From Bradyrhizobium sp. ORS 285 (GTDB lineage: Bacteria > Pseudomonadota > Alphaproteobacteria > Rhizobiales > Xanthobacteraceae): a stretch of 64,000 bases of DNA. Shown piece after piece: positions 1-64,000 of the stretch. The position numbers and the translations under genes were made by a program. The stretch lies in NCBI RefSeq assembly GCF_900176205.1, contig NZ_LT859959.1:1736001-1800000 (forward strand), written 5' to 3'. The notes below the pieces were generated by a model that saw only the letters and a list, made by a program, of their open reading frames with translations, had not been told where the DNA came from and did no database searches. Each line of letters begins with the position of its first letter. The first letter of the stretch is position 1.

Positions 1-2
1 AC

Positions 3-632
3 ATCGAGAGCACGCGCCACCGCTCGACGGTGACGGTGCTGATGGCCGAGGCCTTCGCTGCACCGGTCGCGCCGACACCGTTGCAGCAGTATCTGGCGTC
101 GCTGCCGCTGCCGATGATCGTCGATAGCTGGTACGACGGCGCGATGCGGACCGCGCTGGCCGGCCGCAGCGATTGGGGCGAGGTCCAGGGCATCACCCGC
201 GCCCATATCGGCGAGGATCGCTGGTATCGCTTCTACGACGCCGCGGGCGGCGAGAGCGATCGCGAGAAGGCCAGTGGCTGGACCACGCTGCTGTACAAGC
301 CGCATGGCGGCATCACGCCGGCCAAGAACTTCCTGATCACCGATGCCGACTATGTCGAGGTTCTGACCGACATCGACATCCAGACGCCGATACCCGACAC
401 CGTGAAGGATCGCCGCACCGATCGCGGCTTCCTGTTCATCGGCTGCCGCTTCAACGACCAGCTGCTGCGCACCTATGGCCGCCAGGTCATCAAGCGCTCG
501 GGCAGCGAGCACTACGTCCTGGTCGAGCCTGATACGCTGTCGAAGAACGAGCTGAAATTCTTCATCGCCGAGCGGCTGATTCCGATCGCGATCCCGCTGG
601 CGCGCGCCACCGAGATCATCATCGGCGGCTGA
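3..632 (+). CDS. SIR2-like domain protein next to nifB, 5' end outside window
   Basis: The frame is open from the left edge to a TGA at 630-632, so only the last ~210 residues are visible; internal GTG (30) and ATG (42) codons are probably not the start. The visible part has the look of the SIR2-like (NAD-binding) family: an HxxI/YKPHGG segment, a TDADYVEVL segment and an FIGCRFNDQLLR segment. Genes of this type sit beside nifB in other diazotrophs as I recall; their role is unknown to me. A hairpin terminator follows at 654. The family call is from motif memory, not a search. Confidence 0.6.
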   Translation: MESTRHRSTVTVLMAEAFAAPVAPTPLQQYLASLPLPMIVDSWYDGAMRTALAGRSDWGEVQGITRAHIGEDRWYRFYDAAGGESDREKASGWTTLLYKPHGGITPAKNFLITDADYVEVLTDIDIQTPIPDTVKDRRTDRGFLFIGCRFNDQLLRTYGRQVIKRSGSEHYVLVEPDTLSKNELKFFIAERLIPIAIPLARATEIIIGG

Positions 633-653
633 GCCCGATCCCTTGCAATCACG

Positions 654-682
654 ACAGCGCGGCCGCAAGCCGCGCTGTTTTG
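654..682 (+). terminator. Rho-independent terminator after the SIR2-like gene
   Basis: A perfect 10-bp stem (654-663 pairs with 669-678) with a 5-nt loop is followed by a short T run (678-681). It lies between the SIR2-like stop codon and the nifB promoter and separates the two transcription units. Confidence 0.75.
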
Positions 683-709
683 CTGTGCGTCCGCGCGTCG
701 GTTCGAGTC

Positions 710-725
710 TGTAACGTTTCTAACA
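710..725 (+). promoter_or_regulatory. NifA upstream activator site for nifB
   Basis: Perfect TGT-N10-ACA (TGTAACGTTTCTAACA). It lies about 100 bp upstream of the sigma54 promoter at 824, the normal spacing for DNA-looping activation by NifA. Confidence 0.85.
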
Positions 726-823
726 ACGCATCAAACGAGAGGCTTTCGCATGTTGGCAAGGCGACAGCCGCAATGATTTTGCTAAGGCGTTGATAGTCCG
801 AAGAAATGATCTTGTCCGCGGCG

Positions 824-839
824 TGGCACGCGAGTTGCT
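824..839 (+). promoter_or_regulatory. Sigma54 (-24/-12) promoter of the nifB operon
   Basis: TGGCACGCGAGTTGCT matches the RpoN consensus TGGCACG-N4-TTGCW at every fixed position. Predicted transcription start is about 850, some 40 nt before nifB. Confidence 0.92.
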
Positions 840-891
840 GAACTCTTTTCCAAGGCGGTTTGCGGCTCGCCAGCAACGTTAAGGAGCGGAC

Positions 892-2454
892 ATGGACGCG
901 TCAGTGCAGCACGAACAGGCGACGATACCGGACGGCGACAAGCTGAGCTCGGTGATGCAGACCATCGCAGAACATAAGGGCTGCGGCACCTCGGGCGGCA
1001 GCGGCAAGGCGAGCTGCGGCTCGGGCGCCGGCGAGAACGACCTGCCGCCGGAGATATGGGAGAAGGTGAAGAACCATCCCTGCTACAGCGAGGAAGCGCA
1101 TCACCACTACGCGCGCATGCATGTCGCCGTGGCGCCCGCCTGCAACATCCAGTGCAACTACTGCAACCGCAAATATGACTGCGCCAACGAGTCGCGTCCG
1201 GGCGTCGTCAGCGAGAAGCTCTCGCCGGAGCAGGCCGCCAAGAAGGTGCTCGCGGTCGCCTCGACCATTCCGCAGATGACCGTGCTCGGCATCGCCGGCC
1301 CGGGTGATCCGCTCGCCAACCCCGAGAAGACCTTCAAGACCTTCGAGCTGATCGCGCGCACCGCGCCCGACATCAAGCTCTGCCTGTCGACCAACGGCCT
1401 CGCGCTGCCCGACCATGTCGACACCATCGCCGGCTTCAACGTCGACCACGTCACGATCACCATCAACATGGTCGATCCCGAGATCGGCGCGAAGATCTAT
1501 CCCTGGGTGTTCTGGAAGCACAAGCGCTACACCGGCGTTGAAGCGGCCAAGCTGCTGACCGACCGCCAGCTGCAGGGCCTGGAGATGCTGACCGAGCGCG
1601 GCATCCTCTGCAAGGTCAACTCGGTGATGATCCCCGGCGTCAACGACAAGCACCTCGTCGAGGTCAACAAGGCGGTGAAGTCGCGCGGCGCCTTCCTGCA
1701 CAACATCATGCCGCTGATCTCCTCGCCGGAGCACGGCACCGTGTTCGGCCTGACTGGCCAGCGCGGCCCGACCGCGCAGGAGCTGAAGGCGCTGCAGGAC
1801 GAGTGCGAAGGCGAGATGAACATGATGCGGCACTGCCGCCAGTGCCGCGCCGACGCTGTCGGCCTGCTCGGCGAGGACCGCTCGGCGGAGTTCACCACCG
1901 ACAAGATCATGGCGATGGAAGTGAACTACGACATCGACAGCCGCAAGGCCTATCAGGAGGCGGTCGAGAGCGAGCGCGTCGCCAAGGTCGTCGCCCGCCA
2001 GGAGGAGCTTGCCTCGCTCGCCGGCCAGTCCAGCGACATCAAGCTGCTGGTCGCGGTCGCGACCAAGGGCTCGGGCCTGATCAACGAGCATTTCGGCCAC
2101 GCCAAGGAGTTCCAGGTCTACGAACTCTCCACGGCCGGTGCGAAGTTCGTCGGTCACCGCCGCGTCGACCTGTACTGCCAGGGCGGCTATGGCGACGAGG
2201 ACAGCCTGGAGACCGTGATCCGCGCCATCAACGACTGCCATGCGGTGTTCGTAGCCAAGATCGGCGGCTGCCCGAAGAGCGATCTGCAGGCCGCCGGCAT
2301 CGAGCCCGTCGACCAGTTTGCCCATGAGTTCATCGAGAAGTCGGCGATCGCCTGGTTCAAGAGCTACCTGGACAAGGTCAACGGCGGGGAGATCCAGCAC
2401 GTCGTGCGCGGTGACGCCGAGATCCGCCAGGGCGCGCTGACCTCGGCGGCGTGA
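892..2454 (+). CDS. nifB: NifB, nitrogenase FeMo-cofactor biosynthesis radical SAM protein
   Basis: 520 aa. NifB builds the 8Fe-9S-C NifB-co core, the precursor of the iron-molybdenum cofactor. The radical SAM motif is C84-x3-C88-x2-C91 (CNIQCNYC), followed by GxGDPL-type SAM-binding sequence. A C-terminal NifX/NafY-like domain (about residues 385-510) is fused, as in most proteobacterial NifB. The ATG at 892 has AAGGAG 5-10 nt upstream. It is the first gene after the NifA site and sigma54 promoter and heads a colinear run of genes ending near 8375. Confidence 0.98.
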
Positions 2455-2509
2455 GATCCGATCCCGGCGGCGTTGCGGCGCCGCCGGCCCCTTTCGACAG
2501 GAGCGTTTC

Positions 2510-2734
2510 ATGACTTTGAAGATCATTGCCTCGCAATGCACGAGCTGCTCGGCCTGCGAGCCCGAATGTCCGAACGTGGCGATCTCCGAGAAGAACGGCA
2601 CCTTCGTGATCGACCCCAAGAAGTGCACCGAGTGCATCGGCCATTTCGACGAGCCGCAATGCGCCGCGGTCTGTCCGGTCGACAACACCTGCGTCATCGA
2701 CAATTCGTTCCCGCGCTATCAGCCGCCGGCCTGA
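2510..2734 (+). CDS. fdxN: 2[4Fe-4S] ferredoxin FdxN
   Basis: 74 aa. Eight cysteine ligands are visible in two sets, C10/C13/C16/C20 and C39/C42/C51/C55; the second set carries the C-x8-C spacer typical of the nif-linked FdxN (FrxA) type rather than clostridial ferredoxins. The known role of the family is electron supply to NifB or nitrogenase maturation. AGGAG lies just upstream of the ATG. It follows nifB by 55 bp and is only 10 bp from the next gene. Confidence 0.95.
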
Positions 2735-2744
2735 GGAGAGCCCG

Positions 2745-3074
2745 ATGAACTTTACGCTCACGCCAGCCGCGCAGAAGTTCATGCGCATGATGCTGCGGGC
2801 CGACGGCGCCGCCGGGGCCGGCTTCCGCCTTGCGGTGTCGCCGGGCGGCTGCTCGGGTCTCGCCGCCGACATCAGCGTCCTCGCCACGCCGCTCTCCGGA
2901 GACGCCGTGGTCGAGCGCGACGGCGTCAAGCTGTTCCTGCCGGCCGAGAGCCGGCTGCTGCTCGATGGCGTCACCATCGATTTCGCTGACACCGCCACCC
3001 AGACCGGACTCGTGTTCCATGATCCGAAACAGGTGTCGTGCTCCAGCCATGCCTTGAAGGCGCTGCAGGACTAG
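2745..3074 (+). CDS. A-type Fe-S assembly protein (HesB/IscA family), variant cysteines
   Basis: 109 aa, the usual length for IscA-type scaffold/carrier proteins. The first conserved cysteine is present (C36 in GGCSG) and the second (C99), but the C-terminal CGC motif reads CSS, so the third ligand (position 101) is Ser. It starts 10 bp after fdxN with GAGGAGAG upstream. Family members deliver or hold Fe-S clusters; in this operon the client would be NifB, FdxN or nitrogenase. The lost ligand makes its cluster chemistry uncertain. Confidence 0.9.
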   Translation: MNFTLTPAAQKFMRMMLRADGAAGAGFRLAVSPGGCSGLAADISVLATPLSGDAVVERDGVKLFLPAESRLLLDGVTIDFADTATQTGLVFHDPKQVSCSSHALKALQD

Positions 3075-3085
3075 GACAGCAGATC

Positions 3086-3619
3086 ATGCCGACCGATGCC
3101 CGGCCCAACTCCCAGACTGCCATCGAGGACGCGCTGCTTGCCGACGCGCTGCTCGGTGGCGGGCTGCCGGAAGAGGCCGAGCGTCAGCTGTGGCAGGCCA
3201 GTCAGAGCTATCATCTCGACGATGTCGCCGAGGCCCATCTGAAGCAGGCCGAAGCGCTGGCGCCGGATCATGCCGCGGTCCTGATCGGCTTCTATCGTTT
3301 CTACTTTTACAAGGGTCGCCTGAACGACGCGCTGCGCATCGCCAAGCGCTGCCTCGCCAAGGCCGCGGTCGAAAACCATTTGCCGCCGCATTGGCGCGAC
3401 GTCCGCCCCGAGCATGCCGAGTTCGGCAGCTTCGACCACATGCTGCCGCGCTTCTTCATGTTCACCTTGAAGGGTTACGCCTATCTGCAGATGCGGCTCG
3501 GCAATCTCGTCGAGGGGCGGCTGGCGGTGCAGAAGCTGCTCGACCTCGACCCCAGCGACAAGGTCGGCGCGCGCGTGCTGCTCGAGGTCGTCGACCGGGT
3601 GGAGCTCGACGATGAGTGA
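3086..3619 (+). CDS. Tetratricopeptide-repeat protein of the nif operon
   Basis: 177 aa from the ATG at 3086; an earlier in-frame ATG at 3038 would overlap the IscA-like gene by 37 bp and is less likely. Alpha-helical TPR-like sequence runs from about residue 40 to the end (for example HLKQAEALAPDHAAVLIGFY and KLLDLDPSDKVG). It overlaps the next gene by 8 bp. A paralogue lies at 10328-10819 on the other strand in a second sigma54 unit. TPR proteins usually hold partners together; the partners here are unknown. Confidence 0.85.
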   Translation: MPTDARPNSQTAIEDALLADALLGGGLPEEAERQLWQASQSYHLDDVAEAHLKQAEALAPDHAAVLIGFYRFYFYKGRLNDALRIAKRCLAKAAVENHLPPHWRDVRPEHAEFGSFDHMLPRFFMFTLKGYAYLQMRLGNLVEGRLAVQKLLDLDPSDKVGARVLLEVVDRVELDDE

Positions 3620-4385
3620 CGACATCGACGAAGCCATCGACTGGCAGGGCAACGAGATCAGCTGTGGCGGCTGCGCCCATGAGCAATTGAGCGCGGCCGG
3701 GGGCTGCAAGCTCCGCCACGCCTGCGTGCACGACCGCTATGCGCGGCGCATCGACCGCTTCTTCAACTGGAATCCGGCGCTCGCCAACGATTACGTCAAG
3801 CATCCGCATTTCGAGGTGCGCGCGATTGCGGCCAAGCATGCCAGCCCCTTCTACCTCCCGCCGCTGCTCGACGATCCCGAGGAGACCGTGCGCTGGAATG
3901 CGGCGCGGCGGCTGCCGAAGCGATTGGTGCTGCGGCTGCGCCATGATCCGCATCGCGAGGTCCGCATCCGCATTGCGACCGTGCTCGATCCCGAAGACCT
4001 GATGCCGATGATGATGGACGATGATTACTACGTCCGCCTCGTCGTCGCGCGCCGGATCGTGCCGTCCGTGCTCGGCCGCATGATGGGTGATCCCGAGGCC
4101 GAGGTCCGTCGCGTCGTCGCGCGCCGGATCCCGGGCGACTGGCTGCTCGGCATGATCAGCGATCCCGACGCGCGCGTGCGCCTCGAAATCGCGGAGCGCC
4201 TGGCGCCGGATCTGTTGACCGCCATGCGCAAGGATGCCGACTGGCGCGTACGCCATGAAGTGGCGAGCCGTATCCCGCTCGCGGAGCTCGCCGAGCTCGC
4301 GCGCGACGAGGATCCGCTGGTGCAGGAGATGGCGCGCGGCCGGCTCGACAACCGTTCGGGAGCTGCGATGGAGAAACCGGCATGA
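3612..4385 (+). CDS. 4Fe-4S-binding leucine-rich-variant (LRV) repeat protein
   Basis: 257 aa. The N-terminal cluster is C18-x2-C21-x10-C32-x5-C38, then about eight LRV/HEAT-like repeats with the periodic 'R..VA.RI....L..M..D...VR' pattern to about residue 245. This is the architecture of the Azotobacter vinelandii LRV protein, also found near nif genes. Its molecular function is not established. It overlaps the TPR gene upstream by 8 bp and nifZ downstream by 4 bp (ATGA), which suggests coupled translation. Confidence 0.9.
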   Translation: MSDDIDEAIDWQGNEISCGGCAHEQLSAAGGCKLRHACVHDRYARRIDRFFNWNPALANDYVKHPHFEVRAIAAKHASPFYLPPLLDDPEETVRWNAARRLPKRLVLRLRHDPHREVRIRIATVLDPEDLMPMMMDDDYYVRLVVARRIVPSVLGRMMGDPEAEVRRVVARRIPGDWLLGMISDPDARVRLEIAERLAPDLLTAMRKDADWRVRHEVASRIPLAELAELARDEDPLVQEMARGRLDNRSGAAMEKPA

Positions 4386-4705
4386 GCAACATCGTTCGTG
4401 ACAGCGAGGTCGTCGAGCTGTCGGCGCCGCCATACTTCACGTTCGGCGAGAAGGTGAAGGCGAAGCGCACGATCCGCAATGACGGCACCTATGCGGGCAA
4501 GGAGATCGGCGAGATCCTCGCGAAGAAGGGCGAGATCGGCTACGTCGTCTCGATCGGCACCTTCCTGCAGCAATTCTACATCTATGGCGTCGAGTTTCTG
4601 GAGAGCGGAAACCGCGTCGGCATGAAACGCAAGGAGCTCGAATCCACCGTTCCGCGTGGGGACGCGGAGGACGAACTGCCGCTGCCGGGAGCGTACAGGT
4701 CATGA
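4382..4705 (+). CDS. nifZ: NifZ, nitrogenase maturation protein
   Basis: 107 aa. It carries the SH3-like NifZ core: F-x-x-G-E-K-V-x-A-K, then NDGTYAGKEIG, KGEIGYVVSIGTFLQQFYIYGVEF. NifZ assists formation of the second P-cluster of the MoFe protein. It overlaps the LRV gene by 4 bp and the following NifZ-like gene by 4 bp. Confidence 0.95.
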   Translation: MSNIVRDSEVVELSAPPYFTFGEKVKAKRTIRNDGTYAGKEIGEILAKKGEIGYVVSIGTFLQQFYIYGVEFLESGNRVGMKRKELESTVPRGDAEDELPLPGAYRS

Positions 4706-4941
4706 TCGAACCGCGGATGCCGAAATACCAATGGGGTCAGCGCGTGAAGGCGCTGATCGACCTCGTCAATGACGGGTCGTTCCCGAACGCTCCGGCGGAG
4801 GCCAAGCTCGTCGGCGTCGGCGACATGGGCGAGATCGTCCAGGTCGGCACGCACACCGAGGCGAACATGCCGATCTATCTGGTCGAGTTCGGCGAGAAGC
4901 TGGTGGTGGGCTGTCTGGAAGAGGAGATCGTCCCGGTGTGA
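4702..4941 (+). CDS. Second, short NifZ-like protein
   Basis: 79 aa. It repeats the NifZ pattern (YQWGQRVKALIDLVNDGSF, GDMGEIVQVGTH, PIYLVEF) without the N-terminal extension, so it is a NifZ-family paralogue in tandem with nifZ. In other rhizobia the small gene at this place is called fixU; I cannot confirm that name from sequence. Starts on an ATGA overlap with nifZ. Confidence 0.85.
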   Translation: MIEPRMPKYQWGQRVKALIDLVNDGSFPNAPAEAKLVGVGDMGEIVQVGTHTEANMPIYLVEFGEKLVVGCLEEEIVPV

Positions 4942-4957
4942 GGGGCGATGATCAGCC

Positions 4958-5314
4958 ATGGCGGCAGCCGCGCTCAAGTCCAGTCTCATCCTGCCCGCGC
5001 ATCCCAACGAGTTGGATCGCAAGCGGATCGAGCGCGCGCTGAAGTCGCGCAAGCGCTACCGCTACGTCGAGCCGGCGGTCGTGCCGGTCGAAGAGGGTTA
5101 TCAGGTCCGCAGTCCGTGTTGCTCTCGCAACATCGACAAGGACGGCGGGGTGATCGACGTGGCGCTGCTGCGTCATGATCCCGCGAAGACGATGTGGAAG
5201 CTGTTCTGGAGAGATCACGCGAAGGGGATCTGGGAGCTGCACAGCGTGCACCAGCGGTTGACCGCGGCGGTCGACGAGCTGAACGCCGACCCCGCGCGGA
5301 TCTTCTGGCAGTAA
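4958..5314 (+). CDS. DUF3024-like small protein of the nif operon
   Basis: 118 aa. The C-terminal part, with LLRHDPAKTMWKLFWRDH followed by a DPARIFW ending, matches the pattern I know from the DUF3024 family. Function unknown. The ATG lies 16 bp after the NifZ-like gene; the following gene starts 17 bp after its stop. No cysteine cluster, though a CC pair (RSPCCSRN) is present. The position within the nifB operon suggests an accessory role in nitrogenase maturation (inference). Confidence 0.75.
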   Translation: MAAAALKSSLILPAHPNELDRKRIERALKSRKRYRYVEPAVVPVEEGYQVRSPCCSRNIDKDGGVIDVALLRHDPAKTMWKLFWRDHAKGIWELHSVHQRLTAAVDELNADPARIFWQ

Positions 5315-5331
5315 CGAGGAGGACGGGTGAG

Positions 5332-5592
5332 ATGGCATTGGCGGAGCAGGAACTGAATGAGATCGCGCAAGTCCTCGAGCAACCTGACGCCGGCAGCACG
5401 GCGTTCGGCGAGTTGCGCCGCCGCTTTCCCAAGCTGGTTCTGACGCGCTGCGACGCCTCCGATGTGACGGAGGCCCCGTTCCGCACCTACGCGGCGTTCG
5501 ACTTGCATCTGCTCGACGCCAGCGAGCATTGCGCTGGCGTGACCGACGATCCGGCCAAAGCCACCGGCCTGATTTTGGCCAAGCGGAGCTGA
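5332..5592 (+). CDS. Small conserved nif-operon protein (DUF6129-like)
   Basis: 86 aa from the ATG at 5332, which has a strong GAGGAGG 9 nt upstream; a longer in-frame reading from 5194 would run through the end of the previous gene and is rejected. The sequence resembles the small family annotated as DUF6129 in nif clusters (from memory). No cofactor motif or membrane segment. The following gene starts 2 bp after its stop. Confidence 0.7.
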   Translation: MALAEQELNEIAQVLEQPDAGSTAFGELRRRFPKLVLTRCDASDVTEAPFRTYAAFDLHLLDASEHCAGVTDDPAKATGLILAKRS

Positions 5593-5594
5593 TC

Positions 5595-6809
5595 ATGACC
5601 AAGCCCTATCTGGTGCATGACGCCGACAGGCAGGAGCAGGACGAGGTCGAGCTGACGCCGGTCGGCTCCGACTTCATCCCGCTGTCCGATCCCGACATCA
5701 CGACGGCGGAGATCGCAGCCGTTGAGGCGACCTTGCGCTCGCCGAGGCTGTCCACCGGTCCGCTCGTCGAAGAGTTCGAAGCGGCGTTCGCCGCCTATCT
5801 CGGGCGCAAATATGCCGTCGCGGTTCCGAGCGGGACGCTCGGCCTCCTGCTCGTGCTCAAGGCGATGGGGATCGGAGCCGGTGATGAGGTGATCGCATCG
5901 TCCTATTCGTTCCGCGAGGTCGCGCACGCGATCAGCATCGCCGGCGCCAAGCCGGTGTTTTCCGATATTGACTACTATTCCGGCACGCTGGCGCCCAGCA
6001 AGATCGAGGCGCGGATCACCGAGCGGACCAAGGCGATCCTCGCCGGCAACACCAACGGCCATCCCGCCAAATGGACCGAGCTGCAGGCGATCGCCAAGGC
6101 GCACGGTCTGCCGCTGATCGAGGATTCGAGCGAGGCGATCGGCTCGAAGTATCAGGGGGCCCTGGTCGGCACGTTCGGCGCGGCTTCGGTCTTCGACTTT
6201 TCGCAGCCATTCGCGCTGACCTGCGGCGAGGGCGGCATGATCGTCACCGACGACGTCGACATCGCGGTCGCGGTGCGCCGGCATCGCTCGCACCGCCTCG
6301 ACGAGCGGGCCTCGGTCGTTGTCTGCAGCACCCCGTCGCACCAGGCGGTGATGAGCGACGTCACCGCGGCGTTGGGACTTGCGCAATTGAAGCGCATCGA
6401 CGAGATCCTCGAGCGTCGCAAGCTGATCGAGCAGGTCTACTACAGCGAAGTGCAGTCGTTCGAAGGAATCAAGGATCCCTATGTCGGCCCTGACGTCACC
6501 GAGGTGAACTGGTTTCTCTACCAGGTGCATCTGGGGACGCGGTTCTCGAAATCGAGCCGTGACTCGATCGTCGAGGATCTCCGCGTCGAGCAGGTCGAGG
6601 CCGTCGCCTATTCCAATCCGCTGCATCTGCAGCGGCACTATTTCGACATGGGCTATCGTCGCGGTGACTATCTCGTGACCGAGAAGGTTGCCGACCGCGT
6701 CGTGGCCCTGCCGTTCCACGTCCATCTGACCACCGACCAGATCGCCTTCATCGTCGCGACGATGAAGGACGCCTCGGTCAATGTCGGAGCGGGCGCGGCA
6801 ATCTACTGA
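5595..6809 (+). CDS. DegT/DnrJ/EryC1-type aminotransferase homologue lacking the PLP lysine
   Basis: 404 aa from the ATG at 5595. The aspartate-aminotransferase fold (type I, sugar aminotransferase branch) is clear: SGTLGLLLVL at 79, GDEVI at 96, EDSSEA with the pyridine-binding Asp at 177, and CGEGGMIVTDD at 210. The position five residues before GEGG, where DegT proteins carry the Schiff-base lysine (SFxxxK), reads DFSQPF, with Phe206. It is therefore unlikely to be a normal transaminase. It sits inside the nifB operon, 2 bp after the previous gene. Role unknown; a binding or scaffolding role, or a PLP-independent reaction, are possibilities. Confidence 0.88.
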   Translation: MTKPYLVHDADRQEQDEVELTPVGSDFIPLSDPDITTAEIAAVEATLRSPRLSTGPLVEEFEAAFAAYLGRKYAVAVPSGTLGLLLVLKAMGIGAGDEVIASSYSFREVAHAISIAGAKPVFSDIDYYSGTLAPSKIEARITERTKAILAGNTNGHPAKWTELQAIAKAHGLPLIEDSSEAIGSKYQGALVGTFGAASVFDFSQPFALTCGEGGMIVTDDVDIAVAVRRHRSHRLDERASVVVCSTPSHQAVMSDVTAALGLAQLKRIDEILERRKLIEQVYYSEVQSFEGIKDPYVGPDVTEVNWFLYQVHLGTRFSKSSRDSIVEDLRVEQVEAVAYSNPLHLQRHYFDMGYRRGDYLVTEKVADRVVALPFHVHLTTDQIAFIVATMKDASVNVGAGAAIY

Positions 6810-6846
6810 CGTGACGTGAACTCAACCCCAGTAAAGGAGAACATCA

Positions 6847-7155
6847 ATGGCAACTCTGACAGTCATGCCCTCCGGCAAGACGATCGAGGTGGGCGAGGGC
6901 ACCACCATTCTCGCGGCGCTGCTCGCCGCCGAGGTCGAAATCCCGCACAAGTGCGAGGGGCAGGCCAAGTGCGGCTCCTGCCACATCTTCCTGCAGGAGG
7001 GCCGCAAGGGCGTGTCGAAGGTCAGCAAGCTCGAGAACGAGAAGCTCGATAGCATCGTCGGCGTCGGCTCCAAGTCCCGCCTCGCCTGCCAGGCCATCAT
7101 TCTCGGCACCGAGAACGTCAAGATCGAGCTGCTCGGCTTCGGCTCGGGCTTGTAA
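6847..7155 (+). CDS. fdxB: [2Fe-2S] ferredoxin FdxB-type
   Basis: 102 aa. Ligands C36-x5-C42-x2-C45-x35-C81, the adrenodoxin/plant-type arrangement, with little extra sequence. nif-linked FdxB proteins act in electron transfer or Fe-S supply. AAGGAG precedes the ATG by 7 nt. It is separated from the DegT-like gene by 37 bp with no visible promoter, so it belongs to the same operon. Confidence 0.9.
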   Translation: MATLTVMPSGKTIEVGEGTTILAALLAAEVEIPHKCEGQAKCGSCHIFLQEGRKGVSKVSKLENEKLDSIVGVGSKSRLACQAIILGTENVKIELLGFGSGL

Positions 7156-7167
7156 TAGGAGGATCCC

Positions 7168-7380
7168 ATGGACAACATCACGCTTCACGTTCGTTTTGCC
7201 CCGGACGGCACCGTCGCCGAGATCAGCGAACGGCCGGCGACCTTGACGCCGCAGCAATGGTTCAACAAGCTCAGCGAGGCGATCGGCCTGAAGGCCTACC
7301 AGACCTTTGCCGGCGGCCGCGGCGTGTTCAAGACGACGCGCGATCAGGTCGAGGCGCTGAAGGCCACGGCCGCTGCGTGA
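7168..7380 (+). CDS. Small hypothetical nif-operon protein
   Basis: 70 aa, start supported by AGGAGG 6-7 nt upstream. Sequence begins MDNITLHVRFAPDG and ends in an Ala-rich tail; contains no cysteines, no membrane segment and no motif I recognise. Its TGA overlaps a possible GTG start of the next frame (7377), and it lies between fdxB and other small nif-operon genes. Confidence 0.75.
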   Translation: MDNITLHVRFAPDGTVAEISERPATLTPQQWFNKLSEAIGLKAYQTFAGGRGVFKTTRDQVEALKATAAA

Positions 7381-7415
7381 CGGCGGCGCGCCAGGTGATG
7401 GAGGCGGGCGGCGGC

Positions 7416-7724
7416 ATGAGCTCCGATGCGGTTCAGTTCTTCGTATCGTATACGGGCATCAAGCTGCCGCTGCGCTTGGTGACGGCGATCGCGCCGGAGC
7501 AATTGTCGAACCGCAACACTTTCATCCGCGGCTACTTCAATGCCGCGGGTGCGCTGACCGGATTCGAGAAGGTCGTGTACGGCGAAATCGAGCTGACCCA
7601 TCGGTACGATTATCACGCCAACGGGACGTTGAGCCGGGCCGAGATCGTGATGCTCGACGAGGATCCGGTGACGCTGAATTTCGACGAGACCGGCTCGGCT
7701 GTCGCCGCGCCTGAGGCCGCGTGA
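7416..7724 (+). CDS. Small nif-operon protein (DUF6156-like)
   Basis: 102 aa from the ATG at 7416, which has GGAGG 11 nt upstream; GTG 7377 and ATG 7398 are in-frame alternatives. The core (SYTGIKLPLRLV, RNTFIRGYF, EKVVYGEIELTHRYDYH) resembles a small family I remember from nif clusters as DUF6156. No known function. The next start codon is 9 bp downstream of its stop. Confidence 0.7.
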   Translation: MSSDAVQFFVSYTGIKLPLRLVTAIAPEQLSNRNTFIRGYFNAAGALTGFEKVVYGEIELTHRYDYHANGTLSRAEIVMLDEDPVTLNFDETGSAVAAPEAA

Positions 7725-7733
7725 GGAGGAGCC

Positions 7734-7901
7734 GTGACCGTTGCCAAGCTGATCGAGGCTCTTGCCAGCATGCCCAAGGACGCTATCGTGCTGATGGATA
7801 GCGGCGCCGGATTGTCACGGGTCGATGCGCTGGAGCTCGTGGCCGAGCAGGGGCCCGGCGCACCGGCCGAGGTGATTCTGCAGCCGAGCTTGGACGAATA
7901 G
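7734..7901 (+). CDS. 55-aa small protein with GTG start
   Basis: GTG at 7734 preceded by GAGGAG 5 nt upstream, open for 55 codons to TAG at 7899-7901. The peptide begins VTVAKLIEALASMPKDAIV and ends in LDE. It has a hydrophobic-acidic pattern and no cysteines. It is placed with tight spacing between the DUF6156-like gene (9 bp) and the globin gene (15 bp), the same spacing as the rest of the operon. It is below usual length cut-offs and likely missed by automatic annotation. Confidence 0.65.
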   Translation: MTVAKLIEALASMPKDAIVLMDSGAGLSRVDALELVAEQGPGAPAEVILQPSLDE

Positions 7902-7916
7902 AGACGGGATCTTTTG

Positions 7917-8375
7917 ATGGCGGACGCAGGCACGACAGAGACTGAGACGTCGGCGGCAGGGCCGGTGATCACGCCCTATGAGCGGATCGGCGGCGCAGTC
8001 GTGGTCGATCGCCTGGTCGAGTCGTTCTACCACCGGATGGATACTTTGCCCGAGGGCAAGACGATCCGCGACATGCACGGCACCCATCTCGGGCCGATCA
8101 AGGTCGTGCTGAAGCGCTATCTCTCGGAATGGCTCGGCGGTCCGAAACTGTACTCCCCCGAGAAGGGCCACCCGCGCCTGCGCCAGCGCCACATGGGTTT
8201 TCCGATCGGCAACGCCGAGCGTGACGCGTGGCTGCTGTGCATGCGCGGCGCGCTCGAGGAGACGGTGGCGGATGAAGCTGCGCGGCAGGATGTCGACGCC
8301 GCGATGACCAAGCTCGCCGACTGGATGCGCAATCAGGCCGGCAACCCGCACGATGCGCGCGCTGCGCGGCCGTGA
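7917..8375 (+). CDS. Group II truncated haemoglobin
   Basis: 152 aa. 2-over-2 globin with FY at the B9-B10 position (Y38), proximal His92 (RHMGFPIG) and the group-II Trp at G8 (W105). Such globins bind O2 or NO tightly. Being last in the nifB operon, it may buffer O2 or detoxify NO for nitrogenase (inference). Start at the ATG 7917 rather than the TTG at 7914. No terminator is obvious before the repeats that follow. Confidence 0.88.
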   Translation: MADAGTTETETSAAGPVITPYERIGGAVVVDRLVESFYHRMDTLPEGKTIRDMHGTHLGPIKVVLKRYLSEWLGGPKLYSPEKGHPRLRQRHMGFPIGNAERDAWLLCMRGALEETVADEAARQDVDAAMTKLADWMRNQAGNPHDARAARP

Positions 8376-8437
8376 GCAGAATGGTTCGCGCCGGACTAGC
8401 ACGATCTTTGAAAGTTTGAGCGACGATGCAAGTGAAT

Positions 8438-8620
8438 GCGCCCTCTCCCCCAAGGCGAAGCGAAGCGTCGCCAGGGTGGAAGAGGGCATGTAGGACAGCG
8501 CGTCGGACCCGGTTGCGTGAGGGGTTTCTATCCACGAGCGCGACTCGCGGAGAGGACCCCTCACCCAAGCAAGTTCGCGGAGGGGCTGCCGATGCCCTCT
8601 CCCACAAGGGGAGAGGGCGC
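8438..8620. repeat. Intergenic repeat element A with terminal inverted repeats
   Basis: GCGCCCTCTCCC (8438-8449) is matched by its exact reverse complement at 8609-8620, and the interior has further CCCTC/GAGGG blocks (CACCCAAG, CTCTCCCACAAGGGGAGAG). No protein is encoded. This type of CCCTCTCCC...GGGAGAGGG element is a frequent non-coding repeat in rhizobial genomes. It may fold when transcribed and could end or protect the nifB operon mRNA. Confidence 0.65.
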
Positions 8621-8680
8621 TGTATCGGGCAGCGTTACGTGGTTGCTCCGTTTGATCAGTCGATCTTTAACCTCAATCTG

Positions 8681-8806
8681 TAGGGTGGGCAAAGCGAAGC
8701 GTGCCCACCGCCGCTTGATCAACAAATACCGCCGTCGGTGCGGTGGGCACGGCGCGCATGGGGCGGTGCTAACTTAAAACGGTCTGTGGCGCCTTTGCCC
8801 ACCCTA
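8681..8806. repeat. Intergenic repeat element B (nested inverted repeats)
   Basis: Outer arms TAGGGTGGGCAAAG (8681-8694) and exact reverse complement (8793-8806) enclose inner arms CGTGCCCACCGC (8700-8711) and its reverse complement (8740-8751). The 'GGGTGGGCAAAGCGAAGCGTGCCCACC' theme is a common Bradyrhizobium intergenic repeat as I recall. Together with element A it fills the 442-bp gap between the globin gene and the convergent minus-strand operon; I see no gene in it. Confidence 0.75.
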
Positions 8807-8817
8807 CGGGACTTCAA

Positions 8818-9060
8818 CTAATACAACGGCACTCCGAAGAAATTCTCGTCGTCGCCGCCCCAGGCGCGGTGCAAGGCCAGCGCGTTCTGCCATTGCGCCA
8901 TCTCGGTCTCGCTGGCATTGCGGTGGGTGATCTTGCCGTCCGGCATCTCGGCGAGCAGATAGGTCTTGCCGTTGCGGATGAAGCGGTTGAGGTCCTTGGT
9001 ATCGTTGGGCCGCACCACGCAGCGCGGCCGTTCGTCGATCAGGATGGTCGTTGGCAGCAT
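8818..9060 (-). CDS. Hypothetical small protein at the end of the minus-strand nif unit
   Basis: 80 aa, start ATG at 9060. Contains ILIDERPRCVVRPNDTKDLNRF and a W-rich C-terminus; no recognised domain. It is the last gene of the minus-strand unit that starts at 10819, 25 bp after the DLH-like gene, and ends 11 bp before repeat element B. Confidence 0.65.
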   Translation of the reverse strand: MLPTTILIDERPRCVVRPNDTKDLNRFIRNGKTYLLAEMPDGKITHRNASETEMAQWQNALALHRAWGGDDENFFGVPLY

Positions 9061-9085
9061 CGCGTGGCCTCACTGCACCGGATTG

Positions 9086-9841
9086 TCAATCAGCCGGAGG
9101 TCCCATGTCGTCGTCGGCCTTCTTCTTCTTTTTCTTGTCGACCTTGGCGAGCGCATAGGCGCCGGCGTTCTTCAAGGTGATCGGTGGCTGGCCGACGACG
9201 TATTGCGAGATCCAGGCGAGCGTTCGCTCCTGCGCCAGCGCAGCGGCCGTCTCATCATAGGTATCGCCCTCGGCGTCGAAGTCGTGGGCGGCATTGGGAT
9301 AGGAGAAGGCGCTGACCTCGGGGTGGTCGGCGCGGAACATGCTCACGGCCGGGAACGGCACGACGGCGTCGGCTTCACCGAAGTGCAGCAGGGTCGGGAC
9401 CTTGCGCTTGGCACCGGCGGCGTCGACGACGCCGGTCGCATAGTAGCTGACGGCGCAGGCGAGCCCGGACACCCGGTTCGCAGCGCTATAGGCGAGGCCA
9501 CCGCCGGCGCCGTAGCCGACCACGGCCACCTTGCCGCACTCCTTGACGCTGTCGACGGTGGACTGGATTTCGGCGAGCAGCGGAGCGACCGGATCCTGTG
9601 TGGCTGGCGGCGGCTCGCCGTCGGCCGGGGCCTCGACCGCCGCCGGAGGCGACAGCTCCGGTGCGATCACGACATAGCCGCTCGCGGCAAAGGCGTTGGC
9701 GACCTTGCGGACCTTGCTGCTGCCGTTGCCGTCCGGCAGTACGACGATAGCGCCCTTGGGCGTGTCGGCCGGATCGGCGCGGAACGCCTGGAACGTGTGC
9801 CCGTCGTTGGCGGTGAGCTTGATGGTGCTCTCGGTAGCCAT
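9086..9841 (-). CDS. Dienelactone-hydrolase-fold protein lacking the nucleophile
   Basis: 251 aa. Alpha/beta hydrolase of the dienelactone hydrolase family. The nucleophile elbow, normally G-x-C/S-x-G-G, reads G109-Y-G111-A-G-G, so the catalytic Cys/Ser is Gly; the acid (D158 in FGEADAVVP) and His (H186 in NAAHDF) are kept. A six-lysine run lies near the C-terminus (about 236-241). It is in the minus-strand unit with sufT and the TPR paralogue under a sigma54 promoter, so probably induced with nitrogen fixation. Hydrolase activity is doubtful. Confidence 0.85.
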   Translation of the reverse strand: MATESTIKLTANDGHTFQAFRADPADTPKGAIVVLPDGNGSSKVRKVANAFAASGYVVIAPELSPPAAVEAPADGEPPPATQDPVAPLLAEIQSTVDSVKECGKVAVVGYGAGGGLAYSAANRVSGLACAVSYYATGVVDAAGAKRKVPTLLHFGEADAVVPFPAVSMFRADHPEVSAFSYPNAAHDFDAEGDTYDETAAALAQERTLAWISQYVVGQPPITLKNAGAYALAKVDKKKKKKADDDMGPPAD

Positions 9842-9877
9842 GTGATGCTCCTGCGTCGTTGGCGCGGTTTGCGCGCG

Positions 9878-10240
9878 TTACAACAAGCCCAGCTCCAGGG
9901 CGGTCTCTTCGGACATCCGCGACTTGTCCCACGGCGGCTCGAACACCAGCGTGACCTTGACGGAGACGACACCGTCGACGGCCTGCACGGCGTCCTCCAC
10001 CATGCGGACGATCTCGCTTGCGACCGGGCAGCCCGGCGCCGTCAGCGTCATGTCGATCTCGACCGCGCCGCCGCCCTCATGCGCGATGCGATAGACCAGA
10101 CCGAGGTCGTAAACGTTGACCGGAATTTCCGGGTCGTACACCGTCCGCAGCGCGGCGATCACGCTCTCGGCGGCCGTCTGGGAGCCGGTCGCCAGGGCGC
10201 TCTGCGACGGGGAGGGGGGAGCGGCGTGCATGCTCATCAT
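9878..10240 (-). CDS. SufT/MIP18-family Fe-S assembly protein (DUF59)
   Basis: 120 aa. The DUF59 core is clear: VYDPEIPVNVYDLGLVYRI, then LTAPGCPVASEI with the conserved Cys, and VKVTLVFEPPWDKSRMSEE at the C-terminus. SufT/PaaD/MIP18 proteins help mature Fe-S proteins. ATGs at 10240, 10237 and 10231 are all possible starts. Located in the same minus-strand unit as the TPR paralogue (87 bp gap), suggesting a nitrogen-fixation-specific Fe-S factor. Confidence 0.9.
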   Translation of the reverse strand: MMSMHAAPPSPSQSALATGSQTAAESVIAALRTVYDPEIPVNVYDLGLVYRIAHEGGGAVEIDMTLTAPGCPVASEIVRMVEDAVQAVDGVVSVKVTLVFEPPWDKSRMSEETALELGLL

Positions 10241-10327
10241 GCGTTGGGTCCTCTCATGGTCCTGGTTCGCACCGGGGGATAGTCGTTGAATGTCGTGTCG
10301 AGATGGCGCTGAAGATGCTGCATGGCC

Positions 10328-10819
10328 TCACTCCGCGCCGAGTCCGTCGGCGAGCGCGGCCACGACTGGCCATCCAACGGCGCCGGACGGATCGAGCTGG
10401 CGCAGCGCAGCCAGCATGTCGGCCGCGCTCTCCGGATCGTTCTTGCGCAGGTGGATGAAGGCGAGCGCCTTCAGCGTGTAGAGGGCGAAGCGGCCGGCGC
10501 CATCAGGCAGCCGCTCATGCGGCACCCATTGACGCCAATCCGAGGACCAGCCGGCCTGGCGCGCAGCCTCAATGAGGCCGAGCTCGGCAACGGCCTTGGC
10601 CTCGTCGAGGTGGCCTTGATAAGTGTGAATCTTATAGAGACAGAAATAGGTCGGCAGCTCCTGTGGCGCGGCCGCCAGCGCCTGGCGAAACAGCCGGTCT
10701 GCGCGGGCATGATCGCGGCGATAGGCAGCTACGCCCTGCTGCAGCAGCGCGTCGATCTCCTCGGGAAGATCGCCGAAGTTGATCGTGTCGGGTTCGCTGA
10801 CGAGTTCGAGCATCTGCAT
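10328..10819 (-). CDS. TPR protein, paralogue of the nifB-operon TPR gene
   Basis: 163 aa. Similar in order and motif to the protein at 3086-3619: LLxxG...RADRLFRQAL, PTYFCLYKIHTYQGHLDEA, then DWRQWVPHE...GRFALYTLKALAFIHLR (compare HWRDVRPEH...PRFFMFTLKGYAYLQMR). It is the first gene behind the minus-strand sigma54 promoter at 10838-10853; the predicted transcription start is about 7 nt before the ATG, so the leader is very short. Function unknown; a scaffold in Fe-S or nitrogenase maturation is a fair guess. Confidence 0.85.
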   Translation of the reverse strand: MQMLELVSEPDTINFGDLPEEIDALLQQGVAAYRRDHARADRLFRQALAAAPQELPTYFCLYKIHTYQGHLDEAKAVAELGLIEAARQAGWSSDWRQWVPHERLPDGAGRFALYTLKALAFIHLRKNDPESAADMLAALRQLDPSGAVGWPVVAALADGLGAE

Positions 10820-10837
10820 TGACCTCGATCAAATCAT

Positions 10838-10853
10838 TGCAAGACGCGGACCG
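10838..10853 (-). promoter_or_regulatory. Sigma54 promoter for the TPR-sufT unit
   Basis: Minus-strand reading CGGTCCGCGTCTTGCA: GG and GC exactly 10 nt apart with a perfect TTGCA -12 element. The -24 element is weaker (CGGTCCG). A TGT-N10-ACG site lies about 103 bp upstream. Confidence 0.7.
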
Positions 10854-10955
10854 TTTTTGCGGTGGTGCAGCAGAGGCCGTCATCGCCGCGAAGCCGGCGA
10901 AAACGCGCGGGCATGTTGGATTTTGAAGGCCTTGCCTCGGTCGCATCGTCGTCCT

Positions 10956-10971
10956 TGTCGCAAAGCCGACG
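10956..10971 (+). promoter_or_regulatory. Degenerate NifA site between divergent sigma54 promoters
   Basis: TGT-N10-ACG (one mismatch to TGT-N10-ACA). It lies 62 bp from the bolA promoter and 103 bp from the TPR promoter, so it could serve both. The same ACG variant occurs before fixA at 18232. Confidence 0.5.
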
Positions 10972-11032
10972 TGCCCGTCGTCAATTCAGCGCTCGAGCAA
11001 CGCCGGCACAGCGCTGACGACCCGCAAATGGC

Positions 11033-11048
11033 TGGTTCGGAGCTTGCA
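11033..11048 (+). promoter_or_regulatory. Sigma54 promoter of the bolA-grx-fdx operon
   Basis: TGGTTCGGAGCTTGCA: GG-N10-GC spacing, TTGCA at -12, TGG at -24. Predicted start near 11059, about 24 nt before the bolA ATG. Confidence 0.75.
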
Positions 11049-11082
11049 TGACGCTGTCATCAATCCAGCGGGAGACACAGCG

Positions 11083-11316
11083 ATGGCGATGGCAGCAACT
11101 GATATTGAACGTCTGATCAAGGAGGCGTTCCCGGATGCAGTCGTCGTGATCGAGGATCTGGCCGGTGATGGCGACCATTATTCGGCGCGCGTCACCTCGC
11201 AGGCTTTCGCCGGGAAGAGCCGGGTGCAGCAGCATCAGATGGTCTATTCGGCCCTCAAGGGGCAGATGGGCGGCGTGTTGCATGCGCTGGCGCTCGAGAC
11301 GTCATTGCCGAAATGA
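11083..11316 (+). CDS. bolA: BolA-family protein
   Basis: 77 aa from the ATG at 11083 (GGAGA upstream; 11089 also possible). BolA class-II KH-like fold with the typical [26 protein letters not shown] and [11 protein letters not shown] segments and the conserved His in that loop. BolA proteins pair with monothiol glutaredoxins to bind [2Fe-2S] clusters; the next gene is one. First gene of a sigma54-controlled trio. Confidence 0.93.
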
Positions 11317-11356
11317 TCGCTGCCGCGACACCTCCAGGGACGAAAGGACAACATCA

Positions 11357-11686
11357 ATGTCGACATCCGAACGCATTCAGAAGCTGATCGACAGCAATGA
11401 CATCGTTCTCTTCATGAAGGGCGTGCCGGCGGCGCCGCAATGCGGCTTCTCCGCAGCGGTGGCGCAGATCCTCGCCAAGCTCGACGTGCCCTATGAGAGC
11501 GTCAACGTGCTGGCCGATCCCTTCATCCAAGAGGGCATCAAGGAATTCTCCAATTGGCCGACCATTCCCCAGCTCTATGTGAAGGGCGAATTCGTCGGCG
11601 GCTGCGATATCGTGCGCGAGATGTTCCAGGCCGGCGAGCTTGCAACGCTCTTGACCGACAAGGGCATCAAGGCGGCCGCATCATGA
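11357..11686 (+). CDS. grxD: Monothiol glutaredoxin (Grx4/GrxD family, CGFS)
   Basis: 109 aa. CGFS active site at C29 (PQCGFSAAV), KGVP loop, [19 protein letters not shown] for glutathione binding. Carries and transfers [2Fe-2S] clusters with BolA. ATG at 11357 with AAAGGA upstream; earlier in-frame codons lie inside bolA. Its TGA overlaps the ATG of the next gene. A copy under nif control points to a cluster-delivery role during nitrogenase assembly. Confidence 0.93.
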
Positions 11687-12045
11687 GCGATGGTGGTGTC
11701 GCAGAGGCGGAAGACGATTTCGAGATTCCGCAGCTCTACAAATATCACGCCTTCGTCTGCCTGACGCAGCGTCCGCCGGGACATCCGCGCGGCAGCTGCG
11801 GCGCGCTCGGTGTGCAGCCGCTGTGGGACCGGCTGACCAAGACCATCGAGGCGCAGCGGCTGACGGATGTCGGCGTCACCGCCGCCGGCTGCTTCGGCTT
11901 CTGCAGCGCCGGGCCGATGATGGTGGTCTATCCCGACGGCATCTGGTATCGGCCGACCAAGCCCGAGGACATCGACGAGATCGTCGAATCCCACTTCAAG
12001 CAGGGCAAGCGCGTCGACCGTCTGGTGATGGTGCTGAAGCGCTGA
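11683..12045 (+). CDS. Thioredoxin-fold [2Fe-2S] ferredoxin
   Basis: 120 aa. Ligands C26-x12-C39-x30-C70-x3-C74 ([14 protein letters not shown] and CFGFC), the pattern of the thioredoxin-like [2Fe-2S] ferredoxins related to Azotobacter and Clostridium proteins and NuoE. Translationally coupled to the glutaredoxin (ATGA overlap). Likely an electron carrier or cluster acceptor in the nif system. Confidence 0.9.
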
Positions 12046-12053
12046 AGTTTTGA

Positions 12054-12078
12054 CCGGAGCCGCTCAGCGCGGCTCCGG
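12054..12078. terminator. Hairpin between convergent fdx and NifO-like genes
   Basis: A perfect 10-bp stem (12054-12063 with 12069-12078, loop TCAGC) lies 8 bp past the ferredoxin stop and overlaps the stop codon of the convergent gene. No T tract follows on either strand, so if it ends transcription it is not a classic intrinsic terminator. Confidence 0.4.
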
Positions 12079-12480
12079 GCAGGGCGACGCATAGGGCCGC
12101 GTGCAGCCCTGGACGTCGTCGAGATCATCCTCCCCCTGCAGCAGTGACAGCACCGGCTCGCGGTCGAAGCCCGCGCAGCACTGGCCGCCGGCCTCGATCA
12201 GCGGACGGCGGATCAGCAGCGGATCTTCCAGCATCAGATCGATCGCCGCGACGGCCTCGATCGCCTCCGGCTCGATCTCGCCTGACTTGACGCGCGGCGA
12301 GGCCGGGTTGAACCAGGACCACACCGGCGTCCCGGCGAAGTAGGCGCGCAGCCGCTCGCCGGTCCACGGTTCGGTCAGCAGATTCCTGGCCTCGACCTCA
12401 TGGCCGGCGCGGGTCAGCATCAGCTTCTGCCGGGCGTTGGTGCCGCAGCCCGGCTTCTCGTAGAACACGACGGTGGTCAC
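12064..12480 (-). CDS. Nitrogenase-associated ArsC-like protein (NifO type)
   Basis: 138 aa from the GTG at 12480, one base after the stop of the upstream receiver gene (TGA-C-GTG); a longer reading would run through that gene. Arsenate-reductase/thioredoxin fold with FYEKPGCGTNARQ (Cys12) and NPASPRVKSGE, matching the nitrogenase-associated ArsC family (NifO). NifO is linked to molybdenum or cofactor use in Azotobacter. It shares the nifH regulatory region through the divergent transcript. Confidence 0.85.
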   Translation of the reverse strand: MTTVVFYEKPGCGTNARQKLMLTRAGHEVEARNLLTEPWTGERLRAYFAGTPVWSWFNPASPRVKSGEIEPEAIEAVAAIDLMLEDPLLIRRPLIEAGGQCCAGFDREPVLSLLQGEDDLDDVQGCTRPYASPCPEPR

Positions 12481-12481
12481 G

Positions 12482-12913
12482 TCAGAACCCGCCGAGCTGG
12501 ACCAGCTGCGCGCCGCCGGCGCGGCCGAGAATGGTGTCGACCTTCTTGCGCACCGACTCGATGGTGAGCGGCTTGACCACCGCGCCATGTGCGCCCGCCT
12601 TCAACCCTTCGATGGCGATCGCCTCGTCGGCCTTCGCGGTCACGATCAGGATCCGCACGCCCTTGAACTTGGCGGCGATCTCGCGCACCAGCTCGGGCCC
12701 GCGCTGCTTCAGGAAGGACACGCCGAGCAGCACCACGTTCGGCGCCAGCCAGTCGACGCCTTTCTCATAAGCTTCTTCCGGCGTCGCCAGCTCATGAGTT
12801 TCGATCTCATCGTGCAGCATGAACTGCAGGGCGGCGCGGGTGATCTCGTCGTCATCGATCACGAACACGCGCCGCTGGTCCACCGCTTTCGCCGTTTCAA
12901 CTCCGATCTGCAT
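12482..12913 (-). CDS. Atypical receiver-domain protein lacking the phospho-acceptor Asp
   Basis: 143 aa from the ATG at 12913, which has GGAGG 6 nt upstream; the longer frame from 13186 covers the nifH regulatory sites. A stand-alone CheY-like domain: acidic pocket D20-D22 (VIDDDE), Thr92 (IVTAKAD) and Lys114 (VVKPL) are kept, but the phospho-acceptor place (VVLLD in normal receivers) is VVLLG with Gly64. No output domain. Divergent from nifH with its own sigma54-like promoter, followed by the NifO-like gene. Probably signals by binding, not by phosphorylation. Confidence 0.85.
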   Translation of the reverse strand: MQIGVETAKAVDQRRVFVIDDDEITRAALQFMLHDEIETHELATPEEAYEKGVDWLAPNVVLLGVSFLKQRGPELVREIAAKFKGVRILIVTAKADEAIAIEGLKAGAHGAVVKPLTIESVRKKVDTILGRAGGAQLVQLGGF

Positions 12914-12970
12914 CAGCATCCTCCTCAAATCTTCGCAAGATCCTTGGCCGCAAGGCTGCGATGAGGATCT

Positions 12971-12986
12971 AGCAAATCCCGTTCCG
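12971..12986 (-). promoter_or_regulatory. Sigma54 promoter of the receiver/NifO-like operon
   Basis: Minus-strand reading CGGAACGGGATTTGCT: GG-N10-GC spacing, TTGCT at -12, and CGGAACG at -24. The NifA sites at 13017 and 13069 lie 31 and 83 bp upstream of it. Confidence 0.65.
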
Positions 12987-13016
12987 GCTCGGATTCCGCA
13001 GGAAAACAGCCGCTCT

Positions 13017-13032
13017 TGTGTCGTTTCGGACA
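13017..13032 (+). promoter_or_regulatory. NifA site 1, shared by nifH and the receiver gene
   Basis: Perfect TGT-N10-ACA (TGTGTCGTTTCGGACA), 122 bp upstream of the nifH -24 element. Confidence 0.85.
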
Positions 13033-13068
13033 GCGGGGCGCCGCGTCCGATCTTGCGAAGCGTTCCGA

Positions 13069-13084
13069 TGTCGGGTTTGCAACA
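13069..13084 (+). promoter_or_regulatory. NifA site 2, shared by nifH and the receiver gene
   Basis: Perfect TGT-N10-ACA (TGTCGGGTTTGCAACA), 70 bp upstream of the nifH -24 element and 83 bp from the divergent promoter. Centres of sites 1 and 2 are 52 bp apart, close to five helical turns. Confidence 0.85.
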
Positions 13085-13153
13085 AGCCGCCATGATCGCG
13101 GGATTGTGCTTCATCTCCTTCAAATCATGATCGTTTTCGCTCGCCTCCGGCGA

Positions 13154-13169
13154 TGGCACAGCCGTTGCA
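13154..13169 (+). promoter_or_regulatory. Sigma54 promoter of nifH
   Basis: TGGCACAGCCGTTGCA: perfect TGGCAC at -24 and TTGCA at -12. Predicted start about 13180, giving a leader of about 155 nt before the nifH ATG. Confidence 0.92.
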
Positions 13170-13245
13170 AAACTCCGTTTAGGCAATGGTTGAGGGCTGA
13201 GTGCACGCCGACGCTTCGGACGAGCGATGCTCTCCTTCCCAATAA

Positions 13246-14223
<978 letters not shown>

Positions 14224-14231
14224 GCAGTCTT

Positions 14232-14274
14232 GGTACCGGCCTTCCTCCCGTCGGAAGGCCGGTACCTCTTCTTC
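14232..14274 (+). terminator. Strong terminator after nifH
   Basis: A perfect 14-bp stem (14232-14245 with 14253-14266, 7-nt loop) is followed by TCTTCTTC. It should isolate nifH from nifQ or stabilise the nifH mRNA 3' end. Confidence 0.85.
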
Positions 14275-14307
14275 GAACTCTCATCGGCCTCGATAGGAGA
14301 TCGCGCC

Positions 14308-15033
14308 ATGACCATCGCAATCGTCGATACGTCGCATGCCGCCGCGGTGAACCTGCAAGCACCGCTCGCCTTCGAGGACGACAAGCGGCATCGTGGCCGG
14401 CAGATCTACCGCCTGCTGACAGGCAACGACCCCGCTGAGGCGGTGATCGACGACGACTTCAACTTCGACCGCCATGTGATCGCATCGATCCTGGCGGTGT
14501 CGGCGATGGAGCATGGTGTGCTCGCGGAGCGCGCGGGGCTTTCGACCGTCGAGCTGATTGCGCTGCTGGCGCAGCTGTTTCCCGCCGCGGCGATCGATTC
14601 CACTTGGCTGCCGATCAACGGCGCCGCTCCAGCGCCCGATGACGACGAGATCGCGATGGTACGCGATCTGCTCACGGCGCAGCGCTCGACTGATGGCGAC
14701 GTCAGCCGCTGGCTCGCGGCGATGGTCGCGCGCCGCGCGATGGAGCCAAACCATCTCTGGGAAGATCTCGGCCTGCGCGAGCGCTCCGAATTGTCGCGGC
14801 TGCTGATGCGCCATTTCGCGCCGCTGGCCAGCCGCAACACGAGAAACATGCGCTGGAAGCGCTTCTTCTACCGCATGCTGTGCGAGGACGACGGCTTCGT
14901 CATGTGCACGACGCCGGTCTGCACGCAGTGCAACGATTTTGCGCTCTGCTTCGGCGAGGAGAGCGGCGAGAGCCGGATGGCGGAGCGGCGCCGCGAGGTG
15001 GCGCTGCAGGAGGCGGCCAGCGCCGCGATGTGA
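14308..15033 (+). CDS. nifQ: NifQ, molybdenum donor for FeMo-co synthesis
   Basis: 241 aa from the ATG at 14308 (TAGGAGA upstream). The NifQ signature C200-x4-C205-x2-C208-x5-C214 is intact; it holds a Mo-Fe-S cluster that gives molybdenum to NifEN/NifH. No sigma54 sequence is visible in the 84 bp after nifH, so it may depend on read-through past the nifH hairpin. The Irr-like gene follows by 17 bp. Confidence 0.96.
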   Translation: MTIAIVDTSHAAAVNLQAPLAFEDDKRHRGRQIYRLLTGNDPAEAVIDDDFNFDRHVIASILAVSAMEHGVLAERAGLSTVELIALLAQLFPAAAIDSTWLPINGAAPAPDDDEIAMVRDLLTAQRSTDGDVSRWLAAMVARRAMEPNHLWEDLGLRERSELSRLLMRHFAPLASRNTRNMRWKRFFYRMLCEDDGFVMCTTPVCTQCNDFALCFGEESGESRMAERRREVALQEAASAAM

Positions 15034-15050
15034 GTTCGAGGACTGCGACG

Positions 15051-15545
15051 ATGCTGATGGACCCCCAGCTTGGATCCCCCTGCAACTCCGACCACGGACG
15101 CTGTCCCGAAGCGGAGACCTGCGAGGCTGGCGAGGCCCTGATGCGCCGCTGTGAGGACGCGCTGCGGCTGGCGGGCTTGCGCCCGACCCAGCAGCGCCAG
15201 CAGCTCAGCCGCATCCTGTTCGGCAATGGCAACCGTCATATCACCGCCGACGTGCTCTACGCCGAGGCGGTCGCGACTGGGATGAAGATCTCGCAGGCCA
15301 CCATCTACAACACGCTCAATCAGTTCGTGGAGCTCGGTCTGCTCAGGCAGATCGGGGTCGACGGCTCCCGGTCGTTCTTTGATACCAACACCACGGTGCA
15401 TCCGCACTTCTTCTACGAGGACGAGGGCGAGCTCGTCGACGTGCCCGATGTCGTCGCGTTCGATCAATTGCCCGAGCCGCTGCCGGGCTACGCCATGGAG
15501 CGGATCGACGTCGTCATTCACCTGCGCCGCACGCGCCAGGGCTGA
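15051..15545 (+). CDS. Irr-like Fur-family regulator
   Basis: 164 aa from ATG 15051 (15057 is an alternative). Fur/Irr winged helix with GLRPTQQR, LFGNGNRHITADVLYAEA, ATIYNTLNQFVELGLLRQI. Compared with Bradyrhizobium Irr it keeps a Cys-Pro near the N-terminus (C18-P19, possible heme regulatory motif), but the His-His-His heme site reads His-Pro-His (TVHPHFF). It is 17 bp after nifQ and upstream of the nifV regulatory region. Likely couples iron or heme status to nif or iron genes; target unknown. Confidence 0.82.
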   Translation: MLMDPQLGSPCNSDHGRCPEAETCEAGEALMRRCEDALRLAGLRPTQQRQQLSRILFGNGNRHITADVLYAEAVATGMKISQATIYNTLNQFVELGLLRQIGVDGSRSFFDTNTTVHPHFFYEDEGELVDVPDVVAFDQLPEPLPGYAMERIDVVIHLRRTRQG

Positions 15546-15606
15546 CGGCGCGGGTCCCCGCGTGGGCACATATCTCTCCATCTCCGCCACGTCCGATTCC
15601 CGACCC

Positions 15607-15622
15607 TGTTGCAAATCCGACA
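15607..15622 (+). promoter_or_regulatory. NifA site for nifV
   Basis: Perfect TGT-N10-ACA (TGTTGCAAATCCGACA), 57 bp before the sigma54 promoter. Confidence 0.82.
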
Positions 15623-15678
15623 ATCGTCGTCTTTCGAAAAGCCGTTTGCATTCAAGCAAATAGGGTGGTGCTTGGCCC

Positions 15679-15694
15679 TGGCATGGCCGTTGCT
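15679..15694 (+). promoter_or_regulatory. Sigma54 promoter of the nifV-cysE-nifW operon
   Basis: TGGCATGGCCGTTGCT: TGGCAT at -24 and TTGCT at -12 with correct spacing. Predicted start near 15706. Confidence 0.88.
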
Positions 15695-15764
15695 GAGTGA
15701 CTGACAGGCCGTGGATTGGGCGAATTGCTCTGGCGGTCGACACAGGTTGCGACGGAGCAAGTGA

Positions 15765-17015
15765 ATGCCTGACGTCTTCGGACCACGCGAGCCCAAGACT
15801 ATCAGCAGGAATGCCCGCGAGGCCGGCTCTGCGCTCGGGAGCCAGGGTCTTGGGAGTTCGACGTCCGGGAGCCCGATGCCCCGGGTCATCCTGAACGACA
15901 CCACGCTCCGCGATGGCGAGCAGGCTCCGGGCGTCGCTTTCGCCCTCAGCGAGAAGGTCGCGATTGCCCGCGCGCTGGCGCGGGCTGGCGTTCCCGAGAT
16001 CGAGGCCGGGACACCGGCGATGGGCGCGGACGAGATCTCTGCTATCAGAGCGATCGTCGAGGCCGGTCTGCCGGCGACCATCATCGGCTGGTGCCGGATG
16101 CGCGAGGCGGATGTCGATGCCGCCATCGCCGCCGGCGTATCGATGGTGAATGTCTCCATCCCGACGTCGGATGTGCAGATCGCAGCCAAGCTCGGCGGTG
16201 GCCGCAGCGTCGCGCTGGAATTGCTCAAGCGCGTCGTCAGCTATGCCAGGAGCCGGGGATTGGGCGTCGCCGTCGGCGGCGAGGATTCCTCGCGCGCGGA
16301 TGTCGGCTTCCTGGCCGAAGTGATTGCGACCGCGAAGGCGCTCGGCGCGCGGCGCTTCCGTGTCGCCGATACCCTGAGCGTGCTCGATCCCGATGCGACA
16401 TCGGCGCTGGTCGGAGCCTTGCGCGCGACGACGGACCTGGAGATCGAATTTCACGGCCACGATGATCTCGGCCTTGCCACCGCCAACACGCTCGCGGCGA
16501 TCAAGGCCGGCGCGACACATGCGTCGGTTACGGTGATCGGCCTCGGCGAACGTGCCGGCAATGCGCCGCTGGAGGAGGTGGCCGTCGCGTTGCGGCAGCT
16601 CTACCGTCGCGAGACCGGCATCGTGCTCGCCGAGCTCGATCATGTCGCTAACGTTGTCGCGGCTGCCGCGGCGCGCGCCATTCCGCTCAACAAGGCGATC
16701 GTCGGCGAGCATGTCTTCACCCACGAGTCAGGTATTCACGTCGACGGCCTGCTCAAGGATCAGCGCACCTACCAGGCGCTCGATCCCATGCTGTTCGGCC
16801 GTTCCAACCGGATCGTGATCGGCAAGCATTCCGGTCTCTCGGCGATCACGTCGCTGCTGTCCGACCTGCGTCTGCCGGCGAGCGCCGACCAGGCGCAACG
16901 CATTCTCGCGCGCGTGCGCAAGCATGCGGTCGCGCACAAGGGTCCCGTGCCGAAGGAAGCCGTTGCAGCCATCTGGCGCGAAGTCTGTGATCACCCGCAT
17001 GCGAGCTTTGCCTGA
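15765..17015 (+). CDS. nifV: NifV, homocitrate synthase
   Basis: 416 aa from ATG 15765 (GGAG upstream); family homology begins with [15 protein letters not shown], so ATG 15876 (GGGAG upstream, 379 aa) is an equally good start. Condenses acetyl-CoA with 2-oxoglutarate to homocitrate, the organic ligand of FeMo-co. DRDGEQ-type metal motif, EFHGHDDLG metal/substrate motif and [12 protein letters not shown] are present. Own nifV means the strain does not rely on plant homocitrate and can fix nitrogen free-living. First gene of a NifA/sigma54 operon. Confidence 0.95.
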
Positions 17016-17017
17016 TC

Positions 17018-17809
17018 ATGACCGACATCATCGATAGCCCAATTGCCAAGACCGTCGTCGCCGAGGCGAGCCCGCCGTCGCTGTTCCGGCTGATCCGCGA
17101 GGACATCGGCTGCGTCCGCTCGCGCGACCCGGCCGCGCGCAGCGAGATCGAGACCTTGCTGACCTATCCCGGCATCCATGCGCTGATCTGGCATCGACTC
17201 GCGCATCGTTTATGGATCAACGGCTGGCGGTTTCCGGCGCGGCTGCTGTCGTGGCTGGGCCGCTTCCTGTCGAATGTCGACATTCATCCCGGCGCCGAAA
17301 TCGGCCGTCGCTTCTTCATCGATCACGGCGCCTGCGTCGTGATCGGCGAGACCGCCGAGGTTGGCGACGACGTCACGCTGTATCATGGCGTCACGCTTGG
17401 CGGCACCTCTTGGTCGCCGGGCAAGCGGCATCCGACCTTGGAGAACGGCGTCGTCGTCGGGGCCGGCGCCAAGATCCTTGGGCCGATCACCATCGGACCG
17501 CGCACCCGGGTCGGCGCCAATTCGGTCGTCATCCAAAGCACACCGCCCGATGTCACCGTGGTCGGCATCCCTGCGAAAGTGGTGCGGCCGGAGTTCACGC
17601 ATCGCCGCACCGTCGGACGGATCGATCTGGATCATCACCTCATGCCTGATCCGGTCGGCGAGGCGCTGTCGGTGATGCTGGACCGCATCGAGTTCCTCGA
17701 AGCGCAGCTCGCGCATGTCCGCCAGAAGGTGCGCCAGGGGCCACCGCCACCAGCGCCGGTCAATGGATGCGAGGTTGATCCGACTTTGACTCAAGGAGCG
17801 AAGCAATGA
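17018..17809 (+). CDS. cysE: Serine O-acetyltransferase (CysE, nif copy, NifP)
   Basis: 263 aa. N-terminal CysE helices with DPAAR-type motif, then left-handed beta-helix hexapeptide repeats ([39 protein letters not shown], the catalytic His pair, [14 protein letters not shown]). Makes O-acetylserine for cysteine, the sulfur source for NifS and Fe-S clusters. Starts 2 bp after nifV and overlaps nifW by 4 bp. The nif-linked copy is called nifP in Azotobacter. Confidence 0.95.
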
Positions 17810-18144
17810 CTGCGGCAATACCGAATGTGCTCGAGCAACTGAAGCAGACGTCAGCGGCCGAAGAGTTCTTCAAGCTGCTCGGCGTCGACTACGATCCCAA
17901 GGTCCTCAACGTCTGCCGTCTGCACATTCTCAGGCGGATGGGTCAGTACCTCGTGAGCGAGGATTTCTCGGAGGTCTCCAATGAGGAGATCGCAACCCGC
18001 TGCAAATCCTTCCTGGAGCAGGCCTATCAGGATTTTGTGGTGTCGACGCCTCTCGACCGGCGCGTCTTCAAGGTGCTCAAGGAAGCCGTTGCGCCGCCGA
18101 AGCCCGCGCCAAAACCCTTCGTGTCGCTGACGACGCTGAAGTAA
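17806..18144 (+). CDS. nifW: NifW, nitrogenase stabilising/protective protein
   Basis: 112 aa with the NifW pattern [34 protein letters not shown] and [12 protein letters not shown]. NifW associates with the MoFe protein and helps maturation or O2 protection. Overlaps the cysE stop (ATGA) and ends before a clear terminator. Confidence 0.96.
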
Positions 18145-18170
18145 CAGACGAACTCATCACGATATCCGCA

Positions 18171-18204
18171 AGCGCCGCCGGTCCTGCCGGCGGCGCTGTT
18201 GTTT
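18171..18204 (+). terminator. Terminator after nifW
   Basis: A perfect 11-bp GC-rich stem (18171-18181 with 18187-18197, loop TCCTG) followed by GTTGTTT. Confidence 0.78.
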
Positions 18205-18231
18205 GTGAGCGAGCGCAGCGAAATGACGTCC

Positions 18232-18247
18232 TGTCGTATTCCCGACG
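18232..18247 (+). promoter_or_regulatory. Degenerate NifA site before fixA
   Basis: TGT-N10-ACG (TGTCGTATTCCCGACG), one mismatch to the NifA consensus, about 105 bp before the -24 element. No perfect site is present in this gap. Confidence 0.5.
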
Positions 18248-18351
18248 CGTGCTGCTTGCGACGTGTCGGACCTCTGCATGAACTCTCAGCAGAATTTCAG
18301 GTGCCTCCGTCAAGGCGTTGAATCGACGACGATATTCATCGCACTCGAAAC

Positions 18352-18367
18352 TGGTACGACAATTGCT
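18352..18367 (+). promoter_or_regulatory. Sigma54 promoter of fixABCX
   Basis: TGGTACGACAATTGCT matches the -24/-12 consensus with one change in the -24 box. Predicted start near 18379. Confidence 0.88.
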
Positions 18368-18403
18368 GTCCTCATCGCAGGACCACACACCCGGAGAGAT
18401 CGC

Positions 18404-19249
18404 ATGCATATCGTCGTCTGCATCAAGCAGGTCCCGGACTCCGCGCAGATCCGCGTTCATCCGGTCACCAACACCATCATGCGCCAGGGTGTACCGACCA
18501 TCATCAATCCCTACGATCTGTTTGCGCTCGAAGCCGCACTGCAGCTGCGGGACAAGTTCGGCGGCGAAGTGACGGTACTGACCATGGGGCCGCCGTCGGC
18601 CGAGGACTCGCTGCGCCGCGCGCTGACCTACGGCGCCGATCGCGCCGTGCTGCTGACGGATCGCTTCTTCGCCGGCGCCGACACGCTGGCGACGACCTAC
18701 GCGCTGGCAACCGCCATCCGCAAGATCAGCGACACCTTCGGTGCGCCCGATATCGTATTCACCGGCAAGCAGACCATCGATGGCGACACCGCCCAGGTCG
18801 GTCCTGGTATCGCCAAGCGGCTCGGGCTGCTGCAACTCACCTATGTTGCGAAGATCAATGAGGTCGACCCGGCTGCGCGCACCATCGAAGCCGAGCGGCG
18901 GTCGGAAGGCGGCGTGCAGGTGCTCAAGACCAGGCTTCCCTGTCTGGTCACGATGCTCGAGGCGACCAACGAGATCCGCCGCGGCGCCATGGCGGACGCG
19001 CTGCGCGCCGCGCGGGCGCAGATCGTCACCTGGAGCGCCAAGGACGCTGGCGTCGAGGACATCTCGAAGTGCGGCCTGAAAGGTTCGCCGACCATCGTCA
19101 AGCGCGTGTTCGCGCCGTCGGCACGGGCGGAGAAGGCGGTCTTCGTCGATTTCGCCAATCGCCCGCCGGCCGAGGCGCTGATCGAGGAGCTGTTCAAGCG
19201 CCAGCCGAAGCTGGAAGCCGAGCTGGTCTCGTCGGCGCACGGCTTCTGA
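18404..19249 (+). CDS. fixA: FixA, electron-transfer flavoprotein beta subunit
   Basis: 281 aa from the ATG at 18404 (GGAGAGA upstream). ETF-beta sequence throughout: VVCIKQVPDSAQIRVHP, GKQTIDGDTAQVGP, RLPCLVTMLEATNEIR. With FixB, C and X it forms the electron-bifurcating complex that oxidises NADH, reduces quinone and gives low-potential electrons to ferredoxin/flavodoxin for nitrogenase. First gene of fixABCX. Confidence 0.97.
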   Translation: MHIVVCIKQVPDSAQIRVHPVTNTIMRQGVPTIINPYDLFALEAALQLRDKFGGEVTVLTMGPPSAEDSLRRALTYGADRAVLLTDRFFAGADTLATTYALATAIRKISDTFGAPDIVFTGKQTIDGDTAQVGPGIAKRLGLLQLTYVAKINEVDPAARTIEAERRSEGGVQVLKTRLPCLVTMLEATNEIRRGAMADALRAARAQIVTWSAKDAGVEDISKCGLKGSPTIVKRVFAPSARAEKAVFVDFANRPPAEALIEELFKRQPKLEAELVSSAHGF

Positions 19250-19303
19250 CTTCATCATCGGTTTCAGACCTCGGGCTTCTTTCGGATCAACGGGACGACG
19301 ACC

Positions 19304-20410
19304 ATGAGCGAACCCACCAAAGCACCGCCTGCCGCCGCCGGTCGCGCCGCGACCAAGAAGGAGCTGCCGGAGCATTTCAAGGCCTACAAGCACGTCTGGG
19401 TGTTCATCGAGCAGGAGCGCGGGCAGGTTCATCCCGTGTCCTGGGAGCTGATGGGAGCGGGCCGCGAGCTCGCTGACAAGCTGAAGGTCGACCTCGCGGC
19501 CGTCGTGATCGGACCGCCGGGAGAGGCGGTACAGCATGCCGCCGCCGAGTCGTTCTGCTATGGCGCCGATCTCGCTTATATCGTCGCCGATGAGGTCCTC
19601 ACCGACTATCGCAATGAGGCTTACACCAAGGCGCTGACGGATACGGTCAACACCTTCAAGCCGGAGATCCTGCTGCTCGGCGCCACCACGCTCGGCCGCG
19701 ACCTCGCTGGATCGGTGGCGACCACGCTGCTGACGGGTCTGACCGCCGACTGCACCGCCCTGGACGTCGATACAGACGGCTCGCTGGCGGCAACGCGGCC
19801 AACCTTCGGTGGCTCGTTGCTGTGCACGATCTACACCTTGAACTACCGGCCGCAGATGGCGACCGTGCGCCCGCGCGTGATGCCGATGCCGGAGCGCATC
19901 GAGAAGCCGGCGACCCGGATCATCGAGCACAAGCTCGGCATGGTCGAGGACGACATCGTCACCAAGGTGCTGTCCTTCATTCCGGACCGCGACTCCGCCA
20001 AGTCCAATCTCGCTTATGCCGACATCGTCGTCGCTGGCGGCCTGGGCTTGGGCTCGCCGGAGAACTTCCAACTGGTCAAGGGGCTCGCTGCCGTGCTCGG
20101 CGCCGAGTTCGGCTGCTCGCGGCCGCTCGTGCAGAAGGGCTGGGTGACGTCGGACCGCCAAATCGGGCAGACCGGCAAGACCATTCGTCCCAAGCTCTAC
20201 ATCGCCGCCGGCATCTCCGGCGCGATCCAGCATCGGGTGGGCGTCGAGGGCGCCGACCTGATCGTCGCCATCAACACCGACAAGAACGCGCCGATCTTCG
20301 ACTTCGCGCATGTCGGCATCGTCACCGACGCGATCCGGCTGCTGCCGGCGCTGACCGAGGCATTCCGCGCACGTCTCTCGCCGCATTCGCGCGACCGTAT
20401 CGCAAGCTAG
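19304..20410 (+). CDS. fixB: FixB, electron-transfer flavoprotein alpha subunit
   Basis: 368 aa. N-terminal ETF domain ([21 protein letters not shown]) and C-terminal FAD domain with [41 protein letters not shown] and [16 protein letters not shown]. Partner of FixA in the bifurcating complex. 54 bp after fixA. Confidence 0.97.
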
Positions 20411-20429
20411 GCACCAGAGGAGCAGGGCA

Positions 20430-21737
20430 ATGATCGAGGAACGTTTCGACGCGATCGTGGTGGGCGCCGGCATGGCCGGCAACGCGGCTGCGCTGACCAT
20501 GGCCAAGCGCGGCATGAAGGTGCTGCAACTCGAGCGCGGCGAGTATTCCGGCTCGAAGAACGTGCAGGGCGCGATCCTTTACGCCGACATGCTGGAGAAG
20601 CTGATCCCGGACTTCCGCGAGGAAGCCCCGCTGGAGCGGCACCTGGTCGAACAGAGGTTCTGGATGCTGGACGACAAGTCGCATGTCGGCCTGCACTACA
20701 AGTCGGACGATTTCAATGAAGAGAAGCCGAACCGCTACACCATCATCCGTGCGCAGTTCGACAAATGGTTCTCCTCCAAGGTCAAGGAAGCCGGCGCCAC
20801 GGTGCTGTGCGAGACCACGGTGACCGAGCTGGCGCAGGACGCCTATGGCAAGGTGATCGGCGTCAAGACCGACCGGCGCGACGGTGAGATCCACGCCGAT
20901 GTGGTCGTGTTGGCCGAAGGCGTCAACGGCCTGCTCGGCACCCGTGCGGGTCTGCGCGATCGGCCGAAGCCGGAAAACGTGGCGCTCGCGGTCAAGGAGA
21001 TGCACTTCCTGCCGCGCGAGACGATCGAGGCGCGCTTCAATCTGAAGGGCGACGAGGGGGCGGTGATCGAGGCCGCCGGCACGATCTCTCGCGGCATGAC
21101 CGGCATGGGCTTCATCTACTCCAACAAGGAGTGCATCTCGCTCGGCATCGGCTGCCTCGTCTCCGATTTCCAGAAGACCGGCGAGACGCCTTACGGCCTG
21201 CTCGAGCGCTTCAAGCAGCATCCGTCGGTGGCGCCGCTGATCGAGGGATCCGAGGTCAAGGAGTACTCGGCGCATCTCATTCCCGAGGGCGGCTACAACG
21301 CCATTCCGGAACTTTGCGGCGACGGCTGGGTCGTGGTCGGCGATGCCGCCCAGCTCAACAATGCGATCCATCGCGAAGGGTCGAACCTCGCGATGACCTC
21401 GGGCCGCATCGCGGCAGAGGCGATCTTCCAGGTCAAATCGCGCCGCGATCCGATGACCAAGGAGAACCTCGCGCTTTACAAGAAGATGCTGGAGGAGTCC
21501 TTCGTCATCAAGGATCTGAAGAAGTACAAGGACATGCCGGCGCTGCTGCACAACCAGTCGCAGAACTTCTTCCTGACCTATCCGCAGCTCGTCTCCAAGG
21601 CGATGCAGAACTTCGTGCGCGTCGATGGCACGCCGAAGAAGGAGAAGGAGAGCAGCACGGTGCGCTCCTTCGTCAATGCAAGGTCGTGGACGGGCCTGTT
21701 CGGCGATGCCTTCAGGTTTGCCCGCGCGTGGCGATAA
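20430..21737 (+). CDS. fixC: FixC, ETF-quinone oxidoreductase-like flavoprotein
   Basis: 435 aa. FAD Rossmann motif [19 protein letters not shown] at the N-terminus, ETF-QO-type sequence ([44 protein letters not shown]). Passes electrons from FixAB toward quinone, with FixX holding the Fe-S cluster. 19 bp after fixB. Confidence 0.97.
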
Positions 21738-21779
21738 CTGGCGAATGAACCAAGCAGTCGAAGCCAAGGGAGATCAGAG

Positions 21780-22076
21780 ATGAGCACGGACGTCGCAGTG
21801 CGGGTCGAAGACAAGCTGTTCTACAATCGCTACCAGGTCGATCCCGGCCGGGCTCATATCAAGGTCCGTCCGCACACGACGCCGAGCCCGCAGCTCAAGG
21901 CGCTGCTCAAGGCCTGCCCGGCGCGCTGCTATGAGCTGAACGATTCGGGCCAGGTCGAGATCACCGTCGACGGCTGCATCGAATGCGGCACCTGCCGCGT
22001 CATCGGCGAGGCCAGCGGCGACATCGAGTGGAGCTATCCGCGCGGCGGCTATGGCGTGCTGTTCAAGTTCGGCTGA
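21780..22076 (+). CDS. fixX: FixX, ferredoxin-like subunit
   Basis: 98 aa. Cysteines C46, C50, C66, C69 and C72 (CPARC, CIECGTC) are in the FixX arrangement, and the C-terminus carries the family's [15 protein letters not shown] ending. Fe-S partner of FixC. 42 bp after fixC. An imperfect GC hairpin without a T tract lies about 22080-22126. Confidence 0.96.
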
Positions 22077-22130
22077 GATGGGGCGCGCGGCGGGATGTGC
22101 ATTCGGCTTACATGCCCCTCGCGCCAAACC

Positions 22131-22177
22131 TGTATCACGATTGATATAGGTCATTGAATTTTGGCGGCGGCTCTGCT
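22131..22177 (+). promoter_or_regulatory. Overlapping FixK/FNR-like box and sigma54-like promoter before mop
   Basis: TTGATATAGGTCAT at 22141-22154 differs from the FixK/FNR dyad (TTGAT-N4-RTCAA) at its last base, and TGGCGGCGGCTCTGCT at 22162-22177 has sigma54 spacing with a weaker -12. Both predict a start near 22188. TGT-N10-ATA at 22131-22146 is a one-mismatch NifA site but overlaps the dyad and is unusually close. Confidence 0.45.
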
Positions 22178-22221
22178 TTCATTCAGCTGCAGCAATGATG
22201 CTGCAGCGAATGGAGCAGCCC

Positions 22222-22428
22222 GTGAAGCTGAGTGCACGTAACGTTTTGCCCGGGAAAGTCATCTCGGTTGCCAAGGGCGCGACGACCGCCCACGTCAAGG
22301 TCGAGCTCGCTCCAGGACTGACCGTGTTCTCGGCGATCACCAACGAGGCGGTCGAGGAACTCGGGCTCGCGGTCGGTGATCAGGTATCGGCCGTCATCAA
22401 ATCGTCCGACGTGATGATCGGAAAATAG
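22222..22428 (+). CDS. mop: Molbindin-like Mop protein (TOBE domain)
   Basis: 68 aa from the GTG at 22222, which has GGAG 7 nt upstream and gives the family's usual KLSARNVLPGKV beginning; upstream ATGs at 22195, 22198 and 22210 are in frame but crowd the predicted transcription start. A single TOBE/Mop domain (KGATTAHVKVEL, SAITNEAVEELGL, AVIKSSDVMIG) that binds molybdate as an oligomer. Stores or buffers Mo next to the nif region; DUF2478 and modD follow. Confidence 0.88.
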   Translation: MKLSARNVLPGKVISVAKGATTAHVKVELAPGLTVFSAITNEAVEELGLAVGDQVSAVIKSSDVMIGK

Positions 22429-22456
22429 CCTGACGGCGCTGGATTGCTGCCTGCGA

Positions 22457-23020
22457 TCAGCCGACCGGCAACGGACGTGACTGCAAACCAAGCCACCATG
22501 CAGTCATGGCCGGTTGAGAGGGCGGCAGCAAAGTGCCGAGATCGCCGGTGAATGTCCGCCAATCCGCGATGCACTTCTGCGGCACGGCGGTGAGCACCGG
22601 AATCCCTGACGTGATCGCGTCGGCGAGTTCGCCGCGCAAACCGCTTCCCAAGGCTTCCTGCTTGGAGAACTTGTTGATCACGATGAGCTCGGCATGGGCA
22701 GCGATGGCGCGATGAACGGCCATGCCGGCTTCGGCGAGGCCGGCGGCATCCAGCTTGCAGGCGGTCGATCCGCTGCCGAGATCCTGGCAGATCGAGATGG
22801 TGTCGCCATTGGTGAGGTCGATGACATCCATCCCGCTCTTGCGGCCGATCTCGTCGCGCGTATTGCGCTGAACGATGCCACCGACGCGCACGCCGCGCTG
22901 CAGGAGCCCCTGGACAAACTCGTCCAGCAGGGCATCGGCATCATCGCCCGGCCCATACAGGATGGCGGCGAGGCGGGGCGGATTGAGCTCGGCCGGCTCG
23001 GAACGATCGTGCGGAGTCAT
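22457..23020 (-). CDS. DUF2478 protein, molybdenum-linked
   Basis: 187 aa. Pattern of the DUF2478 family: LAAILYGPGDDADALLDEFVQGLLQRGVRVGGIVQRN at 17-54, then ELIVINKFSKQEALGSGLRGEL, resembling a nucleotide-binding MobB/NTPase fold. These proteins are often encoded beside molybdate transport genes. Divergent from modD across a 119-bp gap and convergent with mop. Biochemical role unknown. Confidence 0.82.
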   Translation of the reverse strand: MTPHDRSEPAELNPPRLAAILYGPGDDADALLDEFVQGLLQRGVRVGGIVQRNTRDEIGRKSGMDVIDLTNGDTISICQDLGSGSTACKLDAAGLAEAGMAVHRAIAAHAELIVINKFSKQEALGSGLRGELADAITSGIPVLTAVPQKCIADWRTFTGDLGTLLPPSQPAMTAWWLGLQSRPLPVG

Positions 23021-23139
23021 GCATGGGCCTCGGATGGTGCCGCCATCCCGCGCGGTTGTCCGGCCATGCCGGTCCGGCGATCGAGGGCGATCAGCGCGCG
23101 GCAGATATATCGAGAATTCGTCCCCTACACAAAGAGGAG

Positions 23140-24015
23140 ATGTCGCGCGTGCCGACCACCGCTAGCCAGCATGAGCTGGAATCGCTGCTCCGCGACGATG
23201 TTCCCTATGGCGATCTGACCACCGAGGCCCTCGGCATCGGGACCGAGCCGGGGCAGATGCTGTTCGCCGCGCGCGACCGGATGGTGCTGGCGCTGGCTGA
23301 GGATGCCGCCGCCCTGATCGCGCTCGCCGGGGGCCGGGTCGAGCTGCTCGCGACGAGCGGAGCCGCGTTGGAGAAGGGCGCGCCGATCCTGCGGGCGGAG
23401 GGGACCGCTGCCTGCCTCCTGCGGAGCTGGAAGGTGGCGCAGACGCTGATCGAGATCTGGTCCGGCGTGGCAAGCGAGGCCGCGGCGATCGTGCGTGCCG
23501 CACGGACGGTCAGGCCCGACATCACGGTGGCCTGCACGCGCAAGAACGTGCCGGGCGTGAAGCAGTTTGCGGTGAGCGCCGTCAAGGCCGGCGGCGCCGT
23601 CATGCATCGGCTGGGCCTGTCCGAAACGCTCCTCGTCTTCCCCGAGCATCGCGCCTTTCTGGGCGAGACGCCGCTCGCGGACGTCGCCATGCGGTTGCGC
23701 CGTACCGCTCCGGAGAAGCGGCTGATCATCGAGGTCACGGGAATGGAGCAGGCTGTTGCGGCTGCAGCCGCCGGCTTTGACGCCATCCAGGCCGAGAAGT
23801 TTACCCCGGATGACATTGCGGCGCTGGTGGCCCGGATCAACGCCATGGCGACGTTGCAGGTCAGGCCGGTCATTGCCGCCGCAGGCGGCGTGAATGCGCA
23901 GAACGCCGCGGCCTATGCCGCCGCCGGCGCCGATGTGTTGGTGACCTCGGCGCCGTATCTCGCACGTCCCTGCGACGTGCAGGTGCAGATCGCCCGGGTG
24001 CTCTCACCGGACTGA
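23140..24015 (+). CDS. modD: ModD, quinolinate phosphoribosyltransferase-like Mo-locus protein
   Basis: 291 aa from ATG 23140, preceded immediately by AAAGAGGAG. NadC fold: LLRDDVPYGDLTTEALG, AWRKVAQTLIE-like segment, TRKNVPGVKQFAVSAVKAGGAVMHRLGLSE, IEVTGMEQAVAAAAAGFDAIQAEKF. ModD proteins are encoded with molybdate transport genes; the substrate is not known. No modABC genes lie in this window. Confidence 0.88.
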   Translation: MSRVPTTASQHELESLLRDDVPYGDLTTEALGIGTEPGQMLFAARDRMVLALAEDAAALIALAGGRVELLATSGAALEKGAPILRAEGTAACLLRSWKVAQTLIEIWSGVASEAAAIVRAARTVRPDITVACTRKNVPGVKQFAVSAVKAGGAVMHRLGLSETLLVFPEHRAFLGETPLADVAMRLRRTAPEKRLIIEVTGMEQAVAAAAAGFDAIQAEKFTPDDIAALVARINAMATLQVRPVIAAAGGVNAQNAAAYAAAGADVLVTSAPYLARPCDVQVQIARVLSPD

Positions 24016-24026
24016 AGGGGACGTTG

Positions 24027-26381
24027 CTATTGCGGCTGGTGTGCCGCGGGCCGCTTCTGGCGATTGGCGCGCCATGCCATGAATTCGCGGAACAGCTTGG
24101 GGTCGGCCGTCGTGTTGGCCTGCAGATCGTCGGCCTGCGCGTTGGCGCCCATCACCTGGGCGGCAGGCATGTTGCGGTCGAGCCAGTCCTGCGCCGTCTT
24201 GAACCGCGTCCAGCCCGCGATCGGAGCGAGCGGGGCCACCTCCAGCCATTTCGGATGATATGGCGGGCGTTGCAGGGCCGGCAGATTGTTGAACAGCGCC
24301 TCGACCAGCAGCGACAGGCGACGGTGACGATCGCTGCCGGGTTGCCAGTTGAAGGACGCCAGCACGGCCTCGGCCGCGATCGTATTCACCGGCGCGGAGC
24401 CGCTGATGAGGTTGGGATAGTCCTCGGCCGACAGTTTCGCCGGCAGGTAGTCCTCGTGCAGAGCCTTGTCGTAGTCGACCGGCACGAGATGCAGATTCCG
24501 GTCATTGACCTGGCTCAGCCACTGCAGCGGCTTGCCCTCGACGGCGATGATCGCATCGATGTCGCCCCGCTGCAGCATGTCGAGCGCGAGCCGGGGCTCG
24601 ATGTAGAGCAGATGCGGCCTGATCCCCAGGCGCTCGAACACGTTGATCGAGGTGACGAAGGTGCCTCCGTCGGGCAGGTCGACGGCGATGGTCTTGCCGT
24701 CGAGATCGCTCAGGCTGGTGACGGATTTCGGCGCCAGCACGTGCATCTCCTCGTTGAAGAGCTTGGCGACATAAGCCAGTTGCTCGCGCACATTGTTGGC
24801 GAAGTCCTTGCGCTCGAGAAAGGCCAGTGTGTCCTTGCGGATGATGCCGGCATCGACACCGCGCAGCAGCAGGATGTCGGCGACCGATTGAACCGAGCCG
24901 CGGCCCATCACGGGAAGAATGCGCAGCTCCGTGCCCTTGTCGAGCGCGGACGCCAGGTCTGAGCCCATGTTCGCATAGGTGCTGCCGACCGAGCCGGTCA
25001 TCAGCGTGACTGTATTGGCATTCAGCTGGTTCGCCAGATCGCGCTTCGCCGTACCGTAACGGAAGATGGTCTTGAAGGAGTCGCTGACGCTGCCAGGATC
25101 GATGCCGCTTCGGACCGGACCGAAGCGCTGCCACTTGCCGCCGGTGAATTGCATCATCTGCATCTGCTCCAGCGGCGCGTAGTCGTGGGCGCTGGTGTTG
25201 ACGGTGATGCCCGGCGTCAGCATCGGCAATCTGACGCCCTTCAGGGATGCAGCCTGCTTCATGATGTTCTCGCGCGACAGGTCGTCGCCGCAATTCTTCA
25301 ACACCGCCACCATCGCATGGGCCGCGATATAGCCGAATGTCGCAAGGCCGTTGGTCCGCGGGATGTCCGGCAGATAGCGGTCCATGAAGGCGGACCATTC
25401 GCGGTAGGACGGATCGCCGGCGGCTGCCGCTTCTTCGCCCTCGTAGTAATAGCCCGCGGACAGGATGCCTTCGGCATTCTGCAGGCCCGCCGGCTGCATC
25501 ACGGCGGAGACCGACTCCGAGACGGTCGAGATGATGTGGTCAGGACGCCAGCCGATCTCGGCCGCGCGGCGGATCGCCATCGCGGCGAATTTGGGTGTGG
25601 TCACATCGAAGAAGATGTCGGCGCCAGACGCCTTCAGCGTGGCGATCTGCTGATTGACGTTGGCGTCCGTGACCTTGTAGGTCGCCTCCGCCACGATCGG
25701 AAGCTTGCCGCCGAGGCCGTCCTTCAGTCCCTTGACGTAATCCTTCCCGAAATCATCGTCCTGAGAGAGGATCGCGATCTTGCCGCGACTATGCGTCTCC
25801 AGCAGGTATTGGGCATAGACGTGCGCCTCGGCCTGGTAGCTCGGCTGAAAGCCCATGGTCCATGGGAAGTCGTGCGGCTGGTCCCACTGCGAGGAGCCGG
25901 AGGCCACGAACAATTGTGGGATCTTGTTGGCATTGAGATAAGGGCGGACAGCGAGATTGGGAGCCGTGCCCAGGCCCGCGAACATCAGGAGCACCTTGTC
26001 CTCCTCGACGAGCTTGCGGGTCATCTCCACCGTTCGCGACGGCGCATAGCCGTCGTCATAGGAAATGAAGTTGATGCGGCGTCCGTTGATCCCGCCCTCC
26101 GCATTGACCTTGTTGAAATAGGCCGCGATCGTCTTGCCGATGATGCCATAGGCGAGGGCAGGGCCGCTGTAAGGCATCGTGTTGCCGATGCGGATCTCGC
26201 TGTCGGCCGCCGAGCTGGGGCGTGACTGGACCAGCAGGGATGCGACAACGATCGTCACGGCAAGGCATGGAAGCTTGACGACGTCACGCAGCCAGCTGCC
26301 GTGATGATAATGCTGCCGGAAATCCTGACATGGTGCGGCTGCCAAGCAGGCGCGAATAGCGGCCTCGATGCCCTGACGCAT
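24027..26381 (-). CDS. Fused LivK-type and TAXI-type solute-binding protein
   Basis: 784 aa from the ATG at 26381 (GGGAGGG upstream). After a 36-residue N-terminal stretch comes a signal/anchor segment (about 37-59, ending PSSAA). Residues about 60-435 form a branched-chain-amino-acid-type periplasmic binding protein (IRIGNTMPYSGPALAYG, TLGLGTAPN-like, SQDDDFGKDYVKGLKDGL). Residues about 445-770 form a TRAP-TAXI-type binding protein (TLMTGSVGSTYANMGSDLA, GRGSVQSVADILLLRGVDAGII). No permease or ATPase is nearby. Likely a periplasmic sensor or a receptor for a distant transporter; ligands unknown. Confidence 0.8.
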   Translation of the reverse strand: MRQGIEAAIRACLAAAPCQDFRQHYHHGSWLRDVVKLPCLAVTIVVASLLVQSRPSSAADSEIRIGNTMPYSGPALAYGIIGKTIAAYFNKVNAEGGINGRRINFISYDDGYAPSRTVEMTRKLVEEDKVLLMFAGLGTAPNLAVRPYLNANKIPQLFVASGSSQWDQPHDFPWTMGFQPSYQAEAHVYAQYLLETHSRGKIAILSQDDDFGKDYVKGLKDGLGGKLPIVAEATYKVTDANVNQQIATLKASGADIFFDVTTPKFAAMAIRRAAEIGWRPDHIISTVSESVSAVMQPAGLQNAEGILSAGYYYEGEEAAAAGDPSYREWSAFMDRYLPDIPRTNGLATFGYIAAHAMVAVLKNCGDDLSRENIMKQAASLKGVRLPMLTPGITVNTSAHDYAPLEQMQMMQFTGGKWQRFGPVRSGIDPGSVSDSFKTIFRYGTAKRDLANQLNANTVTLMTGSVGSTYANMGSDLASALDKGTELRILPVMGRGSVQSVADILLLRGVDAGIIRKDTLAFLERKDFANNVREQLAYVAKLFNEEMHVLAPKSVTSLSDLDGKTIAVDLPDGGTFVTSINVFERLGIRPHLLYIEPRLALDMLQRGDIDAIIAVEGKPLQWLSQVNDRNLHLVPVDYDKALHEDYLPAKLSAEDYPNLISGSAPVNTIAAEAVLASFNWQPGSDRHRRLSLLVEALFNNLPALQRPPYHPKWLEVAPLAPIAGWTRFKTAQDWLDRNMPAAQVMGANAQADDLQANTTADPKLFREFMAWRANRQKRPAAHQPQ

Positions 26382-26485
26382 GGTCCCTCCCCTCGATGTT
26401 GTCTTCGATTGAGCGCAGGCGATTGCGGCCGCTCCTCTGCCGAGAGCGGTCCGGATCGCGTTCGAGCGCTGCTCAGTCCGAGGCG

Positions 26486-27406
26486 TCAGCGCGCCGCGGA
26501 GATGCGGCGGCTGGCTTCCGGTGATCCTTGCTCCGCAGCCTTCAGATACCAAATGCGGGCCTTGGCCGCGTCAGGCACGGCCCCGAGGAGACGCGACTTC
26601 GTCAGTTCGGCCGGATCATAGGTGCGTGCGAGCAAGAGAGAGGCGTCCGCGATTCCTGCATCCGACAGCCGGGTAAGGATCAGGCGCGCGCTGGCGACGT
26701 CGCCTGCAGCCAGCAGATCGCGCCCGCGCTTCATCAGCGCGTCCACCTCGTCACGGGGCAGGGGAACGGTCGGACGGGATGGAGCCGCTGGGAGGGCAGG
26801 AGGCAGGCTCGTCGAAACCGCTGGTGGGGCAGCCGCTGGCGGCGGGGACTGTGGAGCTGACGGCCAGGAGCGCGTCGCGATGTCGGTCGCGCTGGGCGCC
26901 ACCAGTGAGGCCACCGTCTGCGGCGGATCGTCCTGGGCGACCTTGGCTTCGGCCGGGTCGATCTGGGCAAGGCTCTCCAGCACGGTGGACGGCATGCTCG
27001 GGCTCTTGCGGACCGATGTCGATGTGCCGTTGTCGAAGGAGATCGCGTTCGCGACGATCATGGCGACCGAGGCCGCGACGCCGATGGCGGCGCCAATCTT
27101 GATCAAGCCGCCAAGACGGGACGCCTTGTCCGTATCTTCCGGCGGCAGCGGCATCACCACAGGATCGAGCTTCGCACTCCACGCCCGACGCTGCTCCTCG
27201 TCGTCCAGATCGATCGCAGGCGTCCGCGCCGGCAGCAAGCTGCTCCGCGCAATCAGGTGATGCGGCAGACGGGGGCCTTCCTCCGGCACATCCTGGGCGG
27301 TCGCGCCGTTGTCGGGCTGGTGCCGGCGCGGGGCGTATTTGCGAAGCTCTTCGCTCGCCCATGGCGGCGTCGGCTTCGCCGGATCGTTCTCAACTGGAGC
27401 ACTCAT
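26486..27406 (-). CDS. Single-pass membrane protein with Sel1-like repeats
   Basis: 306 aa from ATG 27406 (AGGAGG 7 nt upstream; a GTG at 27409 precedes it). A charged N-terminal part (about 1-98), one membrane segment (GLIKIGAAIGVAASVAMIVANAI, about 99-121), a Pro/Ala-rich linker, and Sel1/TPR-like repeats from about 220 (MKRGRDLLAAGDVASARLIL, DAAKARIWYLKAAEQGSPEA). N-terminus inside, repeats in the periplasm is the expected topology. It is 104 bp upstream of the fused binding protein on the same strand. Function unknown. Confidence 0.72.
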   Translation of the reverse strand: MSAPVENDPAKPTPPWASEELRKYAPRRHQPDNGATAQDVPEEGPRLPHHLIARSSLLPARTPAIDLDDEEQRRAWSAKLDPVVMPLPPEDTDKASRLGGLIKIGAAIGVAASVAMIVANAISFDNGTSTSVRKSPSMPSTVLESLAQIDPAEAKVAQDDPPQTVASLVAPSATDIATRSWPSAPQSPPPAAAPPAVSTSLPPALPAAPSRPTVPLPRDEVDALMKRGRDLLAAGDVASARLILTRLSDAGIADASLLLARTYDPAELTKSRLLGAVPDAAKARIWYLKAAEQGSPEASRRISAAR

Positions 27407-27852
27407 CACTAGCCTCCTGTCTCCGACGATCGGATCGTGGGAGAGAGATTCAGGGCGTCAGGCGCGCGCGGTCCTGCCGAGGATCGCATGCTGCGAGTTC
27501 GGAGGGAATGCACCAACGCTTCCGTCGAGACTGACAGGTCCGGTTTCCTTCCGACACAGGCGCCACGGTTTTCGCGCGCCCTGGTCACATTCGATGTTGC
27601 TTGGCCCTTAAGCTGATCAATGTTCTTGGCGGGAAGCGTGAGTTGGTAAGGCTATTTGGTGGAAATTTCCCGGCTGGTCGTCTTGATGAATGCTCGTAAT
27701 GCGCGAACACGGCCGGAGGCTTTAATGCCCTCCGGACGATCGACTGGAGTATCTGGATGCCGCGATTGTCCCGACTTTGCCGCGAACTCAGAGGGTTAGT
27801 TCCCCGTTCGGTTGCAGGCGCGGGTCTCGGATTTGCAATCCATGCGGGAGAT
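27407..27852. other. Gene-free gap between the Sel1 gene and the ahpCD terminator
   Basis: No ORF here has convincing start, RBS and composition. It holds a perfect 10-bp palindrome GGAAATTTCC (27661-27670) and a 7-bp hairpin (27713-27719 with 27729-27735) without a T tract. Probably leader and promoter sequence for the minus-strand Sel1 gene plus unassigned DNA. Confidence 0.5.
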
Positions 27853-27892
27853 TGCGAAAAAGAAAATGCGGCCGGACAAGGCCGGCCGCATT
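27853..27892 (-). terminator. Terminator of the ahpCD operon
   Basis: A perfect 11-bp stem (27865-27875 with 27882-27892, 6-nt loop) is followed on the minus strand by TTTCTTTTTCGC. It lies 18 bp after the ahpD stop. Confidence 0.88.
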
Positions 27893-27910
27893 CACATATC
27901 GGGTCGATTT

Positions 27911-28456
27911 CTACTCGGCCGCCAGGGCGACGGTCACACCAGCGGCCTCGATGGCAACGGCAACCGACTGGATGATGGCGGCAAAGCGGACGGCCGTCTG
28001 GATCGAGGCTGTGGGCACGCCCGCATCCTGCAGAACCTTCTCATGCGCATCGATGCAGGTGCCGCAGCCGTTGATGGCGGAAACCGCGAGCGACCACAGC
28101 TCGAAGTCAGCCTTGTCGACCCCGGGATTGGCGATGACGTTCATCCGCAGCCGGGCCGGCATGGTCGCGTACTCCTTGTTCGAGGCAAGGTGCACAAAGC
28201 GGTAGTAGACGTTGTTCATCGCCATGATCGCGGCGGCCGACTTTGCCGCGGTCAAGGCAGCCGGCGACAGATGCGCTGCCGCGACCGATTCGAGGGCTGC
28301 CGTCACCGTCGGATTGCGGGTCGCAATCGCGCAGGCGACGAACAGCCCATACTTGGCCTGGGCCGACAGCGTCTCGTCCGACGCCATGGACGACAGATTG
28401 AGCCTGACGTCCTTGGCGAAGTCCGGGATCTGGTCCTTCAACTGCTCGATCGACAT
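27911..28456 (-). CDS. ahpD: AhpD, alkylhydroperoxidase (carboxymuconolactone decarboxylase family)
   Basis: 181 aa from ATG 28456. The CxxC-x3-H active site is C131-x2-C134-x3-H138 ([11 protein letters not shown]). AhpD reduces AhpC, taking electrons from lipoyl proteins in those species that have been studied. It follows ahpC with 2 bp between stop and start, so the two are co-expressed. Confidence 0.95.
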
Positions 28457-28458
28457 GA

Positions 28459-29013
28459 TCAAGCGACCTTCAGGGTCTCGCCGCCGACCTCGCGGTTGCA
28501 CGGGCAGAGCTCGTCGGTCTGCAGCGCGTCGAGCACGCGCAACGTGTCCTTCGGCGCTCGGCCGACGTTGAGGTTGGTCGCATAGACGTGCTGGATCGTG
28601 TTGTCGGGATCGACGATGAAGGTGTAGCGGTAGGCGACGCCGTCCGGCGAACGGACGCCGAGGCCGTCGACGAGCGAGCCCTTGGTGTCGGCGAACTGCC
28701 AGATCGGCAGCTTGTGCAGATCCTTGTGGTCGCGGCGCCAGGCGAGCTTGCAGAACTCGTTATCGGTCGAGCCGCCGAGCACGACGGCATCACGATCGGC
28801 AAAGTCGCTGGAGAGGCGCGCGAACTCCGCGATTTCGGTCGGGCAGACGAAGGTGAAGTCCTTCGGATAGAAGAAGATGATCTTCCACTTCCCGGGGAAG
28901 CTGGTCTCGGTCAGGGTCTCGAAGGCGCTCTCGCCCTTCTCCTCCTGCAGGTGAAAACCGGGCTTCACACCGACGATTTCGAACGAAGGCAGCTTACTTC
29001 CAATTCCGAGCAT
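28459..29013 (-). CDS. ahpC: AhpC, 2-Cys peroxiredoxin
   Basis: 184 aa from ATG 29013. Peroxidatic C57 in FTFVCPTE, resolving cysteine in the C-terminal LCPC (C170/C172), FYPKDFT and YTFIVDP motifs present. Reduces H2O2 and organic peroxides with AhpD as reductant. A GATA-N10-TATC dyad lies about 60 bp upstream. Confidence 0.95.
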
Positions 29014-29070
29014 GTCGCACTCCAAGAAATTTCTGCGCTGCAATAGCGAGGCGCATTGTGCATTGCAAGC

Positions 29071-29088
29071 GATATGCCATTAGCTATC
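29071..29088 (-). promoter_or_regulatory. Dyad upstream of ahpC, possible LysR/OxyR site
   Basis: GATA-N10-TATC (GATATGCCATTAGCTATC), 58-75 bp before the ahpC start. The spacing fits LysR-type T-N11-A dyads, and OxyR often controls ahpCD, but no oxyR gene is in the window. Confidence 0.3.
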
Positions 29089-29599
29089 AACATCAATGCG
29101 TTGTCGGAAACGCAACACTCATCTCCCCGATGTTGCGATTGCGAATGACAGCAATGTTCGAGACCTGACCAGGCGCCGGGGGACGCACGAGCCGTCCGGT
29201 ACGATTCGTGACATCAGCGTGAATGAGTGTGACGCATGCGGAAGGTGCACGTGGGCGCCAACGCAAAACGAGGTTGACGCCGACGCCGTGGCGTCTCTCG
29301 TGTGAGTTCCTGGGGCGCGCGACCCATCGATCCGGACGTGCAATTTCTTTGTGCGGCCGGAATGGCAAAATTGACATTATTGCCCGTGTTGCGATGCACG
29401 TTTGACCAGGGCGGCTTGAGAAGCGGCAGCAAGGTGACAAGCGCTCGGCAGCGCGCAGCGCTGCGCAGTGGTGGCGGTCTCGGCCATTCTCGTTGTTGTC
29501 AGCTTTTCAGCAGATCGCGTCTGTTATTTCGCCTTGCTGCGTGGCCGCCTGATCATAGTCTCCGCTCAGAGTTTCAACGCCTGGGAGGAGTTCTGCACC
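29089..29599. other. Intergenic region between ahpC and the ABC transporter
   Basis: No convincing gene. It contains a perfect 14-bp palindrome GCGCAGCGCTGCGC (29453-29466) about 135 bp before the transporter gene, and a TTGACA-like hexamer near 29372. I see no sigma54 or NifA site here. Confidence 0.45.
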
Positions 29600-30646
29600 A
29601 TGAGCGAACGTGTCTCGGCCACATCTGCGAGCGCAAATCCATCGATCGATCGCCGTCGTTTCCTGATGACGTCAGCTGCTGTGGCGGCGGGCCTCAGCGC
29701 ACCGGCGCTGCTTGGAACGGGCAGGGCCGTAGCAGCCGGCCTGAAGACAGTCCGCTTCAGCGAAGCCGTGCATAATCTCGGCTACATCAATCTCTACGTC
29801 GGCATGCATGCCGGTATCTTCAAGAAGAACGGCCTCGACATGCAGGTGAGCGCCGCGGGTGGCGACACCCAGACCTTCGCAGCGGTGCTCGGCGGCTCGG
29901 CTGATTTCGCGATCGGCGATGCGACGATGGCGCAGATCTCGCGCGAGAATGGCGGCCCCGGCGTCGTGGTCGGCACCGTCGTGCAGCGCGCGCACTATTT
30001 TGGTGTCTCCAAAACGCTCCAGCCGATCACCGATCCCAAAGGGTTCAAGGGACTCAAGATCGTGACCTCGCCCGAGCCCAACACCAACTACAGCGTCGCC
30101 AAGCGGCTGCTGGAGAAAGCGGGCATGAAGGTCGGCGTCGACGCGACGATCGTTCCGGTCAATCCCGGCACCGAGATCGCCGCGATGCTGGCGGGGCAGG
30201 CCGATATCGCCATCGCCTATCAGCCGAGCGTTGCCGCTGCGGAAGCGCAGGGCGCCAAGGTGGTGTTCGACTTCTCCAACTATATCGGCCCGTTCTGCAA
30301 CACCGGCATCATGGTGCTGCCGACCACGATCCAGAAGGATCCGGAGATGGTGCAGGCGCTGGTGACCTCGTTCGAGGAGGCCTCGCGCAAGACTTACGCC
30401 GATCCGGCCTTCTCCAAGGAAGTGGCACGCAAGGAATTCCCGGATCTGCCCGGCGAGGTCGTCGACAAGGCGATCGATGCCGAGCTGAAATATCTGATCC
30501 CGGCGCAATCGGTGATGACCAAGACTGATCAGTGGGCGAACCTGATGGAGATGCAGGTCTATCTCGGCAACGCCAAGGGCTCGGTGCCGTTCGATCAGAT
30601 CATCGACAATTCGTTCGCTGAGAAGGCGATTGCCAGTCTCAAATGA
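29600..30646 (+). CDS. ABC transporter substrate-binding protein (SsuA/TauA/NMT1 type), Tat signal
   Basis: 348 aa from ATG 29600 (GGGAGGAG upstream). Tat-type leader with RRRFLM and a hydrophobic stretch to about residue 47 (AVAAG). Then the NMT1/SsuA-like fold: GYINLYVGMHAGIFKKNGLDM, GGSADFAIGDATMAQ, KGLKIVTSPEPNTNYSVAKRLLEKAG, GQADIAIAYQPS. First gene of a transporter-amidase operon; the ATPase ATG overlaps its stop. Ligand probably a small organic N or S compound; the downstream amidase suggests an amide (inference). Confidence 0.88.
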   Translation: MSERVSATSASANPSIDRRRFLMTSAAVAAGLSAPALLGTGRAVAAGLKTVRFSEAVHNLGYINLYVGMHAGIFKKNGLDMQVSAAGGDTQTFAAVLGGSADFAIGDATMAQISRENGGPGVVVGTVVQRAHYFGVSKTLQPITDPKGFKGLKIVTSPEPNTNYSVAKRLLEKAGMKVGVDATIVPVNPGTEIAAMLAGQADIAIAYQPSVAAAEAQGAKVVFDFSNYIGPFCNTGIMVLPTTIQKDPEMVQALVTSFEEASRKTYADPAFSKEVARKEFPDLPGEVVDKAIDAELKYLIPAQSVMTKTDQWANLMEMQVYLGNAKGSVPFDQIIDNSFAEKAIASLK

Positions 30647-31467
30647 CTGAGGTGAGCGGCACGATGCAAGTGGGGCCGGGCGCCAACACGGCGCCCGTGC
30701 CTCCGCTCGTCGTCGAGCACGTGGCCAAGAGCTACGAGCTCGACGGCGGCCGCGTCGTGCCTGTCATCGGCGACCTCAGCCTGACGCTGAAAGAAGGGGA
30801 GATCATCAGCATCGTCGGTCCGTCCGGCTGCGGAAAGACAACGCTGTTGAATACGCTGTGCGGACTGCTCGCGCCTGACGCCGGCCGCATCCGCTGGCAT
30901 GGCCTGGAGGTCGCCGGCCAGCCGCAGAACGTCGGCTACATGCTGCAGAAGGATCTGCTGCTGCCGTGGCGCACCGCGCTCGGCAACACCATGCTCGGTC
31001 TCGAGATCCGCGGCGTGCCGGCGGCACAGGCCGAGGATCGCTGCCGCGCGATGCTCGACCAGCTCGGGCTGCACGGTTTCGCCGATCAATACCCGTCCAC
31101 TTTATCCGGCGGCATGCGCCAGCGCGTGGCGCTGGCCCGCACGCTGGTCAACGAGCCCGACGTGCTCTTGCTCGACGAGCCGTTTGCCGCGCTGGATTTC
31201 CAGAGCAAGCTTCTGATCGAGAATGACACTGTCGGTTTGGTCCGGGAGGGACGGCGCTCGCTGCTGCTGATTACCCACGATATCGAGGAGGCCGTGTCGC
31301 TTGCCGACCGAGTGATCGTGCTGTCGAAGCGCCCGACCAGGGTCAAGACGGTCTACGACATCGCGCTCGGCGGCGATCGCCGTGATATGATGGCAGCGCG
31401 GCAGACGGCCGGCTTCAGCGACTATGTCCGCCAGATCTGGGCCGATCTCGACGTGGTGCTGCAATGA
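30643..31467 (+). CDS. ABC transporter ATPase (SsuB/TauB type)
   Basis: 274 aa. Walker A GPSGCGKTT at 59-67, signature LSGGMRQR, Walker B DVLLLDEP, then THDIEEAV with the switch His. Nitrate/sulfonate/taurine class importer ATPase. 4-bp overlaps with the binding-protein gene upstream and the permease downstream. Confidence 0.93.
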   Translation: MTEVSGTMQVGPGANTAPVPPLVVEHVAKSYELDGGRVVPVIGDLSLTLKEGEIISIVGPSGCGKTTLLNTLCGLLAPDAGRIRWHGLEVAGQPQNVGYMLQKDLLLPWRTALGNTMLGLEIRGVPAAQAEDRCRAMLDQLGLHGFADQYPSTLSGGMRQRVALARTLVNEPDVLLLDEPFAALDFQSKLLIENDTVGLVREGRRSLLLITHDIEEAVSLADRVIVLSKRPTRVKTVYDIALGGDRRDMMAARQTAGFSDYVRQIWADLDVVLQ

Positions 31468-32297
31468 CAGCCGATATCGACAATGCGCCGGCGTCCAAGG
31501 CAATGATTGCGCCCGGACGCCGCTGGCTGCGCTTGCGCAGCACGCTTGCGGTGCTGGTTACGCAACTCGTCGTTCTCGCGGCCCTTCTGGCGTTCTGGGA
31601 GTACGCAACCGGCCAGAACAAGGCCGCCGCCTTCATGTTCGGCTCGCCCTCTGCGATCTTCAAGTTCCTGTCGCAAATGGCCGCTGACGGCAGCCTGTTG
31701 CGCGACACTTACGTCACCGGCCTGGAGACGCTGCTCGGGTTCTTCGTCGGCAACTGCATCGGCACGCTGATCGGGCTGTCGCTGTGGTATTCGCGCTTTG
31801 TCTCCCGCGTGGTCGAGCCGTTCGTGATCGCGCTCGGCTCGATCCCGATCATCGCGCTGGCGCCGATCATCATCATCTGGTTCGGCACGGGGCTGATCTC
31901 GAAGGTCGCGATGTCCACGCTCTCGGTGGTGATCGTCGCACTGGTCACCTCCTACAAGGGCGCGACCGGCGTCGATCCCGACCAGATCAATCTTCTGCGC
32001 ACGCTCGGCGCCTCGAAGTTCCAGATCTTCCGAAAGCTTGTGGTGCCGGCGTCGCTCACGGACATCTTCGCGGGGCTGAAGCTCACGGTCGGCTTCGCGC
32101 TGATCGGCGCCATCGTCGGCGAGTTCATGTCGTCGTCGGAAGGATTGGGACACGCGATCTTCAAGGCAGGATCGCTGTACATCATCCCAAAGGTTTTCGC
32201 CGCGCTCGTCGCCACCATCGCGCTGGCGCTGGCGCTCACCTTTGCGGTCGGCAAGATCGAGCAGCTTTTGATGCCCTGGCGGCGGCTGCAGCGATGA
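31464..32297 (+). CDS. ABC transporter permease (SsuC/TauC type)
   Basis: 277 aa, about six membrane segments (first at about 28-52) and the EAA-type cytoplasmic loop (DQINLLRTLGASKFQIFRKLVVPASLTDIFAGLK). Binding-protein-dependent permease that completes the importer with the two upstream genes. The amidase gene starts 36 bp downstream. Confidence 0.93.
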   Translation: MTADIDNAPASKAMIAPGRRWLRLRSTLAVLVTQLVVLAALLAFWEYATGQNKAAAFMFGSPSAIFKFLSQMAADGSLLRDTYVTGLETLLGFFVGNCIGTLIGLSLWYSRFVSRVVEPFVIALGSIPIIALAPIIIIWFGTGLISKVAMSTLSVVIVALVTSYKGATGVDPDQINLLRTLGASKFQIFRKLVVPASLTDIFAGLKLTVGFALIGAIVGEFMSSSEGLGHAIFKAGSLYIIPKVFAALVATIALALALTFAVGKIEQLLMPWRRLQR

Positions 32298-32333
32298 AAC
32301 AACGAGATCCGAAACGGCTAGCAGGGAATGATC

Positions 32334-33257
32334 ATGGCAAAGCGCGTCAGTAAGGCCGGTAACATCAAATACGCGCTCTCCGGCGACGACGCGTTCGTCG
32401 CGTCGGTCGAGCCCGGCGAGACCTTCGTCGTCGAATGCGCGATCAACGTCAATGACGGCACGATCCGCGCGCTCGGCCAGCAGCTGGTCGAGAGCGATGT
32501 GATGATGCCCTACGTCAACGGCGCCACCGGTCCGATCGAGGTACGCGGCGCCAAACCGGGCGACATGCTGCGGCTCGACATCCTCGACATGGAGCTCGAC
32601 CGTCTCGGTTTCACCGCGCTGTGGCCGGGCATCGGCATGTTCCCGGACTGGGTCCGGCGCAAGGAGTTCGGCATCCAGACCCGCGTGGTCGAGGTCAAGG
32701 ACGGCCAGGTGCTCTGGAACGAGCACGTCAAGCTGCCGGTCCGGCCGATGATCGGCGTCGCCGGCGTGGCGCCGGTGCATGGCGCGGTGCTGACGGTCGA
32801 CAACGGTCCGCATGGCGGCAATCTCGACGTCCAGGAGATCACCTCGGGTAATTCGGTGTTCTTCCGCGTCAACAAAGACGGCGCGCATCTCTTTCTCGGC
32901 GACTGTCACGCCATCCAGGGTGACGGCGAAGCCAATGGCATGGGCGCGATCGAGATCGCAGCGAATCTCACGGTCAAGGTCTCGCTCGCCAAGGCGCCGG
33001 CGCGCTTGAACCATCCGCGGATCGAGACGCCGACGCACATCTGCACGCTCGGTTGCGCGCGTCCCTTGGAAGACGCGATGCGGACCGCGTTCGAGGAGAT
33101 GATCAACTGGCTGGAGGATGATTGGAAGATTCCGGCGCCGGAGGCCTACATGCTGCTCGGCCAAGTCGCCGAGGCGCGCTGCACCCAGGTGGTCAATCCG
33201 AAATACACCTATATCTGCAAGGTCAACAAGGCCTTGCTCGCCGGCTATCACGGCTGA
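32334..33257 (+). CDS. Acetamidase/formamidase family protein
   Basis: 307 aa from ATG 32334 (AGGGA upstream; 32328 ATG also in frame). FmdA/AmdA family: GPIEVRGAKPGDMLRLDILD, GVAPVHGAVLTVDNGPHGGNLD, LFLGDCHAIQGDGEANGMGAIEI. The last block carries the conserved DCHA..GDGE residues of the Zn-dependent amidase. Family members split formamide or acetamide to ammonia and the acid. Encoded with an importer and an SDR enzyme, so it probably acts on the imported compound. Confidence 0.9.
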   Translation: MAKRVSKAGNIKYALSGDDAFVASVEPGETFVVECAINVNDGTIRALGQQLVESDVMMPYVNGATGPIEVRGAKPGDMLRLDILDMELDRLGFTALWPGIGMFPDWVRRKEFGIQTRVVEVKDGQVLWNEHVKLPVRPMIGVAGVAPVHGAVLTVDNGPHGGNLDVQEITSGNSVFFRVNKDGAHLFLGDCHAIQGDGEANGMGAIEIAANLTVKVSLAKAPARLNHPRIETPTHICTLGCARPLEDAMRTAFEEMINWLEDDWKIPAPEAYMLLGQVAEARCTQVVNPKYTYICKVNKALLAGYHG

Positions 33258-33284
33258 CGCCGTACATTCGAAAAGGAGAACATC

Positions 33285-34040
33285 ATGGATCTGGGATTGG
33301 CCGGCAAGAGCGTGCTGATCACGGGCGGCAGCAAGGGTATCGGGCTCGCGATCGCGGAATTGTTTGCTGCCGAAGGCGCCAATGTTGCGATCTGCGCCCG
33401 CGATGGAGAAGCGGTCGGCAAAGTCGTTGCGAAGCTGGCGGCCAAAGGCGTGAAGGCCTGGGGGCAGGGCATCGACGTGGCTGATCCCGTCGCGCTGAAG
33501 GGGTGGGTCGACGGTGCGGCGAAGGAGTTCGGCGGCGTCGACTGCGTGGTCTGCAACGTCAGTGCGCTGGCGGTCGGGGACACGCCGGAGACCTGGGACA
33601 AGTCCTTCCGCGTCGACATGATGCACACGGTCAACGCGATCGCGGCGGCAACTCCTTATCTGGAGCAGTCCAAATCCGCGTCGATCAGCATCATCTCCAG
33701 CGTTTCCGGCTTCGAGGTCGATTTCGCCGCGGGATCCTATGGCGCCATCAAGGGCGCGTTGATCCATTATGCAAAGGGCCTCGCGCACCAGCTCGTCAGC
33801 AAGGGCATTCGCGTCAACGCGGTGTCGCCGGGGAACACCTATTTCGAAGGCGGCATCTGGCAGAACATCGAGAATGGATCGCCGGATCTGTTCAAGATGG
33901 CGATGGGCCTGAACCCGACGGGACGAATGGGAACCGCTGAAGAGGTCGCCTATGGCGTGGTGATGCTGGCGAGCCCGCTGGCCAGCCGGATCTCGGGAAC
34001 CAACCTCATCATTGATGGAGCCTTGACGAAGGCGGTCTAG
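33285..34040 (+). CDS. Short-chain dehydrogenase/reductase
   Basis: 251 aa. NAD(P) motif ITGGSKGIGLAIAELF at the N-terminus and catalytic YGAIK (SGFEVDFAAGSYGAIK); the usual NNAG motif reads CNVSA. AAGGAG is 5 nt before the ATG. Last gene of the transporter-amidase operon, 27 bp after the amidase. Substrate unknown; may oxidise or reduce the carbon part of the imported amide. Confidence 0.92.
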   Translation: MDLGLAGKSVLITGGSKGIGLAIAELFAAEGANVAICARDGEAVGKVVAKLAAKGVKAWGQGIDVADPVALKGWVDGAAKEFGGVDCVVCNVSALAVGDTPETWDKSFRVDMMHTVNAIAAATPYLEQSKSASISIISSVSGFEVDFAAGSYGAIKGALIHYAKGLAHQLVSKGIRVNAVSPGNTYFEGGIWQNIENGSPDLFKMAMGLNPTGRMGTAEEVAYGVVMLASPLASRISGTNLIIDGALTKAV

Positions 34041-34160
34041 ATTCGCCTGTACGCAAGCGTGAAAGCCATGCAGCAAGAGAATGCTGCACTGCGGCTAATG
34101 TCCGACTCTCCGGCGGTCTCAGGAGTTGAGAGCTCTTGAGGCCGCAAGGGAGAACAAGGC

Positions 34161-35273
34161 ATGCAGGCACTCGTGCAGCAGCTGTCAGCACTGGTCCCCG
34201 ATTGGATGATCGGGCCAGCTTTGATCATCGGCGCCATCCTGGGCGCGCTGCTCGTCTATAAGGTGCTCCGTGCCCTGGTGAAGCGTGCGATCGGACCACG
34301 GAAGTCGATCCTGCTGCCGATCCTGCAGCGGACTGCAGGGCCTGCGCGGCTGGCACTCTGTTTGATCGCTGTCGCCATGGTGCTGCCGCTGGCACCGTTG
34401 AACGAGGGCTGGCGGCGCGCGCTGGCGCATCTGTTCGTGGTGGCGACCATCGCGCTGGTCGGCTGGATCACGATCCGCATCGTCGACATGGTGTCGGCGC
34501 GCTATCTGCAGCGCTTCCGGGACGACATCACGGAGAATTTCCTTGCGCGCAAGCACGTCACGCAGGTTCGCGTGTTCAAGCGCGTGATCGATACCTTGAT
34601 CATCATTGTCGCCGTTTCCGCGGCGCTGATGACGTTCGATTCCGTCAGGCAATATGGCGTCAGCCTGTTCGCATCGGCCGGCGCCGCCGGCCTGATCGTC
34701 GGTCTCGCAGCAAGGCCATTGCTCAGCAACCTGATTGCCGGCGTACAGATCGCCGTGACCCAGCCGATCCGCATCGAGGATGCAGTGATCATCGAGAACG
34801 AATGGGGGTGGGTCGAGGACATCGCCTCGACCTATGTCGTGATCCGGCTGTGGGACTGGCGGCGCATGGTGGTGCCGCTGTCCTATTTCATCGAGCGTCC
34901 CTTTCAGAACTGGACCCGCGATGCGGCCTCGCTGATCGGCTCGGTGGTGCTTCACGTCGACTATGCCGCCGACGTGCCGCGCATCCGCAAGCGGCTGGAG
35001 GAGGTGGCCAAGGAATCCAAGATCTGGGACGGCGCGGTGGTCAATCTGCAGGTCGTCGACACCAATGCGCGCACCATGGAGCTGCGCGCTCTGGTGAGCG
35101 CGCGCAATGCGCCGCAGGCCTGGGATCTGCGCTGCGAGGTCCGTGAGAAGCTGATCGCCTTCCTGCAGCGGGACATGCGCGAGGCATTGCCGCGCGACCG
35201 CGCCGACATCTCGCCGCCGCTGTCGGTGTTCAATCCGCAATCGCCGCCGCATTTCGCAGCTGCAACGAACTGA
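34161..35273 (+). CDS. MscS-family mechanosensitive channel
   Basis: 370 aa. About four to five membrane segments (about 12-38, 56-76, 88-112, 135-155 and the pore helix near 168-190: ASAGAAGLIVGLAARPLLSNLIAG), then the MscS beta domain (AVIIENEWGWVEDIASTYVVIRLWDWRRMVVPLSYF) and an alpha/beta C-terminus. Protects against osmotic downshock. Stands alone; converges with the phosphonate genes 2 bp beyond its stop. Confidence 0.92.
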   Translation: MQALVQQLSALVPDWMIGPALIIGAILGALLVYKVLRALVKRAIGPRKSILLPILQRTAGPARLALCLIAVAMVLPLAPLNEGWRRALAHLFVVATIALVGWITIRIVDMVSARYLQRFRDDITENFLARKHVTQVRVFKRVIDTLIIIVAVSAALMTFDSVRQYGVSLFASAGAAGLIVGLAARPLLSNLIAGVQIAVTQPIRIEDAVIIENEWGWVEDIASTYVVIRLWDWRRMVVPLSYFIERPFQNWTRDAASLIGSVVLHVDYAADVPRIRKRLEEVAKESKIWDGAVVNLQVVDTNARTMELRALVSARNAPQAWDLRCEVREKLIAFLQRDMREALPRDRADISPPLSVFNPQSPPHFAAATN

Positions 35274-35275
35274 CC

Positions 35276-35986
35276 TCAGCTCCCGCCGAGCGCCCAGCTG
35301 TCGACGATTCTGAACCGGCTCGTCGAGTTGGATTGGCGGAACAGTGCGATCCGATCGATGGAGAGGCTGCGGAGATCCAGCTCGGCGAAGCGGTCTCGCA
35401 GCATTGCAAGCACAGGCGCACGCCGTTCGTCGGACAGTCGGCAGGTCAGCGTCATGTGGAAGCGAAAATCCTCCATGACGTAAGGATAGCCCCAGCGATC
35501 GAGATGCTCCCGTTGCCGCGGCGTCAGCATCTCCGGCTTGCGCCGTGCGCGGTCCTCAGTGCTCATCGGCGCCCGAAAGGGCTCAAACGTCTCGACGCAG
35601 GCGGCGGCGAGTTGTTGTAGCTCCGCGGATGCTTCGCCGGGGATTACCGCGATGAAGCCGCTAATGGCATCCACGACGGGACGGATGATCGGCACCGGCC
35701 GGGGTGTCGCAGCGAAAGCTGCGCAGGTGGTGGTGAGCTCAGCTTCGCTTCGGGAATCGTTCAGCGGAAACGGCGCCTTGAGCGTGGCATGGAAGCCGTA
35801 TTTGCGGGCGTCCGCTGTGAGCTCAGCCCAATCAGGCAGGACGTCGAGGATGTCTCGTGGAAAATCCCGCTCGTTCCCGGTCCAAGCGTCATAGCCGAGC
35901 AGATCGGTACCGAAAGCGGAGAGCGCCGTGTCCGGTGCCGGTGCGTAGTAGATGGCGTAGCGTGGGAAGCCGCTCATCACGGTCAC
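35276..35986 (-). CDS. 2H-phosphoesterase-like phosphonate-operon protein (DUF1045)
   Basis: 236 aa. Two HxT motifs, H66-A-T-L and H177-M-T-L, define the 2H phosphoesterase/2'-5' RNA ligase-like fold; the overall sequence (RYAIYYAP..., DARKYGFHATLKAPF) matches the DUF1045 'phosphonate metabolism' family. Translationally coupled to the phnM paralogue (ATGA overlap). Since no phnP (cyclic ribose-phosphate phosphodiesterase) is in the window, it may open the 1,2-cyclic phosphate made by C-P lyase (inference). Confidence 0.85.
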   Translation of the reverse strand: MTVMSGFPRYAIYYAPAPDTALSAFGTDLLGYDAWTGNERDFPRDILDVLPDWAELTADARKYGFHATLKAPFPLNDSRSEAELTTTCAAFAATPRPVPIIRPVVDAISGFIAVIPGEASAELQQLAAACVETFEPFRAPMSTEDRARRKPEMLTPRQREHLDRWGYPYVMEDFRFHMTLTCRLSDERRAPVLAMLRDRFAELDLRSLSIDRIALFRQSNSTSRFRIVDSWALGGS

Positions 35987-37170
35987 TCCGCCGCCGCGGC
36001 GCGCGGCGCCGCGCGGGTGCTGAGACGATCGGCTTCAGTGAGGTGGACGAGACGGCCGGCCGCGATCACAGCGACGACGCGTGGACGCATCGGTAGGCTG
36101 TCATCGACCAGGACGATGTCCGCACGCTGCCCGGGCGCGAGCGCGCCGCGGTCCGACAGGCCCGCGGCTTGCGCCGGGCCGGCCGAGATCAGGCCCCAGG
36201 CGCGGCCCAGCGGGAGAATACCATCGGCGACGAGCCGATACGCTGCCAGCAGGGGCGCTGGATAGTAATAGTCGGACGCCAGCACGGAGCACAGGCCTTT
36301 GGCGATCATGTCGCTCGCCTTCGTCCATCCCGTATGGCTGCCGCCGCGCACCACGTTTGGCGCGCCGAAGACGATGGCGTCGCCGCCGGCTGCGGCCTCC
36401 CGCGCCGTTTCCTCATTGACCGGAAACTCGGCGATCCCGACGCCCTGTGCACGAAACGCTCGGCGCATCTCCGGACTCTCGTCGTCGTGCGACAACATGC
36501 GGACGCCGGCCTTGCGCGCGGTCTCCGCCAGTCGGGCAATCGACGCCGGCACCGCGTCGGCGCGAGTCACGACGCGGGCGACGAGGCGATCGAACTCGTC
36601 GCCGGACAGGCCGGTGCGGTCGACCATGCGCTGGCGCTTGTGCGGTTTGTCGAGGCTCGCGACGGTCGAATCCATGTGGTCGTTGAAGGCGAACAGGCCG
36701 ATGCGCCGAGCGGCGAGCAACTGGCGGATTTCATCCTCGTCGTCGAGATTGTAAGTCTCGTGGCGGAGATGAAAACGAGTATCCGCCGCGAGCCGCGGAC
36801 GCAGGCCTTCGATCGCTTCCAGCAGCTGGCGCGCATTGTCGGCACTACGCAGGCCGGGCTCCCACGACCAGGTGGTCGCATGGAACACCGTGGTGATGCC
36901 GTTGCTGACGGCTTGACGGTCGCTTTCGACAAGCGCGACGTCGATCGGGAAATCGACGCCGGCACGCGGCATCATCTGCCGCTCGAACGCATCGCCGTGG
37001 ATGTCGACGATGCCGGGCAGCACGGTGAGTCCGTTGGCATCAAGATTAAGAGCGGCACCGCGTGTCGGAGCATCCAGCCGGTCGATGACGCCTTCGGAGA
37101 CGGTCAGGGAGGTGTCAACGAGCTCGGAGCCGATCAGGCCGCGGCCGGAGGAGATGGAAATGTCGGTCAT
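35983..37170 (-). CDS. phnM: PhnM-type amidohydrolase, paralogue 1
   Basis: 395 aa from ATG 37170. Amidohydrolase fold: [64 protein letters not shown]. The canonical role is removal of pyrophosphate from alpha-D-ribose 1-methylphosphonate 5-triphosphate. It is clearly distinct in sequence from the second PhnM at 47075-48232 (for example HGDAFERQ in place of HTDHLEAH). 4-bp overlaps at both ends with the acyltransferase and the DUF1045 gene. Confidence 0.9.
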
Positions 37171-37829
37171 CGAGCGGCACTCTGCCGCACCTGACGCCCG
37201 CCGTCGAGAGCCGCCTCGTACTTGTCCAGGAATGCGCCGATCTCGAGCTGCCGAAAATCCGGCAGCGCGGCGCGCAGCGTGTCGTGATCCCAGTCCCACC
37301 ATGCCAGATTGACCAGTCGCTGCTCGACCTCGATCGGAAAGCGCCGCTTGATGACCCGGGCGGGATTGCCGGCGACGATGGTGTAGGCCGGCACGTCCTT
37401 GGTGACGATGGCGCCGGCCGCCACCACTGCGCCGGTGCCGATGTTGCGTCCCGGCAGCACGATCGCCCCGTGGCCGATCCACACGTCATGGCCGATGTCG
37501 ACGTGATGCTCCCTGCGCCAGGCGAAGAACTCCGCATCGTCGGCCTCGCCGGGGAAATAGGCGCTGGCCCGATAGGTGAAGTGGGCCTGGGTGGCGCGAT
37601 GCATCGGGTGATTGCCCGGATTGATGCGGGTCATCGCCGCGATCGAGCAGAACTTGCCGATCGTCGTGTAGGTGATCTGAGCGTCGTTGACGACGTAGGA
37701 GTAGTCGCCCATCGTCACCTCGTGGAGGATGGTGCGGGCCCCGACTTCGCAATAGGCGCCGAGGCTTGTCTCGTGGAGCTTGGCGCTGGGATCGATGGTA
37801 GGATCGACGGAAAGCGATTTGCCGGCCAT
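37167..37829 (-). CDS. Hexapeptide-repeat acyltransferase of the phosphonate locus
   Basis: 220 aa from ATG 37829; upstream ATGs at 37877/37880 fall within the Pho-box array and are rejected. Left-handed beta-helix ([61 protein letters not shown]) like CAT/DapH-type O- or N-acetyltransferases; matches the phosphonate-locus hexapeptide transferase family. First gene of the divergent minus-strand phn operon. May acetylate aminoalkyl-phosphonates, a PhnO-like role (inference). Confidence 0.85.
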
Positions 37830-37878
37830 GTCTTTCTCTATTCCCTGGAGATCAAACAAAACCTGTAGGGCGCTCATC

Positions 37879-37907
37879 ATGACAGTTGCATGACGCGTCA
37901 ATGACGC
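37879..37907 (-). promoter_or_regulatory. Pho-box array between the two phn operons
   Basis: ATGACAG (37879), ATGACGC (37890) and ATGACGC (37901) are spaced exactly 11 bp apart; read on the minus strand they are GCGTCAT, GCGTCAT and CTGTCAT, the 11-bp repeats of a PhoB-binding site. It lies 50-78 bp before the acyltransferase start and about 105 bp before phnC. Confidence 0.8.
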
Positions 37908-38011
37908 GACGGCCGCCGATGTGGATGAGGGAGGCGGCGTAAACGGAATGTCACATAACTGTTGAATCCAGACGCTAGCGGTAGGGCAAAGCGAGGCGTC
38001 TGGAGAATTCC

Positions 38012-38821
38012 ATGCTGGTGGTCAATGGTCTGACGTGCCGTTTCGGCGCGAAAGCCGCGGTCGACAATGCGTCCTTCTCGGTAGCGCCCGGCAGCTTCGT
38101 CGGCGTGATCGGGCGTTCGGGTGCCGGCAAATCGACCCTGCTGCGCTCGATCAACCGCCTCAGTCCGATCAGCTCCGGGCAAGTCCTCTTCAAGGATCTC
38201 GACGTGACCGCGTTGCGCGGCCGTGAGCTGCGCCAGTGGCGCGCCCGGTCGGCGATGATCTTCCAGCAGTTCAATCTGGTCGGCCGGCTCGATGTGCTCA
38301 CCAACGTATTGATGGGCCGGCTCGCCGAGGTCCCGTCGTGGCGATCGCTTGCACAACTCTGGCCCGCGAACGATGTCGCCATGGCGCTATCGGCGCTCGA
38401 GCAGTTCGACATGGCCTCGCTGGCCGCGCAGCGCGCGGATCAGCTCTCGGGTGGTCAGCAGCAGCGCGTCGCGATCGCCCGTGCGCTGGTGCAGAATCCC
38501 GAGATCATCCTGGCCGACGAGCCGATCGCCTCGCTCGATCCCCGCAACACCAAGATCGTGATGGATGCGCTGCTGCGCATCAACAAGCATTTCGGGATCA
38601 CCGTGGTCTGCAACCTGCATTCGCTCGATCTGGCGCGCAGCTATTGCGACCGCTTGATCGGCATGGCGCAGGGGCGCGTCGTGTTCGACGACGTTCCGGC
38701 GGCGTTGACCGCGCAGATCGCGCGCGAGCTGTACGATCTGGAGGCCGACGACGTCATGGATGGCGTCCGCCCGGTGCCTCCCGCAACCGTTCCGGCCTTC
38801 GGCGAGGCTGCCGTGGCCTGA
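38012..38821 (+). CDS. phnC: PhnC, phosphonate ABC transporter ATPase
   Basis: 269 aa. Walker [10 protein letters not shown] at 34-42, signature LSGGQQQR, Walker B IILADEP followed by SLDPRN. High similarity to PhnC importer ATPases ([42 protein letters not shown]). First gene of phnCDE1E2, divergent from the acyltransferase-phnM-DUF1045 operon, with the Pho-box array between. Confidence 0.96.
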
Positions 38822-38896
38822 GGTGTGAGTAGCGCACTTTTCGGCCGTCGCTCGCCGAGGCGGCCTGACTGCATGACCCCAAAAAGAGGATTTGCC

Positions 38897-39829
38897 ATGA
38901 TCAATCGTCGCATCATTCTGGCCGGCATCGCCGCGCTTGGCTTCGCCGGCTCGGCTTCCGCCGAGGATTGGAAGGCGAAATATCCGGAGCTGACCTTTGC
39001 GGTGATCCCGGCCGAGAACGCCTCCGGCGTGACCGAGCGCTGGACGCCGTTCGTCAACTATCTGTCCAAGGAGCTCGGCACCAAGGTGACGCTCCGCATC
39101 GCCAACGACTATGCGGCCGTGATCGAAGGCCAGCGCGCCGGCAACATCCACATCGCGAGCTACGGTTCGGCCTCGTTTGCCCGTGCGCGTCTGACCGGCG
39201 TCAAGATCGATGCCTTCGCCAACGACATCAATTCTGACGGTAGCACCGGCTACTACTCGGTGTTCTTCGTCAAGGCCAACAGCGCCTACAAGAAGGTCGA
39301 GGACCTCAAGGGCAAGAATCTCGGCCTGGTTGACCCGAACTCGACCTCTGGCAACAACGTGCCGCGGTTCGAACTCAACAAGATGGGCGTGACCGACGCC
39401 GAGACCTATTTCGGCAAGGTCGTGTTCGCCGGCAGCCACGAGAACGCGATTCTCGCGCTCGCCCAGGGCACGGTCGACGTCGCCGCCAACCAGTGGACCA
39501 GCGATAACGACTCAACGCTGGCGCAGATGCTCACCAAGGGCATGCTGAAGAACGCCGACGGCTCGCCTATGAAGAAGGACGATTTCCGCATCATCCACAA
39601 GTCGGCCCCAATCATCAACGGTCCCTACGCCTATAATTCGGATCTGCCCGCGGACCTGAAGGAGGCCATCGCCAAGGCGTTCTTCGAGGCTCCGACCAAG
39701 GACAAGGCGGCGTTCGACCGTCTCTCCGACGGCCAGAAGAAGGGCTTCCATCCGGCCACGACCAAGGACTGGGACGGCACGATCGACCTGATCAAGTTCG
39801 TCGACAGCCTGCGCAAGAAGGCGTCCTGA
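38897..39829 (+). CDS. phnD: PhnD, phosphonate-binding protein
   Basis: 310 aa from ATG 38897 (AGAGGA upstream). Sec signal peptide to about residue 22 (GSASA-ED). PhnD pattern: LTFAVIPAENASGVTERWTPFVNYLSKELGTKV, HIASYGSASFARA, GLVDPNSTSGNNVPRFELNK. Periplasmic receptor for alkylphosphonates. A strong hairpin follows at 39850. Confidence 0.96.
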   Translation: MINRRIILAGIAALGFAGSASAEDWKAKYPELTFAVIPAENASGVTERWTPFVNYLSKELGTKVTLRIANDYAAVIEGQRAGNIHIASYGSASFARARLTGVKIDAFANDINSDGSTGYYSVFFVKANSAYKKVEDLKGKNLGLVDPNSTSGNNVPRFELNKMGVTDAETYFGKVVFAGSHENAILALAQGTVDVAANQWTSDNDSTLAQMLTKGMLKNADGSPMKKDDFRIIHKSAPIINGPYAYNSDLPADLKEAIAKAFFEAPTKDKAAFDRLSDGQKKGFHPATTKDWDGTIDLIKFVDSLRKKAS

Positions 39830-39849
39830 TCGACGTCTCATCCAAGCGG

Positions 39850-39882
39850 GAGCCGGGTCGGGCATGACCCGGCTCTCGTCTT
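39850..39882 (+). terminator. Hairpin between phnD and phnE1
   Basis: A perfect 10-bp stem (39850-39859 with 39866-39875, 6-nt loop) followed by a weak T-rich stretch. After a binding-protein gene such a hairpin usually stabilises the upstream mRNA and lowers permease expression. Confidence 0.6.
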
Positions 39883-39926
39883 GACCAACGCCCGAAATTC
39901 ATCTGAACGAGAGCAGCACGAATCCG

Positions 39927-40811
39927 ATGGCGGTCGCGGTTTCGATCTTGCCGAGCCAGCAGCTCGATGCGTTGAACGACGCATATCGCCGGGCTGTCTC
40001 TCGCCGTCGCTTGCGATTGGCGCTCTCGGCGATGGTGTTCCTGGGCGTTCTCCTCGTCGCTGCCATCGGCGCCGAGGTCAATCTCGCGACGCTGTTCACG
40101 TATTTCGGCAATTTCGTCAGCTATTTCGATCGCATCTTCACGCTCGATGACGGTCACCGTGTCTGGACCAATATTCCCGAATGGTTCTGGGGCTTCAAGA
40201 AGTGGATCAAGCTGCTCGGTGAGACGCTGCTGATCAGCTATGTCGGCACGCTCGCGGGCATGCTGGTCGCGTTCTGCCTCAATTTCCTTGCGGCCGAGAA
40301 CACCTCGCCGTCGCCGTGGGTCCGGTTCACGGTGCGCCGGCTGCTCGAATTCGCGCGCACGGTGCCTGGCATCGTGTTCGCACTGATCTTCGTCATCGCG
40401 TTCGGTCTTGGTCCCGTTGCCGGCGTGCTCGCGATCGCCGTCCATTCCAGCGGCGCGCTCGGCAAGCTGTTCTCCGAAGTGGTCGAGAATGCCGACATGA
40501 AGCCGGTCGAGGGTATCAGAGCCACCGGCGCGAGCTGGCTGTCCTGCATGCGCTTCGCCGTGCTGCCGCAAGTGATCGCGGGCTTTTCCAGCTACACGCT
40601 GCTGCGCTTCGAGATCAACGTTCGCGAGGCCTCCGTGATGGGGTTCGTCGGCGCCGGCGGCATCGGCCAGGAGCTCGTGGTCGCGATCCGCAAGTTCTAT
40701 TATTCGGATGTCAGCGCCATTCTGGTGATGATCGTCGTGACGGTCTTCCTGATCGACATCGGCACCGGCTGGCTGCGCGGGCGGCTGTTCGGCGCGGAGG
40801 CGCGGACATGA
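39927..40811 (+). CDS. phnE: PhnE1, phosphonate ABC transporter permease
   Basis: 294 aa with a short cytoplasmic N-terminus and about six membrane segments. PhnE motifs include ARTVPGIVFALIFVIAFGLGPVAGVLAI and the loop HSSGALGKLFSEVVENADMKPVEGIRATGAS. Overlaps the second permease gene by 4 bp. Confidence 0.95.
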   Translation: MAVAVSILPSQQLDALNDAYRRAVSRRRLRLALSAMVFLGVLLVAAIGAEVNLATLFTYFGNFVSYFDRIFTLDDGHRVWTNIPEWFWGFKKWIKLLGETLLISYVGTLAGMLVAFCLNFLAAENTSPSPWVRFTVRRLLEFARTVPGIVFALIFVIAFGLGPVAGVLAIAVHSSGALGKLFSEVVENADMKPVEGIRATGASWLSCMRFAVLPQVIAGFSSYTLLRFEINVREASVMGFVGAGGIGQELVVAIRKFYYSDVSAILVMIVVTVFLIDIGTGWLRGRLFGAEART

Positions 40812-41656
40812 GCCTCCAGGACACCCATGACTACGCGCGGCTGCGCGAGCGCTATCCGCACATCTTCAACCGGCCGATGTCGGCCCGGCTGGCGACTCCC
40901 GTGGTGCTGCTGCTGGCGCTTGCGGTGTTCGTCTTCGGTCTCGTCGATCTGGATTTTTCGCCCTCGCGCATCCTCGCGGGGCTCAGCCAGCTCGGCTGGA
41001 TCGCGCGGCTGATGCTGCCGCCCGATCCCGGATCGTCGCTGCCGATCTATCTCAAGGCCCTCGGAGAGACGCTGTCGATCGCGGTGCTCGGCACCACGCT
41101 GGCTGCCTGCGCCGCGTTCCCCGTGAGCCTGCTCGCCGCACGCAACGTCATCCCGTCGGCGATCTTCCGCTTCCCGGTGCGCCGGTTGTTCGACACCATC
41201 CGCGGCGTCGATACGCTGATCTGGGCGCTGGTCTGGATCAATGTCGTCGGCCTCGGTCCGTTCGCCGGCGTGCTCGCGATCGCGGTCTCGGATTTCGGCG
41301 CGCTCGGCAAGCTGTTCTCCGAGGCGATGGAAAGCGCCGACCGCAAGCAGGTCGAGGGCGTGCGCGCCGCGGGCGGCAATGCGCTGCATGAGATCCGCTT
41401 CGGCCTGCTGCCGCAGGTCCTTCCCGTCATCGCGGGGCAGGTGCTTTATTTCATCGAGTCCAACACCCGCTCGGCCACGATCATCGGCATTGTCGGCGCC
41501 GGCGGCATCGGGCTGCAGCTCGCCGAGCAGATTCGCGTGCTCGAATGGCAGAAGGTGTCGTTCCTGATCCTGATGATCCTGGTGGCAGTCGCCGCCATCG
41601 ACTGGATTTCGAACAGGCTCCGCTTCGCCATCATCGGCCGCCGCGCTGCAGCCTGA
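40808..41656 (+). CDS. phnE: PhnE2, second phosphonate permease
   Basis: 282 aa from ATG 40808. Same family as PhnE1 (IRGVDTLIWALVWINVVGLGPFAGVLAI, SDFGALGKLFSEAMESADRKQVEGVRAAGGN), so the importer probably uses a PhnE1-PhnE2 heterodimer. Ends 6 bp before the convergent phnF. Confidence 0.95.
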   Translation: MSLQDTHDYARLRERYPHIFNRPMSARLATPVVLLLALAVFVFGLVDLDFSPSRILAGLSQLGWIARLMLPPDPGSSLPIYLKALGETLSIAVLGTTLAACAAFPVSLLAARNVIPSAIFRFPVRRLFDTIRGVDTLIWALVWINVVGLGPFAGVLAIAVSDFGALGKLFSEAMESADRKQVEGVRAAGGNALHEIRFGLLPQVLPVIAGQVLYFIESNTRSATIIGIVGAGGIGLQLAEQIRVLEWQKVSFLILMILVAVAAIDWISNRLRFAIIGRRAAA

Positions 41657-41662
41657 GGCGGA

Positions 41663-42388
41663 CTAGCCCTCTACCTCGAAGGTGACGCGCTCCGCGGCAA
41701 AGCGGGAGCGCTTGCTGACCAGGGGCGTGCCGTCGGCGTCGATGTCGGTGCTGTCGACGACCAGCACGGGGCGCCCCAGCGCGAGGTCCAGCCGTGCGGC
41801 ATCGCTGGCGTCGGCGATCGCGGCCGTGATGCGTGTCGAGCCGCGGCGATAGTCGCGGATGCCGTAATGCGCCAGCAGCGCCGTCATGGAGCGTACAGCA
41901 GCGAAGATGCGGCCGGCCTCCGGGAATCGTTCGGCTGACAGAAACGACGTGCTGACGCAGATCGGCGTCTTGTCGGCGAAGCGCAGCGCCTCGATGCGCG
42001 CCAGCGGCGCGCCGGTCTTCAATCCCAAGGCGCGTGCGAGCTCGCGCGTGGCCGGCTCCTCGGTCGCGGCGATCAATTGTCCGCGTGGCTCGCGGCCGCC
42101 TGCGCCGACGATCTCGGAGAAGCGCGTCCGCGAACGCAGCGGATAGGACAGGCGAGGGGCCTCGACATAGGTGCCGCTGCCGCGCTCGGCTCGCACCAGC
42201 CCGCGTTCGGCTAAGGTCGCAAGCGCGCGCCGCACGGTATGGCGGTTGACGCGATAGCTCTCGGCGATCTCGGTCTCGCCGGGCAGCCGCGTCCCCGCCG
42301 GGAAGCGGCCTTCGGCGATCTCGCGCTCGATGCCGTCGGCGACGCGCCGCCACAACGCCACGCCGGATCCGGCGTCTTCAATGCTCAT
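41663..42388 (-). CDS. phnF: PhnF, GntR/UTRA-family repressor
   Basis: 241 aa. Winged helix GntR domain (ADGIEREIAEGRFPAGTRLPGETEIAESYRVNRHTVRRALATLAERGLV) and a C-terminal UTRA ligand domain. ATG at 42388 with GGGAG upstream. Divergent from phnG, with a perfect palindromic operator between them. Expected to repress the phn operons until a phosphonate-related ligand binds. Confidence 0.94.
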   Translation of the reverse strand: MSIEDAGSGVALWRRVADGIEREIAEGRFPAGTRLPGETEIAESYRVNRHTVRRALATLAERGLVRAERGSGTYVEAPRLSYPLRSRTRFSEIVGAGGREPRGQLIAATEEPATRELARALGLKTGAPLARIEALRFADKTPICVSTSFLSAERFPEAGRIFAAVRSMTALLAHYGIRDYRRGSTRITAAIADASDAARLDLALGRPVLVVDSTDIDADGTPLVSKRSRFAAERVTFEVEG

Positions 42389-42424
42389 TGCGGCTCCAAC
42401 CAGCTCCCAGCGAAAATCACGGCC

Positions 42425-42442
42425 ATGTCATCAAACAGTCAT
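42425..42442 (+). promoter_or_regulatory. Pho-box-like repeats upstream of phnG
   Basis: ATGTCAT (42425-42431) and CAGTCAT (42436-42442), GTCAT cores exactly 11 bp apart, pointing toward phnG. A third repeat (CGTCCTC at 42445) is weak. Confidence 0.6.
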
Positions 42443-42454
42443 GGCGTCCTCTTA

Positions 42455-42484
42455 TCAAGTTGTCTATTATCATAGACAACTTGA
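42455..42484. promoter_or_regulatory. PhnF operator, perfect 13-bp inverted repeat
   Basis: TCAAGTTGTCTAT (42455-42467), spacer TATC, then the exact reverse complement (42472-42484). It sits 67 bp from the phnF start and 23 bp from phnG, in the place expected for a GntR-family autoregulator that also represses phnG-N. Confidence 0.88.
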
Positions 42485-42507
42485 GCCGGGCAAGATCAGG
42501 ACCAGTG

Positions 42508-42963
42508 ATGAGCGGCGAGATGGCGTTGCAGGAGAGTCGAAAGGGTGCGATGCGCGTGTTGGCGCATGTTCCTTTGGCTGAAATCGAGGCGCGAATGACC
42601 GAACTGGAGGTGCCGGCGCATCGGGAACTCCGGGCCGCCGAGAGCGGGCTCGTGATGGTGCGTGGCCGGATCGGTGGTGACGGCGCGGCGTTCAATCTCG
42701 GCGAGGCGACGGTGTCGCGCGCGGCCGTCCGGCTCGACAGCGGCCAGGTCGGGTTCGGCTACGTGCTCGGTCGCGACAGCGACAAGGCGCGGCTGATCGC
42801 GCTGTGTGATGCGCTGCTGCAGTCGCCCGAGCACGCTCCGGCGATCGAGACCAAGGTCGTTGCGCCGCTGCGCGCACGGATGCAGGCCGGGCGGGAGCAG
42901 AGCGCGGCCGAGGCCGCCGCCACGCGGGTGGATTTCTACACCATGGTGCGGGGAGAAGGGTGA
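42508..42963 (+). CDS. phnG: PhnG, C-P lyase core subunit
   Basis: 151 aa from ATG 42508. PhnG pattern: VPLAEIEARMTELEVPAHRELRAAESGLVMVRGRIGGDGAAFNLGEATVSRAAVRL and GFGYVLGRDSDKARLIALCDALLQ. Part of the PhnGHIJ core that attaches the phosphonate to ribose and breaks the C-P bond. Its TGA overlaps the phnH ATG by one base. Confidence 0.95.
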   Translation: MSGEMALQESRKGAMRVLAHVPLAEIEARMTELEVPAHRELRAAESGLVMVRGRIGGDGAAFNLGEATVSRAAVRLDSGQVGFGYVLGRDSDKARLIALCDALLQSPEHAPAIETKVVAPLRARMQAGREQSAAEAAATRVDFYTMVRGEG

Positions 42964-43574
42964 TGGCGGCGACGACGATCGAGCTGCAGCCGGGGTTCGC
43001 TGACAAAGTGCTGTCGGCGCAATCGACATTCCGCACCGTCATGGAGGCGATGGCGCGTCCCGGCCAGGTGATGCAGGTCCGGGATGAGGTTGGTGGTCCG
43101 TCCTCGATGATGGCGGGCGTTGCGGCCATCGCGCTCACCTTGCTGGATCAGGAGACGCCGCTCTGGCTCGACGAGGCTTTCTCAAGCGCGCCCGATGTCA
43201 GTGCGTGGCTGAAGTTTCACACCGGCGCGCCGATTGTCGCGCGGCCGGACGCCGCGAGCTTCGCGCTGGTCGCAGAGCCTGCCGCTCTGCCGGACTTGGC
43301 CTCATTCGCATTGGGGACTCCAGAATATCCCGATCGCTCGACGACTCTGATCATGCAGGTGCCGAGCCTCACGGCCGGAGAGACTTTTCATCTGCGTGGT
43401 CCAGGCATCGACGGCACGACGGCGCTGACGGCCACGATCGAGCCGATCGATCTGTTCGTGCAGCTGTCGATCAACGAAGCGCTGTTTCCGCGCGGCATCG
43501 ACGTGATCCTGGTCGACGATCGCTCGCTTGTCGCCATTCCGCGCACGACGCGCCTCGCATCATCAGGAGTCTGA
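42963..43574 (+). CDS. phnH: PhnH, C-P lyase core subunit
   Basis: 203 aa from ATG 42963 (GGAGAAGGG upstream). PhnH pattern: FRTVMEAMARPGQVMQV, ALTLLDQETPLWLDEAF, GTPEYPDRSTTLIMQVPSL, LRGPGIDGTTALT, FPRGIDVILVDDRSLVAIPRTTRL. Structural dimer in the PhnGHIJ complex. 3 bp before phnI. Confidence 0.96.
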   Translation: MAATTIELQPGFADKVLSAQSTFRTVMEAMARPGQVMQVRDEVGGPSSMMAGVAAIALTLLDQETPLWLDEAFSSAPDVSAWLKFHTGAPIVARPDAASFALVAEPAALPDLASFALGTPEYPDRSTTLIMQVPSLTAGETFHLRGPGIDGTTALTATIEPIDLFVQLSINEALFPRGIDVILVDDRSLVAIPRTTRLASSGV

Positions 43575-43577
43575 CGC

Positions 43578-44681
43578 ATGTATGTGGCGGTCAAGGGTGG
43601 CGAGCGCGCCATCGAAAATGCGCACCGGCTCCTGGCGCATGAGCGGCGCGGTGATCGCAGCGTGCCGGAGCTGTCGCTGTCGCAGATTTCCGAGCAGCTG
43701 GGGCTGGCGGTCGATCGCGTTATGAGCGAGGGCTCGCTGTATGACCGCGAGCTGGCGGCGCTTGCCATCAAGCAGGCGCGGGGCGATCTGATCGAGGCGA
43801 TCTTCCTGGTCCGCGCCTTCCGCGCCACCATGCCGCGCTTCGGCGCGACGGAGCCGGTCGATACCGGTGCGATGCGCGTGCAGCGGCGGATCTCGTCGAC
43901 CTTCAAGGACATTCCGGGCGGGCAAGTGCTAGGTCCGACCTTCGACTACACGCATCGGCTGCTCGATCCGAGCCTCGCTCAGGGCGGCAATCCGGAGGAT
44001 CCCGCGCTCGCCGCGACGTCCGACGTGCCGATGCCACGCGTGACGGACATCCTCGGACATGATGGGCTGATCGAGCCGTCTCCTGTGGCAAAGGAAGACG
44101 CGCCAGTCGGCGATCTCACGCGAGATCCGCTGAGCTTTCCCGCAGGCCGGGATCTGCGATTGCAGAATCTCGCGCGCGGCGACGAGGGCTTCCTGCTCGC
44201 GCTGGGATACTCGACCCAGCGCGGCTACGGCCGCAACCATCCGTTCGCCGGCGAGATCCGCTTCGGCGAGGTCGAAGTCGAGTTCTTTGCCGAGGAGATC
44301 GGCTTCGCCGTGCCGCTCGGATCGATCGAACTGACCGAATGCCAGATGGTCAATCAGTTCAAGGGCTCCGCGACGGAGCCGCCATGTTTTACGCGTGGCT
44401 ATGGACTGGCATTTGGCCAGAGCGAGCGCAAGACGATGTCGATGGCCCTGGTCGATCGCGCGCTGCGCGCGCGCGAGCTTGGTGAGGATTTGATCGCGCC
44501 GGCGCAGGACGAGGAGTTCGTGATGTCGCACTCCGACAATGTCCAGGCGACCGGCTTCGTCGAGCACCTGAAGCTGCCGCATTACGTCGACTTCCAGTCC
44601 GAGCTCGGCCTGCTGCGCAAGCTGCGTCAGGAGTTCGCCGAGGCCAACGCCGCTCCCGCGCTGAAGGAGGCTGCGGAATGA
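43578..44681 (+). CDS. phnI: PhnI, C-P lyase nucleosidase subunit
   Basis: 367 aa, beginning MYVAVKGGERAIENAHRLLAHERRGD as in PhnI. With PhnG and H it swaps adenine of ATP for the phosphonate. Conserved blocks HPFAGEIRFGEVEVEF and GYGLAFGQSERKTMSMALVDR are present. Overlaps phnJ by 4 bp. Confidence 0.96.
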   Translation: MYVAVKGGERAIENAHRLLAHERRGDRSVPELSLSQISEQLGLAVDRVMSEGSLYDRELAALAIKQARGDLIEAIFLVRAFRATMPRFGATEPVDTGAMRVQRRISSTFKDIPGGQVLGPTFDYTHRLLDPSLAQGGNPEDPALAATSDVPMPRVTDILGHDGLIEPSPVAKEDAPVGDLTRDPLSFPAGRDLRLQNLARGDEGFLLALGYSTQRGYGRNHPFAGEIRFGEVEVEFFAEEIGFAVPLGSIELTECQMVNQFKGSATEPPCFTRGYGLAFGQSERKTMSMALVDRALRARELGEDLIAPAQDEEFVMSHSDNVQATGFVEHLKLPHYVDFQSELGLLRKLRQEFAEANAAPALKEAAE

Positions 44682-45562
44682 ATGCGCCCACCTACAACTT
44701 CGCCTATCTCGACGAGCAGACCAAGCGGATGATCCGCCGCGCGATCCTCAAGGCGATCGCGATCCCTGGCTACCAGGTGCCGTTCGCAAGCCGCGAGATG
44801 CCGATGCCTTATGGCTGGGGCACGGGCGGCGTTCAGGTCACTGCAGCCATCCTTGGTCCCAAGGATGTGCTCAAGGTGATCGACCAGGGCTCGGACGACA
44901 CGACGAACGCGATCTCGATCCGCAAGTTCTTCGCCAAGACGGCGGGCGTGGAGACCACGACCTCGACGGACGCTGCGACCGTGATCCAGACCCGCCATCG
45001 TATTCCCGAGGCGCCGCTGCGCGCGGGGCAGGTGCTGGTCTATCAGGTGCCGATTCCGGAGCCGCTGCGGTTTCTCGAGCCGCGCGAGACCGAGACGCGC
45101 CGCATGCATGCGCTGGCCGAATACGGGCTGATGCACGTCAAGCTGTACGAGGACATTGCGCGCTTCGGCCACATCGCCACGTCCTATGCCTATCCGGTCA
45201 AGGTCAATGCGCGCTATGTGATGGACCCGTCACCGACGCCGAAGTTCGACAATCCGAAGATGGACAATTGCCCGGCGCTACAGCTGTTCGGCGCAGGGCG
45301 CGAGAAGCGCATCTACGCCATTCCGCCCTATACGTCGGTGGTCTCGCTCGATTTCGAGGACCATCCGTTCACGCGCTACAAATTCGACGCGCCGTGTGCG
45401 CTGTGCGGCGCGGAGGATTCGTATCTCGACGAGATCGTGACCGACGACAAGGGCAGCCGCATGTTCGTCTGCTCCGACACTGATTACTGCGAGGGTCGCC
45501 AGGCGGCCGGACATCGCGGCGTGGAGAGCGCCGCTCCGCACAAGGAGGCGGCCCATGGTTGA
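44678..45562 (+). CDS. phnJ: PhnJ, radical SAM C-P lyase catalytic subunit
   Basis: 294 aa. The four cysteines C240, C243, C265 and C271 match E. coli C241, C244, C266 and C272 (4Fe-4S cluster and catalytic Cys), and Gly31 matches the glycyl-radical Gly32. Cleaves the carbon-phosphorus bond. Overlaps phnK by 8 bp. No loss of key residues is visible. Confidence 0.97.
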   Translation: MNAPTYNFAYLDEQTKRMIRRAILKAIAIPGYQVPFASREMPMPYGWGTGGVQVTAAILGPKDVLKVIDQGSDDTTNAISIRKFFAKTAGVETTTSTDAATVIQTRHRIPEAPLRAGQVLVYQVPIPEPLRFLEPRETETRRMHALAEYGLMHVKLYEDIARFGHIATSYAYPVKVNARYVMDPSPTPKFDNPKMDNCPALQLFGAGREKRIYAIPPYTSVVSLDFEDHPFTRYKFDAPCALCGAEDSYLDEIVTDDKGSRMFVCSDTDYCEGRQAAGHRGVESAAPHKEAAHG

Positions 45563-46349
45563 GGTGACCGGCGCACCGGATCAGCCGCTGCTCGTCGCCG
45601 AGGGGCTGACCAAGAGCTACGGCCGGCTCGCGGCCTGCCGCGACGTGTCCTTCGTGCTCTATCCCGGCGAGGTGCTCGCGATCGTCGGTGAATCCGGCTC
45701 GGGCAAGTCGACGCTGCTGCAGATGCTGTCGGCGCAGCTCGCGCCGACCGGCGGCCGCGTCTCTTACCGCATGCGAGATGGCGTGCTGCGTGATCTCGCA
45801 GAGCTCGGCGAGGCCGAGCGCCGTTTCCTGTTCCGCACCGACTGGGGCTATGTGCATCAGGACCCGGCCGCGGGCCTGCGCATGGCCGTCTCCGCCGGTG
45901 CCAATGTCGGCGAGCGGCTGATGGCCGTCGGCTGGAATAATTACGGGCGAATCCGACAGACGGCATCGTCCTGGCTGGAGCGGGTCGAGATCGACACGGC
46001 CCGCATCGACGATGCGCCGCGGACCTATTCCGGCGGCATGCGGCAGCGTTTGCAGATCGCGCGCAACCTGGTGACCGAGCCGCGGCTCGTGTTCATGGAC
46101 GAGCCGACCGGCGGGCTCGACGTCTCCGTCCAGGCGCGGCTGCTCGACCTTATGCGCAGCCTGGTCACCGAACTCGGTCTCGCCGCGATCGTGGTCACGC
46201 ATGACCTTGCCGTGGCGCGGCTGTTGTCCCATCGTGTGATGGTCATGAAGGAGGGGCGGGTGATCGAGACCGGCCTGACCGATCAGGTGCTCGACGATCC
46301 GCGCGAGCCCTACACCCAGCTTCTCGTGTCTTCCATCCTGCCGGCGTGA
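45555..46349 (+). CDS. phnK: PhnK, ABC-type ATPase of the C-P lyase complex
   Basis: 264 aa. Walker A GESGSGKST, signature YSGGMRQR, Walker B LVFMDEP. Resembles peptide-importer ATPases but in this operon it binds the PhnGHIJ core. Overlaps phnL by 4 bp. Confidence 0.95.
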   Translation: MVEVTGAPDQPLLVAEGLTKSYGRLAACRDVSFVLYPGEVLAIVGESGSGKSTLLQMLSAQLAPTGGRVSYRMRDGVLRDLAELGEAERRFLFRTDWGYVHQDPAAGLRMAVSAGANVGERLMAVGWNNYGRIRQTASSWLERVEIDTARIDDAPRTYSGGMRQRLQIARNLVTEPRLVFMDEPTGGLDVSVQARLLDLMRSLVTELGLAAIVVTHDLAVARLLSHRVMVMKEGRVIETGLTDQVLDDPREPYTQLLVSSILPA

Positions 46350-47059
46350 GCGTGAAAGCAATGACTGTGATGCTCAACGTTGAGAATGCCAGGAAGACCT
46401 TCACCATGCACCTGCAGGGCGGCATCACGCTGCCCGTGGTGCAGGGCGTCTCGTTCCAGGTCGCGGCCGGCGAGTGCGTCGTGCTGTCCGGACCTTCAGG
46501 CGCGGGCAAGTCGTCGATCCTGAAGATGATCTTCGGCAACTACCGCTGTGATGGCGGCCGCATCAGCGTCCGTCATCAGGGCGAGATGACGGATCTCGCC
46601 GGCGCCGAGCCGCGTCTGGTGCTCAATGCACGGCGACAGACCATCGGCTATGTCAGCCAGTTCTTGCGCGCCGTGCCGCGCGTGGCCGCGCTCGATGTGG
46701 TGGCCGAGCCGCTGCTCGCGGCGGGTGTCGCACGCGATGACGCACGGGCGCGTGCTGGCGGCTTGTTGAACCGGTTGAATATCCCAGAGCGGCTGTGGTC
46801 GCTGCCGCCCTCGACGTTCTCCGGCGGTGAGCAGCAGCGCGTCAACATCGCGCGCGGCTTCATCTCCGATCTCCCGATCCTGCTGCTCGACGAGCCGACG
46901 GCCTCGCTGGACGCGGCGAACCGGGCCGTGGTGGTCGATCTGATTGCGGCGAAAAAGAAGGCCGGCGTCGCGATGATTGCGATCGTGCACGATGATGATA
47001 TCCGTGAGCAGATCGCAGACCGTACCGTCGATGTGACGACGTTCGCAGCGGCGGCGTAG
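46346..47059 (+). CDS. phnL: PhnL, ABC-type ATPase of the C-P lyase complex
   Basis: 237 aa. Walker A GPSGAGKSS, signature FSGGEQQR, Walker B ILLLDEP, HDD switch region. PhnL docks on PhnK in the E. coli complex. Start GTG 46346 on an ATGA-type overlap; ATG 46361 is an alternative. Confidence 0.94.
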   Translation: MSVKAMTVMLNVENARKTFTMHLQGGITLPVVQGVSFQVAAGECVVLSGPSGAGKSSILKMIFGNYRCDGGRISVRHQGEMTDLAGAEPRLVLNARRQTIGYVSQFLRAVPRVAALDVVAEPLLAAGVARDDARARAGGLLNRLNIPERLWSLPPSTFSGGEQQRVNIARGFISDLPILLLDEPTASLDAANRAVVVDLIAAKKKAGVAMIAIVHDDDIREQIADRTVDVTTFAAAA

Positions 47060-47074
47060 AAGGCAGAGGAGCAG

Positions 47075-48232
47075 ATGAGCGCGAACATGTCCGACACCGT
47101 GATAGGTAACGCCCGGCTGGTCCTCGCGGACCGCGTCATCGAGCAGGGCTGGGTGGCGATGGCCGGTGGCCGGATCGCCGATGTCGGTGAGGGCGCGGCG
47201 CCGACCGGCAGTCATGACGCCGGCGGTGATCTGCTGATGCCGGGGCTCATCGAACTGCACACCGATCACCTCGAGGCGCATTTCGTGCCTCGGCCGAAGG
47301 TGTATTGGGATCCGGTGGCCGCGGTCATTTCCTATGATGGGCAGCTGGCGACGGCAGGCATCACGACCGTTCTGGACTCGCTGCGGGTCTGGAGCGAGGA
47401 GGGCGCGGAAGGCGTCGACGGTCAGGCCAATGTGCTGGCGGATGCGATCGCGCAGGCCCGCGACGCGCGGCTGCTGCGCGCCGATCACTTCCTGCACCTG
47501 CGCTGTGAGGTACCGATGCCGACAGTGGTCGAGGAGGCGAAGCAGTTGGCGGGCCGGCCGGACGTCCGACTGATGTCGCTGATGGACCACACGCCGGGTC
47601 AGCGCCAGTTTCGCGACGAGGGCAAGCTGCGCGACTATTACCGCGGCAAGAGCGGCGGCAAGACCGATGCGGAGCTTGACGTCATGTTCGCGCGGCGCTT
47701 CGCCTATCAGCAGGCCTATGCGGCGGCGAACATGCGCGACATCGTTGCGCTGGCCAAGACTCATGACGTGCCGCTTGCCAGCCATGACGATACCACCGAC
47801 GAGAACGTTGCCGACGCGATCAAGGACGGCATCGCCGTCGCTGAGTTTCCGACCACCATGGAGGCCGCGCGCGGGCTGCACGAGGCTGGCATCAGCATTC
47901 TGATGGGCGCGCCCAACGTGGTCCGCGGTGGCTCGCATTCCGGAAACATTGCCGCCGTGGATCTCGCGCGCGAGGGGCTGCTGGATATTCTGTCATCCGA
48001 CTACGTGCCCTCGAGCCTGCTGATGGGCGCGCTGCAACTGCCACAGCGTGTGCCGGCGATCGATCTCGCTGCCGCGGTTCGGACCGTCACCAAGGCACCG
48101 GCTGACGCGGTGGGGCTGCATGACCGGGGCGAGATCGCAGCCGGCAAGCGCGCGGACCTGATCCGTGTCCATGTCGCCGGCGATCACGCTGTGGTACGCA
48201 GCGTCTGGCGGGAAGGGCAGCGGGTGGCATGA
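47075..48232 (+). CDS. phnM: PhnM, RPnTP diphosphatase (canonical copy)
   Basis: 385 aa. Amidohydrolase with PGLIELHTDHLEAHFVPRPKVYWD, the LRCEV and MDHTPGQRQFRD blocks, [26 protein letters not shown] and LSSDYVPSSLL. Removes pyrophosphate from ribose 1-methylphosphonate 5-triphosphate before PhnJ acts. AGGAG precedes the ATG; overlaps phnN by 4 bp. A second PhnM-type gene lies at 35983-37170. Confidence 0.96.
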   Translation: MSANMSDTVIGNARLVLADRVIEQGWVAMAGGRIADVGEGAAPTGSHDAGGDLLMPGLIELHTDHLEAHFVPRPKVYWDPVAAVISYDGQLATAGITTVLDSLRVWSEEGAEGVDGQANVLADAIAQARDARLLRADHFLHLRCEVPMPTVVEEAKQLAGRPDVRLMSLMDHTPGQRQFRDEGKLRDYYRGKSGGKTDAELDVMFARRFAYQQAYAAANMRDIVALAKTHDVPLASHDDTTDENVADAIKDGIAVAEFPTTMEAARGLHEAGISILMGAPNVVRGGSHSGNIAAVDLAREGLLDILSSDYVPSSLLMGALQLPQRVPAIDLAAAVRTVTKAPADAVGLHDRGEIAAGKRADLIRVHVAGDHAVVRSVWREGQRVA

Positions 48233-48873
48233 GCGTGGCGTCGACTGGCTCCGATGATCAGCACACGCCACTGGGGCCCGGACGGCTGGTGCTCGTGGTC
48301 GGACCGAGCGGCGCCGGCAAGGACACGCTGCTCAATCTGGCGCGGCGCGAATGTGCTGGCGATGATCGCATCGTGTTTCCGCAGCGGGTCGTGACCCGCG
48401 AGGCCTCGGCGTTCGAGGACAATCTGGAAATGAGCGAGGTCGCGTTTCGCGAGGCTCTCGCGGCCGGCGCATTCGCGCTGCATTGGGACGCGCATGGACA
48501 TTGCTATGGCGTCCCGCGCAAGCTCAGGGATGACATCGCCGCGGGCCGTACCGTCGTCGTCAACGTGTCGCGAACCGTCATCCCATCGGCGCGGCGCGAC
48601 TATGCCGAGGTCGTCGTGGTGAACATTACGGCGCCGGCCGAGGTCCTCGCAGAACGCCTCGGTAAGCGGCATCGCCCGAGCGACACGGACATCGGCGAAC
48701 GGCTGCACCGGACCGTCAGTAATGAGACGGTGACCGCAGACGTCACGATCAACAATGTCGGCGACCCCGCGACACATGGGCGCAGGCTGATCGAGGTGAT
48801 CAGGGGATCGAACGGCAGAGCCATGGCCGCGGCAAAAGGAGTTGGCACGGATGTCGATCATCACCACGATTGA
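48229..48873 (+). CDS. phnN: PhnN, ribose 1,5-bisphosphate phosphokinase
   Basis: 214 aa. P-loop GPSGAGKDT at 25-33, guanylate-kinase-like fold (RVVTREASAFEDNLEMSE, FALHWDAHGHCYGVP). Makes PRPP from ribose 1,5-bisphosphate, recycling the sugar from C-P lyase. Its 3' end overlaps the next gene by 23 bp. Confidence 0.95.
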   Translation: MSVASTGSDDQHTPLGPGRLVLVVGPSGAGKDTLLNLARRECAGDDRIVFPQRVVTREASAFEDNLEMSEVAFREALAAGAFALHWDAHGHCYGVPRKLRDDIAAGRTVVVNVSRTVIPSARRDYAEVVVVNITAPAEVLAERLGKRHRPSDTDIGERLHRTVSNETVTADVTINNVGDPATHGRRLIEVIRGSNGRAMAAAKGVGTDVDHHHD

Positions 48874-49462
48874 GCAACTCGAGGCGATCTACGGCGAGAC
48901 CGGGCTGACGTCGACGGCCAAAGTTGCTGATCGGGTGACACCGCATTATCGCGTGATGATCGAAAAATCGCCCTTCGTCGCGCTCGCGACATCAGGTCCG
49001 GAAGGGCTTGATTGTTCGCCGCGCGGGGATCTTCCCGGCTTCGTTCGCATCCATGACGACAAGACGCTGATGATGCCCGATCGTCGCGGCAATAATCGCG
49101 TCGATTCACTGCGCAACATCGTGCGCGACCCGCGGATCGGTTTGTTGTTCCTGATTCCGGGATCGGGCAACACGCTGCGCGTCAATGGCCGAGGTCACTT
49201 GTCGACCGATGCGGAGCTGCTCGAATCGTTCCGCATGGAAGGCAAGCTGCCGCGCACCGTGCTCGTCATGACGATCGACGAGATCTATTTTCAATGCGCC
49301 CGCGCGATCGTGCGTGCCGATCTCTGGAACCCCGACAAGCGCGTCGATCGCCAGGAGATTCCATCTCCTGGGCAGATCCTCGCCGCAATGACGGCCAACG
49401 CCGTCGATGGCGAAGAGTACGATCGCGAATGGCCCGATCGTGCGCGGAAGTCGATGTGGTGA
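48851..49462 (+). CDS. Pyridoxamine 5'-phosphate oxidase-family flavoprotein in the phn operon
   Basis: 203 aa from ATG 48851 (AAAGGAG upstream, 23-bp overlap with phnN). FMN-binding split-barrel fold: FVALATSGPEGLDCSPRGDLPGFV, MMPDRRGNNRVDSLRNIVRDPRIGLLFLIPG, LRVNGRGHLSTD. PPOX-like proteins bind FMN, F420 or heme; the substrate here is unknown. Co-transcribed with phnG-N, so probably linked to phosphonate use. Confidence 0.88.
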   Translation: MSIITTIEQLEAIYGETGLTSTAKVADRVTPHYRVMIEKSPFVALATSGPEGLDCSPRGDLPGFVRIHDDKTLMMPDRRGNNRVDSLRNIVRDPRIGLLFLIPGSGNTLRVNGRGHLSTDAELLESFRMEGKLPRTVLVMTIDEIYFQCARAIVRADLWNPDKRVDRQEIPSPGQILAAMTANAVDGEEYDREWPDRARKSMW

Positions 49463-49511
49463 AGGCCGAACTGCGGCCGTCCGCCTTGATAGGAGTGACA
49501 GCCGCAGCCGA

Positions 49512-49733
49512 TCAGGCAGCGACGTCGAGCAGGCGTGACGAGCCGCGAATGAGGACCTTCCGTCCATCGGGCGTGATCTGCGCTGCGCTGTCGCTGATGA
49601 CGGCGAGCCCGAGCGCAACGAGCTGTCCGACGATGAAGCCGTTCGGCCGACGGCCTTCGCGCACGGGACCGCGGAGCGCCTTGAGCGTCTCCCACTGATC
49701 CGGCGTGAGTTCGTGATCGAATTCCGCGTTCAT
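49512..49733 (-). CDS. Small hypothetical protein
   Basis: 73 aa from ATG 49733, beginning MNAEFDHELTPDQWETLKALR and containing NGFIVGQLVALGLA; the pattern looks like a small winged-helix or MarR-like fragment. A longer in-frame reading to 49823 has no better RBS. Divergent from the membrane-protein gene at 50059. No assigned function. Confidence 0.55.
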   Translation of the reverse strand: MNAEFDHELTPDQWETLKALRGPVREGRRPNGFIVGQLVALGLAVISDSAAQITPDGRKVLIRGSSRLLDVAA

Positions 49734-50058
49734 GTTGCCTCGAAGCTTGTTGTGGCTCACACGTCTTAGGAAGACAGCGTGACGAAGATGCGACCGCTGT
49801 GCATCCGTAGTGATACGGCTCACTCATTACGCGCGAAGGGCGCAGCGATTAATTCAAATTTGAATGATCCGCAATGTGCAATGCAGCGTCGATATGTGAT
49901 GCGCGGCGCAGCATGCGAGTTGCTCGTGGTTAACGACGTCTTAAGATTTGCGTAGCGAGATCGATCGGTAACGCAGCTGTCACATCAGCGTGTCAAACGG
50001 CGCCATTGTCCCGCTCGAATCAGCCGGCGCGTATCGCTTCGGCACGAAGATCCACTGA
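49734..50058. promoter_or_regulatory. Divergent intergenic region with palindrome ATTCAAATTTGAAT
   Basis: A perfect 14-bp palindrome lies at 49852-49865 between the small hypothetical gene (starting 49733, minus) and the LPG-synthase-like gene (50059, plus). It is AT-rich against a GC-rich background and could be an operator. No RNA gene or other ORF is convincing. Confidence 0.4.
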
Positions 50059-51072
50059 ATGGCCGTGCCGAACGATGACCTGCCACCGCAGCTGAACCGA
50101 AGGGCCTGGCTGCGTGGTCTGGCGGGATTGACGATGAGCCTCGTGATTGCGGCGATCGCGATCGCCGTGCTCACCCGTGCCGTCAAGAAGCTCGATATCG
50201 ATCATGTGATCGCAACCGCAGAGGCGACCGATCCGAAGCTCATCGCTCTCGCGTTGGTGTTGATCGCGCTCTCCTATGGCGGGCTGACATTCTATGACCT
50301 CTTTGCTCTCCGCACGATCGGTCGCAAGGACATCCCGTTTCGTGCAGCGGCCGTTGGCAGCTTCACGAGCTATCCGATTGCCCATGGCATCGGCGCGGTC
50401 GCGTTGATCTCTCCGCTGGTTCGCTATCGCGTCTACGCGCCTTACAAGCTCCGCGCGCTCGACATCGCCAAGATCAGCGTCCTCACGGGCCTGACGTTCT
50501 GGCTCGGCAATCTGACCGCGCTCGGTCTCAGTTTGATGATCGATCCCGATGCGTTCGGCTGGGTGGAGTATTGGCCCCCGACGCTCAACAGGCTGATCGC
50601 GGCGGCGCTGCTGTGCGGCATTCTCGTGTTTGTCATCTGGAGCTGGCCTGGACGACGCAGCCAACGATGGCGGTTGCGATTGCCATCAGGACCGACGGTG
50701 TTGCTGCAGATCCTGATCGGATTGTTCGATCTCAGCACCGCGGCGCTCGCCATGTATGTCCTGATACCGGCCGAACTCGGCATCGATGTTGCGCGGCTGA
50801 TGGCCGTGCTCATTGCGGCAACCCTGCTTGGCTTCGCCAGTCACGCACCGGCCGGCATCGGGCTGTTCGATGCCACGATCATGCTCGGGCTCGGGGGCGA
50901 TGACCAGGATCAGCTGCTTGCGGCGCTGCTGATGTTCCGCATCCTTTATCACCTGATCCCGTTCGTGTTGTCGCTGTCGCTATTCGGCGGCATCGAGCTT
51001 CGCCGAAGCTGGCGAGAAGGCGGGGCGGTCAGACCGGCGAGTTCAGCTTCAGCCCCACCATGCCGGCAATGA
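50059..51072 (+). CDS. Lysylphosphatidylglycerol synthase TM-region-family membrane protein
   Basis: 337 aa with about eight membrane segments (first at about 21-42). Motifs of the UPF0104/LPG_synthase_TM family: SYGGLTFYDLFALR, GSFTSYPIAHGIGAVALISPLVRYRVY and GFASHAPAGIGLFDATIML near the end. It lacks the soluble C-terminal transferase domain of MprF. Its last 44 bp overlap the convergent sugE gene. Role unknown, probably lipid or envelope related. Confidence 0.82.
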   Translation: MAVPNDDLPPQLNRRAWLRGLAGLTMSLVIAAIAIAVLTRAVKKLDIDHVIATAEATDPKLIALALVLIALSYGGLTFYDLFALRTIGRKDIPFRAAAVGSFTSYPIAHGIGAVALISPLVRYRVYAPYKLRALDIAKISVLTGLTFWLGNLTALGLSLMIDPDAFGWVEYWPPTLNRLIAAALLCGILVFVIWSWPGRRSQRWRLRLPSGPTVLLQILIGLFDLSTAALAMYVLIPAELGIDVARLMAVLIAATLLGFASHAPAGIGLFDATIMLGLGGDDQDQLLAALLMFRILYHLIPFVLSLSLFGGIELRRSWREGGAVRPASSASAPPCRQ

Positions 51073-51355
51073 TCAGCGTCAGGCAGAGCAGTCGCATGGG
51101 ATCAGCCGGCTCGCTGTACAGCCACATCCCGACGACAATGCTTCCGGCAGCGCCAATGCCCGTCCAGACTGCGTAGGCGGTGCCGAACGGTAGTGACCGC
51201 AAGGCGAGCGACATCATCGCAAAGCTGAGCAGGATCGCGACAACGGTTCCGAGACTCGGCCAGAAGCGGGTCAGGCCGTCGGAATGCTTGAGACCAAGCG
51301 CCCAGACGATTTCGAGCAGGCCTGCGGCCAGGAGTGCGAGCCAGCCGCTCGTCAT
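51029..51355 (-). CDS. sugE: SugE/Gdx-type SMR transporter
   Basis: 108 aa, four membrane helices. Small multidrug resistance fold with the membrane Glu15 (AAGLLEIVWALGLKHSDG) and PFGTAYAVWTGIGAAGSIVVG; the residues around Glu15 fit the SugE/Gdx (guanidinium exporter) branch rather than EmrE. No guanidine riboswitch could be seen upstream. Convergent with and overlapping the preceding gene by 44 bp. Confidence 0.9.
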   Translation of the reverse strand: MTSGWLALLAAGLLEIVWALGLKHSDGLTRFWPSLGTVVAILLSFAMMSLALRSLPFGTAYAVWTGIGAAGSIVVGMWLYSEPADPMRLLCLTLIIAGMVGLKLNSPV

Positions 51356-51492
51356 GGCCGCGGGCTCTTCAACGGCGGAGTAATCGCACGCGATGGTCCG
51401 GGCATTCTGGTCTCCACGCGATCCGAATGCCGCTCATCTGCAATCTTTGCACGACGCGCATGTGACAGCGCCGAGGACGAATCCGTCTGAAA

Positions 51493-51753
51493 CTACCGCT
51501 CCTGCATCATCGTGAACACGAAGCCGGTCAGGCTTGCCCCGACCGCAAAGGCCAGCGTGAACGTGCCGACAAACACGACGAACGTCATGTGCGGGTCGAG
51601 GCTGTGGGCGATGAGAGTGGAGATGCCGAACGCATCGACCTGTGTCAGGGCGAACGCAAAGCCAAGCCCCAGCGCGGTCCCCATGAACGTGTGACAGGCG
51701 AGCTCGATCAGGATGGCCGGGCTGACCACGGCACTGCGTTTTTTCGGCGGCAT
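51493..51753 (-). CDS. Small two-helix membrane protein
   Basis: 86 aa. Two hydrophobic segments (about 14-36 and 55-82) separated by a short loop, basic N-terminus MPPKKR. No family recognised. AGGAC... upstream of the ATG is a weak RBS. Confidence 0.6.
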   Translation of the reverse strand: MPPKKRSAVVSPAILIELACHTFMGTALGLGFAFALTQVDAFGISTLIAHSLDPHMTFVVFVGTFTLAFAVGASLTGFVFTMMQER

Positions 51754-51961
51754 GAGGCGGTCCTCGCTGTTGGCCGGTGAACGCGGGAACGGCGGACGGG
51801 GTTCCTGGCGAGCGCTCCAGCGATCGAGGCCGCATCGAAGGCGGTTGCCAGGGGGCGTGGTGAGCGGCTACCTAATGAGCCGACGGTGCCGATGCAGGCA
51901 GAACAACAACCGCGGCAGAGCGGCGTGACCGTGAGGCTCCAGCAGGGAGGATGAGCAACAG

Positions 51962-52936
51962 ATGACGAACGCCATTCGCTTTCACAAAACTGGCGGCCCC
52001 GAGGTCCTCACTTGGGAGCAGGTCGAGGTCGGCAAGCCGGGGCCCGGCGAGGCGCGCATTCGCCACACGGCGGTCGGACTCAATTTCATCGACATCTACA
52101 ACCGGTCGGGCCTCTATCCGGTGCAGCTTCCGAGCGGCCTGGGCAGCGAGGGCGCCGGCGTGGTCGAGGAACTGGGCGAAGGCGTGACGGACCTGAAGGT
52201 CGGCGACCGCGTCGCCTATGGCTCGTCGCCGCTTGGCGCCTATTCCGAGGCGCGGCTGATGCCGGCCGCGCTGCTGCTGAAGCTGCCCGATGAGATCGAT
52301 GACAAGACCGCGGCCGCGATGATGCTGAAGGGCCTGACGGCGCAATACCTGATCCGGCAGACCTACCGCGTCAAGGCGGGCGAGACCATCCTGCTGCATG
52401 CCGCCGCCGGCGGCGTCGGGCTGATCCTCAGCCAATGGGCCAAGCATCTCGGCGTCACCGTCATCGGCACCGTGTCCAGCGACGACAAGGCGCAACTGGC
52501 CAAGGCGCATGGCTGTGAGCATACCATCGTCTACAGCCGCGAGGACTTCGTGGCGCGCGTGAACGAGATCACCGGCGGCAGGAAAGTGCCGGTGGTCTAT
52601 GACTCCGTCGGCAAGGACACGTTCCTGAAGTCGCTCGATTGCCTCGCTCCGCTCGGCTACGCAGTGTTGTTCGGCCAGTCCTCCGGCACGGTCGATCCGC
52701 TCAATCTCGGCCTGCTCGCGCAGAAGGGCTCGCTGTTCGTCACCCGGCCGACGCTGTTCACCTATGCCGCCCGGCGCGAGAGCCTGGTCGCGATGGCCAA
52801 CGAGCTGTTCGACGTCGTGAAGTCGGGCGCGGTGAAGATCGAGGTCAACCAGACCTATCCGCTCAAGGAGGCGGCGAGGGCTCACGCCGATCTCGCGGCG
52901 CGCAAGACCACCGGTTCCACTGTCCTGCTGGTCTGA
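51962..52936 (+). CDS. Quinone oxidoreductase (NADPH:quinone reductase, MDR family)
   Basis: 324 aa. Zinc-free MDR/zeta-crystallin type: GLNFIDIYNRSGLYPVQLPSGLGSEGAGVVEELGEGV, AAMMLKGLTAQYLIR, HAAAGGVGLILSQWAKHLGVTVIGT for NADPH, and a KTTGSTVLLV end. Cytoplasmic oxidoreductase acting on quinones or enones. AGGGAGG upstream of the ATG. Stands alone. Confidence 0.93.
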   Translation: MTNAIRFHKTGGPEVLTWEQVEVGKPGPGEARIRHTAVGLNFIDIYNRSGLYPVQLPSGLGSEGAGVVEELGEGVTDLKVGDRVAYGSSPLGAYSEARLMPAALLLKLPDEIDDKTAAAMMLKGLTAQYLIRQTYRVKAGETILLHAAAGGVGLILSQWAKHLGVTVIGTVSSDDKAQLAKAHGCEHTIVYSREDFVARVNEITGGRKVPVVYDSVGKDTFLKSLDCLAPLGYAVLFGQSSGTVDPLNLGLLAQKGSLFVTRPTLFTYAARRESLVAMANELFDVVKSGAVKIEVNQTYPLKEAARAHADLAARKTTGSTVLLV

Positions 52937-53000
52937 ACAAGCGCGGGAGTGTGGTTGGCGGCCGGCCGCCCATGCGGGTCCGTCCGCCAGCCCTGGCCGG

Positions 53001-53279
53001 TCAGCCGGCCGGCTCGTGCTTGCGGAGATCACGCAAATGATCAAACCGCACGGCCTGCAGGTCCGCCCCCGGGCCGTCGATTTCCGGGACCGCAGCCTCG
53101 GACATGAGGTCCGCGGTGATGTCGGCGACGGATTGGCCGACGATCTCGTGGATGAAGCTGATGTTGGAATACTCGCCCGACATGATCCGGGCGACGACAT
53201 CGCGCCGGGTCAATTCAGGATCGACCACGGCCTCGCGTCCGCGGCAACCGTAGTCGATCATCACGACGAAATACTGCAT
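53001..53279 (-). CDS. Conserved hypothetical protein, possibly in the S24 repressor regulon
   Basis: 92 aa, beginning MQYFVVMIDYGCRGREAVVDPELTRRDVV and containing NISFIHEIVGQSVADIT. It is a typical small rhizobial hypothetical. A TTCTG-N5-CGGAA site at 53323-53337, 44 bp before its start, matches the operators of the neighbouring S24 repressor. Confidence 0.65.
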   Translation of the reverse strand: MQYFVVMIDYGCRGREAVVDPELTRRDVVARIMSGEYSNISFIHEIVGQSVADITADLMSEAAVPEIDGPGADLQAVRFDHLRDLRKHEPAG

Positions 53280-53322
53280 GGAGCGCCAGTTCGCCTTCGG
53301 CTGACTGTGATCGCGCCATTAT

Positions 53323-53337
53323 TTCTGTAAATCGGAA
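53323..53337. promoter_or_regulatory. Operator-like site O4 (TTCNG-N5-CNGAA)
   Basis: TTCTGTAAATCGGAA. Same length and ends as the three sites in the S24/gcrA intergenic region. Confidence 0.5.
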
Positions 53338-53374
53338 ATTTGTCAAGGCCGATTCGGACCTGGGCAGGGAGCCG

Positions 53375-53400
53375 GCGGGGAGCGCGTCGGCTCTCCCCGC
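53375..53400 (-). terminator. Hairpin after the S24 repressor gene
   Basis: 8-bp stem GCGGGGAG/CTCCCCGC (53375-53382 with 53393-53400), 10-nt loop, 14 bp after the repressor stop on the minus strand. No T tract. Confidence 0.35.
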
Positions 53401-53414
53401 GACCGCCTCGAGCC

Positions 53415-54032
53415 TTACTTGTTGGCTGCGCGGGCGCGCGACTTCGCCGCCGCCTTGGCCCGGATGCGCGAGATCTGGCCGCGCGGCAGCGTGACGAAGA
53501 TCTCGCCGATCCAGTCCAGCTTCACGCCGACGATCGGCTTGGCATTGAAGCTCTTCAGATTGACCACGGACGGCGACTTGCCGCGCTCGATCGTCTTCAG
53601 ATAGCGCTCGCCGGACTTCAGCCGAACCACGGCCTCCTCGCCGTAGAAGCTCGACAGCGGGTGGCGCTGCTCCTTGTAGACGACGATCACGTCGCCACTT
53701 TCGTATTTCGGCAGCATCGAATCACCCATCACCTCGAAGGCGACCGTCTCTTCGGAGATGGGGAAGGGCAGGGCGACCTCGCCGAGCCCCTCGAGCGGCA
53801 CCTGCTCGTAATCCGGCTCGATCACCGAGCCGGCGCCGACGCGTCCCATGATCGGCACGGAGTTCAGCTCCAGATACTCCGTGATCAGGGGGATTTCGGC
53901 CGCCTTGATCAGGCGCTGGCCTCCGAGGATCTCGGAGACCGCGCCGGGGCGCACGCCCATGGCGCGTGCCAATCCTCCCTTGGTCTTTCCCGGCTTCTCG
54001 AGTGCACGCTCGATCATGGCGACGTCCAACAT
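53415..54032 (-). CDS. S24-family (LexA/CI-like) repressor with XRE DNA-binding domain
   Basis: 205 aa from ATG 54032. N-terminal HTH (about 8-50: TKGGLARAMGVRPGAVSEILGGQR), then the S24 self-cleaving domain: probable cleavage site A67-G68 (VGAGSV), catalytic Ser105 (VMGDSMLPKYESGDVIVV) and Lys146 (RYLKTI). This is the phage-repressor architecture. Three matching operator-like sites lie just upstream of its start, between it and the divergent gcrA-like gene. A basic C-terminal tail (AKAAAKSRARAANK) is unusual for CI. Confidence 0.9.
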   Translation of the reverse strand: MLDVAMIERALEKPGKTKGGLARAMGVRPGAVSEILGGQRLIKAAEIPLITEYLELNSVPIMGRVGAGSVIEPDYEQVPLEGLGEVALPFPISEETVAFEVMGDSMLPKYESGDVIVVYKEQRHPLSSFYGEEAVVRLKSGERYLKTIERGKSPSVVNLKSFNAKPIVGVKLDWIGEIFVTLPRGQISRIRAKAAAKSRARAANK

Positions 54033-54046
54033 GGCTTTGACCCCTT

Positions 54047-54061
54047 TTGCGAATCTCGGAA
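54047..54061. promoter_or_regulatory. Operator-like site O1
   Basis: TTGCGAATCTCGGAA, one mismatch in the left half of TTCNG-N5-CNGAA. It contains a GANTC methylation site (54051-54055), relevant because a GcrA-family protein is encoded next door. Confidence 0.55.
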
Positions 54062-54073
54062 AGCAGTATATGT

Positions 54074-54088
54074 TTCGCATTATCAGAA
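54074..54088. promoter_or_regulatory. Operator-like site O2
   Basis: TTCGCATTATCAGAA, left end TTC and right end CAGAA with 15-bp length. Confidence 0.5.
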
Positions 54089-54106
54089 TTCAAGCTTGAC
54101 TTTTTC

Positions 54107-54121
54107 TTCGGAATATCGGAA
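54107..54121. promoter_or_regulatory. Operator-like site O3
   Basis: TTCGGAATATCGGAA, the best match of the set (TTCNG-N5-CNGAA). Starts of O1, O2 and O3 are spaced 27 and 33 bp. Confidence 0.6.
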
Positions 54122-54183
54122 GATTTGGCCGTCGGGTGCTGCCGGCCGGTCCGGCGGCCCCGACCCCGAAGAAAGAGGCGAGA

Positions 54184-54717
54184 ATGCAATCCACCGATTG
54201 GCCAGACCAACATTCCAAGATGCTGTGCGAGCTTCATGCCCAGGGGCGGTCCTATGCCGAGATCGCGCGCGCCCTCAACAAGCAGTTCGGAACCGCCTAT
54301 ACGCGGAACGCGACGCTCGGCCGCGGCAAGCGGATCGGGCTGATCGCGCCCGGCGGGCCGAAAGCCGCGCGATCCGATCCCCGGCCGATGTCCGCGGCGA
54401 GCCGAGCCGGGCGGCGAAGCGCGGAGGCGGCGGCGGCGCGGCCGATTTCGGCTCCATCCAAGCCCCGCGCGCCGGTCAAGCTGCGCTGCGTCGGCATCAG
54501 CCCGCGGCTGCTGTCGCTCGACCAGCTCGAACCCAACGATTGCCACTACCCCTATGGCGGCGACCGCGACGGCGATCCGATCACCTTTTGCGGCCATCCG
54601 CGCCAGCCCGGCTCGTGCTATTGCACGCCGCATTACCATCTGACACGGCTTCCGCCCGAGGAGACCGTGGTGCGCCCCGCCGGCCCTTTGATCCTGCGGC
54701 TGGTCGCGGCCGCGTAA
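54184..54717 (+). CDS. GcrA-family protein (paralogue)
   Basis: 177 aa from ATG 54184. N-terminal GcrA-like HTH (WPDQHSKMLCELHAQGRSYAEIARALNKQFG), a basic, Ala/Pro-rich linker, and the C-terminal Cys/His block CHYPYGG...FCGHPRQPGSCYCTPHY found in GcrA. GcrA binds sigma70 and activates promoters carrying methylated GANTC. Sequence is divergent from Caulobacter GcrA, so it is probably an accessory, phage-linked copy. Divergent from the S24 repressor. Confidence 0.85.
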   Translation: MQSTDWPDQHSKMLCELHAQGRSYAEIARALNKQFGTAYTRNATLGRGKRIGLIAPGGPKAARSDPRPMSAASRAGRRSAEAAAARPISAPSKPRAPVKLRCVGISPRLLSLDQLEPNDCHYPYGGDRDGDPITFCGHPRQPGSCYCTPHYHLTRLPPEETVVRPAGPLILRLVAAA

Positions 54718-54769
54718 GTCGCGGCAAATCCGACCCCACCTGACCCCTTCCATTTTCCGGAGACGAGAC

Positions 54770-55369
54770 ATGGCGCGCCCCAGACGCGGCAAGCCCTATC
54801 GCACGGCCAAAAACCATGACCGCAGAGCTCGCGACCTGCCGTTGAATGCTGACGTGATTCCGGTGGAGATCGACGATCCGCTGGCGCTCGAGCCGGGCGA
54901 GAAGATCGTGGCGCTGCGATCGGTCCGCAGCGATCCGCTCGGCCGGCTGCATGCGCATAAGCAGCTCGACGACGCCCAATTCCGGGCCGGTCGGGCTTTC
55001 CAGCACGATTGGGAGCGGGCCGAGCGGGGGCCGCAGGCCATCGACCCCTCGCGCGAGCATGTCGACGGCGCAAGGGGGCGTGAGCCGGTGACCGAAGGCC
55101 AACGGCAAGCCGTGCTGCGGCTGAACCGGGCCGAGCGCGAGCTCGGGGCCGACGGGGCGGCGATCACCCATGATGTCCTGGTGCAGGGTCTGACGATGGA
55201 GCAGGTCGGTCACAAGCGGGGCCTCGCCAGCCAGCGCTGGAATGACTATTTCGCCCGCCGCTTCAAGGAATGTCTGGATCGGCTGGCCGTCGTCTACGGC
55301 TTTGCCACCGACCGCGTGGCCAGCAAGCATCACCAGGGGATGCGATCGGACTACCCTGTGCGAAACTGA
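54770..55369 (+). CDS. DUF6456-like / phage-type HTH protein
   Basis: 199 aa. Basic N-terminus (MARPRRGKPYRTAKNHDRRARDLP), then QFRAGRAFQHDWERAERGPQ and a C-terminal helical part (ITHDVLVQGLTMEQVGHKRGLASQRWNDYFARRFKECLDRLAVVYGF) that looks like a DUF6456-type or terminase/RinA-like HTH. Follows the GcrA-like gene by 52 bp on the same strand, probably one transcript. Assignment tentative. Confidence 0.65.
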   Translation: MARPRRGKPYRTAKNHDRRARDLPLNADVIPVEIDDPLALEPGEKIVALRSVRSDPLGRLHAHKQLDDAQFRAGRAFQHDWERAERGPQAIDPSREHVDGARGREPVTEGQRQAVLRLNRAERELGADGAAITHDVLVQGLTMEQVGHKRGLASQRWNDYFARRFKECLDRLAVVYGFATDRVASKHHQGMRSDYPVRN

Positions 55370-55384
55370 CGACGCCCGCCGGAT

Positions 55385-55411
55385 CGCCGTCGTGCCATCG
55401 GCACGGCGGCG
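55385..55411. terminator. Hairpin between convergent genes
   Basis: 12-bp stem with one mismatch (55385-55396 with 55400-55411, loop ATC) after the DUF6456-like stop. No T tract on either strand. Confidence 0.4.
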
Positions 55412-55428
55412 TCGGTGCATCGCCTAGC

Positions 55429-55785
55429 TCAGGGATGCGGCGTCACCGTATAGGTCGTGCTGTAGGGTTCGACGCGGAGCGACGCATGCGACAGCAGGCC
55501 GATCTTGGCCGACGGCGTCATCTGCAGCTCGCCATTCGGTCCGCGGTGGACGTTGTACTGCCACGCCGAGAGGTCGCCCTTGTTTGCCAAAGCGTGCGCA
55601 ACTGCACTGGCATCGCTGCCGCCGATCGCCGCCATCTCGTCGCTGTCGAGACCGATGACGATCTCGTCCTTGACCGTGACGATCTTGAACAGCGACGTCC
55701 GGCCATCCCCGGCGCTCGCCGCTGCCGTCGATAGCGCGAGCAGCGCAAGCGTGCCAAACATCGTGCGTGTCAGTGCTGAAGTCAT
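55429..55785 (-). CDS. Secreted hypothetical protein
   Basis: 118 aa with a Sec signal peptide (MTSALTRTMFGTLALLALSTAAASA) cleaved around residue 25. The mature part (GDGRTSLFKIVTVKDEIVIGLDSDE) has no motif I know. Periplasmic by prediction. Confidence 0.7.
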   Translation of the reverse strand: MTSALTRTMFGTLALLALSTAAASAGDGRTSLFKIVTVKDEIVIGLDSDEMAAIGGSDASAVAHALANKGDLSAWQYNVHRGPNGELQMTPSAKIGLLSHASLRVEPYSTTYTVTPHP

Positions 55786-56035
55786 GGAGGCTCCTGTTCG
55801 TCTTCGTCGCGTCTGTCAGTGTGCACGCATTGGTTTCTGCTCCCGGTCAGCCGGTTCGGCAAAAAATGCTGACGATCGCCGTTGAACCCGTTGCCGAGGT
55901 GGACGTCTAAAGCAGGGCGGGGCGAGGCCTGTTCGGAGCCGATACACGAAGCCGGTCGGACCATGTCGTTGACGCAGGTCAAGCGGCTTGGCGGGGCTTG
56001 TTGTATCAGGGACGAACGAAGCGACGGGGGATGCC

Positions 56036-56473
56036 ATGATCAGCGGTCAAAGTCTCTACGGTTCAGCCAGCGCCAAGATCGCGCTTGCCGCAGCTGCGTT
56101 ATTCGTCGGTGCAACATGCGCGCCTGCTCCGTCTTTCGCGCGTGCAGCCCTCCCGGTCAGCAAGCAGGGGGTCGTGAAGGCGTCAGCCTCCGACGCAACC
56201 GATCTCAGCGCTCGCCGGCGCTATCGCCGCGTCTATCGCGGCAATCCGGCTGCCGGTCTCGCCATCATGGGCGCCATGATCGGGACGATCGGCGCGATTG
56301 CCGCACATCAGCATGATGATGACTATTATTACGGTGGGCCGGGCTATTACGCTGGCCCTGGCTACTACGGGCCGCCTCGGGTCTATTATGCCCCGCATCC
56401 GTACTATGGTCATCCGTACTACGGCCACCCCTATTACGGGCCGCGCGTTCACTACTACTATCAACCCTATTGA
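56036..56473 (+). CDS. Secreted Tyr/Gly/His-rich repeat protein
   Basis: 145 aa from ATG 56036. Signal peptide to about residue 36 (PSFARA), then a second hydrophobic segment (AAGLAIMGAMIGTIGAIAAH) and a C-terminal low-complexity part with repeats of GPGYY, PYYGHPYYGH. Similar Tyr/Gly-rich rhizobial proteins are cell-envelope components of unknown function. Low-complexity His-Asp (HQHDDDYYYGG) could bind metal. Confidence 0.68.
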   Translation: MISGQSLYGSASAKIALAAAALFVGATCAPAPSFARAALPVSKQGVVKASASDATDLSARRRYRRVYRGNPAAGLAIMGAMIGTIGAIAAHQHDDDYYYGGPGYYAGPGYYGPPRVYYAPHPYYGHPYYGHPYYGPRVHYYYQPY

Positions 56474-56542
56474 GCGGCCGATCCGATTGGCTCACGGCTG
56501 AGCAGCCGTGAGCAGCGGTCGTCCGGAGCTTGGAAGCGGAGC

Positions 56543-58855
56543 TTAGAAGCCGCCGGCGCTGAAGCGCAGCGGCTGCACGACATCGTAGGCGGCCTTGCTG
56601 ATCGGCACGGCATAATCGACGGTCAGCGGGCCGAACGGCGAGGCCCAGGTCATGCCGACGCCGACCGACGACCGCAGGACGTTCTTGTTCGCCACCTGGA
56701 CATTCTGCGTCGGCCCGCGATAGCCGAACACGGTGCCCGCATCGACAAAGGCCGATGCGCGCAAGCCGTATTCCTGCGGCAGGCCTGGAATGTTGCTCTG
56801 CAGCTCTGCGGTGGTCGCCCAATAGAAGCTGCCGCCGACATTGTCCATCGTCGATCCCGGCGTGAGGTCACGCGGTCCGAAGCCGCCTGGCGCGAAGCCT
56901 CGCACCATCGTCGGGCCGCCGAAGAAGCTGTTGAGCAGCGGTGCCTGCTGGCCGCCCCATCCGGTGATGTAGCCGCCCTGGCCACGGACCATGGCAGTGA
57001 GATCGCTGTTGATGGAACGGTAGTAGCGAACGTCGGCCGTGGTCCGGAGAAAGCGGACGTCGCCGCCGAGACCGGCGAGGTCCTGGCTCAGTTGCGAGCG
57101 GATGCCGCTTGTCGGCAGCTTGTTGTTGTCGAGCGTGCTGTAGGTGACGGTGTTACCGATCTGGGACACGGTCTGCCGTCCTGCGGTGACCGCCTGCCGC
57201 ACTGGTACAGATACTTGCGCCGGCGACAGCCCGGGCGCGAGCACGACCTTCTGATCGTAGAGCGAGTAGCGCCACAACATCGCGGTCTGCTCACTCACGG
57301 GCATTCCCAGCGTGAGGGCGCCGCCATAGCTGCTGCTGCCGAACGATTGGAAGTTGCTGACCATGTTCTGCCGCGCGAACAGCTCGACCCCGGGTGTCGT
57401 CCGGCCGAGCGCGTAAGGCGAGGTGAAGGACAGATTGGCGCCGCGCGCAAACTGGCCATAGGTGAACGTCGCCTGCGCCGTGTTGCCGGTCCCGAGCACG
57501 TTGCGATCGCCGATCTTGACCTCGGCGAGCAGGCCGTCCGTCGATGAGTAGCCGCCGGACACATTGAAATCGCCGGTTGGCTGGTCGACGGTCTCGACGT
57601 CGAGCACCACGCGATCCCGTGCCGAGCCGGGGCTCGTCGTGATCTTGACCGTCTTGAAGTAGTTGAGGTTGCGCAGGCGTCGCTCGGCCCGATCGACCAG
57701 GGTCCTGTTATAGGCGTCGCCTTCACCGAAATCGAGCTCGCGGCGTATGACGTCGTCGCGCGTGGTCTTGTTGCCGTGGATCTCGATGCGCTCGACATAG
57801 ATGCGTTGCCCTGGCTCGATCTGGAAGCTGACATCGGCGATGCCGCCTCGCGGGTTGCGATTGATCCGCGGCTCGACCTGCGTGAACGGTAAGCCGAGCT
57901 TGCCCAGTTCGGCGGTCAGCGCCTCAGCGGTCTTGTCGAGCTTGCCCTGGTCGAAGACCGCGCCCTGCTGCGTCAGCAGCAGCGGGCGCAGATGCTCGCA
58001 GGCGAGCCCCTGCACGTTGCAGGAGATATCGATCGTGCCGAACTTGTAGAGCGCGCCCTCGTCGATGGTGAAGCTCAGATTGAAGCCGTTGGATGCGCGA
58101 TCGAAGTCGACGCTGACATTCGTCACCTCGGCGTCGGCATAACCGTGATTGCGGTAGTATTGCCGCAGCAGCTCGCGATCCTCATTGACCCGGTCGGCGT
58201 CATAGGCGTCCCCACCGGTCACGAAGCTCAGCACGGTCGACACCGACGTCTTCATGACGGCACGCAATTGCCGCGCGCCATAGGCGTTGTTGCCGACGAA
58301 GCTGATCGCCCTCACTGGCGTCTTCTTGCCTTCGGTGATCGTGAAGATCAGATCGACGCGATCATTGCCGCGGTCGATGATCTCGGGGACGACACGGACA
58401 TCGTCGCGTCCGACCCGATGGTAGGCCTGGAGGATACGGGCGACATCGCCCTGGACGGTCGCGCGCTGCAGACCCGCGCCCGGCTTCGACAGCACGGCGC
58501 TGGTGAGATCGGCGTCCTTCACCTTCTTGTTACCTTCGAAGGCAACACGATCGAGCACCTTTGCTTCCGCCAGGCGGATGACGATCCGGCCGTCGGCGCG
58601 GCTGATTTTGACGTCCTCGAAAAGCCCGGTTGCGACCAGGGCCTTCAGGCCGGCGTCGAGCGCGGCGTTGTCGTAGCGGCCGTTGGCATCGGCATGAAAA
58701 TAGGATTGCACGGTTGCGACATCGACGCGTCGATTGCCCTCCACGGTTAGCGTTTCCGCCTGCGCCGCGAGCATCGGCGACGTCAGCGATGCCATGAGCA
58801 TTGCGACCTGCAGCGGTCGGCTCAAGCGAAGGTGACGCCGGTACCGGGCGGTCAT
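56543..58855 (-). CDS. BamA/Omp85-family outer-membrane protein, orphan copy
   Basis: 770 aa from ATG 58855 (AGGAG upstream). Signal peptide to about residue 33, five POTRA domains (about 34-405), then a 16-stranded beta-barrel domain with the conserved VRGF loop (MVRGFAPGGFGPRD) and a C-terminal aromatic residue (SAGGF). Omp85 proteins insert beta-barrels into the outer membrane. It is not next to lpx/skp/fabZ genes, where the main bamA normally lies, so it is probably a second copy. Confidence 0.9.
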   Translation of the reverse strand: MTARYRRHLRLSRPLQVAMLMASLTSPMLAAQAETLTVEGNRRVDVATVQSYFHADANGRYDNAALDAGLKALVATGLFEDVKISRADGRIVIRLAEAKVLDRVAFEGNKKVKDADLTSAVLSKPGAGLQRATVQGDVARILQAYHRVGRDDVRVVPEIIDRGNDRVDLIFTITEGKKTPVRAISFVGNNAYGARQLRAVMKTSVSTVLSFVTGGDAYDADRVNEDRELLRQYYRNHGYADAEVTNVSVDFDRASNGFNLSFTIDEGALYKFGTIDISCNVQGLACEHLRPLLLTQQGAVFDQGKLDKTAEALTAELGKLGLPFTQVEPRINRNPRGGIADVSFQIEPGQRIYVERIEIHGNKTTRDDVIRRELDFGEGDAYNRTLVDRAERRLRNLNYFKTVKITTSPGSARDRVVLDVETVDQPTGDFNVSGGYSSTDGLLAEVKIGDRNVLGTGNTAQATFTYGQFARGANLSFTSPYALGRTTPGVELFARQNMVSNFQSFGSSSYGGALTLGMPVSEQTAMLWRYSLYDQKVVLAPGLSPAQVSVPVRQAVTAGRQTVSQIGNTVTYSTLDNNKLPTSGIRSQLSQDLAGLGGDVRFLRTTADVRYYRSINSDLTAMVRGQGGYITGWGGQQAPLLNSFFGGPTMVRGFAPGGFGPRDLTPGSTMDNVGGSFYWATTAELQSNIPGLPQEYGLRASAFVDAGTVFGYRGPTQNVQVANKNVLRSSVGVGMTWASPFGPLTVDYAVPISKAAYDVVQPLRFSAGGF

Positions 58856-59086
58856 GATGTTCGCTCCTGCCTGCTCGTCATTCCCGTGATGCAAGAGCCG
58901 GTGGGCGGCCAAATCATGTCAGGGGTGTGGAGACTTGTGGGCCTGCGATCACGCCTGCGAAGGTTGCGGGACGGAACCAATGTAGGTCGCAGAATCGACG
59001 CAGAGTCGATTCAAACGCTGACCAGGATTGTGCTCATTCGCTCGCGACGGCAGCTGCCGGCGGCGAGCGTTTGTCAGGAGCAGACC

Positions 59087-60142
59087 ATGCGCGCGATCGC
59101 TCTGGCCCTCATTGTTTGTACCTTCGTTCAGTCTGCGCTCGCTGCCGCCACCGTGCCGGAGATCGATCCGCGCGCGTCGCTCGGTGTCGTCCAGAACTGG
59201 ATCTATAACTACCGGACCAAGCCGGACTACGCCCATGTGCCGGCAGCGGTGCGGGTGTTGTTCCACTCGCAGACGTTCAAGGAGCCGGAGAATTCCGGCA
59301 TCTATCTCGGCTTCATTGCAGGGGCGATCGGCTCCAATCCGGCCAAGGCGGAGCAGCTCGTCAACAGCTTCTTTCCGGTGCCGCCCGAGGAGGAGTGGGT
59401 CATCGTGCGCGCCATCGCCTATTCGGGTCTGCCGGACTGGCGCAACCTGCTGCGCAAGGTGGCGCCGAAGATGCCGGGCCGCCGCGTGATGATCGACGGC
59501 TATCTCAACGGCACGCAGCCGACGCTGATGGACATTCCGCTGGAGGAGGCCAAGCCGGGCATGATGGACAAGCTGCGCGGTGCCATGACGCAGAACCCGT
59601 TCAAGAAGGAGGAGCGCAAGCTGGATACGCGGCTCAGCTACGCGACCCATCAGGATCTGCTCGACATCCTCTGGGGCTATTACTTCGCGACCGGCTCGCG
59701 CGTGCCGATCCAGCGCATCGTGCAGATGCTGCCCTGGTCCAAGAGCCGCGACACTGTCGACAAGCTGACCATCGGCAGCATGGCGCGTTACACGCTCGCC
59801 AGCTACGCCGTGCGCGACGCCAGCCTGCGCGACTATCTTCGTGAGGAGCTGGCGCGGCAGTCGGGGCCCGTCAAGGAGCCGCTGAGGGAGGTGGTCGAGG
59901 CCGCCGACACCGTGCAGCTGGGCGCCGTGCGCAAGGATGCCGTCGCCGCAGTCGATGAGCTCAAGATCAAAGGCTCGGACGCGCGGCGCAACATGGATTT
60001 CTGGGGACAGCTCGGCGTCGGCGCGCTGGCGCTCGGCTGCGTCTCGGCCGCGGCGCTGGGGCAGGTCGCGGTCGGCATCCCCTGTGTGATCGGCGGTTCG
60101 GCCTCGCAGGGGCTGCTGTCGTTCTGGGAGAAGCAGCAATAG
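59087..60142 (+). CDS. Secreted/membrane hypothetical protein
   Basis: 351 aa from ATG 59087 (AGGAG upstream). Signal peptide to about residue 20 (QSALAA), an alpha-helical body (PEIDPRASLGVVQNWIYNYRTKPDYAHVPAAVRVLF...) and a hydrophobic C-terminal helix (LGVGALALGCVSAAALGQVAVGIPCVIGG, about 305-333). No known domain; conserved-looking, rich in helices. Divergent from the BamA-like gene. Confidence 0.68.
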   Translation: MRAIALALIVCTFVQSALAAATVPEIDPRASLGVVQNWIYNYRTKPDYAHVPAAVRVLFHSQTFKEPENSGIYLGFIAGAIGSNPAKAEQLVNSFFPVPPEEEWVIVRAIAYSGLPDWRNLLRKVAPKMPGRRVMIDGYLNGTQPTLMDIPLEEAKPGMMDKLRGAMTQNPFKKEERKLDTRLSYATHQDLLDILWGYYFATGSRVPIQRIVQMLPWSKSRDTVDKLTIGSMARYTLASYAVRDASLRDYLREELARQSGPVKEPLREVVEAADTVQLGAVRKDAVAAVDELKIKGSDARRNMDFWGQLGVGALALGCVSAAALGQVAVGIPCVIGGSASQGLLSFWEKQQ

Positions 60143-60181
60143 CAGTCTGGAACTGGCCGGGTTTGCGATTATTGTCGCGGC

Positions 60182-60859
60182 ATGGATGGCCTCATTGCCA
60201 AGACGGTCGCAAGCCTCATCATCTTCATGCTCGTGATGGGCGGCCTGATCTTTGGTGCGGCGGGCAGCCTTCATTACTGGCAAGCCTGGGTCTTCCTGAT
60301 CACCTATTTCGTCGCATCGGTTGGCGTGCTGATCGATCTCCTGCGCCGGGATCGTGCCTTGCTGGAGCGTCGCATGCGGGGAGGACCGTTCGCCGAAAAG
60401 GAGCCGGTTCAACGCCTGATCATGACGATCGTGTCGCTAGCGTTCCTCGGTTTGCTGCTGCTGCCGGCCTTGGACCATCGTTTCGGCTGGTCTCAAATGG
60501 CGGTGCCTGCAGTCCTTTGTGGTGACGTTCTGGTCGTGCTCGGCTTCCTGGGAATCTGGCGCGTGTTTCGCGAGAACAGCTTTGCGGCCGCCACCGTGGA
60601 GGTAGCTCGCGATCAGGTCGTCATATCGACCGGACCATACGCCATCGTGCGGCATCCGATGTATGCGGCGGCTCTGGTGCTGCTGGCGGGCATTCCGATC
60701 GCGCTCGGGTCTTGGTGGGCGCTCTCGCTCATCGCCGCCATCTTGCCCGTCCTGATCTGGCGTCTGCTTCACGAAGAGAACGTGCTCGCGGCGCATCTGT
60801 CCGGCTACACGGAGTATCAGGCGCGCGTCCGCTGGCGGCTATTGCCATGTGTCTGGTGA
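60182..60859 (+). CDS. Isoprenylcysteine carboxyl methyltransferase-like membrane protein
   Basis: 225 aa with five membrane helices. C-terminal ICMT/PEMT motif: TGPYAIVRHPMYAAALVLLAGIPIALGSWW then HEENVLAAHLSGYTEYQARVRWRLLP, which binds SAM. Likely methylates a lipid or small molecule in the membrane. Alone on this strand, 39 bp after the previous gene. Confidence 0.88.
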   Translation: MDGLIAKTVASLIIFMLVMGGLIFGAAGSLHYWQAWVFLITYFVASVGVLIDLLRRDRALLERRMRGGPFAEKEPVQRLIMTIVSLAFLGLLLLPALDHRFGWSQMAVPAVLCGDVLVVLGFLGIWRVFRENSFAAATVEVARDQVVISTGPYAIVRHPMYAAALVLLAGIPIALGSWWALSLIAAILPVLIWRLLHEENVLAAHLSGYTEYQARVRWRLLPCVW

Positions 60860-61001
60860 GCGCAGGCCAGCAAAATCAGCGGTTCTCCGCCATCGAGCTT
60901 TCCGCGAGTCAAATCTTTCTGGTTGAGCGGTGCGCCTTAAAATCTACTAATGGTTGTAATTTGCGTCGGCAACCTCTCGGCCTGCAGGCCGTAGAAAAAA
61001 A

Positions 61002-61235
61002 TCAGGCGAGGCTGGCCTTCACCGCCGCAGGGTAGACCGGCTCGCGATGAATCTCCGCGCCGGTCTCATCGACGACCACGATCGAGAGTCTCCGGTCGGT
61101 GATGCGGGGGTCATGACGAAGCCGCCGGGCCAGATCCCGGCTGTGCTCGATCGCCCCGGCACTGGTCGCGAATTCGAGACCGGTCCGGTCCCTGGTCGGA
61201 ATGCCATCCTTCATATCGAAATAGTAAGTGCGCAT
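61002..61235 (-). CDS. Small DUF6894-like protein
   Basis: 77 aa from ATG 61235, beginning MRTYYFDMKDGIPTRDRTGLEFAT. The pattern YFDxxDG...DxxGxEFxT...A.......L is that of the small DUF6894 family common in rhizobia. Function unknown. Confidence 0.72.
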   Translation of the reverse strand: MRTYYFDMKDGIPTRDRTGLEFATSAGAIEHSRDLARRLRHDPRITDRRLSIVVVDETGAEIHREPVYPAAVKASLA

Positions 61236-61460
61236 GGTCTTCCTGCAACCGCTGTGATGCGGGAGTGGAGCCCGGAAGCCGAAACGGCAACCGCAATCCG
61301 TAGTCCTCCCGCTCAAACTATAGAAGACCTCTAATGTGGAGGACAAGCTTACCTCCACCGTAATCCCCCTCCATCGTTCGGTAAATGACCGTTTTCTCTG
61401 GTATGGTACGCCAGAACCTGCCAGAAAGCTCAAATTGTGCCGACAAAATCGACCGATTGG

Positions 61461-61646
61461 TCAGTTTGGCTTGCTGCTAGAGTTGTTCGCTGGCATACTT
61501 TCAACCTCTTCGGGTTCCGCCCGGTCGATTTCCAGGCGGGCCATACGGAGGATGAGGGTCGCGGTCGTCAGACCAAGACTTTCCGCCTCAATTGCTGCAG
61601 TATCTACCTTGCGTGCAAGGCCTTCACGTTTGCTAAGGACTGGCAT
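61461..61646 (-). CDS. Small hypothetical protein, 61 aa
   Basis: From ATG 61646 with AGGAAA upstream, starting MPVLSKREGLARKVDTAAIEAESLGL and ending in an Asn/Ser-rich tail. Charged, helical, no motif. Divergent from the 62-aa ORF at 61672 with 25 bp between starts. Coding status uncertain. Confidence 0.45.
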   Translation of the reverse strand: MPVLSKREGLARKVDTAAIEAESLGLTTATLILRMARLEIDRAEPEEVESMPANNSSSKPN

Positions 61647-61671
61647 TACCGTTTCCTGCCAAAGGTGCGAG

Positions 61672-61860
61672 ATGAAGAATCCCACATTCATCACGGAGCT
61701 GCACACCAAGCTCGGAGCCCCATCGAGCGAAGCCGTCGAAAGCCTTCGGCTATTGAAGGCGTTTTTGAAGCTGGCCCCCGGCCAGCGCATCGAAGTCATC
61801 GATATGGTCGAACGGCTGACCTCGGAATCCCATCCGGAAACCGACCGCCCCCTGTCCTGA
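61672..61860 (+). CDS. Small hypothetical protein, 62 aa
   Basis: From ATG 61672, starting MKNPTFITELHTKLGAPSSEAVESLRL and including LAPGQRIEVIDMVERLTSE. Helical, no motif. Divergent from the 61-aa ORF; converges with the cupin gene 2 bp on. The longer in-frame extension to 61336 lacks an RBS. Confidence 0.45.
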   Translation: MKNPTFITELHTKLGAPSSEAVESLRLLKAFLKLAPGQRIEVIDMVERLTSESHPETDRPLS

Positions 61861-61862
61861 CC

Positions 61863-62189
61863 TCATCGCCCGAGATTGCATGCAATCGTGGCGGTCTCCC
61901 CCATCGCAATTGCATAAATTGCATCGTCCAGCGCTTCTGACTCATGCAGCGTCCCCGCGGGCAGCAGGATCTTGTCGCCTGCGGTGCAGACGCGCTCGCC
62001 GCCTTCCCATCGGAAGGTCAGTCGCCCCTTGATCACGACGAGCACCTCGTCCACCGGATGGGTGTGGAAGGCGTGAATCTTGCCGGCCGCATCGTGCTGC
62101 AGCTCAATGCAGCCCTGCTTCGGCAGCAGCGCGAGGATGTCGGGGTCGAGCGCGAACTCGGTCTTCGTTCCAGCGATGATCTGGGTCAT
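61863..62189 (-). CDS. Cupin-domain protein
   Basis: 108 aa. Single cupin fold: IHAFHTHPVDEVLVVIKGRLTFRWEGGERVCTAGDKILLPAGTLHESEAL with the HxH..E..H metal-binding pattern. Stop-start overlap (ATGA) with the YqcI/YcgG gene upstream. Small-molecule binding or isomerase/dioxygenase role; unknown. Confidence 0.88.
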   Translation of the reverse strand: MTQIIAGTKTEFALDPDILALLPKQGCIELQHDAAGKIHAFHTHPVDEVLVVIKGRLTFRWEGGERVCTAGDKILLPAGTLHESEALDDAIYAIAMGETATIACNLGR

Positions 62190-62947
62190 GCGGCTTGCTC
62201 CTTATCTCCGATGGACGATGGCTTGGCCTGCGCGAGCTGGTGAAACGGGCAGGCGGGCGGCGGCTGGTTGTCGTCGTAGAGGAAGTACTGCTTGAACTCC
62301 CGGCCGTCGGGATTGCCGTAGCGGCCGAGCAGGGGGGAGGGCGACGTGGTGTCGAACGGCACCAGCCGCTTGCGCACCTCGCCGAATGCGTTGGCGGCCG
62401 CCTGCTCGGTGCCGAGCATCCGTTCGAACACCCAGCGCGGCTGGAAGGTCAGCATGAACGCGCTCGAGCGCCGGCTCTGACGCATGACATGAGCGGGCGT
62501 GCTGCAGACGACGAAGATCGGCTCGCCGGCGAACGAGAACTCCCACATCGGATGATCGACCGCCTGGGGAATCTCGGCAGGCCAGGGCTGCTTGTCGTTG
62601 CGCGCGAGCTGATCGAGGATGCGCCAGAACTTCTTGTAGTAGGCATCGAGCGTCTGCACCGGGCGCGGGCGGGTGAACAGGACGAGCGAGGTGTTGGGTC
62701 CGTGCGAGCGGCTCTCCGCGACGAACATGGCGAGCTGCTTGCCAAGAACGTCGATGTCGATCGGATCGAGAAACAGGTAGCGCAACTGATCGTGCCGATA
62801 GCCCGCGACGCCGAAGACGCACGGAAAGGGTCTTGCTTCGCTGCTCATCTGAGCTTCGAATTCTGAAAACAAGACGCTCTGCCAGCTTCCGGCCTGATGA
62901 CCGGACCGAACTTCGTCCTTTCTCAAATACAAACGCGACATACTCAC
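62186..62947 (-). CDS. YqcI/YcgG-family protein (GntA-like heme N-hydroxylase family)
   Basis: 253 aa from ATG 62947 (62941 also possible). YqcI/YcgG pattern: FPCVFGVAGYRHDQLRYLFLDPID, LVLFTRPRPVQTLDAYYKKFWRILDQLA, AFMLTFQPRWVFERML and a C-terminal CPFHQLA. The family includes the heme-dependent guanitoxin N-hydroxylase GntA; whether this copy has that activity is unknown. Between an MFS gene (13 bp gap) and a cupin gene (overlap). Confidence 0.82.
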   Translation of the reverse strand: MSMSRLYLRKDEVRSGHQAGSWQSVLFSEFEAQMSSEARPFPCVFGVAGYRHDQLRYLFLDPIDIDVLGKQLAMFVAESRSHGPNTSLVLFTRPRPVQTLDAYYKKFWRILDQLARNDKQPWPAEIPQAVDHPMWEFSFAGEPIFVVCSTPAHVMRQSRRSSAFMLTFQPRWVFERMLGTEQAAANAFGEVRKRLVPFDTTSPSPLLGRYGNPDGREFKQYFLYDDNQPPPACPFHQLAQAKPSSIGDKEQAA

Positions 62948-62960
62948 CCTCTCTGTCTTT

Positions 62961-64000
62961 TTATATTTTCGTGTCCAGTATCAATTGGCGCCTCATCATC
63001 AGCGGGCCGATAATTCCCGGCAGCGACATCAGCAGAAGAATTGCGATCAGCGTTGCGTAGCCCGCGTCATTTGCGACCTTGCCCGCGCTCGCTCCGGCTC
63101 TGACATCAAGCCCGCTCGCGGCCACCATGGCGAAGGCGATGACCGGCTGCGCGAGTCCAGCAAACACGCCCGCGGACGTGGTGTTGATCGAGGCGCCGAC
63201 GCCGATCCGTTCTGCCGTGTAGAGATGCTTGGTGCATTTCAAGACCAGAGGAACCGTGCCGCCGGCGACCAGGCCCAGCACGGCGAAGACGACGCCGACA
63301 TAGATCAGGCCGAAATGATGCGCGACAACCGGCAGCAGCATCGCAACCAGCAGCATGCGCAGCAGGCTGATGCGGATCAGGGCCGCATCCAGCGAGCGCG
63401 TCCGATCGGCGGCATGGCCGAGAAAGATCGATCCGATCGCATTGCCGACCATGAAGGCGAGCAGAGGACCACCGGCCGCCGACGGCGAGATGCCGAAATA
63501 GTGCGACACCATCGGAATGCCCCACACGCCTGCGAGCGTCGTGACCACTGCGAAGTGCGATGCAAAGCTCATCGCGCAGCCCCAATTCGCGGCCGATCCG
63601 AGCGCATGCCAGCACGCCCGCAACACTCCTTGGAGTGTCGAGGACTTCGCATTCGCTGGAGCAGCCTTCAACGCGACCGAGGCGCAGGCGAGGTTTGCAA
63701 GGCCGATACCGGCAATGAAGAGGAAGCAGGCGCGCCAGCCGAAGCCGGTGACGGCGGCCGCGAGCGGTGTCGTGGCCACGACCCCGCCGACATAGCCCGA
63801 CACCTGGGAGATGCCGGACATCAGGCCGAAACGCTGGTCGGAGAAGCTCTGCGCGACGAGCTTCAACAACGCGGTGAACACCAGCGCATCGCCGCACGCC
63901 ATGATCACGCGCGCGATGAAGACGTCGAGCAGGTTGGGCGACAGCGCAAAGGCGCCACTGCCGAGCACGGAGGCCGTCATGCTGCAGAGGACAACGCGCT
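62961..64000 (-). CDS. MFS transporter, N-terminal part outside window
   Basis: At least 346 codons are open; the frame stays open to the window end, so the first helices are missing and ATG 63980 is internal. About ten membrane segments are visible (LMSGISQVSGYVGGVVATTPLAA, MSFASHFAVVTTLAGVWGIPMVSHYF, LGHAADRTRS). Major facilitator superfamily exporter/importer. Likely first gene of an operon with YqcI/YcgG and cupin genes. Substrate unknown. Confidence 0.8.
   Translation of the reverse strand, partial: RVVLCSMTASVLGSGAFALSPNLLDVFIARVIMACGDALVFTALLKLVAQSFSDQRFGLMSGISQVSGYVGGVVATTPLAAAVTGFGWRACFLFIAGIGLANLACASVALKAAPANAKSSTLQGVLRACWHALGSAANWGCAMSFASHFAVVTTLAGVWGIPMVSHYFGISPSAAGGPLLAFMVGNAIGSIFLGHAADRTRSLDAALIRISLLRMLLVAMLLPVVAHHFGLIYVGVVFAVLGLVAGGTVPLVLKCTKHLYTAERIGVGASINTTSAGVFAGLAQPVIAFAMVAASGLDVRAGASAGKVANDAGYATLIAILLLMSLPGIIGPLMMRRQLILDTKI

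Follow-up and report, generated by a model that had tools for sequence, protein, structure and literature searches.

The window (the 64-kb stretch of DNA that we analyzed) contains a nifB operon, and this operon includes a gene for a DegT-like protein that lacks the Schiff-base lysine of DegT enzymes. From nifB through an open reading frame of 70 amino acids, all of the genes are on the + strand, and no two neighbors are separated by more than 55 bases. The features of the locus are as follows.

710..725, +: TGT-N10-ACA sequence that resembles a NifA upstream activator site (pattern scan)
751..766, +: second TGT-N10-ACA sequence that resembles a NifA upstream activator site (pattern scan)
824..838, +: sigma54 -24/-12 promoter sequence before nifB, TGGCACGCGAGTTGC, zero mismatches
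892..2454, +: nifB (TIGR01290, 688 bits versus a cut-off of 344)
2510..2734, +: 2[4Fe-4S] ferredoxin (translation), which we take to be FdxN-like from its cysteine pattern and its position
2745..3074, +: IscA/SufA-like carrier (TIGR00049, 62.4 versus a cut-off of 58.8)
3086..3619, +: TPR protein (PF14559)
3612..4385, +: LRV FeS4 / leucine-rich repeat variant protein (PF05484 and PF01816)
4382..4705, +: NifZ (PF04319)
4702..4941, +: second, short NifZ-like protein (translation; its counterpart in locus L102 is annotated as NifZ)
4958..5314, +: DUF3024 protein (PF11225)
5332..5592, +: small DUF6129 protein (PF19624, 24 bits, just over the cut-off of 23.6)
5595..6809, +: lysine-less DegT-like protein, the subject of this report (translation, alignment, and profile search)
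6195..6212, +: codons 201-206 of the DegT-like gene, DFSQPF, with Asp201 in place of the canonical serine and F206 in place of the Schiff-base lysine
6762..6806, +: conserved, family-specific C-terminal tail of the DegT-like protein, residues 390-404, consensus MKDASINVGAGAAIY (alignment of 277 sequences)
6847..7155, +: [2Fe-2S] ferredoxin (PF00111)
7168..7380, +: conserved open reading frame of 70 amino acids, orf73 (translation and comparison of loci)

The DUF6129 gene and the DegT-like gene that follows it are 2 bp apart. The DegT-like gene is an intact open reading frame: it translates to 404 amino acids, from ATG to TGA, with no internal stops. Residues 34-390 match the Pfam family DegT_DnrJ_EryC1 (PF01041) with a score of 312.5 bits (the gathering score is 19.8), which is a match to the full length of the fold.

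The original prediction placed this gene in a NifA-driven operon. The nifB operon does have a perfect -24/-12 sequence upstream of it, along with two sequences that fit TGT-N10-ACA (which we take to be the NifA site pattern), but the numbers of such sites are not above chance. Allowing up to two mismatches, the -24/-12 pattern was found 67 times in the 64-kb window, as compared to an expectation of 67.0. TGT-N10-ACA occurs eight times in the window and four times in its first 9 kb; two of these four sites are inside genes (at 2672 and 5117). Because these totals are unremarkable, just the placement of the sites before nifB is suggestive, and control of the DegT-like gene by NifA is plausible. 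The window contains two -24/-12 sites with zero mismatches. The second (13154-13168) is about 100 bases upstream of an open reading frame (13267-14223) that looks nifH-like by eye.

We compared the neighbors of nifB in hand-chosen loci with the DegT-like gene (12 named loci and 20 of the 40 carrier genomes described below) and without it (20 of 36 regions, most of which span about 9 kb on each side of nifB). DUF6129 was present in 30 of the 32 loci with the DegT-like gene and in 7 of the 20 loci without it. The [2Fe-2S] ferredoxin was present in 28 of 32 versus 0 of 20 (Fisher p = 8e-11, uncorrected for relatedness). A strict pairing of the DegT-like protein with the ferredoxin is refuted by the other four loci (L049, L051, L053, and L067), which have no ferredoxin match at the cut-off.

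Some neighbors vary. In the window, a protein with a SIR2-like domain (PF13289) is encoded before nifB (30-632); in other nif clusters, a homologue (annotated as a SIR2 family protein in some of them) directly follows the DegT-like gene or lies at another place around nifB. On plasmids of Methylococcus and of Paraburkholderia aromaticivorans, the nifB operon includes nifT and a class V enzyme that resembles cysteine desulfurases (L102, 5322-6473, and L105, 4820-5965). In P. sprentiae (L104), just an open reading frame of 139 amino acids is annotated at the position of the class V enzyme, and in the window we saw no class V enzyme between nifB and the ferredoxin.

The lysine column and the rest of the cofactor pocket

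Residue 206 of the DegT-like protein is phenylalanine (codon TTC at 6210-6212). In alignments with solved DegT enzymes, this residue falls in the column of the Schiff-base lysine: FDFSQPF aligns with FSFHAIK of ArnB, which ends in Lys188, presumably the PLP lysine of that enzyme. The replacement of the lysine by F206, as first read from the sequence of this one protein, is thus correct. Across the query and its best 120 listed matches, the column contains S in 85 sequences, F in 19, L in 6, C in 6, and A in 5, and lysine is found in none of the 121.

We also assembled a larger family set of 290 rows, from two protein searches (the best 120 listed matches of each) and from 48 loci. Once rows that are identical over the shared core are merged, 277 sequences remain, including the window's own. 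(Four carriers that gave no locus, G608, G543, G660, and G385, were left out; the match in G385 covers residues 165-404 only.) In the 277 sequences, column 206 is S in 137, G in 53, A in 37, F in 33, L in 7, C in 6, and Q in 4, and it is never lysine or histidine. Nor has the lysine been displaced to a nearby position, as none of the 277 sequences has a lysine anywhere in columns 196-216. Because the lysine is absent from 121 of 121 and from 277 of 277 sequences, F206 is not due to chance or to a sequencing error. On the other hand, the suggestion that phenylalanine might be fixed in the nif-linked clade is contradicted by the counts above. Judging from the variety of residues, the lysine position is little constrained in this family and drifts among unrelated residues; in an alignment of 98 members, it is at the 25th percentile of conservation.

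For comparison with the family, we used 13 canonical rows. The lysine column holds lysine in 11 of them and histidine in the other 2 (L100 and L101). This outgroup was drawn from 13 matches, from which four family members and also L093 and L094 (wrong reading frames) were excluded, and 6 further rows were hand-picked from 40 listed plasmid matches. In a FastTree phylogeny of 48 family proteins and the 13 canonical proteins, the branch that separates the two groups has a length of 0.70 and a support of 1.0 in the unrooted tree (the value of 0.616 at the family node is an effect of re-rooting). On this tree, the family is monophyletic within the DegT fold and separate from the canonical members. 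There is also a gap in similarity: among the 40 plasmid records listed out of 713, four are 53-68% identical to the query, and identity then drops to 37% or less. On inspection, all four of the records at 53-68% identity are nif-linked.

The best solved relatives are perosamine synthetases and ArnB (3bn1, 3dr4, 8sng, and 1mdo). The family resembles these sugar aminotransferases (GDP-perosamine synthetase and ArnB type, PF01041) across the full length of the fold, and it retains several of their conserved features. The ring-facing aspartate of the ED motif, D177, is present in 276 of the 277 distinct sequences (and in 98/98 of the smaller alignment), and E180 is present in all 277. The stacking aromatic residue at column 106 is F in 176, W in 99, and Y in 1 of the 277. 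The SGT loop is mostly kept (S79 in 267, G80 in 264, and T81 in 231 of 277), as is GEGG, and the window protein has CGEGG.

In contrast to these relatives, the family has no Schiff-base lysine, sits in a nif operon, and has lost other parts of the pocket. Five residues before the lysine column (K-5), DegT enzymes have a serine that contacts the phosphate. This position, column 201, is serine in 12 of the 13 canonical rows and alanine in the other, but it is aspartate in all 277 family sequences. Similarly, the GYNxR segment of DegT enzymes is given across the dimer and helps to hold the phosphate. In the family, Gly248 and Arg252 of this segment (248-252) are lost (98 family versus 13 canonical rows), and its asparagine (column 250) survives in 7 of the 277 sequences, while 233 have Gln there. 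Column 152 is His in 10 of 13 canonical rows versus Asn in 97 of 98 family rows. Overall, the canonical residues that are missing from the family include K206, S201, H152, G248, and R252, along with others (98 versus 13 rows). The markers of the DegT family had been described as intact; this holds for Asp177, SGT, and CGEGG, but not for the K-5 serine or for GYNxR.

The altered pocket is nevertheless conserved within the family. When columns are ranked by conservation over the 98 aligned members, D177, E180, and D201 fall at percentiles 90-91, and N152, H156, and W160 fall at percentiles 96-100. N152, N154, W160, and D201 are specific to the family when compared to the canonical rows. Because these neighbors rank so much higher than column 206 (25th percentile), the pocket region is remodeled and constrained, rather than simply relaxed.

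The family also has an added C-terminal tail, with the consensus KDASINVGAGAAIY. N396, G398, A399, and I403 are each present in 276 of 277 sequences, and G400 is present in all 277. The tail of the Rhodoblastus protein (L010) departs from the motif. The last residue is other than tyrosine (Tyr404 in the window) in 84 of 277 sequences; 25 of these are listed, each with one extra leucine. No comparable tail is present in the 13 canonical rows. A tail that is nearly invariant could be a docking peptide.

Linkage to nif genes and selection

We searched 295 genomes of the window's taxonomic family and counted a genome as a carrier of the DegT-like gene at a threshold of E = 1e-60. The gene was found in 34 genomes, and nifB was found in 70. 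Carriers made up 34 of the 70 genomes with nifB but 0 of the 225 genomes without it (Fisher p = 2e-25, with related genomes treated as independent). The genome samples were drawn evenly, and related genomes within them are not independent. A class-wide search found carriers in 4 of 385 genomes and a phylum-wide search in 6 of 398, and these searches overlap. All 40 carriers from the genome-set searches have nifB. Apart from the 34 carriers of the taxonomic family search, 13 of 13 others have nifB (6 from outside the taxonomic family and the 7 genomes behind L006-L012); the L012 genome was probably already counted, because its nifB is at the same contig coordinates as that of G465. In two of the 40 carriers (G595 and G431), the DegT-like gene and nifB are on different contigs. 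In all 38 pairs that could be placed, the two genes are on the same strand, and the matched stretches are 1,976-4,692 bp apart.

The named carriers include Bradyrhizobium (among them the photosynthetic strain BTAi1), Paracraurococcus, Nitrospirillum (N. amazonense), Rhodoblastus, Azorhizobium, Methylococcus, and Paraburkholderia, and the linkage to nifB recurs across Alpha-, Beta-, and Gammaproteobacteria. A similar operon is found on two named Paraburkholderia plasmids and on one Methylococcus plasmid. However, 36 of the 70 genomes with nifB in the window's taxonomic family have no match to the gene (at E = 1e-60). Because of these genomes, we consider the gene to be accessory: nitrogenase maturation does not generally depend on it.

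As a strict marker of nitrogen fixation outside of nodules, the gene fails. Among 10 genomes of the window's genus with nifB, nodA was found in all 4 non-carriers and in 4 of the 6 carriers; the six include the window's genome. The nodA match there (G000:C1:1360069-1360650), which exceeds the family cut-off, lies about 375 kb away from the window. For nifV, 9 of these 10 genomes have a match that exceeds the cut-off.

Within the genus, the DegT-like gene has dN/dS ratios of 0.080, 0.074, 0.115, and 0.215 when compared to L003, L004, L017, and L061, respectively. These ratios are within the range of the operon neighbors and show purifying selection on the gene within the genus. Also, there are no internal stops across the 40 matched stretches from the genome-set searches. 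A broken and unannotated copy is present at roughly 6.7-8.0 kb of locus L103, on a plasmid (NZ_CP136627.1) of Bradyrhizobium sp. BWA-3-5, which is a peanut-nodule strain. This strain still has nifB, NifZ, DUF6129, and nifV.

Candidate functions of the DegT-like protein

Ordinary transamination is very unlikely because the Schiff-base lysine is missing from every member of the clade that we examined. The usual aminotransferase reaction needs this lysine, so the aminotransferase name in the databases is very likely wrong. Where the listed matches carry a name, it is mostly that of a perosamine synthetase, a DegT aminotransferase, or a dTDP-4-amino-4,6-dideoxygalactose transaminase, and most of the rest are named hypothetical protein. 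A conserved nif accessory protein is therefore hidden under a function that is probably wrong.

We propose that the protein is probably a nif-dedicated pseudo-aminotransferase whose pocket was remodeled, which gave up PLP chemistry, and which serves as an accessory factor for maturation or protection. The protein would keep the dimer of DegT enzymes. Covalent binding of PLP in its remodeled pocket would be lost, and the pocket may be occupied by another ligand or be empty. The protein would be made along with NifB, NifZ, and the iron-sulfur carriers under the control of NifA. It would be a non-catalytic factor, and its most likely mode of action is to bind a partner via a conserved surface or via the tail during the maturation or protection of the nitrogenase cofactor or the P-cluster. 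NifZ, the LRV-FeS protein, and other accessory factors of the nifB operon share the operon with this protein and presumably its regulation, but by profile search they belong to protein families other than DegT.

The original prediction was of a non-transaminase role in nitrogenase maturation. Given the 277 sequences without the lysine, the first part of this is supported; maturation is not singled out, as protection or regulation would explain the linkage to nif just as well. A conserved pocket is more in keeping with ligand binding, or even with catalysis, than with a pure scaffold. We offer a more specific scheme tentatively: in diazotrophic Alpha-, Beta-, and Gammaproteobacteria, the rebuilt pocket (Asp201, N152, N154, W160, and the lost lysine) might hold a ligand or an assembly intermediate of nitrogenase maturation, and the protein might work with DUF6129 and the [2Fe-2S] ferredoxin, with its tail docking it to the machinery that assembles nitrogenase.

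The main rival is a working B6 enzyme. ColD and E1 are catalytic members of the DegT family that lack the lysine and have histidine in its place. An enzyme of this kind would use PMP or PLP without a Schiff base, for a dehydration, a transamination half-reaction, or a radical step, with the [2Fe-2S] ferredoxin as the electron donor perhaps. The ferredoxin's occurrence with the DegT-like gene across loci, as described above, is consistent with this, and the retained D177, stacking aromatic residue, and mostly intact SGT loop could hold a B6 ring non-covalently. The query matches the solved entries 3gr9 and 3bb8, and, like the PMP-dependent 3-dehydratases ColD and E1 (RfbH type), the family has a DegT fold without the lysine and an acidic residue at column 180. 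Glu180 is not a mark of the ColD type, however, because perosamine synthetase shares it, and we rejected it as a marker. Histidine does occur at the lysine column in the two outgroup rows mentioned above. But in the nif-linked family, unlike in ColD and E1, this column is variable and is never histidine, and the K-5 serine has also gone, with Asp201 at the position that would contact the phosphate and with GYNxR lost. ColD and E1 also rank below the perosamine synthetases and ArnB as solved matches. Because of the variable residue, the lack of histidine, and Asp201, we consider a lysine-independent B6 enzyme to be less likely than a pseudo-aminotransferase, and rather unlikely overall.

We also think it unlikely that the pocket is a sensor or a carrier of some other small molecule, such as a non-phosphorylated ring compound, a sugar, or an organic acid, that tunes or feeds cofactor assembly. 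The strong conservation of N152, H156, W160, D177, E180, and D201, several of which are specific to the family, would be expected of such a pocket. On the other hand, the homologues do not suggest any ligand, and the pocket columns were assigned from canonical motifs.

Another alternative is that the Schiff-base lysine moved elsewhere in the fold, for instance to K293 or K391. These lysines are present in 98/98 and 97/98 family members, respectively, while at most 1 of the 13 canonical rows has lysine at either column. Both are far from the motif in the sequence, however, K391 adjoins the C-terminal tail, and we know of no solved relative with a Schiff-base lysine at a K293-like or K391-like position; we view a moved lysine as highly improbable. 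Least credible of all is that the gene is decaying: the broken copy from the peanut-nodule strain, the partial match in G385, and the 36 genomes with nifB but no match would fit decay, but the purifying selection seen in the genus contradicts it, as do the uninterrupted matched stretches and the motifs that are invariant across classes.

If the protein is indeed a pseudo-aminotransferase that acts in maturation or protection, then it would be a candidate part for efforts to move nitrogen fixation into new hosts. The family would also be a clear-cut example from nature of a B6 enzyme fold in which the cofactor chemistry was lost and the pocket region afterward stayed under strong constraint.

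In the open-licence literature on DegT with nif or nitrogenase, we found no remark on the missing lysine of the nif-linked DegT protein. Besides PMC3899966, described below, the listing for this topic gave PMC13178142, PMC9009326, and PMC10910104, in each of which DegT comes up once. The portions of an aminotransferase review and of a PLP-enzyme review that we consulted do not mention DegT. A 2011 list of nitrogen-fixation genes of Bradyrhizobium ORS278 includes BRADO5411, a putative DegT aminotransferase, along with BRADO5410 (2Fe-2S ferredoxin), BRADO5414 (NifZ domain), and BRADO5416 (LRV) (PMC3899966). Judging by these list neighbors alone, BRADO5411 is likely to be the same gene as ours; the entry calls it a putative aminotransferase and mentions neither a missing lysine nor a remodeled pocket (PMC3899966). 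The same paper describes BRADO5414, BRADO5416, BRADO5418, and BRADO5424 as an operon that is kept in nod-independent strains and in Azorhizobium caulinodans, though not in three classical rhizobia; BRADO5411 is in the gene list but is not named in the sentence about the operon (PMC3899966). The paper's remark on free-living fixers is suggestive only as to a link between the DegT-like gene and fixation outside of nodules (PMC3899966). In the stem-nodule bacteroids of A. caulinodans, the cluster of BRADO5414, BRADO5416, BRADO5418, and BRADO5424 is reported there to be up-regulated (PMC3899966).
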